Below are positions 1-64,000 of a stretch of 64,000 bases of DNA, piece by piece. The notes below the pieces were generated by a model that was not told the DNA's origin, did not search any database, and saw nothing but the letters and a program-made list of their open reading frames with translations. The stretch covers positions 1,364,001 through 1,428,000 of the forward strand of contig NZ_CP033019.1 in assembly GCF_003667705.1 (NCBI RefSeq), given 5' to 3'. A program made the translations under genes and the position numbers. The first letter of the stretch is position 1. Every line of letters starts with the position of its first letter. The DNA is from Janthinobacterium agaricidamnosum. GTDB lineage: Bacteria; Pseudomonadota; Gammaproteobacteria; Burkholderiales; Burkholderiaceae_D.

Positions 1-439
1 TGTACGGCGAGACGGAGCCGACGGACGCGAGGAAGGCCAGGTGCGATTCGAGCACGTCCATTTCGCGCTGGAAGGCGGCGCGCATGGCGCGGCGTGCGCC
101 GTCGAGCACGGCGCCCACGTCCAGCGCTTCGCGCGAACCGTAGGAAGCCTTGCCCTTGATGAATTCGCCCATGCCGGCGTCGAAGATGCGGGCCAGCGCG
201 CCGCTCTGGTCGCGGTTGCCGCTGGCGTTCTGGTGCAGCGCATGCAGGTTGCCGCCGGCCCAGAAGCTGCGTTCGAATTCGATGGTTTGCTTGCGCGCCT
301 GGCGCACGGCAAACATCTTGCGGAAAATGTAGGTCCAGCTGGTCAGGGAAATCAGCAGCAGCAGGGCCATGATCAGTTGCACGATCAGGTGGGCATTGGT
401 GATGAGCGCGAGGAAAGAAAGATCTTGTGTAACGTTCAT
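1..439 (-). CDS. tolQ: TolQ, Tol-Pal inner-membrane proton-channel subunit (partial, 3' end outside window)
   Basis: The reverse strand read from the ATG at 439 gives a protein beginning MNVTQDLSFLALITNAHLIV. It carries one hydrophobic segment at about residues 10-35, followed by the cytoplasmic stretch typical of TolQ/ExbB/MotA proteins (SWTYIFRKMFAVRQARK, then GMGEFIKG). The frame stays open to the window edge at about residue 146, just where SVGSVSPY, the start of the conserved second membrane region, appears. TolQ works with TolR and TolA to energise outer-membrane constriction at division. It lies 46 bp downstream of ybgC on the same strand, the usual ybgC-tolQ-tolR order. The identification is secure for the visible part. 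Confidence 0.93.
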   Translation of the reverse strand, partial: MNVTQDLSFLALITNAHLIVQLIMALLLLISLTSWTYIFRKMFAVRQARKQTIEFERSFWAGGNLHALHQNASGNRDQSGALARIFDAGMGEFIKGKASYGSREALDVGAVLDGARRAMRAAFQREMDVLESHLAFLASVGSVSPY

Positions 440-485
440 TGGCAGGCAGTCTGTTGGGTGAATTATCCGGGGGTGGCGGTAGGGC

Positions 486-887
486 TCAGGTGGCGCGCAT
501 GCGGGCCGCGACTGCATCAGGCACGGCGCGCGGGCGCAGTGCCGAATCGACGCAGCCGATCTTGACGCGGGCCGTGTTGAGCAGGCGGTCGCCGCACCAG
601 GCTTGTTGCAGGAAAACGATGGAGGCACGCCCCATTTTTTCTATGCTTAAGGTTAATCTTACCGTGTCATCGAGCCTGGCTGGCGCATGATAGTCGGCGT
701 TGACGCTTTTGACAACGAACATCGCGTCATGCTGTTCCAGCAATTCCTGCTGGCCCACGTCGATGGCGCGCAGCCATTCCGTGCGTGCGCGCTCGAAGAA
801 TTTGAGGTAGTTAGCGTAATAGACGATGCCGCCGGCGTCGGTGTCTTCATAGTAGACACGTACGTTCCAGGTAAAGACTGAAGGCAT
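486..887 (-). CDS. ybgC: YbgC-type acyl-CoA thioesterase of the Tol-Pal cluster
   Basis: A 133-residue hot-dog-fold thioesterase. The frame is open further upstream to 1001, but the ATG at 887 gives MPSVFTWNVRVYYEDTDAGG, the normal N-terminus for this family, so I chose it. The motif YYEDTDAGGIVYYANYLKFF holds the catalytic Asp typical of 4-hydroxybenzoyl-CoA thioesterase/YbgC enzymes, and ERARTEWLR follows. YbgC hydrolyses short acyl-CoA or acyl-ACP esters and is the customary first gene of the tol-pal operon. Here tolQ follows it directly. The role in phospholipid/acyl metabolism is known for the family and is not visible in the sequence. Confidence 0.93.
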   Translation of the reverse strand: MPSVFTWNVRVYYEDTDAGGIVYYANYLKFFERARTEWLRAIDVGQQELLEQHDAMFVVKSVNADYHAPARLDDTVRLTLSIEKMGRASIVFLQQAWCGDRLLNTARVKIGCVDSALRPRAVPDAVAARMRAT

Positions 888-1139
888 GTTTATTGCGCCA
901 GTAGTGAGATTGAGCAACATTTTACGCGATTTTTCTTCTTGTGACTGTGGGCGCTTGCTGGAAAGCCATGCAAAAGCTGCATATAAGTTGCACCGCAGCA
1001 TTGTAAATCCGGGGCGGGCAATGGCAAGCCTCGTAACATACGCTTACAAGCCGCAGCCAGGTTTAAGTCCAGCTTAAGCGCCGCGGCCTTGTCCGGGCTG
1101 CGGCGGCGCGCGGCGATTATAGCTGCACGGTTGCATTCC

Positions 1140-1168
1140 TTGCTCAATTTGGGCACTTAACTTACAAT
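1140..1168 (+). promoter_or_regulatory. Candidate sigma-70 promoter for the glyA leader
   Basis: TTGCTC (1140-1145) and TACAAT (1163-1168) are separated by exactly 17 bp. Transcription would start near 1175, a few bases before the first stem of the riboswitch. The rest of 888-1139 shows no gene; it holds the divergent upstream region of ybgC. Confidence 0.55.
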
Positions 1169-1181
1169 TTGACTTCCATTA

Positions 1182-1302
1182 CGTCTCACGTGACTGGCGA
1201 AAAGTCGGGCGATCTCCCTGAGTGGCGATCGGCAAACCGGCGAAAGGTGGGCACCCACCGGGAAACGTGAGATTTTTCATCAGCCGTTCGCCTGGGTAGC
1301 CA
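1182..1302 (+). promoter_or_regulatory. ZTP (pfl-motif) riboswitch in the glyA leader
   Basis: The hallmark pieces occur in the expected order. CGTGACTGGCGA lies at 1189-1200, a GGTGGG...CCACC hairpin at about 1246-1259, CCGGGAAACGTGAG at about 1258-1271, and AGCCGTTCGCCTGGG at 1282-1296. TCTCACGT (1184-1191) pairs with ACGTGAGA (1265-1272) as P1. GGCGA (1196-1200) is complementary to TCGCC (1287-1291), the family's pseudoknot. ZTP/ZMP riboswitches sense the purine intermediate that accumulates when 10-formyl-THF is short and often control glyA, folD and purH, which fits the gene downstream. After the aptamer, GGGTAGCC (1294-1301) can pair with GGCTGCCC (1322-1329). No T-run follows, so translational control or an undetected terminator is possible. 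Confidence 0.9.
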
Positions 1303-1415
1303 CTATGGAAAAGCACGAAGAGGCTGCCCGTCCAATGTTGTTATTCACTTAACGCCGGCTCCCCTCATTCGATCCAACCTGCCAGTACAAGCACCCTCAT
1401 ACTTGGAGTTTTTAC

Positions 1416-2663
1416 ATGTTTGCAAAAGATCACACCCTCGCCAACGTCGATCCTGAATTGTTCGCCGTCATTCAAAAAGAAAACACGCGCCAGCACGATC
1501 ACATCGAACTGATCGCCTCGGAGAACTACACGTCGCCAGCCGTAATGGAAGCGCAAGGCTCGCAGCTGACGAACAAGTACGCCGAAGGCTACCCGGGCAA
1601 GCGCTACTACGGCGGCTGCGAATACGTCGACGTGGCCGAGCAACTGGCCATCGACCGCGTCAAGAAACTGTTCGGCGCCGAATGCGCGAACGTGCAGCCG
1701 AATTCCGGCTCGCAGGCGAACCAGGGCGTGTTCTTCGCCATGCTGAAACCAGGCGACCTGATCATGGGTATGTCGCTGGCCGAAGGCGGTCACCTGACCC
1801 ACGGCATGCCGCTGAACATGTCCGGCAAATGGTTCGATGTCGTCTCCTACGGTCTGACGGCGGAAGAAGACATCGACTACGAGGCGATGGAGCGCCTGGC
1901 CCGCGAACGCAAACCGAAACTGATCATCGCCGGCGCATCCGCGTTCTCGAAAAAAATCGACTTCGAACGCTTCGGCAAGATCGCCAAGGAAGTGGGCGCC
2001 TACTTCATGGTCGACATGGCCCACTACGCGGGCCTGATCGCCGCCGGCCTGTACCCGAACCCGGTGCCGTTCGCCGACTTCGTCACCTCGACCACGCACA
2101 AATCGTTGCGCGGTCCGCGCGGCGGCATCATCCTGATGAAGGCCGAGCACGAAAAAGCCATCAACTCGGCCATCTTCCCTGGCATCCAGGGCGGCCCGCT
2201 GATGCACGTGATCGCCGGCAAGGCCGTCGCCTTCAAGGAAGCGCTGAGCCCTGAATTCGTCGAATACCAGAAGCAAGTGATCAAGAACGCCGACGTGCTG
2301 GCGAAAACCCTGATCAAGCGCGGCCTGCGCATCGTGTCCGGCGGCACCGAATCGCACGTCATGCTGGTCGACCTGCGCGCCAAGAACCTGACGGGCAAGG
2401 AAGCCGAAGCCATCCTCGGTTCCGCGCACATCACCTGCAACAAGAACGGCATCCCGAACGACCCGCAAAAACCCTTCGTCACCTCGGGCATCCGCCTGGG
2501 CAGCCCGGCGATGACGACGCGTGGTTTCAAGGAAGCGCAAGCGGAAGAAGTGGGCAACCTGATCGCCGACGTGCTGGACAACCCGCATGACGCCGCCACC
2601 ATCGAGCGCGTCAAAGCGGCCGTGAAAGTGTTGGCCGACGCGCACCCTGTGTACGCAGCATAA
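1416..2663 (+). CDS. glyA: Serine hydroxymethyltransferase
   Basis: The protein is 415 residues, the normal bacterial length. It interconverts serine plus THF with glycine plus 5,10-methylene-THF using PLP. Visible motifs are [12 protein letters not shown] near the N-terminus, [11 protein letters not shown] in the PLP site, [13 protein letters not shown], and [13 protein letters not shown] with the Schiff-base lysine. The start is fixed by TTGGAG eight bases upstream of the ATG. The leader carries a ZTP riboswitch, so expression probably rises when folate one-carbon units are limiting. Two hairpins lie between this gene and nrdR. Confidence 0.98.
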
Positions 2664-2675
2664 TTATTTGTCCAG

Positions 2676-2712
2676 AATGTGTCATACGGAGTAAGATTCC
2701 GTATGACACATT
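2676..2712 (+). repeat. Perfect 15-bp inverted repeat after glyA
   Basis: AATGTGTCATACGGA (2676-2690) and its exact reverse complement (2698-2712) flank a 7-nt loop. There is no T-run after it, so it may be an mRNA 3'-end stabiliser or an operator-like site rather than a simple terminator. Confidence 0.7.
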
Positions 2713-2725
2713 CCTTCGTGCCCAA

Positions 2726-2755
2726 GGGCGCCCGGAGTGATTCGGGCGCCCTTTG
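2726..2755 (+). terminator. Hairpin with short T-run between glyA and nrdR
   Basis: GGGCGCCCG (2726-2734) pairs with CGGGCGCCC (2743-2751) around an 8-nt loop and is followed by TTTGT. It is a strong GC stem with a weak U tract, so probably the glyA terminator working together with the hairpin just upstream. Confidence 0.6.
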
Positions 2756-2806
2756 TACAAGGGCGGCGATTTCCCGTAATTATTACTATAAAGTTGTAAC
2801 CAGCCC

Positions 2807-3268
2807 ATGAAATGTCCATTTTGCCAGCACGGCGACACCCAGGTTCTCGATACGCGCGTATCGGAGGAAGGGGATGCCATTCGGCGCCGCCGCCGCTGCG
2901 GCAAATGCGACAAGCGGTTTACCACGTACGAACGCATTGAACTTATCATGCCGGCCGTCGTCAAAAAGAATGGCAGCCGGACGGAGTTCGCTGCGGATAA
3001 GTTGCGCGGCAGTTTGATGCTGGCCTTGCGCAAGCGTCCCGTCGCGGCCGCCTCGGTGGATACGGCCATCGCGTCCATCCAGGAAAAACTGCTGACCAGC
3101 GGCTTGCGCGAAGTCGATTCCGGCTATATCGGCGAACTCGTCATGCAGGAACTCAAGCGCCTCGACAAGATCGCCTACATCCGCTTTGCCTCAGTGTATA
3201 AAAATTTCGAAGACCTGGCCGAGTTCCAGGATGCGATCGCCGAAGTGGGGCAGGCGCGCAAGCCCTGA
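2807..3268 (+). CDS. nrdR: NrdR, transcriptional repressor of ribonucleotide reductase genes
   Basis: A 153-residue protein. The N-terminal zinc ribbon has CPFC at residues 3-6 and CGKC further on, with the linking sequence [19 protein letters not shown] that is nearly invariant in NrdR. It is followed by RFTTYERIE and an ATP-cone domain (residues about 45-135, [18 protein letters not shown]). NrdR senses dATP/ATP and represses nrd operons at NrdR boxes. Linkage of glyA with nrdR is common in betaproteobacteria, sometimes followed by ribD, which here appears after the pilus genes. Confidence 0.97.
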
Positions 3269-3293
3269 CGCCTGCTCGAAGCCTCTTGTTCGA

Positions 3294-3321
3294 CGACGGG
3301 GCTGCTCATGTGCCCCGTTTT
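3294..3321 (+). terminator. Rho-independent terminator after nrdR
   Basis: ACGGGGC (3296-3302) and GCCCCGT (3312-3318) form a 7-bp stem followed by TTTT. It separates nrdR from the pilus operon. Confidence 0.6.
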
Positions 3322-3499
3322 GCGCCCCGTGTTCACCACGCCAGCGCTCGCCTGGCAAGCGGCCTGATCAATAACTACACCGTTCTTCTCCCTTTATCGC
3401 TGCGCTGTTTGCGCTAGCGCAGATACTGGTTTTTGCGTGCGCCTATCGTGTAGCTGGGCCGCCTGTTCTTGCGACTCTTTCTGCGGAAGGGAGCAAGGC

Positions 3500-4090
3500 A
3501 TGCACATGAGCGGTCGCACTATGTTTCCAGCGGGTGGCAGCAGCCTCGTCGAGGTGCTCGTGTCGCTGCTGCTGTTGGCGCTGGGCCTGCTCGGTGCCAG
3601 CATTTTGCAACTGCACTCCCTGCGCGCGCGCCATGAGTCGGCGCTGTTGTCGGCGGGCGCGCAGCTGGCGGCCGGCATGGCCGAGCGCATGCGCGCAAAC
3701 GGCGTGCTCATGAATGGTCCCGATGAGGGCAATCCCTACTTGAACGTGGCCTACGCGGCGGCGGACGACGCCGAAGCAGGCGGCACCGCGCCGGACTGCT
3801 TTGGCGCTAGCGCCTGCAGCGCGGCCGAACTGGCGCAATTTGACATCGCTGAATGGAAGCAATCGCTGCATGCGGCCTTGCCCGGCGCGCGCCTGCATAT
3901 CTGCCGCGATGCCTCTGTCTGGGATGCCGCCGCGCAAGGCTTGCACTGGGCGTGCAGCGGCGGCAAGGGCGCGCCCATCGTCATCAAGCTGGGCTGGCGC
4001 GGCCGCTTGCCCGATGGCTCGCCCGCCGTGAATGCGGCAGGCGAGTCGCTGCCCAGGCTGGTATTCCAGCTGGGCGGAGGCGGCGCATGA
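3500..4090 (+). CDS. pilV: PilV-type minor pilin / type IV pilus modification protein
   Basis: A 196-residue protein. The ATG at 3500 is preceded by GGAAGGGAG, so I prefer it over the in-frame ATG at 3437. The prepilin leader ends in Gly and is followed by SSLVEVLVSLLLLALGLLG, with the conserved Glu at +5 of the mature protein and the hydrophobic helix. LQLHSLRARHESALLSAGAQLAAGMAERMRAN is the usual PilV helix. Minor pilins are processed by PilD and prime the pilus tip. The stop overlaps the pilW start (ATGA at 4087-4090), showing translational coupling. Confidence 0.88.
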   Translation: MHMSGRTMFPAGGSSLVEVLVSLLLLALGLLGASILQLHSLRARHESALLSAGAQLAAGMAERMRANGVLMNGPDEGNPYLNVAYAAADDAEAGGTAPDCFGASACSAAELAQFDIAEWKQSLHAALPGARLHICRDASVWDAAAQGLHWACSGGKGAPIVIKLGWRGRLPDGSPAVNAAGESLPRLVFQLGGGGA

Positions 4091-5064
4091 ACGGCGTGCA
4101 TGCCGCGTGGCGCTGGCGGCGCGGCATGAGCCTCGTCGAATTGCTGGTGGCTCTGTCGCTGGGCGCGCTGCTGATGCTGGCCGCCAGTAGCGTGCTGGTG
4201 GCGGCCAGCGGCAGCTATGGCGACCAGTCCGCCAGCGCGCGTCTGGACGATAACGGCCGCTATGCGCTCGACACCATCGCCCGCGCCGTGCGCCAGACGG
4301 CGTACGTGAATTGGGATAGCAGCGCCGCGCCCGTCGCCCATGCCGATGACGACAGCGCCAGTGTCGCCGGGCTCGACGCGCGCAGCCTGGGCAAGAACAG
4401 CGAAGGCATCAGCGGCGCCTTGCCCGGTGTCCTGCATGGCAGCGATGTGCTGGCCCTGCGCTATTACGGCGCCGGCAAGGAAGAGGGCGGCGACGGGTCC
4501 GTGCTCAATTGCGCCGGCTTTGGCGTGGGTGCCGCGCAAACGGAGGCGCAGCGGGGCTGGAGCATTTTCTATGTGGCGCAGGGCGCCGATGGCGAAGGCG
4601 AACTGCGCTGCAAATACCGTGGCGCGAACGGCTGGGGCGCGGATGCCGTCATTCGTGGCGTCGACGGTTTCCAGGTGCTGTATGGCCTCGACACGGATAC
4701 GCCGCCCGACGGCGTGGCGAACCGCTATGTCAACGCCAGTGCGCTCGACGCCTACGATGCGGCGCTGGTGCTGCAGGGCGCGGATGCGGCCGCGCGCCAG
4801 CGCGATTTGCGGCGCCGCACGCACTGGAAGCGCGTGGCCAGCGTGCGCGTGGCCTTGCTGCTGCATGGCGAGGCGGACCAGGCGGACAAGATGGCGGAGC
4901 TGGGGCCGGCGCAGTTCGACCTGTTCGGCAAGGCATATGCCGAGGCGCACGGCGCCGGCGACACGGGCGTGCGCATCGCGCGCGCGTCCTTGCCCGCCGC
5001 GACGCGCTCCCGGCTGCGGCAATTGGTGCAGACGAGCATCATGCTGCGCAACGGGCCGGCCTAG
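4087..5064 (+). CDS. pilW: PilW-type minor pilin
   Basis: The ATG overlaps the pilV stop, giving a 325-residue protein. A short leader ending RRG precedes MSLVELLVALSLGALLMLA, with Glu at +5. The body has the PilW pattern GSYGDQSASARLDDNGRYA and DTIARAVRQTAY near residues 45-80, and a C-terminal RLRQLVQTSIMLRNG typical of these proteins. It should assemble with PilV, PilX and PilY1 into the priming complex at the pilus tip. Confidence 0.88.
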   Translation: MNGVHAAWRWRRGMSLVELLVALSLGALLMLAASSVLVAASGSYGDQSASARLDDNGRYALDTIARAVRQTAYVNWDSSAAPVAHADDDSASVAGLDARSLGKNSEGISGALPGVLHGSDVLALRYYGAGKEEGGDGSVLNCAGFGVGAAQTEAQRGWSIFYVAQGADGEGELRCKYRGANGWGADAVIRGVDGFQVLYGLDTDTPPDGVANRYVNASALDAYDAALVLQGADAAARQRDLRRRTHWKRVASVRVALLLHGEADQADKMAELGPAQFDLFGKAYAEAHGAGDTGVRIARASLPAATRSRLRQLVQTSIMLRNGPA

Positions 5065-5076
5065 GCGGGCGGCACG

Positions 5077-5742
5077 ATGGCTGGCGCGGGCGTCCGCTGC
5101 TGCCTACCTCGTTGCGTGCCTTGTTCACCTTGCGCGCGCCACAGTGGCGCCACCCTCGTGTATGTGCTGTGCCTGTTGGTGATCATCTTGCTGCTGGGCA
5201 TATCGGCGGCGCAGATGGCCTTGCAGGGCGAAAAGGCGGCGCGCGGCGAGCGCGACCGGCAGATCGCGTTTCAGGCGGCGGAGGAAGCATTGATGGATGC
5301 GCAGAACGATATCGAAGGCTTGCCCGGCGCGCCGGGGCGTAGCAGCCTCTTTGCGCCAGGCAGTGCGGCCGGGTTCGCGGACGGCTGCGGCGAGGCAGGC
5401 GCACTGGGCCTGTGCCTGCCCGCAGCCCCGGAGGCGCCGGCGCTCTGGCTGAGCATGGACCTCGACGGTCCTGAAGGCAGCAGCCACACCGTGCCGTATG
5501 GCCAGTTTACGGGCGCCGTCATGCAGACGGGGCAGGGTTTCCTGCCGTCGCGCCGGCCCCGTTACCTGATCGAATTGCTGCCGTTTTACCCGCCCGGCGC
5601 GCAGGCGGCGGCAGTGGCCGGCGGCCTGGCGACGGAAAGTTATGTGTACCGCATCACGGCCATCGGTTTTGGCGCGCAGGAAAGCACGCAAGTCGTGCTG
5701 CAAAGTTATTACCGAAAGCAGGCGGCGGGAGCGGGACCATGA
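5077..5742 (+). CDS. pilX: PilX-type minor pilin
   Basis: A 221-residue protein starting 12 bp after pilW. An unusually Cys-rich leader (MAGAGVRCCLPRCVPCSPC) precedes HSGATLVYVLCLLVIILLLG, then ERDRQIAFQAAEEALMDAQ, the PilX N-terminal signature. In the mature numbering the usual Glu at +5 is Tyr. Loss of Glu5 also occurs in other PilX/GspK-like tip subunits, so this may be functional rather than a defect. The stop overlaps the pilY1 start (5739-5742). The start codon is uncertain because the leader is long. Confidence 0.82.
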   Translation: MAGAGVRCCLPRCVPCSPCARHSGATLVYVLCLLVIILLLGISAAQMALQGEKAARGERDRQIAFQAAEEALMDAQNDIEGLPGAPGRSSLFAPGSAAGFADGCGEAGALGLCLPAAPEAPALWLSMDLDGPEGSSHTVPYGQFTGAVMQTGQGFLPSRRPRYLIELLPFYPPGAQAAAVAGGLATESYVYRITAIGFGAQESTQVVLQSYYRKQAAGAGP

Positions 5743-8700
5743 GGGCTTGGTCGTTTGCTTTGCCATCCGCTTGGTGCTCCGCCTGGCTGCTGCTGATCGG
5801 CCTGGTTTGCCTGGTTTGCGGCGCCGCTGTTGCGGCTGCACCTCCCGTGGCGCTGGCGCGGGCCGACGCTGGCTTGCACGGCGCCAGAGTGCCGCCGAAC
5901 CTGCTGCTCAATCTATCCTTCACGCATGCGGCGGCTGCTGCCGCTCATGGCGGCGAGTATGCGCCGCAGCGCGAGTACCTGGGGTACTTCCATGCGCGCA
6001 TGTGCTACAGCTATCCGTACCGCAGCAAGGACGGCGTCATGCTGCCGGACTTGCGCGTAGCGACCGCTTACTTCTCCGTACTGAAACCGGCGGATGTGCT
6101 GCACGGCTGCGGCGGCGATAGTTTTAGCGGCAACTTTCTGAACTGGGCCAGCGCCAGCATGCTCGACATCGTCCGCTATGCCCTGACGGGCGGCGACCGC
6201 GTCATCGACGAAGTGCGCAAGACGGTGCTGCAGCGCGCCTACCTGCCCGATGCCGACGGTCCCGTCGATTTCTATGCCAACCCCGTCTTTTTCCCGCGCA
6301 AGGTCTTGCACACCGGCGTGGCGGCGGCGACGCCGTTTGCGGTGGCGCAACTGGCCATCGTTTCCTGCCGTAATCGCCTGCTGTTCGGCGACGCCAGCTT
6401 GCCTCCGGGCGGCAGTTGCGACGCGCCCGGCATCGCCGCCACGCACGGCGTGTTCCTCGCGCGCGTGCGTGTTTGCGATGCCGATGAGGGGCCGCTGCGC
6501 GACGACCTGTGCCTCGCGTACGGCAAGAACTACAAACCGGTGGGCGCCGTGCAGCGCCTTGGCGGCAGGGTACGCGTGGGCGTGTTTGGCCATTTGAACG
6601 GCGTCTCTGCCAGTGCCGGCCCCGTGTATGGCGGCGTGCTGCGCGCGCCGCTGGCCCACGTGGGCAGGCAACGCTGGACGGCGCCCGACTTTTTGCTGCA
6701 AGACAATACCGGCGCTGAGTGGAATCCCGTCAATGGCGTGTTTGCCGTCCAAGGCGCTGACCAGGGCGCAGGCCCTGGCGGCGGGGTGACCGCTTACATC
6801 AACGGCCTGGGCCGCAGCAATGCCGGGCATCCGGGCGCGTACGCGAGGGCCGCGCCGCTGGCTGAATTGCTGTACGAATCGCTGCGCTACCTGCAGGGGC
6901 GGCAAGCGAGCGCCGCCGTGCCGCCCGCCACGGCTCCGCCTGCCATCGACGACGGCTTGCCGGTCGTGACCCCATGGAGCGACCCGCAAACGGCCAATTG
7001 CCAGCGCCACGTCGTCGTCAGCCTCGGCGATGCGGGCATGGCGGGGGACCGCTACGTGCCCGGCAACGTCCCTGTTGTGCCTGCCTCGGCCGGTGACCGC
7101 GCACGCGCCGCCGATGGTTTTGCGCCGCCGCCGTTCGATGCGATGGCGTGGACGCATGCGGTGGGCAGCCTGGAAAGCGGCGGTGCGCAGGGCAATCCCG
7201 CGCCACGGCCCGACCTGGCGGGACTGGAATGGCTGGCCGACGGCGCGGGCGGCGCCAGCTACCATGCGGCTGGGCTGGCCTACTGGTCGCATGTGCAGGC
7301 GCTGCGTCCTGGCGGCAAGAACGACGGCCTTGCCAAGGTCGAGCACTACGCGGGCGACTTGCGCCAGGGCGACCCGGCCGGCGAATCTGCCGCCACTCCC
7401 GCTGCTACTCCCTTGCTGCTGGCGGCCAAGTATGGCGGTTTTCTTGATGCGAACGGCGACGCCAACCCATTCAAGAGCGCAACGGGCAGCGCGTTCGATG
7501 AATGGAGCCTGGACGGCCGCTGGCCCACCCATTACTTGCCCGGCAGCGATCCGGCCGCCCTGATCGCGGGACTGCGCGCGGCCTTTGTCTCCGCCGACAA
7601 GGGCACGCTGGCGGCGACGCTGCCGGGGCCGGCCCTGATGGCGCTGGCCAGCGGTACGGAAGAGGCTTACTGGTTTCACACGCGGATGCGCCTGGCCGAT
7701 GGCGGCATGATCTTGTCGCGCAGCGCGTTTGCCGTGGGCGCCGATGGCGCACTGCTTCCCGGCAAGCCATTGTGGACTGCTGGCGGACAGTCCAAGACCA
7801 TGCCGGATGGACCATCCACGGCCTTGCGTCCCGTCTACACGCTTGACGCCAAGGGCGCCCTGATGCCGCTGGCCTGGAAGGCGCTCGATGCAGCACAGCG
7901 CGGCGCATTCGACGGCGGCGATGGCAGAGGCGAGGCGCGTCTGGCATATTTGCTGGGCCAGCGTACGCACGAGGTGGGCCAGCCCGGCGGCTTCCTGCGG
8001 CGCAGGTCCGGCAGCCTGGGCGCGGCGCCGCACGGCAACCTGCTGTACGTGGGCGCGCCGGGTCTGGGCATGCCGGGGGCCGGCTATGGCGTGCATCGCC
8101 AGGCGCTGCTGCAGCGCCGGAAAATGCTGTACCTGGGCGCCAACGACGGCTTGCTGCATGCGTTCGATGCGCGCACGGGCAGCGAATTGTTTGCCTATCT
8201 GCCGCAGGCGCTGCTGCGGGCGGCGCCAGCTGCTGCGAGCACTCACTACAGCCCCGGCCCGCTGCTCGATGGCGCGGCGGCCACGGCGGAAGTGCTGGCG
8301 CTGGGACACTGGAAGACGGTGCTGGTGTCGGGCATGGGCGGCGGGGCGCAAGGCGTGTTTGCGCTCGACATCACCGATCCGATGCGTTTTGCGCAAGACG
8401 GTGCGTTGTGGGAATTCACGGACCGCGACGACAAGCTCATGGGCAGTGTGCGCGCGCCGCCCGCCTTTGCCCGCATCAACATGGGCGGCAAGGAGGGCGC
8501 GCCGGCCTACCGTGATTTTGCCATCGTCGCCAGCGGCTACAACAACCATGTGAATGACGGCAAGGACACGACGGCGCCCGCATCGGCCGCCGCCATCTTC
8601 CTGCTGGCCCTGGACAAGGCGCCTGGCACGCCATGGGTGATAGGAAGTAATTACTTCCGGTTCAAGGTGCCTGTGGCCGACGCCAACGGTGGTGGCGATG

Positions 8701-9635
8701 GCGGCCATGACGCTGATGCGGGCGCGGATGCCATGCCCCAGGCGCTGGGTCCGCCCGCCGTGGTGCCTGGCGGCGACGGCGCGCTCGCGTATATCTATGC
8801 GGGCGATTTGCAGGGCAATATCTGGCGCCTCGACATGGCCGGCGGGCCGCCGTGGAAGGAGGGCCAGGGGCGCAAGCTCGTGTTTGTCGCGCGCGATGCA
8901 CAGGGCCGGCGCCAGCCCGTGACGCAGCAGCTGAGCGTGGCGTATGCGCCCGGTGGCGGCTATCTGCTGCTGTTCGGCACGGGCAAGCTGGTCGAAGCGG
9001 GCGATACATGGCCATCCGCCTTTCTGTCGCAGTCGTTTTATGCCGTGCACGACGATGTGCGGGAAACATCCCCTACGCGCAGCCGGGCCGACCTGGAACA
9101 GCGCAGTCTGGGCGAGACGACGGGCGGCGTGCGCGTCGACGGCGCCGAACTGCGCTACACGGGCAGCGACGCCATGCGCGGCTGGTATCTCGACTTTCTC
9201 GATACCGCGCAGACGGGCGAGCGCAGCATCAGCATTCCCGTACTGGCCGCCGGCAAGGTACTGTTCAATACCGTCCTGCCGGGGCGCGACGCTTGCGCCA
9301 AGCCGGTCACGCGCCTGTACGTGCTCGATGTGCTGAGCGGCTTTGCCGCCGATGGCGCCGGTGTGGTGCAGGCGGGCGAGCAGACGGGACGCTTGTTCGA
9401 CGGCCTGGCGCGCGCGCCGCCGCTGGCGCTGGAATTGAACAGCACGGTGGGCGCAGCAACGGCGACAGGGCGGGCCGAGGGCCGCAAGGAGCTGGCCGTG
9501 CTGCAACCGGGCTTGCCCGGCGCGGCCAGCGTGGCGGGACTCAAGGTCGTCAGCGCGCCGCTGCCCGCACGGCGCCTCAGCTGGCGCGAAGTGGCGAACT
9601 GGCGCGAATTGCACGAGGCGGCCAAGAAGAAATAA
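5739..9635 (+). CDS. pilY1: PilY1, type IV pilus tip adhesin/assembly factor
   Basis: A 1298-residue secreted protein. A signal-peptide-like N-terminus is followed by the PilY1 opening PNLLLNLSFTH, then GYFHARMCYSYPY and GNFLNWASASMLDIVRYALTGG. The C-terminal half contains the conserved seven-bladed beta-propeller signatures YLGANDGLLHAFDARTGSE (about residue 797) and YAGDLQGNIWRLD (about residue 1018). A Gly/Asp-rich loop ADANGGGDGGHDADAGAD (about residues 980-997) might replace the calcium loop of other PilY1 proteins. The protein sits at the pilus tip with minor pilins and controls extension, adhesion and twitching. The N-terminal half is variable and I see no clear vWA MIDAS motif. Confidence 0.93.
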   Translation: MRAWSFALPSAWCSAWLLLIGLVCLVCGAAVAAAPPVALARADAGLHGARVPPNLLLNLSFTHAAAAAAHGGEYAPQREYLGYFHARMCYSYPYRSKDGVMLPDLRVATAYFSVLKPADVLHGCGGDSFSGNFLNWASASMLDIVRYALTGGDRVIDEVRKTVLQRAYLPDADGPVDFYANPVFFPRKVLHTGVAAATPFAVAQLAIVSCRNRLLFGDASLPPGGSCDAPGIAATHGVFLARVRVCDADEGPLRDDLCLAYGKNYKPVGAVQRLGGRVRVGVFGHLNGVSASAGPVYGGVLRAPLAHVGRQRWTAPDFLLQDNTGAEWNPVNGVFAVQGADQGAGPGGGVTAYINGLGRSNAGHPGAYARAAPLAELLYESLRYLQGRQASAAVPPATAPPAIDDGLPVVTPWSDPQTANCQRHVVVSLGDAGMAGDRYVPGNVPVVPASAGDRARAADGFAPPPFDAMAWTHAVGSLESGGAQGNPAPRPDLAGLEWLADGAGGASYHAAGLAYWSHVQALRPGGKNDGLAKVEHYAGDLRQGDPAGESAATPAATPLLLAAKYGGFLDANGDANPFKSATGSAFDEWSLDGRWPTHYLPGSDPAALIAGLRAAFVSADKGTLAATLPGPALMALASGTEEAYWFHTRMRLADGGMILSRSAFAVGADGALLPGKPLWTAGGQSKTMPDGPSTALRPVYTLDAKGALMPLAWKALDAAQRGAFDGGDGRGEARLAYLLGQRTHEVGQPGGFLRRRSGSLGAAPHGNLLYVGAPGLGMPGAGYGVHRQALLQRRKMLYLGANDGLLHAFDARTGSELFAYLPQALLRAAPAAASTHYSPGPLLDGAAATAEVLALGHWKTVLVSGMGGGAQGVFALDITDPMRFAQDGALWEFTDRDDKLMGSVRAPPAFARINMGGKEGAPAYRDFAIVASGYNNHVNDGKDTTAPASAAAIFLLALDKAPGTPWVIGSNYFRFKVPVADANGGGDGGHDADAGADAMPQALGPPAVVPGGDGALAYIYAGDLQGNIWRLDMAGGPPWKEGQGRKLVFVARDAQGRRQPVTQQLSVAYAPGGGYLLLFGTGKLVEAGDTWPSAFLSQSFYAVHDDVRETSPTRSRADLEQRSLGETTGGVRVDGAELRYTGSDAMRGWYLDFLDTAQTGERSISIPVLAAGKVLFNTVLPGRDACAKPVTRLYVLDVLSGFAADGAGVVQAGEQTGRLFDGLARAPPLALELNSTVGAATATGRAEGRKELAVLQPGLPGAASVAGLKVVSAPLPARRLSWREVANWRELHEAAKKK

Positions 9636-9725
9636 GAGAGGGGCATGGCTGGCGTGTCGCAAGTGACCGGCGTGCAGACCGGCGCCGCGCATCGGCTGGC
9701 GGTTTTTGAGAAGAAGGGAGGTCAG

Positions 9726-10226
9726 ATGGAAATGCTGGCAAGCCGGAACTGGGCCGCTGCAAACGGTCGCGCCCCTGCCGCCGTCCCGGGCTTCAGCCTG
9801 ATCGAACTGCTGGCCGCGCTGGCGATCATGAGCCTGCTGCTGGCGCTGGCCGTGCCCGCTTATCACGGCCATGTCGTGCGGGCCAAGCGTGTGCAGGGGC
9901 AGGCGGCCCTGCTGCGGCTGATGCAGCAGCAGGAGCGCTATTACTCGCAAAACAATCATTATCTGGCGTTTTCCTCGGCCTCGCCGGCGCCGCAGGCGCA
10001 AGCGTTTCCATGGTGGTCTGGCGAAGGGGGCGCGGCCGGCAGTGCGTATGAAATCGAGGCGCTGGCCTGTCCCGGCCTGGCGATCGGGCAATGCGTGCTG
10101 TTGCGCGCCGCGCCGGGCACGTCCAAGGTTGATGCGCAGTTCCAGGATGCCGATTGCGGCGTGCTGTCCTTGAGCAGCACGGGCCAGCGCGGCAGCAGCG
10201 GCCCCGCCAGCCATTGCTGGCGCTAA
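9726..10226 (+). CDS. pilE: PilE-like type IV (minor) pilin
   Basis: A 166-residue protein. GAAGGGAGGT just upstream of the ATG at 9726 decides this start over the in-frame ATG at 9645. A 22-residue leader ends PAAVPG, followed by FSLIELLAALAIMSLLLALAVPAYHGHV, a textbook PilD cleavage site with Phe at +1 and Glu at +5. The body has RVQGQAALLRLMQQQERYYSQNNHY, typical of PilE minor pilins, and two Cys near the C-terminus that may form the D-loop disulphide. It closes the pilV-W-X-Y1-E order found in Pseudomonas-type clusters. Confidence 0.88.
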   Translation: MEMLASRNWAAANGRAPAAVPGFSLIELLAALAIMSLLLALAVPAYHGHVVRAKRVQGQAALLRLMQQQERYYSQNNHYLAFSSASPAPQAQAFPWWSGEGGAAGSAYEIEALACPGLAIGQCVLLRAAPGTSKVDAQFQDADCGVLSLSSTGQRGSSGPASHCWR

Positions 10227-10238
10227 GTAACCCCCAAT

Positions 10239-10370
10239 AAATTATTGTGATTTCTGACTTCCATAACCGGCCCTCTGCGGCGTTGCCCGCTGCTAGCAGT
10301 GCTCGCACTGCGTCGCAGCGGGCGCCTTGCATAGCATCCGGTTCTGTTCGTCATAAATTCACAATAATTT
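10239..10370. repeat. Nested 132-bp intergenic palindrome (MITE-like)
   Basis: The outer arms AAATTATTGTGA (10239-10250) and TCACAATAATTT (10359-10370) are perfect inverted repeats. Inside them AACCGG (10265-10270) pairs with CCGGTT (10338-10343), and CCCGCTGC (10286-10293) with GCAGCGGG (10315-10322), around AGTGCTCGCACT. It separates the pilE-like gene from the fimT-like gene. A related palindrome lies at 16742-16842. Confidence 0.75.
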
Positions 10371-10389
10371 CCTGAGGATTACTTAGGCC

Positions 10390-10983
10390 ATGGCCACGCG
10401 CAAGCGGCCACCGCGGACCGGGCGCACCTTTGGGCGGGCCTTCGGGCACACCATGCTCGAATTGCTGGCCGTGCTGACGATTGCCGCGCTGCTGGCGGCC
10501 GCCGCCATGCCCAGCTTGCAGCAGGTGCTGGCGCGCCAGCAGGTGCGCGCGGCGGCCATGGACTTGTTCTCGGCCATCGAATTGACGCGGGCGCAGGCGA
10601 TGGCGCGCGGACAGCGCGTGCTGTTGATGCCGGCCGGGCCTGGCGGCACGGATTGGCGCACGGGCTGGCTGGTGTTTATCGACCGTAATGCCAGTCTGGC
10701 GTTTGACGACGGCGACGAATTGCTGTTCCGCCAGGGGCCGCTGCCACCGGGCATCACGGCCCAGTTTGCGTTTTCGTCTGCCACGGCGCCGTTTTATATC
10801 GCCTACAATGGCGCAGGACGCAGTTGCAGCGCGACCAATAGCCTGGCGGCGCGCTGGGGGACCTTGTCCCTGGCTTTGGGAAAGCAGGTGCGCCATATTA
10901 AAATCAATATGCTGGGCAGGGTGCGCGTGTGCGACCCGCAGCAGCAGGCGGCCAACTGCAGCGGCGTGGCCGACAGTTCGTAA
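10390..10983 (+). CDS. FimT/FimU (GspH-like) minor pilin
   Basis: A 197-residue pseudopilin. The leader MATRKRPPRTGRTFGRAFG ends in Gly and is followed by HTMLELLAVLTIAALLAAAA, with Glu at +5 but His at +1 instead of Phe. AMDLFSAIELTRAQAMARGQRV is the GspH/FimT helix, and GWLVFIDRNAS with a C-terminal Cys-bearing region (VCDPQQQAANC) follows. These proteins help start pilus assembly. The gene is set apart from the pilE-like gene by the 132-bp palindrome and lies 35 bp before ribD. Confidence 0.87.
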   Translation: MATRKRPPRTGRTFGRAFGHTMLELLAVLTIAALLAAAAMPSLQQVLARQQVRAAAMDLFSAIELTRAQAMARGQRVLLMPAGPGGTDWRTGWLVFIDRNASLAFDDGDELLFRQGPLPPGITAQFAFSSATAPFYIAYNGAGRSCSATNSLAARWGTLSLALGKQVRHIKINMLGRVRVCDPQQQAANCSGVADSS

Positions 10984-11018
10984 CCCGACTTATCTATTAC
11001 TCACTCTCAAAGAAGCCC

Positions 11019-12122
11019 GTGGAAATACTCAACGATATCGATGGCATGCGCCTGGCGCTGGAATGGGCGGCGCGCGGTTTATACACGACCTCGCCCAATC
11101 CCCGCATCGGCTGCGTGATAGTCCGGGATGGCCAGGTGATCGGTGCCGGCGTGACACAGGCGGCCGGGCAGGATCATGCCGAGGTGCAAGCGCTGGCCAA
11201 TGCGGCAGCGCGCGGCAACGACGTGCGCGGCGCCACCGCCTATGTCACCCTGGAACCGTGCAACCACCATGGCCGCACGCCGCCGTGCTCCGATGCGCTC
11301 GTGCGCGCGGGGCTGGGGCGCGTCGTGGCCGCCATGACGGACCCGAATCCGCTGGTGGCGGGGCAGGGGCTGGCCAAGCTGGAAGCGGCAGGCATCGCCG
11401 TCACCACGGGCGTGCTGGCTGACGAGGCGTATGAAATGAATATCGGCTTCTTTTCGCGCATGCAGCGCGGCAAGTCGTGGGTGCGCATGAAAACGGCGGC
11501 CAGCCTGGATGGCATGACGGCCTTGCACAATGGCCAGAGCCAGTGGATCACGGGGCCGCAGGCGCGCGCCGACGGCCATGCGTGGCGCGCGCGCGCCTGC
11601 GCCATCCTGACGGGCATCGGCACCGTCAAGGCGGACGACCCGCAATTGAACGTGCGCGCCGTCGAGACGCCGCGCCAGCCGCGCCGCATCGTCGTCGACA
11701 GCCGGCTCGACATCAGCCTTGACGCGCGCATCTTGCAGGGCGGCGGCACGTGGATCGTGGCGGCCGTGGCCAACCCGGAAAAGGAAGCGCAGCTGCGCGC
11801 CTTGGGCGCGGAAGTCATCATGTTGCCGAACGCGGCCGGCAAGGTCGACCTGGCCGCGCTGATGCTGGAACTGGGGCGCCGGCAAATCAATGAAGTCCAC
11901 GTCGAGGCCGGCTCCAAGCTGAACGGCTCGCTGATCCGCGAAGGCTGCGTCGACGAGTTGCTGGTCTACCTGGCGCCCACCTTGCTGGGCGACGCGCAAG
12001 GGATGTTTGCCTTGCCCGCATTGACGGATATCAAACAGCAGCGCACCTTGCAATTTCACCAGGTTCAGCAAGTGGGCGAAGATTTGCGTATCCTTGCAAG
12101 ATTCGCCCAGCGCAATAATTAA
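11019..12122 (+). CDS. ribD: Bifunctional riboflavin deaminase/reductase RibD
   Basis: I start it at GTG 11019, giving MEILNDIDGMRLALEWAARG. A more upstream frame start would overlap the fimT-like gene, and ATG 11046 would remove helix 1. The N-terminal deaminase (about residues 1-145) carries HAEVQAL and the zinc motif PCNHHGRTPPC. The C-terminal reductase (about 150-365) has MKTAASLDGMTALHNGQSQW and NEVHVEAGSKLNGSLI. It performs two consecutive steps from the GTP-derived pyrimidine to 5-amino-6-ribitylaminouracil. ribE follows 25 bp downstream. Confidence 0.95.
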   Translation: MEILNDIDGMRLALEWAARGLYTTSPNPRIGCVIVRDGQVIGAGVTQAAGQDHAEVQALANAAARGNDVRGATAYVTLEPCNHHGRTPPCSDALVRAGLGRVVAAMTDPNPLVAGQGLAKLEAAGIAVTTGVLADEAYEMNIGFFSRMQRGKSWVRMKTAASLDGMTALHNGQSQWITGPQARADGHAWRARACAILTGIGTVKADDPQLNVRAVETPRQPRRIVVDSRLDISLDARILQGGGTWIVAAVANPEKEAQLRALGAEVIMLPNAAGKVDLAALMLELGRRQINEVHVEAGSKLNGSLIREGCVDELLVYLAPTLLGDAQGMFALPALTDIKQQRTLQFHQVQQVGEDLRILARFAQRNN

Positions 12123-12147
12123 TACTCACATTTTATAGGGTTAGTTC

Positions 12148-12783
12148 ATGTTTACAGGAATTGTTGCCGCCATTGGCAAGATTGAAACCGTGCAAGCACT
12201 CGAAGGCGGCCTCGACGCAGGCGTGCGCCTGACCATCCACGCGGGCGGCTTGCCGCTGGCCGATGTGGCCCTCGGCGATTCCATCGCCATCAATGGCGCC
12301 TGCATGACGGTGGTGGAAAAGTCGGACACGGGTTTTGCCGTCGATGTCTCGCGCGAAAGCCTCAATTGCACCGTGGGCCTCGATACGACGACGGAAGTGA
12401 ACCTGGAAAAAGCCCTGACCCTGGCCGAGCGCCTGGGCGGCCACCTGGTCTCCGGCCACGTCGACGGCCTGGGCATCGTGCGCAAGTTCGAAGCCGTGGG
12501 CGAATCGTGGGAACTGGTGATCGAAGCACCGCACGAACTGGCGAAATACCTGGCTTTCAAAGGTTCCGTCGTCGTCAATGGCGTGTCGCTGACCGTCAAC
12601 AGAGTGGAAGACCTGGGCGCGGGCGCCGTCAACGGCTGCCGTTTCTCGATCAATTTGATTCCCCACACCATCGCCATGACGACCCTGAAACACTTGACGG
12701 TCGATGGCAAGGTCAACCTGGAAATCGACCTGATCGCCCGCTATGTCGAGCGCATGTTGTCGCTGGACAAGGCTGCCGCCTGA
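12148..12783 (+). CDS. ribE: Riboflavin synthase, alpha subunit
   Basis: A 211-residue protein beginning MFTGIVAAIGKIE, the family hallmark. It has two lumazine-binding repeats. The first contains SIAINGACMTVV, and LGGHLVSGHVDGLG joins it to the second, which has GSVVVNGVSLTVN and LIPHTIAMTTL. It dismutates two molecules of dimethyl-ribityllumazine to riboflavin. It forms an operon with ribD and is followed by a terminator. The same gene is called ribC in some species. Confidence 0.96.
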   Translation: MFTGIVAAIGKIETVQALEGGLDAGVRLTIHAGGLPLADVALGDSIAINGACMTVVEKSDTGFAVDVSRESLNCTVGLDTTTEVNLEKALTLAERLGGHLVSGHVDGLGIVRKFEAVGESWELVIEAPHELAKYLAFKGSVVVNGVSLTVNRVEDLGAGAVNGCRFSINLIPHTIAMTTLKHLTVDGKVNLEIDLIARYVERMLSLDKAAA

Positions 12784-12795
12784 TACAAGAACACC

Positions 12796-12833
12796 GCAAC
12801 ACATTCTCGCCTTGCCAAGCGTGTGTTGCTTTT
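12796..12833 (+). terminator. Rho-independent terminator after ribE
   Basis: GCAACACA (12796-12803) pairs with TGTGTTGC (12822-12829), followed by TTTTC. It ends the ribD-ribE unit. Confidence 0.65.
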
Positions 12834-12879
12834 CTTTCAGACGCGCATACTATGAAGCTTTCCGCAGTGGAGGCTAGCC

Positions 12880-14292
12880 ATGGACCCGATTTCGCGCGCA
12901 ACCGTGCCCAATACCATCGCGGCCACGTCCCGCGTGGGTGAGACGGCGCCGCTGGCGCCGGCGCTGCCCGTGCCGCCGTCCAGCGCGGCGGCGACCCTTG
13001 CCGCTTTGTCATCGACCCAGGTCGACATCTCTCCGCTGGGCCAGTTCCTGTCCGGCGTGGCCTTGTCGCGCCGGCAACTGCTGGCCTTGCAGGGCGCCAC
13101 GGACGAGGCCAGGGCGGCCAATACCCCCGTGAATGTCAATGACGACTTGCTGGCGCTGGCGCGGCAGTTGACGGAATCGTTCGCCCAGCTGCAAACGAGC
13201 GGCATCGACGCGAGCCAGCTGGCGACGGCCGGCGACACCCCGGGCAGCCTGGCGCAGCGTTATGATTTGCTGTCGGGCGACGGTACGACGGATGCGGCGG
13301 CCGCACTGGCGCAGGACGGCAGCCTGCTCACCCAAGCGCAACTGGCCCGCATCGGCATCGACTTGCGCAATGAAGATGTCGATCCCATCACTTTGCAGGC
13401 TGCCTATGCGGCCGACAGCAACGCCACCCTGGATGCCCTGCAACAGGGAACGGACGTGCTGGCGCAGGTGGGCGCCGTGCTGGCCCAGCAGCAGGGCGCG
13501 CCGCTGGCTGCCGCTGTCGAGGCGGATTTGACGGGCGATGCACTGCCGGCCAGCGCTGCACAGGACTCGCAGGCCGCGCAGCCGCAAGCCATCGACGAGG
13601 CGCCGCCGCAAACGGCCGCGATTGCACAGCGACAGCTGGAATTGCAGCAGCAACTGGAAGCGCAAGAGCTGAACGTGGATTTGCAGGAATTGCGGCCCCC
13701 GTCGACGGCGCAACAAGCCGACAATACCGCGGACTTGCTGCAGGTGCAGCGCACGGACAGCCAGCGCGTGGATGCCCAGCGTGTTGACGACGAACGCCTC
13801 GACAGCGAACGTATTAATGCCAGTCAGCAGGCGCAGCAGCAGGAAGCCGCGGGGTTGGACGAGCTGCGCCAGGGGCAAGTACAGCAGCAGGGCTTGCAGC
13901 AGCAGGCGCAAGCGGCGGCGGACGATGCGGCGCGGGCGCAGCTGGCCGCCAGCGATGCGCAAATGGCGGCCCAGGCGGCCAGCGAGCGGGCGCAATTGCT
14001 GGCGCGCGCCGCGCAGGGACAAGCCGATGCGGGCCTGGCGACGGCGCAAGCCCAGCTGGCCCAGCAAAATGCGCAGGCGCAAGAGATGGCGGCGCAAGCG
14101 GCGGGCCAGGCCGTGCCGCCACCGTCATCGCAAGACCCGTCCGTGGCGGCCGCCATCGCCGCGTATAACCTGAACAATGCGGCCCTGAATCCCGGCTTGA
14201 TGAACCGGCCATTGCCGGCCAGCGACTCGCGCCTGCCGCTGGTGGCGCCGGTGGCGCCCGTGGAACCCGTCAAGCCCGTGACGAAAATCTAG
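12880..14292 (+). CDS. Ala/Gln-rich coiled-coil protein of unknown function
   Basis: A 470-residue protein with a good ribosome site (GTGGAGG) before the ATG. I do not recognise a family. Residues 1-60 are Pro/Ala-rich and include STQVDISPLGQFLSGVALSR, a stretch that resembles the start of flagellar-hook or length-control type linker proteins, though this is only an impression. Residues about 230-420 are strongly Gln/Ala/Glu/Asp-rich with long helical runs (QRQLELQQQLEAQELNVDLQ) and a short repeat VQRTDSQRVDAQRVDDERLD. The C-terminus is Pro/Val-rich (PVAPVEPVKPVTKI). There is no signal peptide or membrane segment. It shares the palindrome CTAG (14289-14292) as stop with the converging osmC-like gene. 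Confidence 0.8.
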   Translation: MDPISRATVPNTIAATSRVGETAPLAPALPVPPSSAAATLAALSSTQVDISPLGQFLSGVALSRRQLLALQGATDEARAANTPVNVNDDLLALARQLTESFAQLQTSGIDASQLATAGDTPGSLAQRYDLLSGDGTTDAAAALAQDGSLLTQAQLARIGIDLRNEDVDPITLQAAYAADSNATLDALQQGTDVLAQVGAVLAQQQGAPLAAAVEADLTGDALPASAAQDSQAAQPQAIDEAPPQTAAIAQRQLELQQQLEAQELNVDLQELRPPSTAQQADNTADLLQVQRTDSQRVDAQRVDDERLDSERINASQQAQQQEAAGLDELRQGQVQQQGLQQQAQAAADDAARAQLAASDAQMAAQAASERAQLLARAAQGQADAGLATAQAQLAQQNAQAQEMAAQAAGQAVPPPSSQDPSVAAAIAAYNLNNAALNPGLMNRPLPASDSRLPLVAPVAPVEPVKPVTKI

Positions 14293-14714
14293 GGCAGCAG
14301 GGTGGCGTCGAGGGTAATGTTGGCTTTAAGCAGCTTCGACACGGGACAGCCGGCCTTGGCCTTGCCCGTCAATTCCTCGAATTTCGCCTGGTCGGCGCCG
14401 GGAATTTTCGCTTTCAGGATCAGGTGGACGGCCGTGATGGCAAAGCCGTCGTCCACCTTGTCCAGGGTCACTTCGGCCGTCGTTTCCATCTTTTCCGCCG
14501 TCAGGCCCGCTTCGCCGAGGATCAGCGACAGGGCCATGGTGAAGCAGCCCGCGTGGGCGGCGCCGATCAGTTCCTCTGGGTTGGTGCCGGGCTTGCCTTC
14601 GAAGCGGCTGGCAAAGCCGTAGGGATATTCCTGCAAGGCGCCGCTGCGCGTGCTGATGGCGCCCTTGCCGTCCTTGATGCCGCCTGACCAGATGGCCGAT
14701 CCGTTGGTTTTCAT
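14289..14714 (-). CDS. OsmC-family organic-hydroperoxide reductase
   Basis: A 141-residue protein (MKTNGSAIWSGGIKDGKGAI) with the two redox Cys regions of the OsmC fold: GAAHAGCFTMALSLIL at about residues 51-66 and GCPVSKLL near residue 122. The GTNPEELIGAAHAGCF motif is characteristic of OsmC. These enzymes reduce organic peroxides using Cys thiols. The gene is monocistronic and convergent with the Ala/Gln-rich gene, with overlapping stops. A GGAGCGGCAAC ribosome site precedes the ATG. Confidence 0.93.
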   Translation of the reverse strand: MKTNGSAIWSGGIKDGKGAISTRSGALQEYPYGFASRFEGKPGTNPEELIGAAHAGCFTMALSLILGEAGLTAEKMETTAEVTLDKVDDGFAITAVHLILKAKIPGADQAKFEELTGKAKAGCPVSKLLKANITLDATLLP

Positions 14715-15068
14715 GTTGCCGCTCCTGTGTGGGGTGTCGCTGCGAATGGGTGTCAGCGCCGTGGCGGTGACTGACTGATCTTATGCTCTTTGCAAGGCCG
14801 GCGGCGCGCGCCTTGCCGCCGCCGTGTGCGTTGGATCGCGGAATCGGCGCTTTGCGGGGCAGGCTGCGGCACCCATGCCGCAAACCTGTCTTATTTCAGG
14901 TCTGCAAGCGCTAAATCCTTTAAAATAGCGGGTTATAAGAAAATTCCCGGAAATCCGAGGAATATTCGCGCTCGAGGTTCAGTTTTAGTTTCAGTTTTAG
15001 TTACATTAACAACGCCCGGCAAAACCGTCGCGCAGCAGGTTTTGACTGGCGTCATACGAGGATGAAGA

Positions 15069-16190
15069 ATGTCTATATCGAGCACCGAAGAGATCGTCGC
15101 TGAATTGCGCGCCGGCCGCATGGTGATACTGGTCGATGAAGAAGACCGGGAAAATGAGGGCGATCTGGTGCTTGCCGCCGATTTCGTGACGCCTGAATCC
15201 ATCAATTTCATGATCACGCATGCGCGTGGCCTGGTCTGCCTGACCCTGACGGAAGAGCGTTGCGACGAGCTGAACCTGTCGATGATGACGTCGCGCAACG
15301 GCACCGCGTATGGCACCAACTTCACCGTGTCGATCGAAGCGGCCGAAGGCGTGACGACGGGCATTTCCGCCGCCGACCGTGCCAAGACCATCCAGGTAGC
15401 CGTGGCCAAGGGCACGCAGCCCAGCGATATCGTCCAGCCTGGCCATATCTTCCCGCTGAAAGCGCAAAAAGGCGGCGTGCTGATGCGCGCAGGCCATACG
15501 GAGGCCGGTTGCGACCTGACGGCCATGGCCGGCCTGACGCCCGCGTCCGTGATTTGCGAAATCATGAAGGACGACGGCACCATGGCGCGCCTGCCGGACT
15601 TGCTGGTGTTTGCCGAGCAGCATGGCCTGAAGATCGGCACGATTGCCGACCTGATCCATTACCGCAGCCAGACGGAGTCCCTGGTCGAGCGCGTTGCGGA
15701 GCGTACCCTGCACACGGCGCATGGCGAATTCCGCCTGATCGCCTTCCGCGACAAGCCCAGCGCCTCGGCCCACCTGGCCCTCGTGCATGGCGACCTGGCG
15801 CCCGGCCTGGAAGCGCTGGTGCGCGTGCACCAGCCCGTTTCCCTGCTGGACGTGCTGGAAAGCGAAGCGACTACCCACTCGTGGACGGTGGCTGCCTCGA
15901 TGGCCGCCATCAAGCAGTCCGAGCGGGGCGTGATGGTCTTGCTGAACTGCGGCGAGACGTCGAGCGAGCTGTTTGCCCAGTTCGCCGCGCTCGATACGCC
16001 GCAAGCCAAGCCGAAAGGCCGCGCCGCCAGCATGGACTTGCGCAGCTACGGTATCGGTGCGCAAATCCTGCGCGACCTGGGCGTGAGCAAGATGCAATTG
16101 CTGGCCAGCCCCCGCAAGATGCCGTCGATGGTCGGTTTCGACCTGGAAGTCACAGGTTTCCAGTGCCATCCTGGCCAGACGTCGATGTGA
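15069..16190 (+). CDS. ribBX: DHBP synthase with degenerate GTP-cyclohydrolase II domain (RibBX type)
   Basis: A 373-residue protein. Residues 1-205 are a complete 3,4-dihydroxy-2-butanone-4-phosphate synthase with DEEDRENEGDLVLAAD, TTGISAADRAKTI and RAGHTEAGCDLTAMAG. Residues 210-373 align with RibA (HGEFRLIAFRD at its start) but lack the zinc-binding HSECLTGD...CDCG block and the catalytic part. The protein should therefore supply only the DHBP branch of riboflavin synthesis. Such hybrids were described as RibBX in Proteobacteria; a separate ribA should exist elsewhere. ribH and nusB follow. I see no FMN riboswitch in the leader. Confidence 0.92.
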   Translation: MSISSTEEIVAELRAGRMVILVDEEDRENEGDLVLAADFVTPESINFMITHARGLVCLTLTEERCDELNLSMMTSRNGTAYGTNFTVSIEAAEGVTTGISAADRAKTIQVAVAKGTQPSDIVQPGHIFPLKAQKGGVLMRAGHTEAGCDLTAMAGLTPASVICEIMKDDGTMARLPDLLVFAEQHGLKIGTIADLIHYRSQTESLVERVAERTLHTAHGEFRLIAFRDKPSASAHLALVHGDLAPGLEALVRVHQPVSLLDVLESEATTHSWTVAASMAAIKQSERGVMVLLNCGETSSELFAQFAALDTPQAKPKGRAASMDLRSYGIGAQILRDLGVSKMQLLASPRKMPSMVGFDLEVTGFQCHPGQTSM

Positions 16191-16246
16191 GAGTAAACGA
16201 TGGCGGCATGTGCATGCCGCCCTGAACCACCAGATTAAAGAGGCAT

Positions 16247-16732
16247 ATGATGACCGTAGGAACCTATGAAACCAATTTTGCCGGCGAAGGTTTGCGCGTC
16301 GGTATCGTCCAGGCACGATTCAATGAAATCGTCGGCGGTGGCTTGCTGTCGGCATGCCTGGAAGAGTTGAGCAAGCTGGGCGTGGCCGATGAAGATATCC
16401 TGCACGTGACCGTGCCGGGCGCCCTGGAAATCCCGCTGATTCTGCAAAAAATGGCAGAAACCGAGCAATTCGACGCCCTGATCGCATTGGGCGCCGTGAT
16501 TCGCGGTGAAACCTACCACTTCGAGCTGGTATCGAATGAATCGGGCGCGGGCATCACGCGCGTCGGTCTCGATTACGGCATCCCCATCGCCAACGCAGTG
16601 TTGACGACGGAAAACGACGAGCAGGCGGAAGTGCGCATGCTGGTCAAGGGAGCTGAAGCGGCACGCGTGGCAGTGGAAATGGCTAATTTAGCGCAAGCGC
16701 TAGAAGAGTTGCAAGAATCCGAGGAGGACTAG
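16247..16732 (+). CDS. ribH: 6,7-dimethyl-8-ribityllumazine synthase
   Basis: A 161-residue protein with the lumazine-synthase signatures [14 protein letters not shown] and [18 protein letters not shown], which include the catalytic His and the phosphate-binding Gly/Thr residues. It condenses DHBP (from RibB) with the ribityl-pyrimidine (from RibD), so with ribBX upstream and ribDE at 11-12.8 kb most of the pathway is here. ATG codons at 16247 and 16250 are both possible starts. It is separated from nusB by an intergenic palindrome. Confidence 0.96.
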
Positions 16733-16735
16733 CCG

Positions 16736-16909
16736 TGTAGTGAACGTCCGATAAAACGCCCATAGCTGCGTTGCAAGCCCTCGCCGTACATTCGTACTGT
16801 CTTCGGGCTCGCGCCTTGCTCTGAGCATTTTCTCGAACGTTCTGACACGCGGTTGGCTGCGGCGCGTTGAAAAGCGCGCCGTGCTGTCTCGCCGGAATTT
16901 GTAGTGAAC
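16736..16909. repeat. Intergenic palindromic element flanked by 10-bp direct repeats (ribH-nusB)
   Basis: TGTAGTGAAC occurs at 16736-16745 and again at 16900-16909, flanking about 154 bp. Inside, an arm at 16742-16759 (GAACGTCCGATAAAACGC) is inverted at 16825-16842 with only three mismatches, some of which are G-U compatible. The centre holds GTACATTCGTAC. GGCGCG...CGCGCC near 16861-16880 makes a further hairpin. The layout GCGTTGC...stem...GCGCCTTGC is shared with the element at 10239-10370. Confidence 0.7.
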
Positions 16910-16934
16910 ACGTACTTAAGAACAGGTAACAATC

Positions 16935-17405
16935 ATGACTGAGAAAAATTTGCTCGCCAACCCCAGCAAGAACCGCACGCCGCGTCACCGCGCGCGCGAG
17001 TTCGCGCTGCAGGGCTTGTACCAGTGGCTGCTGAACAATGAAGACGCGACCACCGTCGTGAACAATATTCGCGCGGCCCACGGCTTCGACAAGGCCGATG
17101 GCGATCATTTCACGGTGCTGCTGTACGGCGCCATCAAGGATTCGCTGGCGCTGCGCGACAGCATGGCACCCTTGATCGACCGCAATATCGCGGAACTGTC
17201 GCCCATCGAACACGGCATCCTGCTGATCGGCGCGTTCGAGCTGAAGAACAACATGGAAATTCCGTACCGCGTCGTCATCAACGAAGCGGTCGAGCTGGCC
17301 AAGTCGTTTGGCGGCATCGACGGCCACAAGTATGTGAACGGCGTGCTGGATAAATTGGCAGTGAAATTCCGCGAGGAAGAAGTCAACGCCAACAAGCGCA
17401 AGTAA
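16935..17405 (+). CDS. nusB: Transcription antitermination factor NusB
   Basis: A 156-residue all-helical RNA-binding protein. RHRAREFALQGLYQWLL is the usual N-terminal signature, IDRNIAELSPIEHGILLIGAFEL the central one, and PYRVVINEAVELAKSFGGIDGHKYVNGVLDKLA the C-terminal one. NusB binds boxA RNA with NusE (ribosomal protein S10) and supports rRNA antitermination. ribH-nusB linkage is very common. A strong bidirectional terminator follows. Confidence 0.96.
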   Translation: MTEKNLLANPSKNRTPRHRAREFALQGLYQWLLNNEDATTVVNNIRAAHGFDKADGDHFTVLLYGAIKDSLALRDSMAPLIDRNIAELSPIEHGILLIGAFELKNNMEIPYRVVINEAVELAKSFGGIDGHKYVNGVLDKLAVKFREEEVNANKRK

Positions 17406-17444
17406 TAGCGTAGGAGATCCTGCGGCTGCTGCCGCAGGGCAATA

Positions 17445-17479
17445 AAAAAGCCACCGGCACTTGCGTGCGGTGGCTTTTT
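17445..17479. terminator. Bidirectional terminator between nusB and the transglycosylase gene
   Basis: AAAAAGCCACCG (17445-17456) and CGGTGGCTTTTT (17468-17479) form a 12-bp stem ending in A- and T-runs on both sides, placed between two converging genes. Confidence 0.88.
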
Positions 17480-17525
17480 CATTGGATGCTGCTTTTCGGA
17501 TGCCGCTGTGAGGGCTTTTAAAGGG

Positions 17526-18446
17526 TCACAGGCCGGCGATCTCGTTATGCGGTGCAATCTTGATGGTAATGTTGCCGCTTTCCGCTGCAGGCGCCTTGGC
17601 TGGCGCTGGCGTGTTCGATGCCATCACCGGCGTCGTGGTCGGCACGCGCTGGCCGGCCGATACTTGTTTCAGGCGGCGGTATTCGGCCAGCACGCGCGAG
17701 CCGTAGCCCGAGTCGGTGGCGAAGTTGGCGGCGCCTACATAGGTTTTCAAGCCCGCTTCGACGGAACCGCCACGCGTGACGTAGTCTTTCAGGATCAGGG
17801 AGCCGACGCGGATGTTGGCGACGGGATTCAGCGCTGCCTGCACGCCGCCCATTTCCTGGAAGCGCTCATGGTGCACTTTCGACATGACTTGCATCAAGCC
17901 TTGCGCGCCGACGGGGCTTTCCGCAAACGGGTTCAAGCCCGATTCGATGGCCATCACGGCCAGGATCAGCAGCGGGTCCAGCTTGATTTCGCGGGCCGTC
18001 AGGTAGGCCGTCGAGACGAGCATATTGGTCGCGTCGTTGGCCACGCGATAGCGCTTGGAGAGCCAGTTGGTGACCCATTGCTGCTGCTTTTGCGTGCCCA
18101 GCAAGGCTTTTTCTTCCTTGGTCAAAGGTGCTTCGCTGGCGGCGGCCGTTTGTACGGATGCAGGCGCTTCCATCAGTGCCGACAGGGCCGGCGCTTCGAC
18201 GGCTTGCGCTTCTGTCATCGGCAGCGGGAACAGGCTGTGCGTCAGTTGCTTGCCCAGGTCCGGGCGGAACATCAGCAGGGCGATCAGTGCCAGGGCGGAA
18301 ATGCCGAAGACTGTCAGTGTGTGTTGCGCGGTGGTCAAAACACCACGTGCCGAAATGGCTTGTGCGCGGGCGCGCAAACGCGCCAACGCTGGCTGGCCAG
18401 CCACGGTTGAAGCAGGCAATGCTGCTTCAGTGCTACGATGAGTCAT
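17526..18446 (-). CDS. Membrane-anchored lytic transglycosylase (SLT family 1)
   Basis: A 306-residue protein. A cytoplasmic N-terminal stretch of about 40 residues leads into one membrane segment (TLTVFGISALALIALLMF, about residues 43-60). A linker and then an SLT domain (about residues 140-260) follow. AVMAIESGLNPFAESPVGAQG contains the catalytic Glu (IES) and the GAQGLMQVM motif, and AALNPVANIRVGSLILKDY follows. Such enzymes cleave peptidoglycan to 1,6-anhydromuropeptides. The C-terminal 40 residues are Pro/Ala-rich. It is transcribed towards nusB. The exact role (division, secretion, remodelling) cannot be assigned. Confidence 0.9.
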   Translation of the reverse strand: MTHRSTEAALPASTVAGQPALARLRARAQAISARGVLTTAQHTLTVFGISALALIALLMFRPDLGKQLTHSLFPLPMTEAQAVEAPALSALMEAPASVQTAAASEAPLTKEEKALLGTQKQQQWVTNWLSKRYRVANDATNMLVSTAYLTAREIKLDPLLILAVMAIESGLNPFAESPVGAQGLMQVMSKVHHERFQEMGGVQAALNPVANIRVGSLILKDYVTRGGSVEAGLKTYVGAANFATDSGYGSRVLAEYRRLKQVSAGQRVPTTTPVMASNTPAPAKAPAAESGNITIKIAPHNEIAGL

Positions 18447-18924
18447 AGAGTTCCCCGAAATGTCGCGTCAACAGGCAGTCCCTCCGCGGTGTCGCGGTGT
18501 TGTGGGTACTGCCAATGCCGTGCATCAGAAATATCATCGTTTCCGCCGCGTATGGATGCGTGCGAGAAACGCCGTCATTGCTTGCTTGAGCTGATCGGTC
18601 CCATGCTGGTATTGGATCAGTCGCAATACAACTTTTACCGGGGGTAAGGCAGACGCCTTTTGAAAACACTCCTTAAAATGTCATGTGGAGCCCCGACTCC
18701 GTGAATGAAAGAGAAACGCTAAAATCAAGCTCTGGGCCGGCGTGCTCTTTCAAGTTGGGCGAATTGTAGAAGCCGTTTTATATCAAGTCAATACTAACGA
18801 ATCGTTTCTTTATTACTTTTATGTCTTACTTTTTGACTTGCATTGTGCCAAAAGCCAATAAAATCAATTACTTGGCATAGATCCTTCAGCAACGGCGTCC
18901 GACGTCAAAAAAAATTAAAAACAC
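18447..18924. other. Intergenic region upstream of ubiD and of the transglycosylase gene
   Basis: A 478-bp gap with divergent promoters expected. I see no convincing gene. Small inverted repeats are present: GTATTG (18609-18614) with CAATAC (18624-18629), and TTACC...GGTAA near 18635-18647. The right half (18770-18924) is clearly AT-rich compared with the surroundings. Confidence 0.6.
18833..18862 (+). promoter_or_regulatory. Candidate ubiD promoter
   Basis: TTGACT (18833-18838) and AATAAA (18857-18862) are separated by 18 bp within AT-rich DNA about 65 bp before the ubiD start. The -35 element is good and the -10 element is weak. Confidence 0.4.
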
Positions 18925-20409
18925 ATGAAATATTCAGATTTACGAGATTTTATTTCTCAACTGCAACAAATGGGTGAACTTAAGCCCATTTCGACCCCCA
19001 TTTCACCGATTTTAGAGATGACGGAAGTGTGCGACCGCACCCTGCGCGCGGGCGGACCGGCCTTGCTGTTCAACAATCCGACGGGATATGACATGCCGGT
19101 GCTGGGCAATCTGTTCGGCACCACGCGCCGCGTGGCGCTGGGCATGGGCGCGGAAGACGTCAGCGAATTGCGCAAGATCGGCCATGTGCTGGCGCGCCTG
19201 AAGGAACCGGAGCCGCCGAAGGATTTCAAGGATCTGCTGGGCCTGGGTTCCTTGGTGAAATCCGTGTGGGACATGTCGCCGAAAGAGTTGCGCGGCGCCA
19301 AATGCCAGGAAATCGTCTGGGAGGGCAATGACGTGGACCTGGCGCGCCTGCCGATCCAGCATTGTTGGCCCGGCGACGTCGCTCCCCTGATCACCTGGGG
19401 CCTGGTGATCACCAAGGGTCCGAACAAGAAGCGGCAAAACCTCGGCATCTACCGCCAGCAAGTGCTGGGACGCAACAAGGTCATCATGCGCTGGCTGGCG
19501 CACCGGGGCGGGGCGCTGGACTTCCGCGAGCATGCGATCCAGAGCAAGGGCAAGCCGTATCCGATCGCCGTCGCCCTCGGTGCCGATCCCGCTACTATAT
19601 TAGGGGCCGTCACGCCGGTGCCGGACAGCCTGTCCGAATACCAGTTCGCCGGCTTGCTGCGCGGCAGCCGCACGGAGCTGGTGAAAGCCATCGGCAGCGA
19701 GCTGCGCGTGCCCGCCTCGGCCGAAATTGTGCTCGAAGGCCATATCTACCCGGACGAAAACCATCCGAGCGGCTACGAGCACGCGCTGGAAGGGCCATAT
19801 GGCGACCATACGGGCTACTATAATGAGCAGGACAGTTTCCCCGTGTTTACCATCGACCGCATCACCATGCGCCGCGACCCGATCTACCACTCCACGTATA
19901 CAGGCAAACCGCCCGACGAGCCGGCCGTGCTGGGCCTGGCCCTGAACGAAGTGTTCGTGCCCCTGCTGCAAAAGCAGTTCAGCGAAATCACGGATTTCTA
20001 TCTGCCGCCCGAAGGCTGCAGCTACCGCATGGCCGTGGTGCAGATCAAGAAACAGTACGCGGGCCACGCCAAGCGCGTGATGTTTGGTGTATGGAGCTTT
20101 TTGCGCCAGTTCATGTATACCAAGTTCATCGTCGTCGTCGACGAAGACGTGAATATCCGCGACTGGAAAGAAGTCATCTGGGCCATCACCACGCGGGTCG
20201 ACCCCATTCGCGACACCACCCTGGTCGACAATACGCCCATCGATTACCTGGATTTTGCCTCGCCCGTCAGTGGCCTGGGCAGCAAAATGGGTATCGATGC
20301 GACAAATAAATGGCCGGGCGAAACGACGCGCGAGTGGGGTACGACGATCGCCATGACGCCGGAAGTGAAGGCCAAGGTGGATGGGATATGGCAAGAGCTG
20401 GGTTTGTAG
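18925..20409 (+). CDS. ubiD: UbiD-family 3-octaprenyl-4-hydroxybenzoate decarboxylase
   Basis: A 494-residue protein of normal UbiD length. The N-terminal [20 protein letters not shown] is the standard start. [22 protein letters not shown] and [15 protein letters not shown] carry conserved prenyl-FMN and active-site residues, and [23 protein letters not shown] closes the protein. It decarboxylates the prenylated hydroxybenzoate intermediate of ubiquinone synthesis using prenylated FMN made by UbiX. It appears monocistronic. Confidence 0.96.
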
Positions 20410-20415
20410 GTACTG

Positions 20416-20580
20416 GGTAGGTCGGGGTAGATCGGGGTAGGTCGGGTTAGCGCTGGCGCGTAACCCGACGTTGCGGCTCGGCAGTGTCGGCCGCGTACGC
20501 AGGACTGTCGGCCGCGTACTTAGCAGTGTCGGCTTACGGCCTGCGGCCTAAGCCGACCTACGCCGACCTGCGCCGACGCA
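20416..20580. repeat. GTAGGTCGG double-hairpin intergenic repeat, copy A
   Basis: A run of GGTAGGTCGGG-like units leads to hairpin 1 (GTCGGGTTAGCG...CGTAACCCGAC, about 20441-20469) and hairpin 2 (GTCGGCTTACGGCC...GGCCTAAGCCGAC, 20528-20557, followed by CTAC). Between them the unit GTGTCGGCCGCGTACG is repeated with slight change. It lies between ubiD and the SRP RNA gene. Copies B and C are at 25585-25753 and 32069-32170. Confidence 0.8.
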
Positions 20581-20636
20581 CACAGCATTGAGACGGCAAT
20601 TTCCCAATCTGGCGCAGACCGGTTATAATTGTCCCC

Positions 20637-20735
20637 GGCGGGCCCCTGCGCATCGTGGCATGGCTAACCTGGTCAGGTCGGGAACGAAGCAGCCACGGCT
20701 ATTAACCATGAGTGCCGCAGATCAGGCTCGCCTCC
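20637..20735 (+). ncRNA. ffs: 4.5S signal recognition particle RNA
   Basis: The universally conserved small SRP RNA core ACCTGGTCAGGTCGGGAACG and AAGCAGCCACGGC is present at about 20667-20700. The ends GGCGGGCC (20637-20644) and GGCTCGCC (20725-20732) pair, as do the internal segments GTGGCA and TGCCGC, giving the long rod of about 96-100 nt. TATAAT at 20624-20629 supplies a -10 element about 8 bases upstream. With Ffh it targets nascent membrane proteins. ffs next to dnaX is a usual arrangement. The exact 3' end is approximate. Confidence 0.93.
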
Positions 20736-20765
20736 TTCGGGAATGTTTTATCAGGATCAACAATC

Positions 20766-20788
20766 AAGCTGCCATGGGCAGCTTTTTT
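20766..20788 (+). terminator. Terminator downstream of ffs
   Basis: AAGCTGCC (20766-20773) and GGCAGCTT (20777-20784) form a tight stem with a T6 run at 20783-20788. Confidence 0.8.
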
Positions 20789-20973
20789 GCTTTTGCGGCG
20801 CCATTTTCCTGCGACGCCGCAGCATTGCCGGGCTTGCCGTGTTTTCCATATTTCCAGCTGGCCATGTTATACAATTGCTGCTTTGCCGCGTTTGCCAGGT
20901 TTGCCTGGCCCGGCCATGAGGCTTGCGCCCGCCGCGCAGGATCACCCGCAAAATCGCATGGTAAAATCTCAGC

Positions 20974-23280
20974 ATGTCCTATCAAGTCCTCGCCCGTAAA
21001 TACCGCCCCAAGAATTTCGAGACGCTCGTCGGCCAGGAGCACGTCGTGCGCGCGCTCACGCATGCCTTGCACAGCGGCCGCTTGCATCACGCCTACCTGT
21101 TCACGGGCACGCGCGGCGTCGGCAAGACGACCCTGTCGCGCATCCTGGCCAAATCGCTCAATTGCATCGGCCCCGACGGCACGGGCGGCATCACGGCCCA
21201 GCCTTGCGGCGTCTGCGAAGCGTGCACGGCGATCGATGCGGGACGCTTTGTCGACTATATAGAGATGGATGCGGCGTCGAACCGCGGCGTCGATGAAATG
21301 GCGCAACTGCTGGAGCAGGCGGTCTACGCGCCCAGCAATGCGCGCTTCAAGGTCTATATGATCGATGAGGTGCACATGCTGACCAATCACGCCTTCAATT
21401 CCATGCTGAAGACGCTGGAAGAGCCGCCCGAGCACGTCAAGTTCATCCTGGCCACGACGGACCCGCAAAAGATTCCCGTGACCGTGCTGTCGCGCTGCCT
21501 GCAGTTCAACCTCAAGCAGATGCCGCCCGGCCACATCATCAGCCACCTGGACAATATCCTGGGGCAGGAGGGCATCGCCTTCGAACAGCCGGCCTTGCGC
21601 CTGCTGGCCCAGGGCGCCCACGGCTCCATGCGCGATGCGCTGTCCTTGACGGACCAGGCCATCGCGTATGCGGCCGGCGAAGTCACGCTCGATGCCGTGC
21701 AAGGCATGCTGGGCGCGCTCGACCAATCGTACCTGGTGCGCCTGCTCGACGCGCTGGCGCAGCAGGATGGCGCCGACTTGCTGGCCGTGGCCGACGAGAT
21801 GTCCTCGCGCAGCCTGTCGTATAACGGCGCCCTGCAAGACCTGGGCACCTTGCTGCACCGCATTGCGCTGGCGCAAACCGTGCCCGCCGCCTTGCCGCAG
21901 GATTTGCCCGAATACGCGGACATCGTGCGTCTGGCTGCCGCGTTCGACGCGGAAGAAGTGCAGCTGTTTTACCAGATCGCCGTGCATGGCCGCAATGAAC
22001 TGGGGCTGGCGCCCGACGAATACGCGGGCTTTACCATGACCTTGCTGCGCATGCTGGCCTTTCGGCCCGGCATAGGCGGCGCCGAAGGCGTGCCGGCTGC
22101 CGCACCTGCGTCGGCTCCTGGCAATCGTCCCGCCGCCGTGGCCGCCGCGCGCGCCGCCGCTGGCGCATCCGCACCGGCCGCCCGCGCCGCCACGAACAGC
22201 GTGGCCAGCCATGCCGCCGTGACACCGCCCGCCGTTGTCGCAGCTGCTGCCGCCAGCATGGCCCGCAGCGAAGCGCCGCCGCCACGCGCACCGGCACCCG
22301 CACCCGCACCTTCAGCAGCCCCGGCACCCGCACCAGCGGCGCCGCCGCCCGCCGCCCCTGTTCCCGCAGCCGCGGCTGCCCCGGCAGCATCGGGCGCCCC
22401 GATCAGTTCCGCCCGCGCCGCCATCAATGCGGCGCTGGAAGCGGCCCGCGCCGCCTCGAAAGGCCGTCCGGGCAGCGCACCGTCGGCGCCATCGTCGGCG
22501 CCCAAGCCGGCCGCTCCGGCACCGGCCGCCGTAGTCGCTACGCCAGCCCCGGCAGCACCCGTCCAGGCGGCACCGCCGCCGGCCGCCGCGCAAGCGCCGG
22601 CGCCGTGGGACGATGCGCCGCCAGTGGCCGTGATGGAAGCGCCCGCGCCGGTGCCGCCTGCGCGTCCCGCCGCCCCGCCGCCACAGCAGCAAGCCGATGA
22701 CGACTTGCCGCCGTGGGTCACCGAATTTTCCGACGACAGCGCCTCTGCCGCCGTGTCCGCGCCCGCCGCGCAAAGCAGCGAGCAGCCGGCCGTCATCATG
22801 CCGCAGCGTGCCGCCAAGCAAGCCGCGCCCAGCGGGCCGTATGTGATCACGCCCGTTCCCGGCCTGGACTGGGACGGCAACTGGCCGGCCGTGGCCGCCG
22901 TGCTGCCCTTGCGCGGCGTGGCCCAGCAGCTGGCCGTGCAGGCCGAGCTGATCGAATGCCTGCACGATGGCCACAGCACTACGTTCCGCCTGCGCGTGCC
23001 GATCGATACGTGGCGCAGCCCGGCCAACGTGGAAAAACTGGCGGCCGCGCTGACCGAACGCTTCGGCCGCAAGGTCAATGTCGACACGGAACTGGGCGCC
23101 GTCTGGTACACGGCCAGCGCGGAGGCGCAGGCCCACCGCGAGGCGTGCCAGCTTGCCGCGGAAGCAACCATCGCCAGCGATCCCTTCGTGCTCGACATGA
23201 AGCGTGCATTCGACGCTTTTGTCGTGCCGGGAACGATTACCCCTGCACCGGCCGGCTCCGCCGCGCCGACCCTGCATTGA
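20974..23280 (+). CDS. dnaX: DNA polymerase III subunit tau (DnaX)
   Basis: A 768-residue clamp-loader ATPase starting MSYQVLARKYRPKNFETLVGQ. It has a Walker A motif (GTRGVGKTT, about residue 45), four Cys including CGVCEAC for the zinc module, a DEVHM Walker B motif, and the SRC box (LSRCLQF). Residues about 370-600 are a long Ala/Pro-rich linker of low complexity, and a tau-type C-terminal domain follows (about 630-750) that should bind polymerase alpha and DnaB. I see no AAAAAAG slip site near the linker, so a shorter gamma form made by frameshifting is not supported. ybaB and recR follow, the classical order. Confidence 0.96.
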   Translation: MSYQVLARKYRPKNFETLVGQEHVVRALTHALHSGRLHHAYLFTGTRGVGKTTLSRILAKSLNCIGPDGTGGITAQPCGVCEACTAIDAGRFVDYIEMDAASNRGVDEMAQLLEQAVYAPSNARFKVYMIDEVHMLTNHAFNSMLKTLEEPPEHVKFILATTDPQKIPVTVLSRCLQFNLKQMPPGHIISHLDNILGQEGIAFEQPALRLLAQGAHGSMRDALSLTDQAIAYAAGEVTLDAVQGMLGALDQSYLVRLLDALAQQDGADLLAVADEMSSRSLSYNGALQDLGTLLHRIALAQTVPAALPQDLPEYADIVRLAAAFDAEEVQLFYQIAVHGRNELGLAPDEYAGFTMTLLRMLAFRPGIGGAEGVPAAAPASAPGNRPAAVAAARAAAGASAPAARAATNSVASHAAVTPPAVVAAAAASMARSEAPPPRAPAPAPAPSAAPAPAPAAPPPAAPVPAAAAAPAASGAPISSARAAINAALEAARAASKGRPGSAPSAPSSAPKPAAPAPAAVVATPAPAAPVQAAPPPAAAQAPAPWDDAPPVAVMEAPAPVPPARPAAPPPQQQADDDLPPWVTEFSDDSASAAVSAPAAQSSEQPAVIMPQRAAKQAAPSGPYVITPVPGLDWDGNWPAVAAVLPLRGVAQQLAVQAELIECLHDGHSTTFRLRVPIDTWRSPANVEKLAAALTERFGRKVNVDTELGAVWYTASAEAQAHREACQLAAEATIASDPFVLDMKRAFDAFVVPGTITPAPAGSAAPTLH

Positions 23281-23320
23281 TGATTAACACACTCACAAAC
23301 TGAATTAACGGAGCATTCTT

Positions 23321-23647
23321 ATGATGAAAAATCAACTGGCTGGCCTGATGAAGCAGGCGCAAGCAATGCAAGACAACATGAAAAAGGCCCAGGAACAACT
23401 GGCGCTGGTGGAAGTGGAAGGCCAGTCCGGCGCCGGCCTCGTGAAAATCGTCATGACGTGCAAGAACGACGTCAAGCGCGTCTCCATCGACCCGTCCTTG
23501 CTGGCCGACGACAAGGACATGCTGGAAGACCTGGTGGCTGCCGCCTTCAACGACGCCGTGCGCAAGGCGGAAGCGACGTCCGCGGAAAAAATGGCAGGCT
23601 TGACCGGCGGCATGAACTTGCCAGCCGGCTTCAAAATGCCATTCTGA
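23321..23647 (+). CDS. ybaB: YbaB/EbfC nucleoid-associated protein
   Basis: A 108-residue protein starting [43 protein letters not shown] and the C-terminal Met/Gly-rich tail [16 protein letters not shown] are signatures of the family. It forms a DNA-binding dimer. It lies between dnaX and recR as in most Proteobacteria, and a GGAG ribosome site precedes it. Confidence 0.96.
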
Positions 23648-23694
23648 TGCACAGCCGCATGCGCCCGATCGATGGCACGGGGCAGGGTTGATCC

Positions 23695-24285
23695 ATGTCC
23701 AAGTCGCTTGAATTTTTGACCGAGGCGCTGCGGCGCCTGCCCGGCGTCGGCCCCAAGTCGGCGCAGCGGATGGCGTTTCATTTGTTGCAGCACGACAGGG
23801 AAGGCGCGGCCATGCTGTCGCGCGCCTTGTTCCAGGCCGTCGATGCCGTGCATCACTGCGGCCTGTGCAACACCTTTACCGAACATGAAGTGTGCGAGAC
23901 CTGTCTCGACGACGAGCGCGACAAGCGCTTGCTGTGCGTGGTGGAAACGCCCGCCGACCAGCTGATGATCGAGCAGACGCTCACCTACAAGGGCCTGTAT
24001 TTCGTCCTCATGGGACGGCTCTCTCCGCTGGACGGTATCGGCCCGAAAGATATCCACCTCGAAAAATTGCTGAACCGCGCCAACGATGGCGTGGTGAGTG
24101 AAGTGGTGCTGGCCACCAATTTCACGAATGAAGGCGAAGCGACGGCCCATTACATCAGCGAAATGCTGAAGGCGCGGGGCTTGCGCGTGAGCCGCCTGGC
24201 CCGCGGCGTGCCCGTGGGTGGCGAACTGGAATACGTCGACGCGGGCACGATTGCCCGCGCGATGCTCGACCGCAGGGCAACCTGA
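23695..24285 (+). CDS. recR: Recombination mediator RecR
   Basis: A 196-residue protein. The N-terminal helix-hairpin-helix ([19 protein letters not shown]) is followed by a four-Cys zinc finger ([16 protein letters not shown], about residues 57-72) and a Toprim domain ([17 protein letters not shown]). It acts with RecO/RecF to load RecA at gaps. Position after dnaX-ybaB supports the assignment. Confidence 0.97.
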
Positions 24286-24292
24286 GCACAAC

Positions 24293-25513
24293 ATGACAGA
24301 ATCCTCCGCGACCACTGGTCCATTGCAAGGCATTAAAGTGCTGGAACTGGGCACCCTGATCGCGGGGCCGTTCTGCGCCCGCATGCTGGCCGAATTCGGC
24401 GCCGACGTGATCAAGATCGAGTCGCCCGATGGCGGCGACCCCATCCGTACCTGGAGAGTGCTGAAAGACGGCACCTCGCTGTGGTGGTCGGTGCAGGCGC
24501 GCAACAAGAAAAGTTTAACGCTGAACCTGAAGTCGCCCGAGGGCCGGGCGATTGCCCGCCAGCTGGCCCTGGAAGCGGACATCATCATCGAGAACTACCG
24601 TCCCGGCGTGCTGGAAAAGTGGGACTTGGGATACGAACAACTGAAGAAAGACAAGCCTTCGCTCATCATGGTGCGCCTGTCCGGCTTTGGCCAGACGGGA
24701 CCGATGAAGGATTTGCCCGGTTTCGGCGCCATCGGCGAATCGATGGGCGGCTTGCGCTATGTGTCCGGCTTTGCCGACCGTCCGCCCGTACGGGTCGGCG
24801 TGTCGATCGGCGACTCGGTGGCGGCCCTGCACGGCGTGATCGGCGCCATGATGGCCTTGCGCCACCGCGACGTGACGGGCGGACGAAACGGCGGGGAAGG
24901 GCAGATGGTCGACGTGGCCCTGTACGAATCCGTGTTCAACCTGATGGAGTCGCTGGTGCCCGAATACGACCAGGCGGGCGTGGTGCGCGAGCGCACGGGC
25001 GGCTCGCTGCCCGGCATCGTGCCCTCGAATACCTACACGACGGGCGACGGCGAAAACATCGTGATTGCGGGTAATGGCGACGCCATCTTCAAGCGCCTGA
25101 TGCTGGCCATGGGCCGCATCGACATGGCGGGCGACCCGCAGCTGGCGCGCAACGACGGCCGGGTGGCGCGCACGCAGGAAATCGACGACGCCATCGGCGC
25201 CTGGTGCGCCACGCACACGATAGCCAGCGCGCTGGCCGTGCTGAAGGCCGCCGACGTACCGGCCGGGAAGATTTACTCGGTGCGCGACATGATGAGCGAT
25301 CCGCAATTTCTCGCCCGCGACATGTTCGAACAGCACCATTTCGCCGACGGTACCCCTGTGAAACTGCCCGCCATCAGCCCGAAACTGTCCGCCACGCCGG
25401 GCAAGACGCAATGGCTGGGACCGGCCCTGGGCCAGCACAACGACGAGGTGCTGGCGTCGCTCGGCTATGACGCCGCCGCCATCGCGCAACTGAAGGCCGA
25501 TGGGGTGGTGTGA
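24293..25513 (+). CDS. CaiB/BaiF family CoA transferase
   Basis: A 406-residue class III CoA-transferase. The ATG at 24293 gives MTESSATTGPLQGIKVLELG; the frame is open further into recR but that would be an unusual start. LEFGADVIKIE-like (AEFGADVIKIESPDGGDPIR), NLKSPEGR, ENYRPGVLEKWGLGY-like (ENYRPGVLEKWDLGY) and FGQTGP match the family order, followed by the helix GQMVDVALYESVFNLMESL. It transfers CoA between organic acids, and the substrate cannot be read from sequence. It begins 7 bp after recR, so it may be cotranscribed with it. Confidence 0.92.
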   Translation: MTESSATTGPLQGIKVLELGTLIAGPFCARMLAEFGADVIKIESPDGGDPIRTWRVLKDGTSLWWSVQARNKKSLTLNLKSPEGRAIARQLALEADIIIENYRPGVLEKWDLGYEQLKKDKPSLIMVRLSGFGQTGPMKDLPGFGAIGESMGGLRYVSGFADRPPVRVGVSIGDSVAALHGVIGAMMALRHRDVTGGRNGGEGQMVDVALYESVFNLMESLVPEYDQAGVVRERTGGSLPGIVPSNTYTTGDGENIVIAGNGDAIFKRLMLAMGRIDMAGDPQLARNDGRVARTQEIDDAIGAWCATHTIASALAVLKAADVPAGKIYSVRDMMSDPQFLARDMFEQHHFADGTPVKLPAISPKLSATPGKTQWLGPALGQHNDEVLASLGYDAAAIAQLKADGVV

Positions 25514-25541
25514 TTCATTCTTAGCCGACAGAATTAAAGCT

Positions 25542-25568
25542 GGGGGCAGACCCGGCGGGTCTGACCCC
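25542..25568. repeat. GGGTCTGACCC hairpin
   Basis: GGGGGCAGACCC (25542-25553) and GGGTCTGACCCC (25557-25568) pair with a single mismatch around GGC. A related GGGGTCAGACCC sequence occurs at 32222-32233, again beside a GTAGGTCGG-type repeat. Confidence 0.65.
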
Positions 25569-25584
25569 TGAATTTCGAAGTGGG

Positions 25585-25753
25585 GTAGGTCGGGTAGGTC
25601 GGATTAGCGGCGTAGCCGCGTAATCCGACAACCACCACGTCACGTTATCGACACCACCGCGCCACGTTACCAACACCACCACGTTATACCGACACCACCA
25701 GCCAAGCCAACAATGTTGTCGGCTTACGCGCTTCGCGCTAAGCCGACCTACGC
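25585..25753. repeat. GTAGGTCGG double-hairpin intergenic repeat, copy B
   Basis: Hairpin 1 TCGGATTAGCGGC...GCCGCGTAATCCGA spans about 25599-25628. Hairpin 2 GTCGGCTTACGCGC...GCGCTAAGCCGAC spans about 25718-25747, followed by CTACGC. The spacer contains roughly three imperfect 20-25 bp units of the type ACACCACCACGTTAY. The repeat sits between the CoA-transferase gene and a lipoprotein gene. Confidence 0.82.
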
Positions 25754-25771
25754 AACTCACTGATACCTGTC

Positions 25772-26905
25772 ATGCATCGAATTTTCCGTACCGCGCTTGT
25801 CCTGGCATCCAGCATTATCCTCCTCTCCGCCTGCGCCAGCTTCCCCCACGACGCGCCGATTGCTGGCCTGCGCCTGATCGGCGAGCAGCGCATCGCGCTT
25901 AAGTACGCGTTCGAGGGCACCACGGTGGGCGGCTTGTCGGGCATCGACTACGATGCGGCGAGCAATACTTGGGTGATGGAAAGCGATGACCGCTCGGAAA
26001 TCAATCCGGCCCGCTTCTACCGCGCCAGCCTCAATTACGACAGCAAGGCGTTCTCTGGCGTGACTTTGAGCAGCGTGCATTTCTTCACGCAGCCCGATGG
26101 CAGCCGCTACCCGAACCTGGCCCATGCAAAACTGGACCGGGGCGACCAGGTGCCCGACATCGAAACCATCCGCGTCGATCCGCAGGACGGCAGCCTGTGG
26201 TACGGCAGCGAAGGCAACCGCAAGGTGGGCTTGCATCCGTTCGTGCGCCATGCGGACCGCGATGGAAAATTCCTGGCCACCTTGCCCACGCCCGCCATGT
26301 TCAATGTCTCGAAGGAAGAAATCGGCTCGCGCAACAACATGACGTTTGAAGCGCTGTCGTTTGCCAGCGATGGCAAGAGCTTGTGGCTGGGCATGGAAGC
26401 GGCCCTGTACCAGGACGGCCCGCTGGCCACGCCCGACAACGGCTCCGTGGTGCGCATCACGCGCCTGGACCGCGCGGGCAAGGTGCTGGGCCAGTATGCG
26501 TATCCGATTGAGCCCGTGGCGTCGCGGCCCGCGCCGGGGCGCGAGGCGGACAATGGCGTGTCGGAAATCCTCGCCGTGAACGGCCATCAGGTGCTGGTGG
26601 TGGAGCGGGCCGGCGTGGCCAACGCGAACGGCCTGTACACGAATCACGTGCGCATCTACGAAATGGAGACGGATGGCGCCACCGATATCCGGGATATCCC
26701 GGCCCTGGCGGGCGCGGCTTATGTGCCGGCGCGCAAGCGATTGCTGCTGGACCTGGAAAAGACCGGCTTGCCCAAGGTCGACAATATCGAAGGCATCAGC
26801 TGGGGGCCGCGCCTGGAAAACGGCCGCCGCAGCCTGGTGGTGATTTCCGACGACAATTTCAATCCGCAGCAAGTCACGCAAATCCTTGCCTTCGAAGTGC
26901 TCTAG
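25772..26905 (+). CDS. Esterase-like-activity-of-phytase family lipoprotein
   Basis: A 377-residue protein. The signal peptide ends in a lipobox (LLSAC, Cys at about residue 21), so it is probably lipid-anchored. The body has [70 protein letters not shown] and [27 protein letters not shown], the repeated beta-propeller pattern of the PF13449 family. The enzymatic role is uncertain; the family name reflects a weak similarity to phytases. It converges on the c-di-GMP gene downstream with a 32-bp overlap. Confidence 0.85.
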
Positions 26906-29033
26906 TTTCCAGGCTGGCCAGCTGGCCCGCCTGCCTGGCCAGCATGGCCGTGATCGTGTCGTGCGGCGACGGGTGGCCTAAAAAGTATCCCTGGGCCATG
27001 TCGCAGCCGTATTCTTCCAGCATCAGCAGTTGCTCGTCCGTCTCCACGCCCTCGGCCACCACCACCATTTTCAAGCCGTGCGCCATGGCGATGATGGCGC
27101 GCGTGATGGCCGCGTTTTCCGTATCCTGCGGCAAGCCGGCGATAAAACTCTTGTCGATTTTTAAAGCCCGGACGTCGAAGCGCTTCAGATAATTCATCGA
27201 CGAATAGCCCGTGCCGAAGTCGTCGATGGACAGGTAGACGCCGATGCCGCGCAATTGCTCCAGGGTCACCATGGTGGCGCGCGCATCGTCCATCAGGGTA
27301 CCTTCCGTCAATTCCAGTTCCAGCAGGCGCGCATCGAGGCCCGTGTCGGCCAGTGCCGAGAGCACGATCTGCATCAGGTTTTCATCCTTGAATTGTTTGG
27401 CCGACAGGTTGACGGCCATGCGGATGGCGTGCCCGCCATGGCTTTGCCAGGCCTTGGCCTGGTTGCAGGCCGTGCGCAGCACCCATTCGCCGATGGGCAC
27501 GATCAGCCCCGTCTCTTCGGCCAGCGGGATGAATTCCGTGGGCGAAATGATGCCCCGCTCCGGATGGCGCCACCGCACCAGCGCTTCCACGCCCACGATC
27601 TGCGTGCTGGGCACGTCGATCTGCGGCTGGTACAGCAGATACAGTTCGTTGTTCTGCAAGGCTTTGCGCAAGCCCACTTCCATCTTGACGTGGCTCATGA
27701 TTTCCATCGTCAGCGAGGAGCTGTACAGCTTGGCGTTGTTCTTGCCGCAGTTCTTCGCGTGATACATGGCCGTGTCCGCATATTTCAACAGCGAGTTGCA
27801 GTCCTCGCCATCTTCCGGATACAGCGAGATGCCGATGCTGGCCGTGACGAAAATCTCGTGCCCCTCGATCATGAAGGGCCGGCGCATGGCTTCCTTGACC
27901 CGGTGCGCCACGTTCAGCGCGTCTTCCACCCGCTCCAGGTCGGGGATCAGGATCGTGAATTCGTCGCCGCCCAGGCGCGCCAGGTTGCTGCCGCCGGAGG
28001 ACGCCTCGAACTCGTGTTCGGCGCGCAGCACCAGGTCGCTGGGGCGGATGGTTTCGCGCAGGCGCTCGGACACCACCTTGAGCAAATGGTCGCCCACGTC
28101 GTGGCCCAGGGTGTCGTTGATGCGCTTGAAGGCATCGAGGTCCATGAACAGCACGGCAAATTTCTTGTCGTGCTCCTTCGAACGCAGCAGTTCCCGTTCC
28201 AGGGTTTCCAGGAAGGCCTGGCGGTTGGGGATGCCCGTCAGACTGTCGCAATAGGCGAGGCGGCGGATCTGCTCTTCCGTGCGCTTGCGCTCGCTGATGT
28301 CGCGCACCAGGCCCAGCACCTCGTCGGCCCCCGTCGCCACCAGGCGCGCCTCGAAATGGCGCGTGCTGTCCTCGTGCGTGAGCGTGTAGTCGACCGAGCC
28401 GATGTGCTGCGTGGCCAGCACCGCGTGCGCCTTGTCGAGCAGGCGCGCGGCGATTTCAGGCGGCAGCACGTCGCGGATATGGCTGCCCACGCAGTTGCTG
28501 ATGGAAAAGCCGGCGCTGGCGTCGTGGCCCTGTTCGTAGTCGAGATAGAAGCCTTCGCGGTTGAGACGGAAGAAGGTGTCGGGGATGGCGGCCAGCACGG
28601 CGCGGTTGTGCGCGTCGGCGATGCGCAGGCGGGCGATGGCGTCGCTGGCGCGCAGCACGTACAGCACGCGGTGCCCGAGGATGGGCCAGTTGATGGGTTT
28701 GGAAATGAAATCGGTGGCGCCCACCTCGTAGGCGCGCGTGACGGCTTCCAGTTCGTCGCCGCCCGTGACCATGATGACGGGCACCGTGCCGCCCACTTCC
28801 TGGTGGCGGATTTCGCGGCACACGGCAAAGCCGTCCATGGCCGGCATGTCGATGTCGAGCATGACGAGGTCCGGCCCGCTGTGCTTGTAGCTGGCCAGCG
28901 CCTGCACGCCGTCTTCGGCCTCGATCACGTCCAGGCCCACTTGCGTGAGCATTTGCCGCATCAGCAAGCGCATCACGGGATCGTCGTCGGCCACCAGCAC
29001 CAGGCCGCGGGGAGGGGAGAGGGGCGCTGTCAT
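26874..29033 (-). CDS. REC-PAS-GGDEF-EAL response regulator (c-di-GMP turnover)
   Basis: A 719-residue protein. A receiver domain (residues about 10-135, [16 protein letters not shown], phospho-acceptor in [13 protein letters not shown]) is followed by a PAS-like region (about 150-265), GGDEF (about 275-440, [12 protein letters not shown] intact) and EAL (about 455-700, [15 protein letters not shown], with [16 protein letters not shown]). All active-site signatures look intact, so it may both make and degrade c-di-GMP. It starts 2 bp after the stop of the upstream hybrid kinase, so the kinase very probably phosphorylates this regulator. Confidence 0.94.
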
Positions 29034-29034
29034 G

Positions 29035-31917
29035 TCAGTGTTCCTTCACGAGGATGGCGTTCAGCGATTCGCGTACGGTCAGGAAGGCTTGCTGCATCTG
29101 CAGCAGCAGGGGAGCCGCGCCCTCGGTGCTGCCGGCGCGGCCCAGTTTTTCCATCTCCTTGCACAGCTGCGCCAGGCCGTCGGCGCCCACGTTGGCGCTG
29201 CCCGATTTGAGGCTGTGCGCCACCTTGCGCAGCGCTTCCGCGTCCGCGCCGGCGATCGCTTCGCGCATGGCGCTCAACTGGCGCGGCGTCTCGCCGGTGA
29301 AGGCCTGGATGACCCGTTCCAGCAGCGCATCGCCGTCGGCGTGCGACAGGGCGCGGATGTTTTCCAGCGCCTGCCGGTTCAGCGGCTGGACCGATGCCGT
29401 GGCGGCGGATGGCGGCGTCACCTCGGGCGGCGGCCCGGGCGGCGCTTCCTGCGGCGCTTCTTGCGGCGTCTGCGGCTCCGGCGCTTCGCTGTGGTGCACG
29501 GTGGCGGCGCGCGGCAGGGTGATCCAGCGCGCGATCGTGTGGCCCAGGTCCAGCTGCGTGAACGGTTTGCTCAGGTAATCGTCCATGCCGGCCGCCAGGC
29601 ACGCTTCGCGGTCGCCCTGCAGCGCATTGGCCGTGATGGCGACGATGGGCAGCACGCGCGCGTGGCCGCACTGCTGTTCGTGGCGGCGGATTTCCGCCGT
29701 GGCGGCAAAGCCGTCCATCACGGGCATCTGGCAATCCATCAGGATCAGATCGAAATCCTCGGCCTGCGCCGCCTGCAGGGCTTCTTCGCCGTTGCGCGCG
29801 CAGACCACGTCCAGACCCAGGCTGTCGAGCATGGCCAGCGCCACTTCCACGTTGACGGGGTTATCTTCGGCCAGCAGCACGCGGCGGCGCTGGCGCCGGC
29901 CCACCTGCCGCGCCGCGTGCGGCGGATGGATGCGCAGGCTATCGCTGGCGCGCGGCGGCGTGACGATGCAGTCGAATAGGTCGCATTCGCGGGCCGGCTT
30001 GATCAGCTGGAAGGCCACGCCCGCCTCGCGCCGCTGCACGGGGTCGGCCGCCGCCTGTTCCGTGCTCAGCAGCAGTAATTTGAGGTCGGCCAGCAGCGGG
30101 TCGCTCTTGATGGTGGCGGCCAGGGCCAGGCCGCTGGTGCGCGGCAATTCCATGTCGAGCAGCGCCACGCCATATGGCGTGCCCGCCTGGGCCGCCGCGC
30201 GCAGCTTGGCCAGGCAGTCGCTGGCCGTGCCGGCGCTGTCGCTGACGATGTGCCAGCTGGCCAGTTGCCGCTCCAGCACGGCGCGCGTGGCGGGTGTGTG
30301 GTCGACGATCAAGGCGCGTAACCCTCGCGTGGTTTTCAGGTTGAAGGAGGGGTCGTCGCTGTCGACTCGCCGCTTATCGAAATTTACTTCGAACCAGAAG
30401 ATCGAGCCTTGCGTTAAAGCATTATCAACGCCGATAGTGCCGCCCATCAGTTCCACCAGCTGTTTCGAGATCGTCAACCCAAGGCCCGTGCCGCCGTGCT
30501 TGCGCGTGGTCGAGCCGTCCGCCTGCGAGAACGATTCGAAGATGCGCGTCTGCGCCTCGTTTGATACGCCGATGCCCGTGTCGTGTACCTCGAAGCGCAA
30601 GCCCACGCTGGGCGCGTCTTCGCTGCACACGGTCACTTTCACGGTGACCTTGCCCGTTTCCGTAAACTTGATGGCGTTGCCCAGCAGATTGACGATGATC
30701 TGGCGCAAACGGTTGGGGTCGCCGCAGATGGCGATCGGAATGTCGTAGGCGATGTCGAATTCCAGGCTGATATTCTTCGCTTCCGCCTGCGGCGCGAACA
30801 CGTGTTCTATGTCGTCGAGCAATTCGCGGAAATTGAAGCGGATGTATTCCACGCTCAGCTTGCCTGCCTCGATCTTGGAAAAGTCGAGGATGTCGTTGAT
30901 GATCACCAGCAGATTCTGTCCCGAGCGCTGCACCATGCTCGTGTAGTGGCGCTGCTGCGGGCTCAACGGGCTGGCCAGCAGCAATTCCGTCATGCCCAGC
31001 ACGCCGTTCATCGGCGTGCGGATTTCATGGCTCATGGTGGCGAGAAACGCGCTCTTCGCCTGGCTGGCCGCCTCGGCCGCATCCTTGGCCTTTTCCAGCT
31101 GCGCCGTGCGCACGCCCACCTGGCGCTCGAGCTGGTCGCGGTAATTGGCCAGGGTGCTGTCGCGGCTGTCGATCTGCGCCAGCATGTCGTTGAAACTGTC
31201 GATCAGCACGCCCAGCTCGTCGCTGCGCTGGTGCGCAATGCGGTGGCTGTAGGTCTGGCTGCTCGACACTTTTTGCGCCGTATCGATCAGCTTGGTGATC
31301 GGTTCGGCGATCACGCTCTTGAAACGCCGCGCGAGGAACACGGCGATCAGGAAGGACAGCACGGTGGCGCCGCCGATGGCGCCCACGTGGCGGCCGATGT
31401 CGCGCCACATGTGGTTCAGGTCCGCCTCGATCAGCACGGCGCCGATGATCTGTTGCGGCTCGCCTGGCCGGTAGACGGGGCGGTACAAGCGCATGGCGGG
31501 CGCCAGGGTCGTGCCCGAGCCTTGCGTGACGGGCTGCACGGCCATGTCGGCCAGCAGGGCCGGGTCCATGTCTTCCGGCGCCGCCAGGCCGTCCGCATGC
31601 TGCGGCGCGCGGTACAGGGCGAACAGGCGCCCGCCCTTGTCGAACAGGGCCGCCTGGGCGACCTCGTCGCGCGCGGACAGTGCCGCCAGCACCTGTTCCG
31701 CCTGCGCCTGCGCCGGCTTGCCCAACAGCATGGGCGCCGCGCTGGCCGCGCCGATCACGCCCGCCAGCGACAGCAGTTGCTTGCCTTCATCGTTCTTGTG
31801 GTTGAGCACGGAAGTCAGCGCAAACGCCACGAACACCAGCAGCAGCGCGCAGCCCGACGACAATACCGAAATCATGGTCAGCTTCTGGCTGATGCTGGAG
31901 CGTTGGAAATTGAACAT
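29035..31917 (-). CDS. BarA-type hybrid sensor histidine kinase (HAMP-HisKA-HATPase-REC-REC-Hpt)
   Basis: A 960-residue protein. I use the ATG at 31917 because GGAGAAG lies 9 bases upstream; the frame extends further to 31992. A membrane segment near residues 15-38, a periplasmic sensor of about 130 residues and a second membrane segment precede a HAMP domain. HisKA follows with [19 protein letters not shown], then HATPase ([13 protein letters not shown]), a first receiver of atypical sequence ([25 protein letters not shown]), a canonical second receiver ([30 protein letters not shown]) and an Hpt domain ([12 protein letters not shown]). A full phosphorelay can therefore run within one protein and on to the REC-GGDEF-EAL partner. 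Confidence 0.93.
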
Positions 31918-32068
31918 GGTTGTGGCGCTTCTCCGGTCGGCCTGTTGACTGTTTTTTAATTTCCTATTGGAAAAATATAGACGCGAAGACACATCCCGAT
32001 ATTGATGTGGGTCTAATGGAGGAGAGGGGAGGGGAACTTATAAGAGATGAAACAACGGAGGGCAGCAC

Positions 32069-32170
32069 ATAGGTCGGATTAGCGCGGCAAAGCCGCGCGT
32101 ATCCGACAGCACCACCGGCCGCGCCAACGATGTTGTTGGATTACGCTCTACGAGCTAATCCGACCTACGC
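32069..32170. repeat. GTAGGTCGG double-hairpin intergenic repeat, copy C
   Basis: Hairpin 1 AGGTCGGATTAGCGCGGC...GCCGCGCGTATCCGA is at about 32071-32106. Hairpin 2 TTGGATTACGCTC...GAGCTAATCCGACC is at about 32135-32165. It is the third copy in the window. It fills part of the 375-bp gap 31918-32292, which otherwise holds only the palindrome at 32241-32267 and a GGGGTCAGACCC motif (32222-32233). Confidence 0.82.
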
Positions 32171-32240
32171 AACTGACCCCGGTATTTGCTTTTGGGGATG
32201 CAATTAAACCCCTGAAAGGCCGGGGTCAGACCCAGGAGGG

Positions 32241-32267
32241 GGCATGTGTCCCAATGGGGCACATGCC
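32241..32267. terminator. 27-bp near-perfect palindrome downstream of the YbdD/YjiX gene
   Basis: GGCATGTGTCCC (32241-32252) and GGGGCACATGCC (32256-32267) pair over 12 positions with one T-G pair and a 3-nt loop. It lies 26 bp past the end of the minus-strand cstA operon. There is no clear T-run on that strand, so it may stabilise a 3' end rather than terminate. Confidence 0.45.
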
Positions 32268-32292
32268 GATCCCGAAGGGACTGACCATACTA

Positions 32293-32496
32293 TTAACAAC
32301 AACCTCCACGTTTTCCCGCCCCGCCGTAACGGGCTTCCTGCCGCTCGCGGAAAAACTCTTCATACGTCATCATCGGCTCGCCGGGATGGGTCACTTCCCG
32401 GTGCGCCACATAGGTGTCGTACTCGGGCAAGCCGCACATGAGCCGCATGCTTTGCCCCAGATACCGTCCAGCCTTGATGATTTCATCTATCATCAT
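32293..32496 (-). CDS. YbdD/YjiX family small protein (CstA partner)
   Basis: A 67-residue protein (MMIDEIIKAGRYLGQSMRLM) with the family core CGLPEYDTYVAHREVTHPGEP, then MTYEEFFRERQEARYG and a Cys-Cys end. It overlaps the cstA stop by 4 bp (ATGA). YbdD/YjiX proteins are encoded directly behind cstA or btsT in many Proteobacteria and are needed for pyruvate uptake in studied cases. The role here is inferred from that pairing. Confidence 0.93.
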   Translation of the reverse strand: MMIDEIIKAGRYLGQSMRLMCGLPEYDTYVAHREVTHPGEPMMTYEEFFRERQEARYGGAGKRGGCC

Positions 32497-34553
32497 TGCA
32501 CCGTGGGCATGGCCTGGAACGGCGTTTCCTTGGTGCTCGGTTTGCTGTCGGCGCGCGCCTTCATGATGGTGCGGATGCCGAAGAACAGCACGCTGATCAC
32601 GACGATGACGAAGAAGGCGGCCAGGCCGGCGTCGAGGTAATCGTTGAAGATGATCTGCTGCATCTGCGCCACCGACTTGGCCGGCGCCAGCAGGGTGCCT
32701 TCATCGAGGGCCGCCGAGTATTTCTTCGCATGCGCGAGGAAACCGACGCGCGGGTTGGCGTCGAAAATCTTTTGCCAGCCCGCCGTCAAGGTGCACAGCA
32801 GTAGCCAGATGGTCGGCGTGATGGTGACCCATGCGTACTGGCCACGCTTCATCTTGAACAGCACGCAGGTGCCGAGGATCAGTGCAATCGCCGCCAGCAT
32901 CTGGTTGGCGATGCCGAACAGCGGCCACAGGGTGTTGATGCCGCCCAATGGATCGACCACGCCCTGGTACAGGAAGTAGCCCCAGGCCGCCACGCACAGG
33001 CCCGTGGCCAGCAGGTTGGCGATGACGTTTTCCGTCTGTTTCAGCGCTGGCACGAAGCTGCCCAGCAAGTCTTGCAGCATGAAGCGGCCGGCACGTGTGC
33101 CCGCATCGACGGCCGTCAGGATGAACAGCGCTTCGAACAGGATGGCGAAGTGGTACCAGAAGGCCATCATGGCCTTGCCGCCGATGGCGCCGGACAGGAT
33201 CTGCGCCATGCCCACGGCCAGGGTCGGTGCGCCGCCCGCGCGTGAAATGATGCTGTGCTCGCCAACGTCCTTGGCCGTTTGCGTCAGCATTTCCGGCGTG
33301 ACATAGAAGCCCCACTGCGAAATCGCCTGGGCGGCCGATTCCGCCGTGGTGCCGATCAGGGCGGCCGGGCTGTTCATGGCGAAATAGATGCCCGGCTCGA
33401 TGGTCGAGGCGGCCACCAGGGCCATGATGGCCACGAACGATTCCATCAGCATGGCGCCGTAGCCGATGAAGCGGGCGTGGCTTTCGTTTTCAATCATCTT
33501 CGGCGTGGTGCCCGAGGAAATCAGCGCGTGGAAGCCGGAAACGGCGCCGCAGGCGATCGTGATGAACAGGAAGGGGAACAGATTGCCCGACCAGACGGGG
33601 CCGGAGCCGTCGATGAACTTGGTCATGGCCGGCATTTTCAGGTAAGGCGCGACGACGATGATGCCGATGGCCAGGCCCAGAATCGTGCCGATTTTAAGGA
33701 AAGTCGACAGGTAGTCGCGCGGCGCCAGCAGCAGCCACACGGGCAGGACGGAAGCGATGAAGCCGTAGCCGATCAGCATCCACGTCAGTTCCGTGCCCGT
33801 GAACGTGAACATCGGGCCGAGAACGGCATGTTCCTGCACGTACTGGCCGCCGATGATGGCCAGCATCAGCAAGACAAAGCCGATGATGGAGATTTCGCCG
33901 ATGCGGCCCACGCGGATGAAGCGCGAGTACACGCCCATGAACAGGGCGATGGGAATCGTCGCCATCACGGTGAAGCTGCCCCAAGGCGAGCCCGTCAGAG
34001 CCTTGACGACGATCAGTGCCAGCACGGCCAGGATGATGACCATGATCATGAAGCAGCCGAGCAGAGCGATCATGCCGGGAATTTCGCCCAGTTCAGCCTT
34101 GATCAGGTCGCCCAAGGAACGGCCATCGCGGCGCATGGAAATGAACAGCACGATGAAATCCTGCACGGCGCCGGCAAACACGACGCCCGCCAAAATCCAC
34201 AGCATGCCGGGCAGATAGCCCATCTGCGCGGCCAGCACGGGGCCGACCAGGGGGCCGGCGCCGGCAATTGCCGCGAAATGGTGGCCGAACAGCACATATT
34301 TGTTGGTCGGCACGTGGTCCAGGCCATCGTTGTGCTTGAAGGCGGGCGTCATGCGGCGTGCATCGAGGCCCAGCACCTTGTCGGCGATGAACAGGCTGTA
34401 GAAACGGTAGGCGATCAGATAGACGCAGACGGCGGCGATGACGATCCAGATCGCGCTGATCGGTTCGCCACGTTGCAGGGCGACAACGCCCAGGGACCCG
34501 GCGCCTGCCAGCGCAAGCGCTGCCCAGCCGAGTTGTTTGAAAATGCGGTTCAT
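32493..34553 (-). CDS. cstA: CstA-family carbon-starvation / pyruvate-peptide transporter
   Basis: A 686-residue polytopic membrane protein of normal CstA length. RRMTPAFKHNDGLDHVPTNK and FGHHFAAIAGAGPLVGPVLAAQMGY are the characteristic N-terminal signatures; GAVQDFIVLFISMRRDGRSLG and AFWYHFAILFEALFILTAVDAGTR follow. More than ten hydrophobic segments are visible. CstA proteins import peptides or pyruvate during carbon starvation. A sensor kinase/LuxR-regulator pair is divergently encoded next to it and is a likely regulator. Confidence 0.95.
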   Translation of the reverse strand: MNRIFKQLGWAALALAGAGSLGVVALQRGEPISAIWIVIAAVCVYLIAYRFYSLFIADKVLGLDARRMTPAFKHNDGLDHVPTNKYVLFGHHFAAIAGAGPLVGPVLAAQMGYLPGMLWILAGVVFAGAVQDFIVLFISMRRDGRSLGDLIKAELGEIPGMIALLGCFMIMVIILAVLALIVVKALTGSPWGSFTVMATIPIALFMGVYSRFIRVGRIGEISIIGFVLLMLAIIGGQYVQEHAVLGPMFTFTGTELTWMLIGYGFIASVLPVWLLLAPRDYLSTFLKIGTILGLAIGIIVVAPYLKMPAMTKFIDGSGPVWSGNLFPFLFITIACGAVSGFHALISSGTTPKMIENESHARFIGYGAMLMESFVAIMALVAASTIEPGIYFAMNSPAALIGTTAESAAQAISQWGFYVTPEMLTQTAKDVGEHSIISRAGGAPTLAVGMAQILSGAIGGKAMMAFWYHFAILFEALFILTAVDAGTRAGRFMLQDLLGSFVPALKQTENVIANLLATGLCVAAWGYFLYQGVVDPLGGINTLWPLFGIANQMLAAIALILGTCVLFKMKRGQYAWVTITPTIWLLLCTLTAGWQKIFDANPRVGFLAHAKKYSAALDEGTLLAPAKSVAQMQQIIFNDYLDAGLAAFFVIVVISVLFFGIRTIMKARADSKPSTKETPFQAMPTVQ

Positions 34554-34799
34554 GCTTCCTCCAGAGATTGACGGGCGCTGTGCCGTGCGATGATGTGTGC
34601 TGCCGAGCCTGGTCGTCGCCAGTTTGGATGTGACTTTTGGTGTATCTGCAGCTTATGGCGAGTATTCAGGAATCGTATAATTGCCGCAAGCGCAGCACTA
34701 CGCAGTAACGCTCAGTATTACTACGCAGACCGATCGCCGCGCCGCGACGTAAAATCACCCATTCCCACCAGCATCGACGCCGCCGGAGCGCGCAAGGCC

Positions 34800-36170
34800 A
34801 TGAAACTCAGACAGAAAGTCATCTTCCTGGCCCTCACGCCGCTCATCCTCGCCCTGTGCGCCATTGCGTTTGCCGTGCGGCACCAGGCGATCACCCTGGC
34901 CGAGCAGCAGCGCGCCACCATCCAGCAAGCGTACCTGGCCAGCAAGGAAGCCGAGCTCAAGCATTACGTGACCCTGGCCAGCCATTCCATCGCCTCGTTA
35001 TATGGTTCTGGCCGCAAGGATGACGCCACGCAAGAGGAGGCCAAGCGCATCCTGTCCGCCCTCAGCTATGGCGACGACGGCTATTTCTTCATCTACGATT
35101 TGCAGGGCAAGTCGCTGATGCATCCGCGCCAGCCCGAGCTGGTGGGGCAGAATCTGTGGGAGCTGCGCGACGCCGAGGGCAATCTGACCATCCAGCGCCT
35201 GATGCAGCGGGCGAAGAGCGGCGGCGGTTTCGAGCGCTACAACTGGATCAAGCCGTCGACCAACAAGTCCGCGCCCAAGCTCGGCTATGTGATCCTGATG
35301 CCGGAATGGGGCTGGATGATGGGTACCGGTATTTACATGGACGACGTGGACCAGGCGCTGGCCAAGGTCGACGCCCAGCAGTCGCGCAATATCCGCTCGA
35401 CCATGGAGTTGATCGCCGCCATCGCCATCCTCGGCTCCCTGCTGGTCGCCGCCTGCGGCCTCGTGCTGAACTTGCGCGAACTGCGCGTGGCCGATGCCAA
35501 GCTGAAAGTGCTGGCGCAGCGCGTGGTCGAATCGCAGGAAGAAGAGCGGGCGCGGCTGTCGCGTGACTTGCATGACGGCATCAGCCAGTGGCTGGTGTCG
35601 ATCAAGCTGCAGATCGAGGCGGGCATCGCGCGTCTGGCCGGCAATGCGGAACAGAAAGACAAGGCGCCGGCCACGTTCGAGCGTGCCGCCGAGCAGCTGA
35701 ACAAGGTGCTGGGCGAGGTGCGGCGCATTTCGCACAACCTGCGCCCGGCCATCCTCGACGACCTGGGCCTGGCCGCCGCGCTCGACCATCTCGTGCATGA
35801 GTTTAACGACAGCAGCAGCGCGCAAGCCAGTTTCACGGCCAGTCCGGCGGCGGCGGGCGAGGGCTTGCCCGACATGGTCAATACCGTGCTGTTCCGTATC
35901 GCCCAGGAAGCGCTGACCAATTGCGAGCGCCATGCCCACGCCCGCGGCGTGGAAGTAAGCCTGCGCGAGGCGGGCAAGGCCGTGGAATTGCGCATCCAGG
36001 ATAACGGCGGCGGCTTCGACTTTGACGGCATCGCCCTGCATCCGCAGCGCGGCATCGGCCTGCGCAACATGACGGAACGCATGGAAGCCATCGGCGGCAG
36101 CCTGCACATCACCTCGTCCCCGGCCGGCACCGTGGTGCTGGCGCGGCTCGCCCTTTCATCCACCCACTAA
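34800..36170 (+). CDS. Cache-domain sensor histidine kinase, NarL/UhpB type
   Basis: A 456-residue kinase. I start at ATG 34800 (MKLRQKVIFLALTPLILALC); the upstream frame extension encodes no plausible domain. A membrane segment (about residues 7-27) is followed by a single-Cache extracellular sensor (about 35-185; GYFFIYDLQGKSLMHPRQPELVGQN, WMMGTGIYMDDV), a second membrane segment, HisKA_3 (ERARLSRDLHDGISQWL, His in RDLHDG) and HATPase (IAQEALTNCERHAHA, IQDNGGGFD, GIGLRNMTERM). It is divergent from cstA and couples to the regulator 17 bp downstream. The ligand is unknown; small carboxylates such as pyruvate are plausible for this Cache type. Confidence 0.92.
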   Translation: MKLRQKVIFLALTPLILALCAIAFAVRHQAITLAEQQRATIQQAYLASKEAELKHYVTLASHSIASLYGSGRKDDATQEEAKRILSALSYGDDGYFFIYDLQGKSLMHPRQPELVGQNLWELRDAEGNLTIQRLMQRAKSGGGFERYNWIKPSTNKSAPKLGYVILMPEWGWMMGTGIYMDDVDQALAKVDAQQSRNIRSTMELIAAIAILGSLLVAACGLVLNLRELRVADAKLKVLAQRVVESQEEERARLSRDLHDGISQWLVSIKLQIEAGIARLAGNAEQKDKAPATFERAAEQLNKVLGEVRRISHNLRPAILDDLGLAAALDHLVHEFNDSSSAQASFTASPAAAGEGLPDMVNTVLFRIAQEALTNCERHAHARGVEVSLREAGKAVELRIQDNGGGFDFDGIALHPQRGIGLRNMTERMEAIGGSLHITSSPAGTVVLARLALSSTH

Positions 36171-36186
36171 GAATAGATACGCAACC

Positions 36187-36816
36187 ATGACCGAGAAGAT
36201 CAACATCCTGCTGGTGGACGACCACCCCCTCGTGCGCGACGGCTTGCGCGCGCGCCTGGAAGCGGTGGCGCATTTCGACGTGGTGGCCGAGGCGGGCGGC
36301 GCCGACGAAGCGCTGGCCCAGGCGCGCGCGCACCAGGTGGACCTCGTGTTGATGGATATTAATATGCGCGGCACGAACGGCATCGAGGCGACGGCGCTGT
36401 TCAAGCAGGCGTTCCCGCAGATTGCCGTGCTGATCCTGTCCATGCACGACAAGCTCGAATACGTGTCGCAAGCCATCGCCGCGGGCGCGCGCGGCTATGT
36501 ACTCAAAGATGCTCCAGGGAAAGATATTGTGTTTGCCATCGAGACGGTGATGTCCGGCGGCATTTATTACAGTGCGGCGCTGGCGCGGCAGCTGTCGCGC
36601 CCGCAAGTCCACGATTCCTTCCTCACCACGCGCGAGCAGCAAGTGCTGCAGCACATCGCGGCGGGCCAGTCGAACAAGCAGATCGCCCGCGTGCTGGACC
36701 TGAGCGTGCGCACGGTGGAGACGCACCGGCTGAACATCAAGCGCAAGCTCGGCATCGAAGGGCAGGCCGAATTGATCAAATATGCGGTCGAGCATGCACA
36801 GGGCGGCAGCGCCTGA
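36187..36816 (+). CDS. LuxR/NarL-type response regulator
   Basis: A 209-residue regulator. The receiver (residues 1-120) has LLVDDHPLVRDGLRARLEAV and the phospho-acceptor in DLVLMDINMRGTNG, with the switch Ser/Lys region LILSMHD and GYVLKDAPG. The C-terminal HTH (about 140-205) has LTTREQQVLQHIAAGQSNKQ and LDLSVRTVETHRLNIKRKLG. It follows its cognate kinase directly. Given the divergent cstA, it probably activates that gene, but no binding site was identified. Confidence 0.94.
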   Translation: MTEKINILLVDDHPLVRDGLRARLEAVAHFDVVAEAGGADEALAQARAHQVDLVLMDINMRGTNGIEATALFKQAFPQIAVLILSMHDKLEYVSQAIAAGARGYVLKDAPGKDIVFAIETVMSGGIYYSAALARQLSRPQVHDSFLTTREQQVLQHIAAGQSNKQIARVLDLSVRTVETHRLNIKRKLGIEGQAELIKYAVEHAQGGSA

Positions 36817-37021
36817 GAAGGCGCGCGCGGCGGCACCCGCATGCCAGGCGGGTCTCGCGGGGGAATGTTCTTTTTGAATATTTATTGCCAAAATTAAACT
36901 GTTTCATGGGTGAGATTCGGATAGAATGAATCTCGCTGTCGAAATGGCATCCCTGTCGGGCCAGGGTTGCCAATGCTGGTCAGTTTATTTACTATGGCGC
37001 CCTACCCACACTGAGATACCG

Positions 37022-38194
37022 ATGTCAGCGTCTGAATCAAACCTGTTTCCGTTGGTGGGATTACAAGCAGTAGCCAATGCTCATAACGAGTGGGTCGCTG
37101 TTACCCTGCATGTACCGCAGGCCTCGACGGCGTCGCTGCTGGCGGCGCTGGCCGCCGCCGATGCGTATGCCTTCCTGGCGCCGCTCGACTGCATCATTCC
37201 CCTGGCCGACCCGCATGGCGTGGACGAGGCCGTGCTGGCGCAACTGGCGCCGCAACGCACCATCTTCCGTTTGCCTGCCCATCTTGCCGGCGACAAAGCG
37301 CTGCAGAAAAAATGCCGGCAATGGCGCGACGCCGGCTACCGCATCCTGCTCGATGGCGCCGAGGCCGGTCCCGTGGTGGCGGCGCAGGTCGACGCGCGCG
37401 CGCTCAGCTTTGACGCGGCCGGCGCCCGCCCGGCCCTGCATCAGCTGCTGCCCCTGCCGGGGCCGCACCTGGCCTACAACATCGCCGACGCGGGGCAGAT
37501 TGCCGAATTGCAAGAACTCGGCGTGAGCTGGTTTGCCGGCGATTACGCCCTGCAGCATGCGCGCCAGCAAAGCGAGCCGGAAGACGCCACGTCGCGCCGC
37601 CGCGTGCTGGCGCTGCTGGGTCTGCTGGCCCGTGATGCCGACGCGCACGAGCTGGAAGTGCCGCTCAAGCAAGACCCATCGCTCAGCTATCATCTATTAA
37701 AACTGGTTAATTCCGCCGCCTTCGGTTTCACGGCGCCGATTAGCAGCTTCAGCCAGGCCATCACCCTGCTGGGCCGGCGCCAGCTGCAGCGCTGGCTGCA
37801 ACTGCTGCTGTATGCGCGCCAGCAAGATGACGGCAAGATCCACGCGCTGCTGCCGCTGGCGGCCGTGCGCGCGGCGCAGATGGAAGCGCTGTGCCAGCTG
37901 CGCGGCGGAGACCGCGACGCGCAAGACCTGGCCTTCATGGCAGGCGTGTTTTCCCTGCTCGACGTCCTGCTGGGCATGCCGATGGAAGACATCATCGCCA
38001 CCCTGAACCTGGCGCCCGAAGTGAGCACGGCCTTGCTCGAGCGTAATGGCGAGCTGGGCACCTTGCTGGCGCTGGTCGAAAGCGCCACGCCGCCGCCCGA
38101 CGGCTTGCGCCGCGCCGGCATCGATGGAGAAACCTATTGGCGCAGCCTGCTGCAGGCCTACCAATGGGCCATCCAGGTCAGCCGGAACCTCTAG
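37022..38194 (+). CDS. EAL-like/HDOD domain signalling protein
   Basis: A 390-residue protein. I start at ATG 37022 ([20 protein letters not shown]). The N-terminal part (about 1-180) looks like a degenerate EAL domain without an EAL motif. Residues about 190-380 form an HDOD domain ([41 protein letters not shown]). This architecture matches the YuxH/CdgJ-like group, which regulates motility in studied bacteria without phosphodiesterase activity. The following GGDEF-EAL gene begins 2 bp later, so the two are cotranscribed. Confidence 0.85.
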
Positions 38195-38195
38195 C

Positions 38196-40241
38196 ATGAC
38201 CCTGTTTCCGGTGTCGGATTTCCTCGCTGACAGCGCCGCCCTGTGCGACGCCGTCGTGCGTTTGCGCGGCTCTGCGCTGGTAGCTGAGCTGGGCCGTATC
38301 GCCAGCACCGTGATGGCCAGCCCGCATGGCCAGTTCCTGCCCGCGGCCAGTACGGACGCCGCTGCGCCAGCCGTGCCGTTTCCCCGCGATACGCCCGCGT
38401 TGTTGCAGGAAGTCAGCTTCGACGGCCATTGCTTCGGCCATTACAGCGTGGCCGGCCGCCCGCTGTATAACGATGCCGACCGCCGCCACCTGGCCAGCCT
38501 GGCATCGTTGACGGCCGGCGTCTTGCAGGTGCATTCGCTGGCGCAACGCTCGACCCATGCCTACGCGCAAGTCGAAGCCTTGCTGGCGCAGCAGACGCAA
38601 ATCCTCGACCAGTTGCACGAATCCGTGCTGACGATGGACTTGACGGGCTACATCACCAGCTGGAACAAGGGCGCCGAGCGCCTGTTCGGCTACACCTCGG
38701 TGGAAGCCGTGGGGCGCAACATCCTGTTCCTGTACGACGACGAAGACACGGGTTTCCACGACGCCTTCCTGGAGCAGGGAGGGCGCCTGATGGAGGTGCG
38801 CCGGCGAAAGAAGTCGGGCGAGGTCTTCTGGGCCAGCCTGTCCTTGTCGCCGCTGCAAGACCTGGACGACAAGCCCATCGGACTCATCGCCTACCTGACG
38901 GACATCACGGAACGCAAGCTGGCCGAAGAGCGGCTGCACCACCTGGCCTACTACGACCCGCTGACCAGCCTGCCCAACCGTACCTTGCTGGCCAAACTGG
39001 TCGACCAGGCTCTCAGCGTGGCGCAGCGCAGCAAGATGCTTGGTTGCGTGCTGTTCATCGACCTGAACCGTTTTAAGCTGATCAACGACACCCTGGGCCG
39101 GCGCATCGGCGACGAACTGCTGCGCCAGGTCTCCTTGCGTTTCCGCCAGGTATTGCGTGACCAGGACCTGGTGGCCCGCCTGGGCGGCGACGAGTTCGCC
39201 GTCGGCCTGTTCGACATCGGCCAGCATTTCGAAGCGAGCATGGTGGCGCAAAAGCTCCTCGCCTCGCTGGTGGAGCCGTTCCTGATCGAGGACCACGACC
39301 TGCGCGTGGGCGCCAGCATCGGCATCAGCGTGTATCCGCAGGACGGGCAGGATGCGGAAACCCTGCTGCGCCTGGCCGACATCGCCATGTACCGCGCCAA
39401 GCAGGATAGCGGCGGCGAAGCGGAAAGCGTGGCCTTCTACAGCCAGGACATGAACCAGGGCATGCAGGCGCGCATGCGCCTGGAAACGGGCTTGCGCCAG
39501 GCCCTGTCGGAGCAGCAACTGCTGCTGCACTACCAGCCGAAGTATGCGCTCGGCAGCGGGCGCATCATCGGCGCCGAAGCACTGGTGCGCTGGCATCACC
39601 CGCAGCACGGCATGATCCCGCCCGCCGAATTCATCCCCTTGGCCGAATCGACGGGCCTGGTGGTGCAGGTGGGCGAATGGGTCTTGGAAGCGGCCTGCGC
39701 CCAGGCGCAAGCATGGAAGCTGGCTGGCCTGCCGCCGATCCGCCTGGCCGTCAACGTTTCCGCGCGCGAATTCACGGCAGCCTTGCCCGCCAGGGTGGCG
39801 GCGACCCTGGCCCGCTACGGCCTGGAAGCGGCCTGGCTGGAACTGGAAATCACGGAAAGCACCCTGATGCACAACATCGAGAGGGTCATCGCCATCATGG
39901 ACCGCATCACGGCTCTGGGCGTGGCCCTGTCGCTGGACGACTTCGGCACCGGCTATTCGAGTCTGTCCTATTTGAAGCGCTTTCCCATCGATACCCTGAA
40001 AATCGACCGTTCGTTCACCACCGGCATCCCCACCGACGCCAGCGACTGCGCCATCGCCAGCACCATCATCAGCATTGCCCAGCAGCTGCACCACAAGGTG
40101 ATCGCCGAAGGCGTGGAGACGGCCGAGCAGCTGGCCTTCCTGAAGAGTTCCGGCTGCGACGAAGTGCAGGGCTACCTGTTCTCGCGCCCGCTGCCGGCGA
40201 GGGAGTTCGAGCGCGCGCTGCGGGAAAACTGGGGCGTATAG
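38196..40241 (+). CDS. PAS-GGDEF-EAL cyclic-di-GMP enzyme
   Basis: A 681-residue protein. I start at ATG 38196 ([18 protein letters not shown]), just past the stop of the HDOD gene. A GAF-like N-terminal region (about 1-125) is followed by PAS (about 130-255, [23 protein letters not shown]), GGDEF (about 265-420, [13 protein letters not shown]) and EAL (about 435-675, [30 protein letters not shown]). All signature residues are intact. With the genes at 26.9-31.9 kb it is the second c-di-GMP locus in the window. Confidence 0.93.
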
Positions 40242-40334
40242 GTGCCTGCCCCAGCCCTTGCCGTTGGGGGAGTAAGGCCACGACAGTACTAGCCATTGGT
40301 AAGCCAGTGACCTTTATGTATAATGCTGCCATCT

Positions 40335-40424
40335 GGAAGCGTGGCCGAGTGGTTGAAGGCACTAGTCTTGAAAACTAGCGACGGGTTACACTGTTCGTGA
40401 GTTCGAATCTCACCGCTTCCGCCA
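40335..40424 (+). tRNA. tRNA-Ser (anticodon UGA)
   Basis: The acceptor strands GGAAGCG (40335-40341) and CGCTTCC (40414-40420) pair, with discriminator G and encoded CCA (40422-40424). The anticodon arm CTAGT-CTTGAAA-ACTAG gives anticodon TGA. The long variable arm (about 40379-40399) is typical of tRNA-Ser, and GTTCGAATC is the T loop. Phage integration occurred at its 3' end. Confidence 0.96.
40401..40424. other. Putative attL core at the tRNA-Ser 3' end
   Basis: The T-arm and acceptor end of the tRNA (GTTCGAATCTCACCGCTTCC and GCCA) are the usual crossover for tRNA-Ser integrases. The second copy should mark attR beyond the window. The exact core length cannot be fixed from one end. Confidence 0.55.
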
Positions 40425-40477
40425 AGTACATAAAAAATTCGTGAGTATACTCAACCTATATTCAACCGAATTTCATT

Positions 40478-40504
40478 GAAAATCAACGACTTAGCTTGAT
40501 TTTC
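40478..40504. repeat. Perfect 9-bp inverted repeat between tRNA-Ser and the integrase
   Basis: GAAAATCAA (40478-40486) and TTGATTTTC (40496-40504) are separated by 9 nt. Nearby GAGTATACTC (40442-40451) is a 10-bp palindrome. They may be integrase/excisionase arm sites or a weak terminator for the tRNA. Confidence 0.6.
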
Positions 40505-40579
40505 GGCCTTTTGAATCGCAGATTCGGAGGTATCCAAAAACCCTCTCGCAGAATGACGCGTAGGCGCAATTGTAGGTAT

Positions 40580-40612
40580 GATGCGGTTTTTCTCAAGACC
40601 GTACCTACAGGA
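40580..40612. repeat. Inverted repeat in the integrase leader
   Basis: CGGT...ACCG followed by TACCTACA on the right side pairs with TGTAGGTA starting near 40571, forming an interrupted hairpin that ends about 8 bp before the integrase ATG. It may modulate integrase translation or serve as an operator. Confidence 0.5.
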
Positions 40613-40618
40613 TATCGC

Positions 40619-41797
40619 ATGGCCATCAATACCCTTACCGACGCAGACTGCCGCCGCGCAACGCCGAATGACGGCAAGCTGCGCAAGCTATTCGATGGCC
40701 ACGGCCTGATGCTGGCCGTCCTGCCGAGCGGAAACAAGGTTTGGCGCATGGCCTATCGTAACGACCAGGGCAAGCAGCAAACTGCCGTGATTGGCCCGTA
40801 TCCGCTTGTCGGCCTCAAGGAAGCCCGCGACCGCCGCGACGCTTTGCGTTTGAAGCTGCTCGACGGGGAAGACCTCAAGCCCAAGCGCAAGACGAGCCCA
40901 TCCATTGCCCTTGATGTCGCAATCGATACCTACTGGGCCGGGCGCACGGACATCAGCGCCGGCTACAAGGCAAATGCATTACGCGCGCTGGCCATGTACG
41001 TCTCGCCAACGCTGGGCACGAAAACTGTGCGTGAAATTACCAAGGAAGACTTGATGGACGCGCTGCGCCCGATGGATGCCGCCGGCCTGTCCGTGTACGT
41101 CCGGCGCGTGCGCATGTGGGTGGGCCAGGTTCTCGACTGGTCCATCCAGCACGGCCACTGCGAAGAGAACCCCGCATCGAACATCAATTCGAAGGTCGCA
41201 TTTTCCCGCAAGCCGCGCGAAGGGTTCGCCGCCCTGGCATTGGCCGAGGTGCATCCGTTCATGGAGCGCCTGGACCTGGAAGATGAAATTCAGTCTGTGC
41301 TGGCCTGCAAGCTGCTGGCGTTGACGTGGACGCGCACGGACGAGTTGCGGCGCATGACCTGGGCGGAAGTGGAGGGCGATGTCTGGCGGATACCGGGCAA
41401 GCGCATGAAGAAGGGCCGCGAACATCTGGTGCCGCTGTCATCCCAGGCGCTAGACCTGCTGGCTGAAATGAAGCTGCGTTCGCGGGGTAGCATTTACGTT
41501 TTCCCGAACGACCGGGGCGGCAGCCGCCCCATGAGTGAAAACTCTATCCTCTACCTCATTCACCGTATCGGCTTCAAGGGTAAGATGACCGGCCACGGCT
41601 GGCGCAAGGTCGGTTCCACCTGGGCCAACGAGCACGAATACAACTCGGACCACGTCGAGGTGCAGCTCGCGCACAAGGACGGCGGCGTGCGCGGAGTGTA
41701 CAACTCGGCGGAATACCTGAAGCAGCGCCGCGTAATGCTTCAGGCCTTCGCTGACTGGCTGTTAAAGAAGCCTGATCCCAGCGGCTTGGAGCGTTGA
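40619..41797 (+). CDS. int: Tyrosine recombinase, P4/tRNA-type phage integrase
   Basis: A 392-residue integrase. ATG 40619 gives MAINTLTDADCRRATPNDGK, the normal N-terminal DUF4102 arm-binding domain (RKLFDGHGLMLAVLPSG, KVWRMAYR). The central core-binding domain spans about 105-200. The catalytic domain has the Arg in LTWTRTDELRRMTW, HGWRKVGS (His-x-x-Arg), then LAHKDGGVRGVYNSAEYLKQRR with the last His and the nucleophilic Tyr. It sits 195 bp from tRNA-Ser, the expected position next to attL. Its end overlaps the oppositely oriented AlpA-like gene by 36 bp. Confidence 0.95.
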   Translation: MAINTLTDADCRRATPNDGKLRKLFDGHGLMLAVLPSGNKVWRMAYRNDQGKQQTAVIGPYPLVGLKEARDRRDALRLKLLDGEDLKPKRKTSPSIALDVAIDTYWAGRTDISAGYKANALRALAMYVSPTLGTKTVREITKEDLMDALRPMDAAGLSVYVRRVRMWVGQVLDWSIQHGHCEENPASNINSKVAFSRKPREGFAALALAEVHPFMERLDLEDEIQSVLACKLLALTWTRTDELRRMTWAEVEGDVWRIPGKRMKKGREHLVPLSSQALDLLAEMKLRSRGSIYVFPNDRGGSRPMSENSILYLIHRIGFKGKMTGHGWRKVGSTWANEHEYNSDHVEVQLAHKDGGVRGVYNSAEYLKQRRVMLQAFADWLLKKPDPSGLER

Positions 41798-41941
41798 CAG
41801 GCGCCACCCCAGCGTGCGTTGTGTGATGGCCACGTCCGCTGGCGGTAGCTTGTTTTCCTTGACCCATCTGCGCAGCGTCTCCGAAGTGACGCCCAGCATT
41901 TTGTATAAGTCCTGTCGATAGATAATGCGGTCTTCATTCAT
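41762..41941 (-). CDS. AlpA/excisionase-like small HTH protein
   Basis: A 59-residue protein, MNEDRIIYRQDLYKMLGVTS then ETLRRWVKENKLPPAD, ending GWRLSTLQAAGIRLL. YRQDLYKMLGVTSETLRRWV is a MerR/AlpA-type winged-helix recognition unit. The ATG at 41941 overlaps the stop of the preceding gene in the same operon (ATGA). The 3' part overlaps the integrase end on the other strand. Position beside int suggests an excisionase or directionality factor. A different frame over the same DNA is also open but lacks recognisable features. Confidence 0.8.
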   Translation of the reverse strand: MNEDRIIYRQDLYKMLGVTSETLRRWVKENKLPPADVAITQRTLGWRLSTLQAAGIRLL

Positions 41942-42642
41942 TGGTTTTTTCCATTCGTGGGTTGGTTGCTTTGATGTTGGTGGAGCTGATTCTTCATGAA
42001 GTCCATTTTTCTATGAGCCTCGTCGCGTTGATCCCAGCCTTGTAGGCGCCCCGCTTCACGTTGCTGCGCCCCCCAGGTGGTGAGGTGGGTAATGATTGCC
42101 TGGCGTGTCTGCTCCACTGCTTTGGTTTCAGTGTTGCTGTATGGATCGACACATGCAGCGCGAAACCAATTCAGCAGTTCCTGGAACGCTGGCGTGTCAA
42201 CGCTTTCATCAGCTTTGGCCGAGTTGAAGGCGGCTAAAGTTTGCAGGGCTACGAGCTGGTGTTGTTCCTTAAGACCTGCCAGTACTGAAGCGAAATTGCG
42301 AAATGCCATGGCGCCGTCCAGTGGTGTATAGCCGTTGCCGAACTCTCTTGCTAAAAGATACGCACTGTCCATCACGTATTCGTGCCGTCCAGCTAGAAAT
42401 GCAAGTTCGCCTGCTGCAGCTTGGATTGCCACCATGGCGAACGCTTCTGCCTCGGTGTATTGCGGTACTTCGGCCCCACACTTGCGTGAGTCGCGCAGCC
42501 GGCAGAATTCTTTGTATTGGTCCATATGGTTTGTTTGTGCTTCAGTTGATTGATTAAATTGGCCGAAAAACAGCTTTCTTCGTTGCTTGTCACTCATGCA
42601 GACCAACTCGTCGAAATATTGCTCATTCAGGTAGCTCATCAT
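41938..42642 (-). CDS. Phage early protein of unknown function
   Basis: A 234-residue soluble protein (MMSYLNEQYFDELVCMSDKQ) that I do not recognise. It is predicted mostly helical, with a Lys/Arg/Asn/Gln-rich C-terminus (FMKNQLHQHQSNQPTNGKNQ). The base composition is lower in GC than the tail genes. It is coupled to the AlpA-like gene by overlapping stop and start codons, at the distal end of the early operon. Such positions often hold lysogeny cargo, but no toxin or nuclease motif is visible. Confidence 0.75.
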   Translation of the reverse strand: MMSYLNEQYFDELVCMSDKQRRKLFFGQFNQSTEAQTNHMDQYKEFCRLRDSRKCGAEVPQYTEAEAFAMVAIQAAAGELAFLAGRHEYVMDSAYLLAREFGNGYTPLDGAMAFRNFASVLAGLKEQHQLVALQTLAAFNSAKADESVDTPAFQELLNWFRAACVDPYSNTETKAVEQTRQAIITHLTTWGAQQREAGRLQGWDQRDEAHRKMDFMKNQLHQHQSNQPTNGKNQ

Positions 42643-42679
42643 GCGGGGATACTCTCGTCATTTTTTGCGGCGCTGCACT

Positions 42680-42889
42680 TCACCCTGGCAATGCCATATT
42701 CAGTCCGATCTGCGCACGATTTACACTCAGCACGACCATGCCGCCGCGCTCTACGGTGACGCCGCCACGGTACTTCCAGACTCGCGCAATGTCGCCTGGC
42801 TGACTGCCGGCCATAACCAGCGCGTCAAGGCGCATTTCTTCGCTAGTCAGCTTCGCTTGGAAGGATTTTTTGTAGGAGGTTTTGTTCAT
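42680..42889 (-). CDS. Small phage protein of unknown function
   Basis: A 69-residue protein, MNKTSYKKSFQAKLTSEEMR..., with a basic N-terminus and a GGVTVERGGMVVLSV beta-rich end. It is part of the chain of overlapping or abutting early genes. No family recognised. Confidence 0.6.
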   Translation of the reverse strand: MNKTSYKKSFQAKLTSEEMRLDALVMAGSQPGDIARVWKYRGGVTVERGGMVVLSVNRAQIGLNMALPG

Positions 42890-42892
42890 GGC

Positions 42893-43186
42893 TTAAAACT
42901 CCGTGGTCAAACTGCCGTCTGGCAGCCTGAACATCACATCGAATCTCACTCCGCAGTCACCGCCCATTCGCAATGCCTCGCGGTACGTGCTGCACCTACA
43001 ATGGTCCCAAACGTATTCATCCACTGTTCCAGGGGCCTCTACCACCACCCAGCGTTTCGCTTCGTGTTTCTCAGCCAGCTTCTGTGCGCGCAGCGCGCGT
43101 GCAGCTTCACGATCTGCGCTGGTTATTGATTTGCGCGGTGCGCGGACCTCTGGCGGAAACATGTCGAGCGTTGCGGTATCGTTCAT
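42893..43186 (-). CDS. Small phage early protein of unknown function
   Basis: A 97-residue protein beginning MNDTATLDMFPPEVRAPRKS. I use this ATG because it overlaps the end of the next upstream gene by 4 bp (43183-43186). The C-terminal half (KRWVVVEAPGTVDEYVWDHC...FDVMFRLPDGSLTTEF) looks like a compact alpha/beta fold. Function unknown. Confidence 0.68.
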   Translation of the reverse strand: MNDTATLDMFPPEVRAPRKSITSADREAARALRAQKLAEKHEAKRWVVVEAPGTVDEYVWDHCRCSTYREALRMGGDCGVRFDVMFRLPDGSLTTEF

Positions 43187-43413
43187 GCGGCCGCCAACAG
43201 GGCAGCGTGGCTGGAAACGATGGCCGCCAGCGGCACCGCCCGGAACATGCCCGGCCACTGGTGGTCCAGCTCCACCCACGCATGCAGCTCCCCATTGCCC
43301 ACGTCGCGGCGCAGGTCGTTGACGGTGCCGGCCTGGTAGCCCTCATCCGTATCGAATGTCACGCGGTCGCCACGGGCGACGCGCCGCGGCGAATTAGTCA
43401 GGGTGCTCAGCAT
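43183..43413 (-). CDS. Small phage protein, SH3-like fold suggested
   Basis: A 76-residue protein MLSTLTNSPRRVARGDRVTF... with VARGDRVTFDTDEGYQAGTV and DVGNGELHAWVELDHQWPGM, a beta-barrel pattern often seen in small phage DNA- or RNA-associated proteins. The ATG overlaps the stop of the 50-residue gene before it. Function unknown. Confidence 0.68.
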   Translation of the reverse strand: MLSTLTNSPRRVARGDRVTFDTDEGYQAGTVNDLRRDVGNGELHAWVELDHQWPGMFRAVPLAAIVSSHAALLAAA

Positions 43414-43559
43414 TGCGGTTTTCCTTTCAGTTTGGCGGTAACGCCGCACACGCCGTAGCGGTCGATGGCGGCGTCGATCACGTCGCCGCTGGATGCGGCA
43501 ACCTCAAAAAATTCAAAGCGTTCGGTTTGCGTGCGAACGATCACGGCAAAGGTGCTCAT
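43407..43559 (-). CDS. 50-residue phage early protein
   Basis: MSTFAVIVRTQTERFEFFEV...KLKGKPQC. The ATG overlaps the gpA stop (ATGA at 43556-43559), and its stop overlaps the next start, so it is clearly in a translationally coupled chain. It is too short to assign. The chain of overlaps is the main evidence that it is a gene. Confidence 0.65.
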   Translation of the reverse strand: MSTFAVIVRTQTERFEFFEVAASSGDVIDAAIDRYGVCGVTAKLKGKPQC

Positions 43560-45394
43560 GTGCCATCCCCTTCAAGGGGCGGGGAGTCAGGGACGATCAG
43601 CCGGGGGTACGGGCAGGCGTTGACGGCCGCCCAGGCGGCAATCAGTGCTGCTTTTGCCTCGTCAGGCAGGTTTGGCGTGGGCGCCGCTGGCGGCGTGGCC
43701 GGGGCAGGGCCAACGGGGTGCGTACAGTTATTTACACGAGTCCGAGGAACGGCAACCCCAACAGCCACCCCGTGCCCGCCTGTGGCCTGTACGGGCGTCC
43801 ACGTATGGCGTACGGACTTGAAGACCACGCCGATGAGGTCGCTGCAGCGCACGCCGTAGGGCGTGGTGCGCAGTGTTTCGCCGTAGCGGCCGATGACGAT
43901 TTTTTCGTCCTTGGCCAGGGTGACAACCAGTTCCTTGCGCGGCACCAGGGCGCCGCCCTGGGCGCGCAGGTATTCGGCCCAGCAGGCGCGCTTTTCGCCG
44001 TCGATCTTTTGCACGGCATCCCAGGCGCGGCGCATCGCGGCCGGCGCTTCATTGAGCATGTTTTCCTCGATGCGGCGCAGTTCGCGCCAGACGGTGACGG
44101 GCGCGCCGCCCCATTGCTGGAATTGACGGATGCCCCAGCACGCGGCCCAGGACTCGACGCGCGCTGATGGCGTCAGCTCGACATCGCCTTCGGTGTCGGC
44201 CGTGACGACGTAGCCTTCTTTCGTCTTGTGCTCGGCCACGCCGTCGATGTTCTTGGCCACGTACTTGGCGATGTAGCCGGCGGCGCTGCCCTTGGCCCAG
44301 TCGATGCGTTTCACGTCCAGGCGGCGCGCGAAGGCGCCCGGTTCGCCACGGTCCACGCGCCAGGCGTAGCGCTTCATGATGCGGATGGCGCGGCCGGCCA
44401 CGTCCTGCAGGTGCGCCGTCTTGTATTTCGGGGTGGGGCGCACGAACAGCAGCAGATGCCAATGCGGACAGCCGTCGTGATGCGGCTCGGCGATGCGAAA
44501 GCCGTACAGGCCAATACCCCGACGCGCCAGCGCGGAGCGGCACAGCGACGTCATCTTGCCCAAGTAGGCATTCGCTTCGCGCGGCGTGGAGCCGTCGAAC
44601 TTGTCGTTGGGCTTGCCGCTGTGCTGCATGGCGTGAAAGCGCGATGGGCACGTCCAGGTGATGAAGATTCCCTGGTCGCCGCATTCGCGGGCGATCTGCT
44701 CAAAGCCGTTGATGCGCAACATTAGCTCGCCGCGCCGGATGGCCTTGTTGGCCGTCGTTTTCTCGGCCAGCTCGGCGATGCTGAATTGCTGGCCGTTTTC
44801 GTTCTGCACCAGGGTGGCGGCCAGCGCCGCCGCGTTGCGGCGGTTCTGCGCCAGGCGCGACAGCACGGCGTCATTGCTGGCGTAGGGTTCGCCGCGATAG
44901 TTCACGTAGCCCAGGCGGATGTTGCCCGCTTCAAATGCGCGCTTGACGCGCTTGCGCAACTGGCGGCGCCACCAGCGGGCATCCACCAGGCGGGCGATGG
45001 TGTCGGTCATCGTGTCGAACTCGGGCAGCTCGATGCCATACGAGGCGCATTCGTCTTCCATGATCTGCAAAGCGTGCGTGTCGGACACGGCCATCCACAG
45101 CATTTTGGTGACGCCTGCCGCCGCGCGCTCGGCGGTGGCCACGATGTCGGCGTCGCTCTGCGACAGGTCGACGCCGGCCGGCACGTACAGGCCGGCGAAC
45201 TCGCGCACAAAGCCGGTGGCGACGGACTCATAGACTTTGTACCAGGACGACCAAGCCATCTTGGCCATGGCGGCCTTGATGACGCGGTTGCGCCACTTGT
45301 ATGGAATGCGGGCCAGCTCGGGAGCAAATTGCGCAGATCGCAAGAATGCTTCGTGGCGTTGCGGGGCAGGCAACAGGATTTGTTTAGATTGCAT
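43556..45394 (-). CDS. P2 gpA-like rolling-circle replication initiator endonuclease
   Basis: A 612-residue protein. The HUH motif is in PHHDGCPHWHLLLF (His311 and His313), and the two-tyrosine motif in SAAGYIAKYVAKNID (Tyr374 and Tyr378), as in the Phage_GPA family. An N-terminal helical region (FAPELARIPYKWRNRVIKAA) and a Pro/Ala-rich tail complete it. It should nick the phage origin, which in P2 lies inside gene A, to start rolling-circle replication. It overlaps the genes on both sides. Confidence 0.93.
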   Translation of the reverse strand: MQSKQILLPAPQRHEAFLRSAQFAPELARIPYKWRNRVIKAAMAKMAWSSWYKVYESVATGFVREFAGLYVPAGVDLSQSDADIVATAERAAAGVTKMLWMAVSDTHALQIMEDECASYGIELPEFDTMTDTIARLVDARWWRRQLRKRVKRAFEAGNIRLGYVNYRGEPYASNDAVLSRLAQNRRNAAALAATLVQNENGQQFSIAELAEKTTANKAIRRGELMLRINGFEQIARECGDQGIFITWTCPSRFHAMQHSGKPNDKFDGSTPREANAYLGKMTSLCRSALARRGIGLYGFRIAEPHHDGCPHWHLLLFVRPTPKYKTAHLQDVAGRAIRIMKRYAWRVDRGEPGAFARRLDVKRIDWAKGSAAGYIAKYVAKNIDGVAEHKTKEGYVVTADTEGDVELTPSARVESWAACWGIRQFQQWGGAPVTVWRELRRIEENMLNEAPAAMRRAWDAVQKIDGEKRACWAEYLRAQGGALVPRKELVVTLAKDEKIVIGRYGETLRTTPYGVRCSDLIGVVFKSVRHTWTPVQATGGHGVAVGVAVPRTRVNNCTHPVGPAPATPPAAPTPNLPDEAKAALIAAWAAVNACPYPRLIVPDSPPLEGDGT

Positions 45395-45761
45395 TTAACA
45401 GTCTTTCGTACACACGGATAGCGGCAGAGGTGGCGGCGCGCAGCTCGATGCGCTCTTTGTCGGTAAATGAATGGATGGGCGATTCCCAGCGGTTAGCGTC
45501 CATGCCGGCGGCGATCAGCACGGAACGGCGCGCGCCGCGCGGCGACAATCCCCAGGCCTGCGCGATAAAGCGCGCCTCGCTGGTACGCCGCTGCTCGATG
45601 GCGCGCAAGCTGGCCCGCTCGGCCAGGCTGGCTTTCGCCGCTGCGATGGCGGCCAGCGCCTCCGGCGCCCTTGGGGGCGTCGGCACGTCCTTGTCACGCG
45701 CGGCGAGGATGGCCGCCGCCGGCAAGAACGACTGGTGATTGTCGATAAGGGACGCCGGCAT
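45384..45761 (-). CDS. Phage early protein of unknown function upstream of gpA
   Basis: A 125-residue Ala/Arg-rich protein (MPASLIDNHQSFLPAAAILA). The segment RTSEARFIAQAWGLSPRGARRSVLIAAGMDANRW could be a helix-turn-helix, but this is only suggestive. It overlaps the gpA start by 11 bp. Confidence 0.65.
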   Translation of the reverse strand: MPASLIDNHQSFLPAAAILAARDKDVPTPPRAPEALAAIAAAKASLAERASLRAIEQRRTSEARFIAQAWGLSPRGARRSVLIAAGMDANRWESPIHSFTDKERIELRAATSAAIRVYERLLNAI

Positions 45762-45764
45762 GGT

Positions 45765-45863
45765 TCAGTCCTTGATGGCGCCGATGGCCTGCAGCACGGC
45801 AGGGGTGATGACGATCAGGAGCGACAGCAGCCAGATGCCGCAGGCTTTGGCCAGGCGCAGCAT
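45765..45863 (-). CDS. 32-residue single-pass membrane peptide
   Basis: MLRLAKACGIWLLSLLIVIT followed by PAVLQAIGAIKD. A Leu/Ile-rich membrane segment covers most of the peptide. The ATG overlaps the stop of the gene before it (TAATG at 45863) and its stop lies 4 bp before the next start, so it fits the operon exactly. Function unknown; a small membrane regulator or toxin cannot be excluded. Confidence 0.55.
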   Translation of the reverse strand: MLRLAKACGIWLLSLLIVITPAVLQAIGAIKD

Positions 45864-46282
45864 TAGAGCGCTCCTTCCTTGGCAAAATACTTGGCCCAGT
45901 AAGTCAGCGTGCGCGAGGAACTGCTGGAGTGGACGACGCCTGATTCGCTGGCGAACAGGTAATGCAGTTCGATGGCCATATCGCCGACCAGCGCTCGCTG
46001 GTTTTCCGGCGTGAAAAACCCGCCAAGTTGCAACGCTTGCAGATCGCTGATGATGAAGGTGAGATTCGCCGCACCAAAGGCGTGATAGGTCTTGACGATC
46101 TCGCGGAGGTAATCGGACAGCACAGCAATGCTGTCAGGAGTGCGGGTGCGAGTCTGAGCATTGGCCAGCAACAGGAAGCAGGTAGGAGCAATAGGTACGA
46201 CGCATTTTTCAAGGGCCGGACGGCCCGGTTTCGGCATTGCCGGGATGTCGGCGGGACGGGTGGCGTGCAGCGTGTTTTCCAT
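45863..46282 (-). CDS. Phage early protein of unknown function
   Basis: A 139-residue protein, MENTLHATRPADIPAMPKPG..., with AAGGAAAA as ribosome site. The central part PTCFLLLANAQTRTRTPDSI and the C-terminal LTYWAKYFAKEGAL are uncharacterised. It lies in the early operon between Ogr and the membrane peptide. Confidence 0.68.
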   Translation of the reverse strand: MENTLHATRPADIPAMPKPGRPALEKCVVPIAPTCFLLLANAQTRTRTPDSIAVLSDYLREIVKTYHAFGAANLTFIISDLQALQLGGFFTPENQRALVGDMAIELHYLFASESGVVHSSSSSRTLTYWAKYFAKEGAL

Positions 46283-46403
46283 CGGTTTTCCTTATTTCAG
46301 GTTGAACGAATCCCGCACGCTCAAAAAGGAGCGCTGCAGGGCACAGCAAAAAGAGGGGAGTTACGGTGGCCGGGCTACGGCGGCGCGAGGATCGGGATAG
46401 GCA

Positions 46404-46667
46404 TCAGCAGCCCGCCGTCAGGTCCAGGGCCAGCTGGCTGGTGGCCGCCGTGCGCGCATGCTGGGACATCGGGATGCGGATATCCGGCTTGGGCATGGCG
46501 GACAGCGAGAGGGTGCGCAGCACTTCCAGGCCTGCCACAAAAGAGTGCCCGCATTCGGGGTTCTGGCACATGTAGGTGATTTCCTTGAACATGGCGGACA
46601 TCGTGCGGCTTTTTACGGCGCGGACGGTGTATTCGCAATGCGGGCAGGGCAGGCCGATGACTCTCAT
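46404..46667 (-). CDS. ogr: Ogr/Delta-type zinc-finger activator of phage late genes
   Basis: An 87-residue protein; I use ATG 46667 (MRVIGLPCPHCEYTVRAVKS), which overlaps the preceding gene by 4 bp. Cysteines follow the Ogr spacing C-x2-C-x22-C-x4-C (CPHC ... CQNPEC). P2 Ogr and P4 Delta bind upstream of late promoters with RNA polymerase alpha. In P2 itself ogr lies after gene D; here it lies in the early operon near the repressor, as in some Burkholderia P2-like phages. Confidence 0.92.
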   Translation of the reverse strand: MRVIGLPCPHCEYTVRAVKSRTMSAMFKEITYMCQNPECGHSFVAGLEVLRTLSLSAMPKPDIRIPMSQHARTAATSQLALDLTAGC

Positions 46668-46852
46668 TTCAGCTTTCTTTCCACTTGGTACAGGGCGCGA
46701 CCGCGACCCGTCATGTTTTTCGACTGCTTGCGTAAGCGCGATTTGACGAGCCATTCAGCCGCTTGCTCGATACTTGCCAGCCCCTGTCGTTCGCGTACGC
46801 GCTCCAGCAATTCGCGCTCTTCATCGTTGATGGTGATTTCGTGATCGGGCAT
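46664..46852 (-). CDS. 62-residue phage protein, possible DNA-binding
   Basis: MPDHEITINDEERELLERVR... is acidic and then basic; residues 25-60 (SIEQAAEWLVKSRLRKQSKN) resemble a short helix pair with a basic tail. It is coupled to ogr by overlapping codons. Function unknown. Confidence 0.65.
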   Translation of the reverse strand: MPDHEITINDEERELLERVRERQGLASIEQAAEWLVKSRLRKQSKNMTGRGRALYQVERKLK

Positions 46853-46900
46853 GTTCTGCAGCTTTTCAGTTACTCAAAAGTTACTATTCAGGGACTCGGT

Positions 46901-47098
46901 TTAAGCGCTGCGACGCTGTACGCTGTCGATGTCGTCTGTAGCAATGGCGGCAAGGGCTTCACGCATGACGATCTGGCGTACCAGGACGGCTAATTCTTCG
47001 CCCTGGTAATCAGCGATCGAAGAAACGAGCTGGTGCTCATAATCGTCCAGGCGCAGCATGACTTTATGTTTGCGGATACGTTTTGCATCGGGGTACAT
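46901..47098 (-). CDS. Small ribbon-helix-helix-like protein
   Basis: A 65-residue protein: MYPDAKRIRKHKVMLRLDDY, then EHQLVSSIADYQGEELAVLVRQIV. A basic strand followed by two helices matches the ribbon-helix-helix layout. It is probably a regulator in the early operon. Confidence 0.68.
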   Translation of the reverse strand: MYPDAKRIRKHKVMLRLDDYEHQLVSSIADYQGEELAVLVRQIVMREALAAIATDDIDSVQRRSA

Positions 47099-47108
47099 GA
47101 CGTCGTCC

Positions 47109-47312
47109 TTAATGGGTGGTTTTTGATGCGAGTTCGCGCTTGTAATCGGCGAGGCCGCGCAGGATTAGGAAGCGCAGGAACCAGGCACGGGAGCGCTCAA
47201 GTTCTTCTGCGCGGGCTTCGACTTCATCCACCTCGTCAGATGTGAGACGAACGCCAAGAGGCTTAGTCGTGACGCCCTTGGCAGTACGCCTTGCTATGGA
47301 TACGTTTTTCAT
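47109..47312 (-). CDS. CopG/ribbon-helix-helix-like regulator, first early gene
   Basis: A 67-residue protein, MKNVSIARRTAKGVTTKPLG then VRLTSDEVDEVEARAEELER. LGVRLTSDEVDEVEARA...SRAWFLRFLILRGL is a typical RHH strand-helix-helix. It is the first gene after the early promoter, divergent from the repressor, so it may play a Cro/Cox-like part. Confidence 0.72.
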   Translation of the reverse strand: MKNVSIARRTAKGVTTKPLGVRLTSDEVDEVEARAEELERSRAWFLRFLILRGLADYKRELASKTTH

Positions 47313-47347
47313 AATGTTATGATGTGTAATCGCTACAGGATGGCGTA

Positions 47348-47376
47348 ACTATAGTATGTCAAAACATACTTGTCAA
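47348..47376 (-). promoter_or_regulatory. Early phage promoter with consensus -35 and 17-bp spacer
   Basis: On the minus strand TTGACA (47376-47371) and TATAGT (47353-47348) are separated by 17 bp, giving a start near 47341, about 29 bp before the first early gene. The repressor operator fills the spacer. Confidence 0.82.
47353..47370. promoter_or_regulatory. Probable repressor operator AGTATGT-N4-ACATACT
   Basis: A perfect 7-bp inverted repeat (47353-47359 and 47364-47370) with a CAAA centre lies between the -35 and -10 elements of the early promoter and 16 bp before the repressor ATG. Binding there would block early transcription and could autoregulate the repressor. Confidence 0.75.
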
Positions 47377-47385
47377 CGTAGATGT

Positions 47386-47829
47386 ATGGATAAAAATATT
47401 TTTGGTGATAGGTTAAGGCAGGAGCGAACTCGCTTGGGCCTTACACAAGAAGCGTTCGCGGCCATTGGTGGCGTGAAAAAACTCGCACAGATTAATTATG
47501 AGCAAGGGAAGACCTTGCCTGATGCCGGCTACATGGTTTCATTGGCCGGCATAGGAGTAGACATCTCGTATGTGATGCTTGGTGTTCCGACAAGTAATTC
47601 TTTAACTGACGATGAGAACGAGTTGTTAGTGGGCTATCGACGGCTAGATTTGCGCGGGAGAGCACGTGTGCTGGGAGTTGTCGAAGGGATTGCTGACGCA
47701 CCTGCTAGTGCTGTCGCTAAGTCTGGAGAACGGCATACTCAAGTCATTGTTCATGGCGAGATTGGTCAGCAGATCCACGGGAATATAACTGCGCCGCAAA
47801 CGATCCATGTTGGTCGTAAAAAAAAATGA
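47386..47829 (+). CDS. XRE-family phage repressor
   Basis: A 147-residue protein. I use ATG 47386 (MDKNIFGDRLRQERTRLGLT). The HTH domain (about residues 5-65) has RLGLTQEAFAAIGGVKKLAQINYEQGKTLPD. The C-terminal half has no S24 peptidase Ser/Lys dyad and ends in a short beta-rich segment (HGEIGQQIHGNITAPQTIHV) and a basic tail, so RecA-triggered self-cleavage is unlikely. It is divergent from the early operon and shares its regulatory region. Confidence 0.85.
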   Translation: MDKNIFGDRLRQERTRLGLTQEAFAAIGGVKKLAQINYEQGKTLPDAGYMVSLAGIGVDISYVMLGVPTSNSLTDDENELLVGYRRLDLRGRARVLGVVEGIADAPASAVAKSGERHTQVIVHGEIGQQIHGNITAPQTIHVGRKKK

Positions 47830-47975
47830 TCGATGCTGTGCAATGGTCGACACAAATCACTCACCGTTTGGCTGTGCGATACAGCGGATTATCCTCTACT
47901 TCGTAGTGTGCATGGTTGCCGTGTGTTTCAAACGATAGAAAAAACATTCGATGAACTAAATTAATTGGAGATTTC

Positions 47976-49100
47976 ATGGCACTTACAGACGAAATTCAGG
48001 CGACTAGAAAGAGAGTTGTGACCGATGGATATGAAATGTCACTCGGTGAAATTATCAACTTGTACAAGGATGGAGAGCTTGTTATTGACCCAGTTTTCCA
48101 GCGGCTTTTTCGCTGGGGAGATGAGCGAAAAACGCGCTTTATTGAATCATTGATTCTTGGAATTCCTATTCCACCAATTTTTGTTTACCAAGATGAAAAC
48201 GGAGTTTGGGAGCTTATCGATGGGCTTCAGCGCCTATCAACCGTTCTTCAGCTTACTGGCGATCTTAAAGGTGAGCGCGCTGAGCAATTAGGTCCTCTCG
48301 TTTTGAATGGAACTCGATTCTTGCCGAGCCTGGATAAAAAACGTTGGAAAGAGTCTGCTGCAGGTGCAGATGACGGGATTGGGCAAGCGCTGCAGATAGA
48401 GATGAAGCGTGCACGAATTCGCGTGGAAATTCTTAAGGCTGATAGTGATGTAGCCGCGAAATTTGAACTCTTTCAGCGTTTAAATACAGGTGGAGCTGGG
48501 CTATCCGAACAGGAAGTTAGAAACAGTATGGCGGTTTCTTTAAATAGAGAATTTTACAACTGGCTAATGGAACGTTCTGTTGATGTTTCCTTTTTAAAAA
48601 CCACAGATCAAACTGATGTTGCGATAGAGTCGCAAACTGGCGTTGAATTGGCGTTGCGATTCTTTGCATTTAGAAATGTTCCGTATGTGGCTGGTTTGGA
48701 TGTTCATGAGTATCTCGATGATGCCTTGATAAAAATGGCTACTGATGAGAGTTTTAATATGGACTCTGAAAAAGAAGTATTTTCTAAAACATTTAAGTTC
48801 TTAGATGATGCGTTAGGTAACATGGCATTCAAACGCTGGAACGGAGCCACTTTTTCCGGCAAATTCTTAATTTCTGTATTCGAAGTGATGGCTACTGGGG
48901 TTTCTTTGAACCTTGAGCAGATCGAAGCCATGTCGCCAGCAGATCGTCATACATTCCTTAATGAAGTTGCTCGACGGCTGTGGGTTACAGATGCTTTTAC
49001 ACAGAGTTCTGGCGCTGGCATAAGAGGTACGACGCGCCTCTCAAGACTTCTTCCTTTGGCCGCTATTCTCCTGAATCCAACAGGCGCTGGCAATGTCTGA
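47976..49100 (+). CDS. DUF262 (GmrSD N-terminal-like) protein, cargo operon gene 1
   Basis: A 374-residue protein with the ribosome site TTGGAG. The DUF262 signatures are present: VIDPVFQRLFRWGDERKTRF (about residues 37-56), IPIPPIFVYQDENG, the key IDGLQRLSTV (DGLQR at 82-86, a variant of the common DGQQR) and FELFQRLNTGGAGLSEQEVR (163-182). The C-terminal 150 residues are helical and lack the HNH nuclease of full-length GmrD/BrxU-type proteins. DUF262 is a ParB/sulfiredoxin-like NTP-using fold found in phage-defence nucleases. It overlaps the HEPN gene by 8 bp. Base composition is far more AT-rich than the tail genes. Confidence 0.88.
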   Translation: MALTDEIQATRKRVVTDGYEMSLGEIINLYKDGELVIDPVFQRLFRWGDERKTRFIESLILGIPIPPIFVYQDENGVWELIDGLQRLSTVLQLTGDLKGERAEQLGPLVLNGTRFLPSLDKKRWKESAAGADDGIGQALQIEMKRARIRVEILKADSDVAAKFELFQRLNTGGAGLSEQEVRNSMAVSLNREFYNWLMERSVDVSFLKTTDQTDVAIESQTGVELALRFFAFRNVPYVAGLDVHEYLDDALIKMATDESFNMDSEKEVFSKTFKFLDDALGNMAFKRWNGATFSGKFLISVFEVMATGVSLNLEQIEAMSPADRHTFLNEVARRLWVTDAFTQSSGAGIRGTTRLSRLLPLAAILLNPTGAGNV

Positions 49101-49755
49101 TATTAAAACCTTAACCCAGCTTCAGGATGCACTCGATAAAGAGATGGGGTGGAGAGTTAAGGAGATAGGCGCATTTAGATTTGCGTCTAAATCTGTTGGG
49201 CAGGAAAAGAAGTTTTTTATTCGAGCTGGCGTGGCGATTCTTTACGCTCATTGGGAAGGGTTTGTAAAGAATGCATCTGAACATTATTTGAATTATATAA
49301 ATAATCAAGGGCATACCTATAAGGAGCTGCAAAGTTGCTTTTCATTGTTTGGTTTGAAAGGTAAGTTGCAGACTCTTGTGAATTCAAGAAAATCAGGTCC
49401 GAATCTTGAGGCATTTAACTTTATTTTTTCTGAGCTTGAAAAAAAAGCTAATTTGAATATGTCGTCAGCTATTGATACGGAATCAAATTTGACTTCAAAA
49501 GTATTTTCTAATATTGCTGCATCTTTGGATATAAGTACAATCGCTTATGCGACTAAGTTTAATCTTATTGATGAAAGTCTTGTGAATAAGAGAAATAAAG
49601 TCGCGCATGGCGAATATCTGGATTTGGGTGGCCGGGAGTTTGGGGAGCTTGTCGAGGAGATTTTACAGTTGATGCGAGAATATAAAACTGATATAGAAAA
49701 TGCTGCTTCGATGAAGAAATACATAAGATCGACCCCGGAATTTTTGCAAGCATAG
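49093..49755 (+). CDS. HEPN-domain putative RNase (MAE_28990-like), cargo operon gene 2
   Basis: A 220-residue protein. IRAGVAILYAHWEGFVKNAS (about 43-62) is the N-terminal helix typical of MAE_28990/MAE_18760-type HEPN proteins, and VNKRNKVAHGEYLDLG (about 164-179) holds the Arg-x4-His catalytic motif (Arg167, His172). HEPN domains with R-x4-6-H are metal-independent RNases used in toxin-antitoxin and abortive-infection systems. The start overlaps the DUF262 stop, so the two are cotranslated. The gene is AT-rich. The function as effector is inferred. Confidence 0.85.
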   Translation: MSDIKTLTQLQDALDKEMGWRVKEIGAFRFASKSVGQEKKFFIRAGVAILYAHWEGFVKNASEHYLNYINNQGHTYKELQSCFSLFGLKGKLQTLVNSRKSGPNLEAFNFIFSELEKKANLNMSSAIDTESNLTSKVFSNIAASLDISTIAYATKFNLIDESLVNKRNKVAHGEYLDLGGREFGELVEEILQLMREYKTDIENAASMKKYIRSTPEFLQA

Positions 49756-49812
49756 CGGAGAATTTTAGGTGAAAAATTATCCTGCTCCTATTCTACCTAC
49801 CGCGGAAATTCG

Positions 49813-51045
49813 CTAAGGTTCCTCTTTATTTTCGTGGATGATCTCCCGGACCTCCTCAATACGCCTCCATGCATGCTGGGCTGCCCGTTTTGCAGCCTGC
49901 TTGCTCTTGTAAGTATGCTCCAACGTCTTGAGCGTGCCCATGGCGCCGGCCTGTTCCTGCCCCGCCTTTTTCTTCTTCGCCGCCACGTCCTTCCACTTGG
50001 CGACCACGCCCGTGATGCCTTCGTCCGGGTCTTTCTCTTCCTCGCGTTCCGCCTCGACCGCTTCTGTCTTCGTTTCAAATTCCACCCGCGTGGTAAAGCC
50101 GCTGCCGCCCAGGCTGTGCGTGACCTTGACCGATAGCCATTCAGTGGCGTCAATCTCTGGCTTGAAGCCTTGCACCGTCACGGGCGATTGCGGGAACACG
50201 GCTGGGTTGCCCAGGGCCAGGTTCATCTCAAAGGTGGCCAGGCCGCGCAGGATGCGCTGCCATTCGGCCACGGCTGCCGCGCGCGCGTCTGTTTCGTTGG
50301 CGAAGGTGGTGCGCAGGCGCTTGCTGTTGCCGGGCACGCCGGCCACGACGCTGCGGCGGCGCGCGTAGCGCTCGTCGTGCCAGAAGGCGCGCACGCCCGT
50401 GTAGGCGTCGCTTTCGGCGCTGTGGTAGCGGTGGCCGTCGCCCAGGGCGCGCGTGATGGGGATGACCGGAAGCGCCTTGCCGCTGGCGGTGCGGCTCTGG
50501 TTGATGGGAATGAAGAGCAGGGTGTCGTTTTTGACGGTGGCCACCGCGTCGTATTTCCTGCCCAACCGGCGCAGGAAAGCCGCATCGCTTTCGTGGGTCT
50601 GGTCGATGTGCTCGATGGCCGTGTCGCGCAGGCGCGCCGATACGCCCGACGCCAGCTCGTTGCGAAAGGCGATGGCCTCGATGATGGCGCCCAGGGTGGT
50701 CTTGTGGAAGCTGTGTTCCTGCTGCTGTTTGAACGTGTCGATCAGGTTGGCCGACCGCGCGCGCAGGGTGATGGTGTCGGGCGCGCCGCTATGCTCCACC
50801 TCGTCCACGGTGAACTTGCCCATGTCCACCAGGCCAGATGCTTGCCAGCCCAGCGCCAGGGCGATCTGCGCGCCGCGCGGCGGCAGGGCGAGCTTGCCGT
50901 CGCTGTCGTCCAGTGCAATGTCGAGCTGGTCGCTCTCGTCGCCACGGCACAGGGTCAACGTCAAATTAATCAGCCGCGGCGAGACGATGGCCGTCAAATC
51001 CTTGTCCTCGATGCTGACCTTGAAGGCGGGGATATGCTCGCTCAT
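49813..51045 (-). CDS. P2 gpD-like late control / baseplate hub protein
   Basis: A 410-residue protein. I start at ATG 51045 (MSEHIPAFKVSIEDKDLTAI), which overlaps the gpU stop by 4 bp. FRNELASGVSARLRD, HESDAAFLRRLGRKYDAVAT and the SGVRAFWHD-like segment GVRAFWHDERYARRR match the phage_GPD family, which forms the tail hub. The C-terminus is highly charged with a Lys/Glu coiled coil (EREEEKDPDEG, then basic runs). It is the last gene of the tail operon. Confidence 0.9.
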   Translation of the reverse strand: MSEHIPAFKVSIEDKDLTAIVSPRLINLTLTLCRGDESDQLDIALDDSDGKLALPPRGAQIALALGWQASGLVDMGKFTVDEVEHSGAPDTITLRARSANLIDTFKQQQEHSFHKTTLGAIIEAIAFRNELASGVSARLRDTAIEHIDQTHESDAAFLRRLGRKYDAVATVKNDTLLFIPINQSRTASGKALPVIPITRALGDGHRYHSAESDAYTGVRAFWHDERYARRRSVVAGVPGNSKRLRTTFANETDARAAAVAEWQRILRGLATFEMNLALGNPAVFPQSPVTVQGFKPEIDATEWLSVKVTHSLGGSGFTTRVEFETKTEAVEAEREEEKDPDEGITGVVAKWKDVAAKKKKAGQEQAGAMGTLKTLEHTYKSKQAAKRAAQHAWRRIEEVREIIHENKEEP

Positions 51046-51650
51046 TTGAATTTGTCCGCCGCGCTGCCAATGGCGCCGCTGATGCTGCCGCCGATCTTGT
51101 CTTTCATCTCGCTGACCACGCCGCCGTATTTCGACGTGATGCCGCCGACCACATTGCCCACCACGCTGCCCACGGCATTCCTGGCTGCGCCGGCAATGCT
51201 GCTGGTCATGCCGTCGATGCTGAGCATGTTTTTCAGGTCGCCGATGTCGCCCAGGCCGACCATGGCCAGCACGCCGTCGTCGTCGCGCTTGAGTGCAATC
51301 GAGAACTCGACGCGCCGCGCGCCGCCGCTGCCGTCCAGGATGCTGCGGCCCTCGGTCATGTTCGTGATGCGGTACGAGCCGAGAATGCGGCCCGTGCCCT
51401 GGATCAGAATCCACGATTTTCCCGTGTCGGCCATCATGCGCAGCGCATCGAGCGAATACAGGGAGCCGGTCAGCTCCGGCGCCACCCAGCCCGACAGGGT
51501 AATCGTGTCATCACCTGGCCCCACGTACTGGTGCGCATCGCGCAGGCCCACGCGCGCCGTGCTGGCGTGCTTCCATTCCGTTTGCCGCTGCAACTCGTGA
51601 TAGGCCAGGGTCGGCAGGCTGAACACGAACATTCCTAAAATCATCATCAT
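51042..51650 (-). CDS. P2 gpU-like tail protein with extended C-terminus
   Basis: A 202-residue protein starting MMMILGMFVFSLPTLAYHEL. The core TEWKHASTARVGLRDAHQYV and GDDTITLSGWVAPELTG is typical of gpU, and MEFSIAL-like (VEFSIALKRDDD) follows. The C-terminal 60 residues (MTSSIAGAARNAVGSVVGNV) are a Gly/Ala-rich extension longer than in P2. It lies between T and D as in P2. Confidence 0.9.
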   Translation of the reverse strand: MMMILGMFVFSLPTLAYHELQRQTEWKHASTARVGLRDAHQYVGPGDDTITLSGWVAPELTGSLYSLDALRMMADTGKSWILIQGTGRILGSYRITNMTEGRSILDGSGGARRVEFSIALKRDDDGVLAMVGLGDIGDLKNMLSIDGMTSSIAGAARNAVGSVVGNVVGGITSKYGGVVSEMKDKIGGSISGAIGSAADKFK

Positions 51651-51665
51651 GGTGGTTGTTCCTTC

Positions 51666-54545
51666 TTAATCGTGGTCGCGCAGCGACGAGCGGATGCGTG
51701 CCGCCTTTTCGCGGTCGCGCTGTTCCATTGCCGCATACACCGCGCGGGCGATGGCCTGCGGATCGGAACCGGCTTGCGCCTGGATCGTGATTTCGATCTT
51801 GTCGCCCTGGATGGTCATGCCGGCACCGAACCCGCCCTGCGACAGCGGCGCGCGCATGTCGAAGGCGCTGGCGGGTAGGGCGGTGGCCGTGCCGATGGCA
51901 ATGCCGGCGCCCAATTGCGTCAGGCGCTGCGCCAGGCCGGATACCTTGGCAATCGGCGCGCCCTCGCTGCGGTCCAGGCCCACGACCAGGCCCTGCATGG
52001 TGTAGTCGCCCAGCTGGGCAAACACGCGGCTGGGGCTGTGGATGCCCAACTTTTCCTTGAACCAGGCAATAGTGCTGGAACCGGCATTGCTGACGGCGTC
52101 CTTGACGGCGCCCATGGACCCGGTGATGCCGTTGACTAGGCCGCGCAGGATGTTGCCGCCGAACTCGGTGAATTGGGCCGGCAGCTTGATGCCGAACCAG
52201 CTCATGACGCCCGCAAACGCTTGGTAAAACACGCCGACGGGCGACCAGTTGATAATCAAGGCGCTGATACTGGCCATGCCGCCAGCACAGACGGTGCGCA
52301 GGCGCGACCAGATGTCGGCGAAGAAAGCGGCGATAGGTTGCCAGGAGGCGGTGATGCGCTGCAGGAGGCTGGCGCCGAAGTCGGTGAACTTGGCCGGCAG
52401 CGCAATGCCGAACCAGCCCAGCACGCCCGCGAAGGCACGATAGAACAGGCCCAGTGGCGACCAGTTGGCGATCAGGTTATTCACGCCGACGAAGCCGCCG
52501 GCAAACGCCGTCTTGACGTCAGACCACAGGCCGCGAAAGAAACCCTTGATTGGCTCCCAATATTTGTAGATCAGGTAAGCGGCGCCGGCGATGGCTGCAA
52601 TGGCCAAGATGACCCAGCCAACTGGTGTCGTCAGCAGGGCGGTCCCGAACCCCAGCGCAGCCCGGCCGGCCCACATGAAAGCCCCACCCAGGCCGCGCAT
52701 GATGGGCGTGAGCACGCCGCCCGTCACGCCCATCTTGGCGAACATGACGTGCAGCATGGCATATGGGCCGATCAGGGCGGCAATGCCCAGCATCAGCGGG
52801 CCGAGCACCAACAGGATGCCGGCGAGGATGGAAAAGCCAGCGATCATGACCTTGGCCACGGTCGGGTTGCGCTCCATGAAACCATTCAGGCGTGTGATGG
52901 CACTGATGGCCATTTCCAGCCCCTGCGCATACAGCGGCAGGATTTTTTCGCCCATGGTGAGTTTCAGGTTGGCCAGCCTGGCCGTCGCTTCCAGCTCTGC
53001 ACCGCCGGCCTGCTGCTTGCCCAGGGCATCCATCTGCTCGATGTCATACGCGCCTTCGTTCAGCTTGGCATTTTTGTGCATTTGAATACGCTGCTTGAAC
53101 ATATCCAAGAACTGATTACCGGCCGTACGGGTTGAGAAGAGACCACCAATGATATCTTCGATTTTTTTCGGATCAGTGATTCCCTTTTTTGCCAATTGTG
53201 GAAGCAATACCTTTTCCAGCCATTCGAATTGGCTACGGCGAAAAATGTCACTTCCAAGCAGCGCACCAGGGCCGATGGTTGAAGTTTGCCCAACCTTATC
53301 ATGCGTAACCTTGCTGTGATCGCCGATCAATCCCAGCTTTTCCATATTGTGCACGGCCCGCTTGGTGGTGCGTCCTTGATAAAGATTTGAGTACCCTGAC
53401 ATTAAGGCAGTGCCAGCACGATGGCCTCCGACCTCCTGCACCAGCGGTTCCATCTGGTAATAGAACTGCTTGTCGTCCATGATCTTGGCGGCGATACCGC
53501 CCGTCTTGATGAAGTTTAGCCATTCGGTCGGTCCCACGCGCCCGCCCGTGGCGGTGATGACCTTTTGCATCATGTTGGCCTGCGTGTGGAATTTCTCCGA
53601 ACTGGCCGTGCCGCCGCGCTGTTCGATGACTTTCAGCAAGTCCATGAAGATGCGTTCGTTCTCTTCGCCCGACTCGGCGCCGAAGAATGCCTTGTTGGCA
53701 AACTTCATCTTGGCCAGGGTAGGCGCGACCATTTCCGCGTGGTGCAGATCGCCAAAGATCGACATCGCGTCGCGCACCAGTTCCAGGTTTTCGTTCTGAC
53801 TGGTGCCGTAGGTCTTCATGTTCTTGGCAAAGGCGATTGCCTGCTGGCTGGTTTTCGGCCCCAGGCCCAGCGCATTCACGCGGGCTTTCTCTAACTGGTA
53901 GTGCTTCGCCTCGTGCAGTCCCTTGGCGATGGGCATTGCCATGACCGCGCCGGCCGCTGTCGCGCCTGCGCCGGCCATGGCAATGCTGCCCGCCTTGCTG
54001 CGCAGCTTGTCGGCATGCTGGGTGGCGTTGGTGACGCGCTGCTGCTTGGCGGCCGCGTTGGCCAGCTTCTGCTGCTGCAGCGTCATGGTTTTGTTGGTGG
54101 CCTCGATCTCGCGGCGCAAGGTGCGCTCGTGGTTGGCCAGGTCTTTGGTGCCGATGCCGGCGCCCGCCAGGCGCTCGCGCATTACCTGCAGTTGCTGGGC
54201 CTGCTGCTGGCCTGCCGTCTTCAAGGCGCCGGCCGCTTTGGTGGCAGCGTTAAACTCACGCGTCATGGCGCGCGTGGGCGTATCCGTTTGCTTCATTTTG
54301 GCGGCCAGCTTGCTGACCGCCTCCTGCGCTTCCTTGAGCTTGGTGCGCGTCGCGTCCAGGCCGCCATGCAGCTCGCGGAATTTGCTGATGTTCTTTTGCT
54401 GGGCGTTCAAGTCGCGCAGGCGGTCGCTGGTGGCCTTCAAGGCCTTGGCCGTGTCGCTGGAGCCGTCCATGATCTTTTTCAGCGGGCCGGTAATTTTGTC
54501 CAGTGCCGCAAATACCACCTGTAATTTCAAATCCCGACCAGCCAT
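51666..54545 (-). CDS. P2 gpT-like tail tape-measure protein
   Basis: A 959-residue protein. The N-terminal 200 residues are coiled coil (MAGRDLKLQVVFAALDKITG, LRREIEATNKTMTLQQQKLA). The middle part has TFSGY-like MSGYSNLYQGRTTKRAVHNM and hydrophobic segments at about 570-660 (FSILAGILLVLGPLMLGIAA). The C-terminal region contains three GVFYQAFAGVMSWFGIKLPA-type repeats and a HSPSRVFAQLGDYTMQGL motif typical of tape measures. Its length sets tail length. It starts 1 bp after the frameshifted E' stop. Confidence 0.93.
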   Translation of the reverse strand: MAGRDLKLQVVFAALDKITGPLKKIMDGSSDTAKALKATSDRLRDLNAQQKNISKFRELHGGLDATRTKLKEAQEAVSKLAAKMKQTDTPTRAMTREFNAATKAAGALKTAGQQQAQQLQVMRERLAGAGIGTKDLANHERTLRREIEATNKTMTLQQQKLANAAAKQQRVTNATQHADKLRSKAGSIAMAGAGATAAGAVMAMPIAKGLHEAKHYQLEKARVNALGLGPKTSQQAIAFAKNMKTYGTSQNENLELVRDAMSIFGDLHHAEMVAPTLAKMKFANKAFFGAESGEENERIFMDLLKVIEQRGGTASSEKFHTQANMMQKVITATGGRVGPTEWLNFIKTGGIAAKIMDDKQFYYQMEPLVQEVGGHRAGTALMSGYSNLYQGRTTKRAVHNMEKLGLIGDHSKVTHDKVGQTSTIGPGALLGSDIFRRSQFEWLEKVLLPQLAKKGITDPKKIEDIIGGLFSTRTAGNQFLDMFKQRIQMHKNAKLNEGAYDIEQMDALGKQQAGGAELEATARLANLKLTMGEKILPLYAQGLEMAISAITRLNGFMERNPTVAKVMIAGFSILAGILLVLGPLMLGIAALIGPYAMLHVMFAKMGVTGGVLTPIMRGLGGAFMWAGRAALGFGTALLTTPVGWVILAIAAIAGAAYLIYKYWEPIKGFFRGLWSDVKTAFAGGFVGVNNLIANWSPLGLFYRAFAGVLGWFGIALPAKFTDFGASLLQRITASWQPIAAFFADIWSRLRTVCAGGMASISALIINWSPVGVFYQAFAGVMSWFGIKLPAQFTEFGGNILRGLVNGITGSMGAVKDAVSNAGSSTIAWFKEKLGIHSPSRVFAQLGDYTMQGLVVGLDRSEGAPIAKVSGLAQRLTQLGAGIAIGTATALPASAFDMRAPLSQGGFGAGMTIQGDKIEITIQAQAGSDPQAIARAVYAAMEQRDREKAARIRSSLRDHD

Positions 54546-54659
54546 CTATTCCGCTCCGCTTCGCTGCCGGGCGCGTTCGCGCCAGGCCATCAGTTCATCA
54601 ATCGTAAAGCCGTCCATCGCTGCCGGCGTCCAGTGGAAGACGCCGGCAATGTCGGCCAT
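54546..54659 (-). CDS. GpE-type (E') reading frame of the tail chaperone
   Basis: A 37-residue segment, MADIAGVFHWTPAAMDGFTI then DELMAWRERARQRSGAE, matching the P2 GpE/E' family. In P2-like phages this part is mainly made as the C-terminus of a -1 frameshift fusion with E. An ATG at 54659 also allows independent translation. Confidence 0.85.
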   Translation of the reverse strand: MADIAGVFHWTPAAMDGFTIDELMAWRERARQRSGAE

Positions 54660-54667
54660 GGCGTCTT

Positions 54668-54976
54668 CTACTTCGCCGGGGATACCGAAAGGCGATCGAC
54701 TTTGCTCGCCAAAAAACCGGCAACCTCGACGCCCACGGCCAGCAGGTCGGCCGGGTCCATGTTGGCGATGTCGTGCGCCGTCAGGGTCGGCTCGGTGATG
54801 CGCGGCAACACGATCTGCAGGGCCGATACGTTCAGGTTGGCCAGTTCGATCAGGGAAATGCCGCGCAGCGCGCCCGCCTTGGGCTTGCGCACGGTGAGCG
54901 AGGTGATGAAACCGTCGCCGCGCCTGATCGGGTCGTCCAGTTCGATGACGGCTTGATTTTGGGTATCGTTGTGCAT
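54668..54976 (-). CDS. P2 gpE-like tail assembly chaperone
   Basis: A 102-residue protein, MHNDTQNQAVIELDDPIRRG..., with TVRKPKAGALRGISLIELAN and PRITEPTLTAHDIANMDPAD, the usual tail assembly chaperone (Phage_TAC_7) pattern. The slippery heptamer T-TTT-TTG sits near its end, producing the longer E+E' form. It binds the tape measure during tail assembly. Confidence 0.9.
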   Translation of the reverse strand: MHNDTQNQAVIELDDPIRRGDGFITSLTVRKPKAGALRGISLIELANLNVSALQIVLPRITEPTLTAHDIANMDPADLLAVGVEVAGFLASKVDRLSVSPAK

Positions 54977-55015
54977 GGTGTTGTCCTGGTAGGGGGGTGG
55001 TGAATAAAAAAGGGA

Positions 55016-55525
55016 TTACAGGCCGATGGCCTTGCGGATGGCGGCGTTGGTGTCGCCGCCGCCAAAGTTCTCGGTGCCGCTCATGAAGTCCAGTTCGATG
55101 ACAGTGGCGCCGTCGATCAGCAGCTTGTAATAGCTGCAGGCCATGGTGTATTTATGGGTGGTGTCGTCGCCCATCTTGGCGCCGCCCATATCGATTTCCT
55201 TGTAACGGCCGCGCACGACGACTTCGACGGCGGCGACTGTGCCGTCATCGTCTTCCTGGTAGGCGCCGGCAAAGCGCAATTGCACTGCGCCGTGCGCGTG
55301 CACGCCGTATCGCTTCAAGGCTTCCACGATCAGGCCGCCAGCGCTCCATTCCAGCGACAGCGCCTCGTTGCCAAAGTCCACGGACACGGGGCCGCTCATG
55401 CCGCCGGCGCGGTACTCTTCCATTTTGCGGCTGAGCTTGGGCAGGGTGACTTCGGGCACCATGCCCATGAACGACACGCCGTCCTGGAACAGGTTGAAGT
55501 TTTTCAGTTTGCGGGGCAGGCCCAT
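55016..55525 (-). CDS. P2 gpFII-like major tail tube protein
   Basis: A 169-residue protein MGLPRKLKNFNLFQDGVSFM... with EVTLPKLSRKMEEYRAGGMSG and VRGRYKEIDMGGAKMGDDTT, then YYKLLIDGATVIELDFMSGT, all typical of the FII tube family. It lies between FI and E as in P2. Confidence 0.94.
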   Translation of the reverse strand: MGLPRKLKNFNLFQDGVSFMGMVPEVTLPKLSRKMEEYRAGGMSGPVSVDFGNEALSLEWSAGGLIVEALKRYGVHAHGAVQLRFAGAYQEDDDGTVAAVEVVVRGRYKEIDMGGAKMGDDTTHKYTMACSYYKLLIDGATVIELDFMSGTENFGGGDTNAAIRKAIGL

Positions 55526-55581
55526 AATTTCTCCAGTTATTCAATGCGCCCGCGCTGGCGCGGGCAGGGTGGTGACGGCGA

Positions 55582-56757
55582 TTAGGCGGCGATGCGCGAG
55601 GCGAAGTCGGCCAGGTAGCGGTCGGTGATGCGCTGCTGGAATTTCAGGTTTTCCAGCGGCGGCACGGGCGTGTAGTCGTAGTCGATGGCCAGCTTGCCCG
55701 CCTTGAGCGTGTCCTTGTCGTTGAACTGTTCGTCATACCAGGCATGGCCATCGATGATGTAGCCCTGCAATTTCAGGTCGCGGAACTTGGCGTTGATGCT
55801 TTCCAGCAGGTCGCGTACCAGGGACGGATGCAAGGGCAGATCGACATAGGCGAAATGCGCTTCGGCGATGGTGTCGGCCAGCACCTGGGCCGTGCGCGTG
55901 TAGCTTTCGAAATAGAAGAAGCCGCCCGGCGCCTCGCAGGTACGTGAACCCCAGAAGCGGTAACCGCCCATGTTAATCAGGGTGGTCACTTCCTTGGCAT
56001 TGAGCACGCCGGCGTCGGTGGCCGGGTCTTGCAGGTCGAAAAATACGTCCTTGGTGATGCCGGTCGGGCCATTCACGACCACGTTGGACAGCGTTTTGTG
56101 CCAGCCCGTTTCTTCGTCAATCTTGGCGCGCAGGCCCATGGCGTAGGCGACGGCGGAAATGCTGGCCTCTTCGTCGGTGGCGGTATTCCAGTTCACAAAA
56201 TCCGGCCAGATCATCATCACTTCGCGCTGGCCGAACTGGCCGCGATAGGTGGTCGCCGCCGTGACGGTGGCGCAGCCATAGGCCGACGCATACACGAAGC
56301 CGCGCAGGCGCTGCGCCACGCTGGCCAGGGCGTTGGTCACTGCCTGGGTGTCCAGCCCCGGGGCGCCCAGGATGCGCGGTTTCACGCCCAGCTTGCTTTG
56401 CGCGGCCAGCAGCGCCTGGGCGCCCAGGTACTTGCCATCCGGCGACACGCCGCCCACGGCGTTGCTGGTGGTTTCCGCTTCCGTCTCGCCCTGGGCCACG
56501 CGCACCACAATGGTCAGGGGTTTGGTTTGTGCGGCGATGGCCTGCAGGCTGCGGTACAAGGTGCCCGTCTTGCCGGCCTTGCCCATGGCGGCCAGCACGT
56601 TGGTGACGAGCACGGGCGTGTCGAGCGGGAAAGCCGCCGGGTCCGCGTCGTCGGCCGTGGCGATCAGGCCCAGCACGGCGGTGGAGACGGTGCGGATCGG
56701 GCGCGAACCCTCGTTGATTTCAATGACGCGCACGCCATGGTGGTAGTCGGTAGCCAT
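55582..56757 (-). CDS. P2 gpFI-like contractile tail sheath protein
   Basis: A 391-residue protein, MATDYHHGVRVIEINEGSRP, with TVSTAVLGLIATADDADPAA, FPLDTPVLVTNVLAAMGKAG, GLDTQAVTNALASVAQRLRG and YRFWGSRTCEAPGGFFYFES, the conserved P2 sheath blocks. It forms the contractile sheath around the FII tube. Confidence 0.95.
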   Translation of the reverse strand: MATDYHHGVRVIEINEGSRPIRTVSTAVLGLIATADDADPAAFPLDTPVLVTNVLAAMGKAGKTGTLYRSLQAIAAQTKPLTIVVRVAQGETEAETTSNAVGGVSPDGKYLGAQALLAAQSKLGVKPRILGAPGLDTQAVTNALASVAQRLRGFVYASAYGCATVTAATTYRGQFGQREVMMIWPDFVNWNTATDEEASISAVAYAMGLRAKIDEETGWHKTLSNVVVNGPTGITKDVFFDLQDPATDAGVLNAKEVTTLINMGGYRFWGSRTCEAPGGFFYFESYTRTAQVLADTIAEAHFAYVDLPLHPSLVRDLLESINAKFRDLKLQGYIIDGHAWYDEQFNDKDTLKAGKLAIDYDYTPVPPLENLKFQQRITDRYLADFASRIAA

Positions 56758-56792
56758 GTTGCTCTCCTGGTAGGTGGTGAATGTCGGGGGTG

Positions 56793-57275
56793 TTACTGGG
56801 TGCTGCCTGCATCATCGAAGGCGCGCCGGGCCTCTTGTGGCAAGGTGTCGGCGATGCGCTGGAATTCGGCGCTGACGGCCGCTTGCAGGGCGTCCATATC
56901 CTGTGCGGCGGCGACCGTCGCGCAGATGGTGATGTCGAGCAGGCAGGTGCGCGCCGTGGCGATGGCTTGCGCGGTTGCCGCGTCGCCGCTGGCCATGGCG
57001 GCAAAGCCGATGCCGGCCAGGCGGTTGAGGATGCCGTCACGGCGCGCGCGAACGGTATCGAGGTAGGCGGCGCACACTTGGCCATAGGGAATGGCAGGGG
57101 CCGGCGTGATGCGCAGCGCCCCTTTGACAAACTTGAACGATCCGCCGGATGCGCGGACGGTGTGGGCGGCCAGGTGGTCCGCCTCGGATACCTCAAACAC
57201 ATCGGACGGGATGTCCTGGTACTCGATGTTGACGGGGTAAAAAAAACCTGTGCTCGGGGAATATCTGACGGCCAT
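56793..57275 (-). CDS. Putative tail-fibre assembly protein (gpG position)
   Basis: A 160-residue protein (MAVRYSPSTGFFYPVNIEYQ) with IPSDVFEVSEADHLAAH, a C-terminal helical region with several Ala-rich stretches and DTLPQEARRAFDDAGSTQ. N-terminal STGFFYP and the place directly after H fit the tail-fibre chaperone of P2-like phages, which is very variable. Family membership is inferred from position and general pattern. Confidence 0.7.
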   Translation of the reverse strand: MAVRYSPSTGFFYPVNIEYQDIPSDVFEVSEADHLAAHTVRASGGSFKFVKGALRITPAPAIPYGQVCAAYLDTVRARRDGILNRLAGIGFAAMASGDAATAQAIATARTCLLDITICATVAAAQDMDALQAAVSAEFQRIADTLPQEARRAFDDAGSTQ

Positions 57276-57277
57276 GA

Positions 57278-58837
57278 TTAGTATCCAATCGCAAAATAGG
57301 ATGGGGTGATGCCGGCCGAAAGCGCATTCCCGTTGTAAGTGAACAGCCGACAGCCCGTTTTTGTCCTCATACCGGCGTTGATGTTGCTGGGCAGACTGGA
57401 CCCGCTTCCACCTTGCCCTTCATATCCAGGGAAGACGTGAAAACACGCGTTCGGAAACGGAATAGGGAAGATCACGTCGACATAGCCAGATTCCGGTGTC
57501 TGCGCGCCGCCGCCCCATTGCAGGATCATGCCGCCGGGTTGTTTCTGGTAGCCGCTCGAAGACAACATTGCCGCAAAGTCGGCATTGCGCCACAGCTCGG
57601 CGGTCGATTCGATGACTTGCCAGACTTTTGGCCCGGTCGCCATGAGGGTGAGAAATTGCCCCGGCTTGATTGTGATGCTCGGTACACTGCCGACATCAAA
57701 TCCAATGTTCACTCCTGGCGCGGCAAGAATGGTGCCGGTATTGAAAAGTCCGAAGAACTTGACGCACTTGCCAGAATTGTGGGGAATGCCAAGTGATACC
57801 GGGTCGGGAATGGTGATGGCCTTGCCCGGATAAGGGAAGTACAGGGCGCAGCCAATATCCTCGGCGGTGAGTGGGCGGCTTTCAACGACGTCGGCATAAC
57901 GCACCATGTTTCCTTGCGCGCGCTGCACAAAATCGGTGTTGGCCAGCTTGCTCGACGCGTCAAACTTCGGCGGTGTCCCGATCTCCTTCATGCTGTATTG
58001 CGGATGCGGGTCGGCAGCAGCCAAGTGCTTGGCCAGCTGCTGGTCGCCATAGGCGCGCGCGCTGGTGTCTTGCTGATCGACATAGGCGACCTTGGCCAGC
58101 AGCGGGTGCGGGTCTGCAGCAGTCTGGTGCTTGGCCAGTTGCTGGTCGCCATAGGTGCGTGTGCTGGTGTCTTGCTGATCGACATAGGCGACCTTCGCCA
58201 AGAGCGGGTGCGGGTCGGCGGCAGTTTGGTGCTTGGCCAGTTGCTGTTCGCCATAGGTGCGCGCGTTGGTGTCCTGCTGATCGACATAGGTGACCTTGGC
58301 CAGCAGCGGATGCGGATCAGCAGCGGCCAGGTGCTTGGCCAGTTGCGCGTCACTGTAGGCGCGCACGGTAATGTCCTGCTCATCGACATACTTGCGCGTG
58401 GCCAGGATGACAGACGGGTCGATTTTCAGCTCGATGGCGGTCGTGCTGGCGACGATCAGCACGATGCGCACCACTTGCGTGCGGCCGCTGCCTTCTGCCA
58501 TCAGGGGCTTGTAGCTGGGTGGGCAATTGGCCACCGCGCACAGGTCGCCCGCCTCGTCGTAGATGCCGAGTTCTCGCATCCACCAGCCGCCCACGTTCTC
58601 GGGCAATACTTGCTCGGCAATGATCTGGCTGGCGTTGTCCGGGTCTTTGTCCAACTTGTTCAGGTCGGCGCGGTGTACTTCGCGCACAAGCGCCTTTTGT
58701 CCTCGGTCGGGAACCGGCAGGGTGCCGTTGCCGTCGCCAACACCCATTTTTTTCAGTTTCAGGGTTTGGCCCAGGGCGATGGCGTTGGCCAGCTTGGCCT
58801 CGCCCACCTGCGTCAGAATAGCGAAATATGTGCTCAT
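57278..58837 (-). CDS. P2 gpH-like tail fibre protein with 34-residue tandem repeats
   Basis: A 519-residue protein. I start at ATG 58837 (MSTYFAILTQVGEAKLANAI), which overlaps the gpI stop. Residues 1-145 form the conserved gpH N-terminal tail-attachment domain (AIALGQTLKLKKMGVGDGNG, NVGGWWMRELGIYDEAGDLC). Residues 150-281 consist of four tandem 34-residue repeats. Residues 285-519 are a distinct C-terminal receptor-binding part with GGMILQWGGGAQTPESGYVD and FPIPFPNACFHVFPGYEG, a pattern found in many phage tips. It should determine host binding. Confidence 0.9.
   Translation of the reverse strand: MSTYFAILTQVGEAKLANAIALGQTLKLKKMGVGDGNGTLPVPDRGQKALVREVHRADLNKLDKDPDNASQIIAEQVLPENVGGWWMRELGIYDEAGDLCAVANCPPSYKPLMAEGSGRTQVVRIVLIVASTTAIELKIDPSVILATRKYVDEQDITVRAYSDAQLAKHLAAADPHPLLAKVTYVDQQDTNARTYGEQQLAKHQTAADPHPLLAKVAYVDQQDTSTRTYGDQQLAKHQTAADPHPLLAKVAYVDQQDTSARAYGDQQLAKHLAAADPHPQYSMKEIGTPPKFDASSKLANTDFVQRAQGNMVRYADVVESRPLTAEDIGCALYFPYPGKAITIPDPVSLGIPHNSGKCVKFFGLFNTGTILAAPGVNIGFDVGSVPSITIKPGQFLTLMATGPKVWQVIESTAELWRNADFAAMLSSSGYQKQPGGMILQWGGGAQTPESGYVDVIFPIPFPNACFHVFPGYEGQGGSGSSLPSNINAGMRTKTGCRLFTYNGNALSAGITPSYFAIGY
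57995..58390 (-). repeat. Four tandem 102-bp repeats inside the tail-fibre gene
   Basis: The unit is YVDQQDT(N/S)(A/T)R(T/A)YG(E/D)QQLAKH followed by (Q/L)(T/A)AADPHPLLAKV(A/T). Units 2 to 4 are very similar and unit 1 is more diverged; the last unit ends AADPHPQY. Recombination between units could change the fibre length. Confidence 0.9.
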
Positions 58838-59454
58838 GGATAGATGGTCATGGTGTCGATGGTATGGGATGCGCCAGCCTGCAACAGCGTGCCGCGCACT
58901 TCGATGGTTTCCGCGATCCACGGATAGACGGTCATGACGTCGCCGTGGTACGCGGCAATGCCGGTGTAAACCGTGCCGCGACTTTCCAGATAGAGCGCCA
59001 GGCCCGTCATGTGACGGCTGACGGGCTTGGCGTCGGCAATCAGGCGTTCCATTTCCTGAAACATGGCGTCCGTGATGCCCGTGTCCAGCACTCCCACGTC
59101 GAGGCGGAACGTGCCAGGCACGCCCGGTGGTGTGGTTTGCCACCATTCGGTGATGCGGATCAAATAGCCCAGGGACTCGACTACGCGGCGCACGGCGGCA
59201 ATCGTGCCCTTGTGCTTGTGGATGAAATAGGCCGCCTTGATGGCGCCGCGCTTGGTCGATTCGGGCCAGGCGTCATCCCAGCGGTCCACGGAACAGGCCC
59301 AGGCCAGAAACGGCAACAAGTTGACGGGGCAGCGGTCGGCGCTCCACAGCTCGCGCAGCGGCACGGGCACGTTGACCAGCTCGGCGCAGGCCACGGCAAT
59401 GGCGCGCTCCAGCGCCGTGGTGTTGGGCGGCAGGGTCGGCACGACCTTATTCAT
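58834..59454 (-). CDS. P2 gpI-like baseplate protein
   Basis: A 206-residue protein; I use ATG 59454 (MNKVVPTLPPNTTALERAIA). LRELWSADRCPVNLLPFLAW, DRWDDAWPESTKRGAIKAAY and HKHKGTIAAVRRVVESLGY are the conserved gpI blocks. It has a 4-bp overlap with H and an 8-bp overlap with J. Confidence 0.93.
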   Translation of the reverse strand: MNKVVPTLPPNTTALERAIAVACAELVNVPVPLRELWSADRCPVNLLPFLAWACSVDRWDDAWPESTKRGAIKAAYFIHKHKGTIAAVRRVVESLGYLIRITEWWQTTPPGVPGTFRLDVGVLDTGITDAMFQEMERLIADAKPVSRHMTGLALYLESRGTVYTGIAAYHGDVMTVYPWIAETIEVRGTLLQAGASHTIDTMTIYP

Positions 59455-60358
59455 CGAGCACCACCACATTCAACTTAATCGCCGTGCAGCGCGCGGCCTG
59501 GGTGGCGTTCAGTTCGATGTCCGCTGCCGGGCTGTTCAAGATGACCTTGCGCACGCCTTCGACATGGACGGCTGCGCTACAGGCGGAACGGTAGATGCTG
59601 TGCCCCAGCGGGCGGCGCGGTTGCGACACGCGCGCGGCGTTGGCGCGCGCGGCGTCCAGCAGAATGGGTACTTCCGGGCCGACGCCGATAAACAGGGTGG
59701 CCTCGATCTGGTAGTCGATGACTTGGGCGGCTTGCACCGTCAGGCGGTCGCCCAGGGGGCGCACGTCCTCGGCGTTGAGCGCGCACGCCACGGTGGCCAG
59801 CAGCGCGGCGTCGGCAATGCCGGTGTCGTTGTTGGCCAGCACCGTGACGGTGACGTGTGCCGGCGCGGGGCTGGTGGCGCTCGCATCCTTGACGCGGCCG
59901 TCGCTGCTGCGCGCGTGAAATTCATACGACGCCTTCGGGCCGGCCACGGACAGGCCGTCCGGCGCTTCCTGGATGCGCAGGCGATAGGCATCGTTATCTT
60001 CCATGACGGCGGCCACGGGCGGCAGGGCGTTGGGATTGGCCGGCGTGATGGTCAGGCGCGCCACATTGACGTTGGCGCCCAGCTGGTCCAGGTCGCCGTC
60101 GAGGGCAAACGCCAGCATGACGGCCTTGCCCGCCTCGTTGACGCGGTTGCGCAGGATGGTTTCTTGATAGCTGTTCTCTTCCAGCAGCTTGGTGGCTGGT
60201 TCCGATTCCAGCTCCAGCAGGGCCGTCACGGCGGCGCGCTCGGCTTCCGGCAGCAGGCTCACCAGGTGGGCTTTGCGTGTGGCGAGGATGGTTTCGAAGT
60301 CCAGTACCTCGACCACGGTGGGGGCCGGCAACTGGGTCAGGTCGATAGGCGTGCTCAT
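59447..60358 (-). CDS. P2 gpJ-like baseplate wedge protein
   Basis: A 303-residue protein; ATG 60358 gives MSTPIDLTQLPAPTVVEVLD, which is the standard gpJ start and overlaps the gpW stop. ETILATRKAHLVSLLPEAER, EPATKLLEENSYQETILRNR, AFALDGDLDQLGANVNVARL and ASATSPAPAHVTVTVLA are the family blocks. Baseplate wedge assembled with W and I. Confidence 0.93.
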   Translation of the reverse strand: MSTPIDLTQLPAPTVVEVLDFETILATRKAHLVSLLPEAERAAVTALLELESEPATKLLEENSYQETILRNRVNEAGKAVMLAFALDGDLDQLGANVNVARLTITPANPNALPPVAAVMEDNDAYRLRIQEAPDGLSVAGPKASYEFHARSSDGRVKDASATSPAPAHVTVTVLANNDTGIADAALLATVACALNAEDVRPLGDRLTVQAAQVIDYQIEATLFIGVGPEVPILLDAARANAARVSQPRRPLGHSIYRSACSAAVHVEGVRKVILNSPAADIELNATQAARCTAIKLNVVVLDE

Positions 60359-60699
60359 ACGATGCCCCCTTGCTTGACGGGCACGGACAGGGTGATGCCC
60401 TGGCCATTCGCCGTGCCATCGAGCAGCAGCGCGATGGCGCCGTCCGTGTCGCGCGTGAGCTGCACGCTTGCGAGCTGCAGGCGCGGTTCCCAGCGGCGCA
60501 GGGCAAAGGCGGTGGCGGCGTAGATGCGCAACTGCGTGGCGCTGTTCAGGGGCTGGTCGATCAGTTCGGGCACTTCGGAGCCATAGCGCCGGCGCCGGAT
60601 GCGCGAGCCGATGGGTGTGGTGAGAATGTCGGTAACCGACTGGCGCAGGTGGCCCAGGCCTGTCAGGCTGCGCCCGGTGGCGGCGTGCATGCCCATCAT
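60355..60699 (-). CDS. P2 gpW/gp25-like baseplate protein
   Basis: A 114-residue protein with MHAATGRSLTGLGHLRQSVT, DILTTPIGSRIRRRRYGSEV, PELIDQPLN, a clear gp25/W lysozyme-like baseplate pattern. It overlaps V and J by 4 bp each. Confidence 0.94.
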   Translation of the reverse strand: MMGMHAATGRSLTGLGHLRQSVTDILTTPIGSRIRRRRYGSEVPELIDQPLNSATQLRIYAATAFALRRWEPRLQLASVQLTRDTDGAIALLLDGTANGQGITLSVPVKQGGIV

Positions 60700-61340
60700 G
60701 GCAATGGCCCGTCCGACTGGTCGCCACCTTGCTTGACACCGCCGTGCGGATGCTTGAGCAAGCTGATGGCGCCGGCCAGCACGTCGTCGCTGGCTTTGAC
60801 CGTCCCTTGCACGGCCATGGCCACACCGCCAGCGGCGCCAGCCTTGGCGTTCACGCCGCCGTTCAGCGCGGTGGCGCCGTTGACGATCAGGTTTTTCATG
60901 ACGGTCAGGTCGCCCGTGCAGATGGTGCTGGGCGCGTTCGATGTGACCTTGTCGGCCGTGATGGTGGCCGTGCCGCCGTGGAGCGTCGCCGTCAGGGCGT
61001 GGGCCGCATGGTCGTACTGCACCACGGCGCCGTCGGGGTAATGCGTGGTGTGGATGCTGTCGCTGGTGTCGGGCGCGTCAAATTCCTGCGAGTACAGCGC
61101 CGGCACGATGATGCCGCGCGTCAGGTCGCCGCCGGGGGAAAAGACGATGACCTGTTCGCCCACGGTGGGTGCCGACCAGGTGCGCGTGTTGCCGGCGCGC
61201 CGTGTGGCCCATTTTAGCCATTCGGTGGTGAGTGTTGGCCCGAGCCGCACGCGCGCCCTGGCTCCTTTGACCTCGGCAATGGTGCCCAGGCGGATCAGGT
61301 TTTGCAGCAAGCGGAGGAGGTCGGACAGGTCGGCGTTCAT
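60696..61340 (-). CDS. P2 gpV-like baseplate spike protein
   Basis: A 214-residue protein; ATG 61340 gives MNADLSDLLRLLQNLIRLGT. IAEVKGARARVRLGPTLTTE, VGEQVIVFSPGGDLTRGIIV and a beta-helical C-terminus with HGGTATITADKV and LKHPHGGVKQGG match gpV. It pierces the host membrane. It is the first gene of this tail block; DUF2806-like cargo lies upstream where gene S normally follows directly. Confidence 0.92.
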   Translation of the reverse strand: MNADLSDLLRLLQNLIRLGTIAEVKGARARVRLGPTLTTEWLKWATRRAGNTRTWSAPTVGEQVIVFSPGGDLTRGIIVPALYSQEFDAPDTSDSIHTTHYPDGAVVQYDHAAHALTATLHGGTATITADKVTSNAPSTICTGDLTVMKNLIVNGATALNGGVNAKAGAAGGVAMAVQGTVKASDDVLAGAISLLKHPHGGVKQGGDQSDGPLP

Positions 61341-61463
61341 GCAATGCATGTTGCCGAAGTCCGCGTGCGGATGCACGCGGGGGCGGGTTGATATGCGATT
61401 TAGTGACTATGGCAGTCCGTGACGTATAAACTTATATTTCCCAGGTAGGGGCGATGTGGCGGG

Positions 61464-62698
61464 TGTCCGCTTTCGCTCCAAAGCAGTCCGTCGACAGTTA
61501 AGATTAGACGCCTGGAACCGAACATCCACACTGAAAAGAATCGTGGCGGGCTGCCGAGACTCTGGCCAGTTCAGGCATTGACGATCTTCATCAGTTCGAC
61601 ATGGAATTGATTCCGAAGGAAAGTCCTCATCGCCTCTGTGTACTCGGGAACGGGCTGCAACTCCACGATGGAAAGCAACTCGCAGCCACTCGCAGTGAAC
61701 TGCATACCCTCAAGACGCATCTCGCTACGAGCTTGCCCTTGCTGCTTTGCCAGCATCCAGTGTTCGTTTTGATGAGTCAAAGGCAAGAGCACGGTGCCGT
61801 CTACTCGCTGAGTGATTTGGTAATCGGTGTACCCCGAGAGATCAGATACGACCAACCCATACTCCTGCAGGATCACGCATGCGCCGTATGGCATTCCGTA
61901 AGCAGCGAGTGAGTTTTGACCAATCTGGCCTAGGCCGAGCACGCGGGCATCGACAACACTTCCGGACCGCTGCAAGGACACCGACATCGAGCATGCGAGA
62001 CTGAAGAGATGCGCCGCTCGGTTGTCAAGCTGCGAGATGAGCTTGATCGTCTTCTTTGAGAACGACGCAGGACGGTTGATTTCTCCCGCCAAGATTTTTG
62101 CGAAGATTTTTTGAGCATGCTCGCTACTTACTTGAGCCGCTTCCCCCTCGAAGACGTTCAGCCAGTCTTCATCGACGTCGGAGCGATCTTCGGGCGAATT
62201 GCTGGGTAACTGATCAGGCAGCGGCAGTTTCGCAAGTTCTTGTACAGCCAGCGCGGCAATCTGGTCGACATTAACTCGTTCACGGACTATACGCTGGGCA
62301 AACTTACTTGCGGCAGCTTGAGCGTACGCCGGGTCGACCTTCATCTGCTTTGCGATCTGCGTCTTCGAAGCATCGATCAGGCGAACGCGTGCATTCGACT
62401 CCGCCTTACGTTCTTTGATCGCATTATCAAGTAGGGTCACCGGGTATTCGACTACGGCCGTGGTCAGTCTTCCGAGTACTTTGAACAAACTTCGTCGGAT
62501 TGGAGCAGGTACCCCTGTGGTGACCAGCTCAGTTAAATCTGCCGCGGTGCCAAGCAGTCCCCCGCCATCTTCACTGCCGTCACCTTCCTGATTGTCGTTC
62601 GTGTCCCTGTCGCTCATGCCTGCCCCTTTTGTGGTTATTGCTCCCGCCTTTGATCCTACCAGCGATGGTCCGGAGCGCGAGTCCATGGAAAGCGGACA
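61464..62698. repeat. 11-bp inverted repeats bracketing the DUF2806 gene
   Basis: TGTCCGCTTTC (61464-61474) recurs inverted as GAAAGCGGACA (62688-62698), about 100 bp beyond one end of the gene and 70 bp beyond the other. The gaps 61341-61570 and 62618-62793 contain no other gene. Confidence 0.5.
61571..62617 (-). CDS. DUF2806-like cargo protein
   Basis: A 348-residue protein if started at ATG 62617 (MSDRDTNDNQEGDGSEDGGG); the frame is open to 62686. An acidic disordered N-terminus is followed by a hydrophobic/amphipathic segment (LTTAVVEYPVTLLDNAIKER), then helical DUF2806 features (WLNVFEGEAAQVSSEHAQKI, FAKILAGEINRPASFSKKTI, ISQLDNRAAHLFSLACS). Function of the family is unknown. The gene is less GC-rich than its neighbours, is not a tail gene, and is bracketed by an 11-bp inverted repeat, all of which suggest acquired cargo (moron). 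Confidence 0.8.
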   Translation of the reverse strand: MSDRDTNDNQEGDGSEDGGGLLGTAADLTELVTTGVPAPIRRSLFKVLGRLTTAVVEYPVTLLDNAIKERKAESNARVRLIDASKTQIAKQMKVDPAYAQAAASKFAQRIVRERVNVDQIAALAVQELAKLPLPDQLPSNSPEDRSDVDEDWLNVFEGEAAQVSSEHAQKIFAKILAGEINRPASFSKKTIKLISQLDNRAAHLFSLACSMSVSLQRSGSVVDARVLGLGQIGQNSLAAYGMPYGACVILQEYGLVVSDLSGYTDYQITQRVDGTVLLPLTHQNEHWMLAKQQGQARSEMRLEGMQFTASGCELLSIVELQPVPEYTEAMRTFLRNQFHVELMKIVNA

Positions 62699-62793
62699 TC
62701 GGCAAACGGCTGTTCGTGGCCGGTAGCGGTTAGCATCATACGACTCTAACTCATTTGATAACTAATGTCAGTTGAAGTTTGCATTGATGCATC

Positions 62794-63261
62794 TTAGTTT
62801 TTTTCCATGTGACGCAGCAAGGATTCGCGTATCAACGTCCGATCCAGTTCATTCAGTCCTAGTAACGGCCGCTCCGGGTACTTGTAGACTGGCCCTTTCT
62901 TGGCAACGCGCTCTTGCCGGCCAAACTGATGCACATGCGCCACGCGCGCCACCCAGCCAAAGAATCCGACCGCGATCTGGTCGCCGGTCGCCTTCACTTT
63001 CAGGTATTTCGCCGTACGGATTTTGGCGAACATGGCCGCCTTCTGCCGTTTGATGCGCCCTTTCTTCCGCTTGAGTTCTTTACGTTTTTTGCGCGCCGGA
63101 TAAGCTGTGCCATCCGGCCCCTGCTGCGCCTTGATGCGTTGCGCCTGGCTGCGGCGCAGGTCGATGGCCACCTTGTGATTGATGGCGCGGCGCTGGGCCG
63201 GCTGCAGCTTGGCCAGCAGCGCGCCGACCCAGGCTTCCAGTGCGTGCAGGTCGTCGCTCAT
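62794..63261 (-). CDS. P2 gpS-like tail completion protein
   Basis: A 155-residue protein; ATG 63261 (MSDDLHALEAWVGALLAKLQ) overlaps the R stop by 4 bp. RRAINHKVAIDLRRSQAQRI, AQQGPDGTAYPARKKRKEL and GWVARVAHVHQFGRQERVA are the gpS (virion morphogenesis) blocks. Needed for tail completion. Confidence 0.93.
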   Translation of the reverse strand: MSDDLHALEAWVGALLAKLQPAQRRAINHKVAIDLRRSQAQRIKAQQGPDGTAYPARKKRKELKRKKGRIKRQKAAMFAKIRTAKYLKVKATGDQIAVGFFGWVARVAHVHQFGRQERVAKKGPVYKYPERPLLGLNELDRTLIRESLLRHMEKN

Positions 63262-63746
63262 GCTGCCGCCTGCGGCACTTGCCATTCGGCCAGCAGGGTG
63301 TCGCCGTCGTACAGCGTCCAGAACGCGTCCGCATAGTCGGGCGTGCCTTGTGGCTCGGCCGCGTGCTTGATGTCGTGGCGGCCGCCTTCGCCGCGCTTGA
63401 CGATGACGCGCTCGGTCAAGTCCAGATGGATCGAAATATCGACTGTTTCGTGGTTATTAAAATCCACCTCGAAGGCGATGCCGTGCTTGCGGGTTTCCTC
63501 GTTGGCCATCAGGTCGAGTTGGTGGACTTTCAGCCAGGCGATCAGGGCCACCATGATGGCGTCGGCGTCGCCCGCGTAATCGGTCACGATCAGATTGAGC
63601 TTGAAGCGGTATTCGAAGGAGAGGGAGGCGGTGGCCGACGCCACCACGTTGCCCTCGTCGGCGAAGACCAGCAGGCGGTCGGGGTCGCGCTGCAGGTCGG
63701 GGATGGCGGCGGCTAAGTGCTGGCGCAGGCTATTCGGTTTGTACAT
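63258..63746 (-). CDS. P2 gpR-like tail completion protein
   Basis: A 162-residue protein; ATG 63746 gives MYKPNSLRQHLAAAIPDLQR, the usual start for gpR. DPDRLLVFADEGNVVASATA, SFEYRFKLNLIVTDYAGDAD and FWTLYDGDTLLAEWQVPQAA match. It overlaps the Rz end and the S start. Confidence 0.93.
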   Translation of the reverse strand: MYKPNSLRQHLAAAIPDLQRDPDRLLVFADEGNVVASATASLSFEYRFKLNLIVTDYAGDADAIMVALIAWLKVHQLDLMANEETRKHGIAFEVDFNNHETVDISIHLDLTERVIVKRGEGGRHDIKHAAEPQGTPDYADAFWTLYDGDTLLAEWQVPQAAA

Positions 63747-64000
63747 GGTAGGTGTCTCGCACTTGGTTATAGGCGTCAATGCAGGCGTTTAGCTGGCGGG
63801 TGGCGTCGTCGCCATCGCCGGCAATGGCGTCAAGAGCTGCCGCAGTCGCCGGGTCAAGTTCGGCGCGCGCTTCACTCCGATGGCCTGCGGCAGCGGTGGA
63901 ATCTGCAGTGGTGGCGCACCGGCCGCTGGCGACGGGGATTGACAGGCGCACAGCGCCGCTGCGCACGTCAGCATTGAAATGGTCGCGTTCAGCTTTCGCA
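63730..64000 (-). CDS. Rz-like i-spanin / LysB (partial, 5' end outside window)
   Basis: The frame is open to the window edge. Visible residues include AERDHFNADVRSGAVRLSIP, then a low-complexity region and a C-terminus ATRQLNACIDAYNQVRDTYH, typical of Rz spanins of beta-proteobacterial phages. Its N-terminal membrane anchor lies beyond the window. Spanins fuse inner and outer membranes in the last step of lysis. Confidence 0.82.
   Translation of the reverse strand, partial: AKAERDHFNADVRSGAVRLSIPVASGRCATTADSTAAAGHRSEARAELDPATAAALDAIAGDGDDATRQLNACIDAYNQVRDTYHVQTE
63789..63974 (-). CDS. Rz1-like o-spanin lipoprotein nested in the Rz gene (start may lie upstream)
   Basis: In the +1-shifted frame inside Rz, MLTCAAALCACQSPSPAAGA with a Pro-rich tail (PPLQIPPLPQAIG) looks like Rz1: short hydrophobic signal, lipobox-like Leu-Cys-Ala-Cys and proline richness. 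Residues RKLNATIS precede the ATG in frame, so the true start may lie past the window. Nested Rz/Rz1 architecture supports the call. Confidence 0.72.
   Translation of the reverse strand: MLTCAAALCACQSPSPAAGAPPLQIPPLPQAIGVKRAPNLTRRLRQLLTPLPAMATTPPAS

Follow-up and report, generated by a model that had tools for sequence, protein, structure and literature searches.

The closest described analogue of the gene pair considered here is PD-T4-2, and it is a distant one. In the text available of Vassallo 2022 (PMC9519451), PD-T4-2 is described as protecting E. coli from phage T4, and its deletion from the native strain strongly raises T4 plaquing. In the part accessible, the review PMC10952713 enters the system both under DUF262 and under the PF18735 HEPN family. 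At the PD-T4-2 locus used for comparison (L155), protein A matches GmrSD_N and reaches 527 bits on the model PDLC04027, while protein B, only 167 aa long, matches PF18735 weakly (1.7e-3, under the cut-off) and bears the motif RNRVAH, whose R, A and H recur in each of 27 aligned relatives. A further precedent can be found in the survey of Anantharaman et al. 2013 (PMC3710099), which, as far as its text could be consulted, places the RiboL-PSP-HEPN and MAE_28990 HEPN families in operons with ParB-fold genes. These are the same HEPN families by name (PF18735/PF18737) as those found here, and one entry is written ParB (DUF262). For MAE_28990 the survey records a DNA methylase as well, a gene that the pair in our window lacks, and its accessible text gives no test of function for these HEPN/ParB operons. 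Better characterised DUF262 proteins such as GmrSD, BrxU and SspE share the NTPase domain with its QR, DGxQR and FxxxN motifs but end in a C-terminal DUF1524/HNH nuclease. No such nuclease was found in the first gene of our pair, and a separate HEPN protein stands in the effector's place.

The pair lies in a P2-like prophage within the window, by which we mean the whole 64,000-nucleotide stretch of Janthinobacterium agaricidamnosum DNA that was analysed (contig NZ_CP033019.1, positions 1,364,001 to 1,428,000). The prophage is recognised as P2-like from its gpA-type replication initiator (43556..45394, minus strand), tail gene D, sheath, tape measure and head closure genes, a transcriptional regulator that we take to be of the Ogr kind, and an integrase (40496..41797, plus strand) directly after a tRNA-Ser gene (40335-40424). 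A search for the attachment site, as an exact 16-60 base repeat from around the 3' end of the tRNA-Ser gene lying more than 5 kb downstream and up to position 84000 in window numbering, returned none. Between a repressor-like HTH protein on the left (47356..47829, plus strand; PHROG transcriptional regulator, 4e-12, with Pfam HTH matches just under the cut-off) and tail gene D, the baseplate hub, on the right (Phage_GPD; 49813..51414, minus strand) is a cargo site of 1983 bp, measured from the 3' end of the repressor gene to the 3' end of gene D (47830..49812). Its GC content is 0.42, against 0.54-0.68 (mostly above 0.60) in the flanking 1-kb windows of the prophage. It holds gene 1, which encodes a DUF262/GmrSD_N protein of 374 aa (47976..49100, plus strand), and gene 2, which encodes a HEPN protein of the MAE_28990/RiboL-PSP families of 220 aa (49093..49755, plus strand). 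Both open reading frames begin with ATG, both are intact, and they overlap by 8 nt. The original prediction, made from the DNA letters, had placed two overlapping AT-rich genes between the repressor and gene D of a P2-like prophage, and coordinates and base composition agree with it.

Gene 1 matches Pfam GmrSD_N/DUF262 over the cut-off (5.7e-23), and no nuclease family is among its Pfam matches. The DUF1524/HNH domain likewise has no Pfam match in gene 2, so neither a fused nor a partner form of it was detected in the pair. The motifs QR (residues 42-43), DGxQR (82-86) and FxxxN (166-170) are all present, the latter two as DGLQR and FQRLNTGG, and none of them varies in two overlapping sets of aligned DUF262 proteins (31 of 31 and 42 of 42). 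The same three motifs are named as characteristic of DUF262 in the accessible text of PMC11411939. In the predicted model (pLDDT 87.6), residues of about 10-175 form a ParB/Srx-like NTPase domain and those of about 175-370 an all-helical domain; the first structural matches are BrxU, SspE and ParB CTPases, and a profile of gene 1 also matches solved DUF262 proteins at the level of sequence (best 9.9e-7). Since the model aligns only to residues 1-426 of the 580-residue BrxU chain, the C-terminal part of BrxU has no counterpart in gene 1. The reading of this protein as a DUF262 core without HNH, which had been proposed beforehand, is thus upheld.

Gene 2 clears the cut-offs of both HEPN families, HEPN_RiboL-PSP (PF18735; 3.1e-35, 122.3 bits against a cut-off of 28.4) and HEPN_MAE_28990 (PF18737; 6.1e-34, 118.5 bits against 26.8). 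The HEPN catalytic motif R-x4-6-H is found as R167-NKVA-H172, intact as had been predicted, and both residues are invariant in 32 of 32 close HEPN relatives and 36 of 36 wider ones (19-96% identical), together with E24, R44, E55-G56-F57, A171 and G173. Conservation of R167 and H172 among homologues had been singled out by the original prediction as a point on which it could fail. The best-ranked solved chains for the predicted model of gene 2 are HEPN toxins, HEPN/MNT toxin structures included, in a fold match that is weak. Matches to PADLOC 2.0.0 are also weak (Cas13a 0.002, C3a76 0.009). Gene 2 has no match among 50,697 phage records; gene 1 is matched by 21 phage records, every one at less than 60% identity.

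With both proteins described, the comparison with PD-T4-2 can be made gene by gene. In both loci a DUF262 gene comes first and a HEPN gene follows on its strand, with an R-x4-H motif and no DUF1524. Gene 1 is 26% identical to PD-T4-2_A and scores 8e-31 and 105 bits on the PD-T4-2_A model (PDLC04027), less than its own 179 bits on the NsnA model and less than the 527 bits of the true PD-T4-2_A given above. In the case of gene 2, no match to PD-T4-2_B was obtained up to E 0.1, the model PDLC04028 is absent from the genome, and BLASTP and hhalign align the two proteins only around RN[K/R]VAH; gene 2, at 220 aa, is also the longer protein. Naming the pair a PD-T4-2 was therefore rejected, because neither the PD-T4-2_B models nor the pairwise alignments identify gene 2 as a B protein. 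The DUF262 tree does not settle where PD-T4-2_A joins, because its branch is very long (6.21). The T4 experiment concerns PD-T4-2; for the pair in the window, an effect on phages is a prediction. The original prediction had stated that no characterised system has this two-gene composition, and this needs correcting: PD-T4-2 is a DUF262 gene plus a HEPN gene, and the 2013 survey, in its accessible text, lists HEPN/ParB operons. For this exact subfamily, no characterised system was found in print in the open-licence literature.

A second candidate name came from PADLOC, in which the best match of gene 1 is NsnA (4.1e-53). Nsn was rejected as the identity of the pair, as no NsnB stands beside the NsnA-like gene 1: gene 2 does not match NsnB, and all six NsnB-like matches of the genome are located beyond the window. 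The NsnB model matches 14 of 14 control genomes, and we infer that it behaves as a model of a general ATPase would. The meaning of the name Nsn was not found in the literature, and of the papers retrieved for NsnA and phage none is on defence by its title.

Similar pairs occur in E. coli P2-like prophages (P24B2; strains 1002W03, VG12A2, 2015C-4136CT1), in which a DUF262 gene is followed by a MAE_28990 HEPN gene, as here. These E. coli pairs are uncommon, with 7 of 5426 E. coli genomes matching one such pair by DNA, and their DUF262 proteins are 26-27% identical to gene 1. Unlike the pair in the window, they lie between the replication endonuclease and portal genes, a P2 hotspot already described in the available text of Vassallo, and are accompanied by a convergent cytosine methyltransferase (loci L118, L122, L123 and L124; marked frameshifted in L124). 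A general link of the pair to a DNA methyltransferase was considered and rejected, the association being seen at these E. coli loci and in one Terrisporobacter phage but not, among the matches listed, in the neighbours of the pair elsewhere. The hotspot in P2-related phages of Vibrionaceae, as given in the accessible text of Rousset et al. 2022 (PMC9122126), also adjoins cI; it occupies the interval between cI and the integrase, whereas the site described here lies between the repressor and tail gene D.

The pair is under constraint, both genes seem functional, and the two are almost always found together. Compared with the copy in another prophage (L100), gene 1 has an omega (dN/dS) of 0.054 and gene 2 one of 0.053, and these values of about 0.05, together with nearly fixed pairing elsewhere, place the association beyond chance. 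The original prediction had staked itself beforehand on the pair being conserved beyond this strain, and it is. In 79 of the genome loci of the best 80 of 281 gene 2 relatives, the gene immediately upstream is a DUF262 gene in the same orientation, and this also holds for 17 of the 18 viral loci found via gene 2. The genome count excludes L001-L008, of which L001 and L002 are contigs of L100 and L104 and L003-L008 were left out; within the 79, gene 1 is split over two open reading frames in L069, L070 and L076 and partial in L064 and L074. The two loci without a pair are L054, where the HEPN gene of Limnohabitans stands by itself, and L113, which is cut off at the edge of the locus. Because these genome and viral loci had been chosen by likeness, an even phylum sample of 398 genomes was added, in which 12 genomes, our own included, carry PF18737 over the Pfam cut-off and all 12 have a DUF262 gene directly upstream; at three further loci, which score below the cut-off, this gene is missing. 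Of 294 genomes of the bacterial family, 10 hold a gene 2 relative, with a partner in eight of the nine others (at L012 the DUF262 gene is absent within the 1.5 kb flank), and none of the ten is another genome of the same genus.

In 93 of 94 delimited pairs the two genes overlap by at most 29 nt or are at most 20 nt apart, the single outlier being the split L076 (L054, L070, L074 and L113 do not enter this table). For 115 pairs, the correlation between the distance matrices of the two genes is r 0.935, and 1000 permutations reached at most 0.219. Such co-divergence is no proof of contact between the two proteins, as inheritance as a unit would suffice to explain it. Labelled rows of the DUF262 tree are drawn from ten phyla, and the nearest named proteins, 96-97% identical, are those of Janthinobacterium sp. 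SUN033. Neighbouring genes were also compared, taking the nearest open reading frames of at least 100 aa by a crude longest-ORF rule at genome loci with both genes delimited (137 neighbours; 25 of the 122 matched families listed). Among the matches listed, no defence family dominates, mobile-DNA families account for at most 6 of the 137 neighbours, and the commonest families are Uma2 (5 members) and Phage_integrase (4). In the Limnohabitans exception, the gene 2 relative (L054 9941-10654, plus strand), with no DUF262 partner, has a divergent small HTH-like gene nearby (9390-9755, minus strand); this locus may tell whether a cell can tolerate the HEPN protein by itself.

The interval between repressor and gene D is a variable cargo hotspot of this prophage type, with defence-type genes in some of the related prophages. 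For this comparison, 19 related P2-like prophages of the same genus were used; leaving the window itself aside, they are the 20 top-ranking matches to gene D (47 listed) less G136:C32. Their gene D is 90-95% identical and their repressor 40-83%. Across the 20 prophages, window included, the repressor-to-D interval varies from 876 to 5500 bp (SD 1142), whereas the SD is 0-157 for four other intervals of these loci. The inserts of the 19 are AT-rich (GC 0.37-0.50), and the repressor's strand carries 50 of the 58 open reading frames picked in them. Three such prophages occur in the host genome; their inserts differ, and one insert is nearly devoid of genes. A family scan covered 18 open reading frames from 14 prophages, of 64 cargo frames of at least 66 aa in 20 prophages besides the window's. 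Three gave strong PADLOC matches: two in L163, bSEFIR (4.7e-105) and HEC-08 (8.7e-116), and a kinase in L169 (mad6 1.3e-35, PD-T4-6 3.1e-28). Four more have a toxin-, nuclease- or abortive-infection-type Pfam domain over the cut-off (putAbiC in L166, RES with HEPN_RES_NTD1 in L162, HNH_2 in L175 and RelA_SpoT in L100), six match nothing in Pfam or PADLOC, and the remainder have other or weak matches. The RelA/SpoT-domain gene of L100 (11064-12380, minus strand) sits beside a copy of the DUF262-HEPN pair at the same cargo site, which shows that one site can accommodate several modules. Outside this group, the pair follows a same-strand repressor or regulator in Vibrio phage PE004 and Terrisporobacter phage TVCOM_ph1.

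Setting and pairing together make an anti-phage role likely for this pair, although the support comes from genes and their surroundings. The proposal of a two-gene candidate anti-phage module thus stands as far as a conserved pair, intact motifs and a cargo site that varies and carries defence-type genes in sister prophages can support it; the claim that no characterised system has such a composition does not stand. Points against the defence reading are the weak PADLOC matches and weak fold match of gene 2, its absence from the 50,697 phage records, neighbours elsewhere that seldom match the listed mobile-DNA families and among which no defence family dominates, and a relative that has lost the partner. 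We read the pair as a widespread candidate variant of a known arrangement, a ParB/Srx-fold NTPase sensor gating a HEPN RNase. As lysogenic cargo, it would act against superinfecting phages. Gene 1, an NTPase of the ParB/Srx fold that lacks the GmrSD nuclease domain, would probably recognise incoming phage DNA, perhaps modified, or a state induced by infection, and would then undergo an NTP-driven change. Gene 2, the HEPN ribonuclease encoded in the coupled frame and presumably bound by gene 1, would be held inactive until that change; once released, it would cut RNA and phage development would stop, the cell itself most likely being sacrificed (abortive infection). The complex, the NTPase and RNase activities, the trigger and the outcome are all modelled on what the DUF262 and HEPN families suggest. 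That gene 1 restrains gene 2 and releases it on infection, in a superinfection module with abortive infection as the likelier outcome, seems to us reasonably probable. More tentatively, and as a possibility we would rate well below this, the pair may represent a widespread immune class in which a type IV-like, DNA-reading DUF262 NTPase without a DNA nuclease switches a separate HEPN RNase, coupling DNA sensing to RNA cutting; PD-T4-2, with its smaller HEPN protein, would then be a distant sister.

HEPN RNases are the toxins of known toxin-antitoxin modules, and the pair could be a plain type II module of this kind, with gene 2 the RNase toxin and gene 1 the antitoxin, kept for prophage stability and with defence a by-product. 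Overlapping genes with the presumed antitoxin first, the tight spacing in nearly all delimited pairs and the HEPN/MNT toxins among the weak structural matches of gene 2 all fit this, as does the toxin-antitoxin role that PMC3710099, in its accessible text, proposed for MAE_18760 HEPN with a ParA-like ATPase. A binder would have little need of 374 aa with an invariant NTPase pocket, however, and the lone HEPN gene in Limnohabitans and a cargo site shared with defence-type genes in sister prophages also count against it, so that we consider this explanation rather unlikely.

The defence-type genes at the same site in sister prophages also weigh against the pair having no part in defence, as a lysogeny-linked regulator or a passenger without a present role. 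Such a role would suit genes on the repressor's strand, perhaps within its transcript (no terminator-like or promoter-like site was found between the repressor and gene 1), and a gene 2 relative that no other same-genus genome in the family sample holds; strong constraint on both genes and a spread over ten phyla make it very improbable. Defence could also be direct and non-suicidal, with gene 1 marking modified phage DNA in a type IV-like manner and gene 2 cutting its transcripts while the cell is spared. Defence-system HEPN effectors mostly act on host RNA as well, which argues against sparing the cell. DUF262 proteins of the GmrSD/BrxU/SspE type do read DNA modification, according to the available text of PMC10952713 and PMC11411939, and a DNA methyltransferase stands beside some relatives (the E. 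coli P2-like loci and the Terrisporobacter phage) as well as, in the accessible text, in the 2013 survey (PMC3710099). None was found in the cargo site of the window, however, nor, among the matches listed, in the 18 families matched by at least two of the 137 neighbours, and we regard direct interference as improbable.

If the preferred reading of a gated HEPN RNase is right, the pair would add a common RNase effector choice to DUF262 sensors, which are best known for DNA-cutting type IV enzymes, and would offer a compact two-gene system for studying the control of a HEPN enzyme by a ParB/Srx NTPase. Defence annotation can, it is suggested, miss the pair, because its pairing is fixed in 12 of 12 phylum-sample genomes yet gene 2 has no good PADLOC 2.0.0 match. 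Further defence genes of this bacterial genus may also be sought at the repressor-to-D site. A family of 221-233 aa is found at the cargo site of 7 of the 19 related prophages (L156, L162, L164, L165, L170, L171 and L173). The L156 member, the one scanned, has no match in Pfam or PADLOC, and the N-terminus of the family (VGQAVxGNxxEAP) resembles, by eye, the C-terminus of the repressor (IGQQIHGNITAPQ). Elsewhere in the prophage, ARAGORN calls a tRNA-Arg (gcg) at 55478-55574 (plus strand), possibly falsely, as it overlaps the start of the head-closure open reading frame (55016-55525, minus strand). A DUF2806 gene of 371 aa (61574-62686, minus strand; 1.6e-26), with no PHROG match, lies in a second GC dip (0.54), and this region is perhaps a second cargo site of the prophage.
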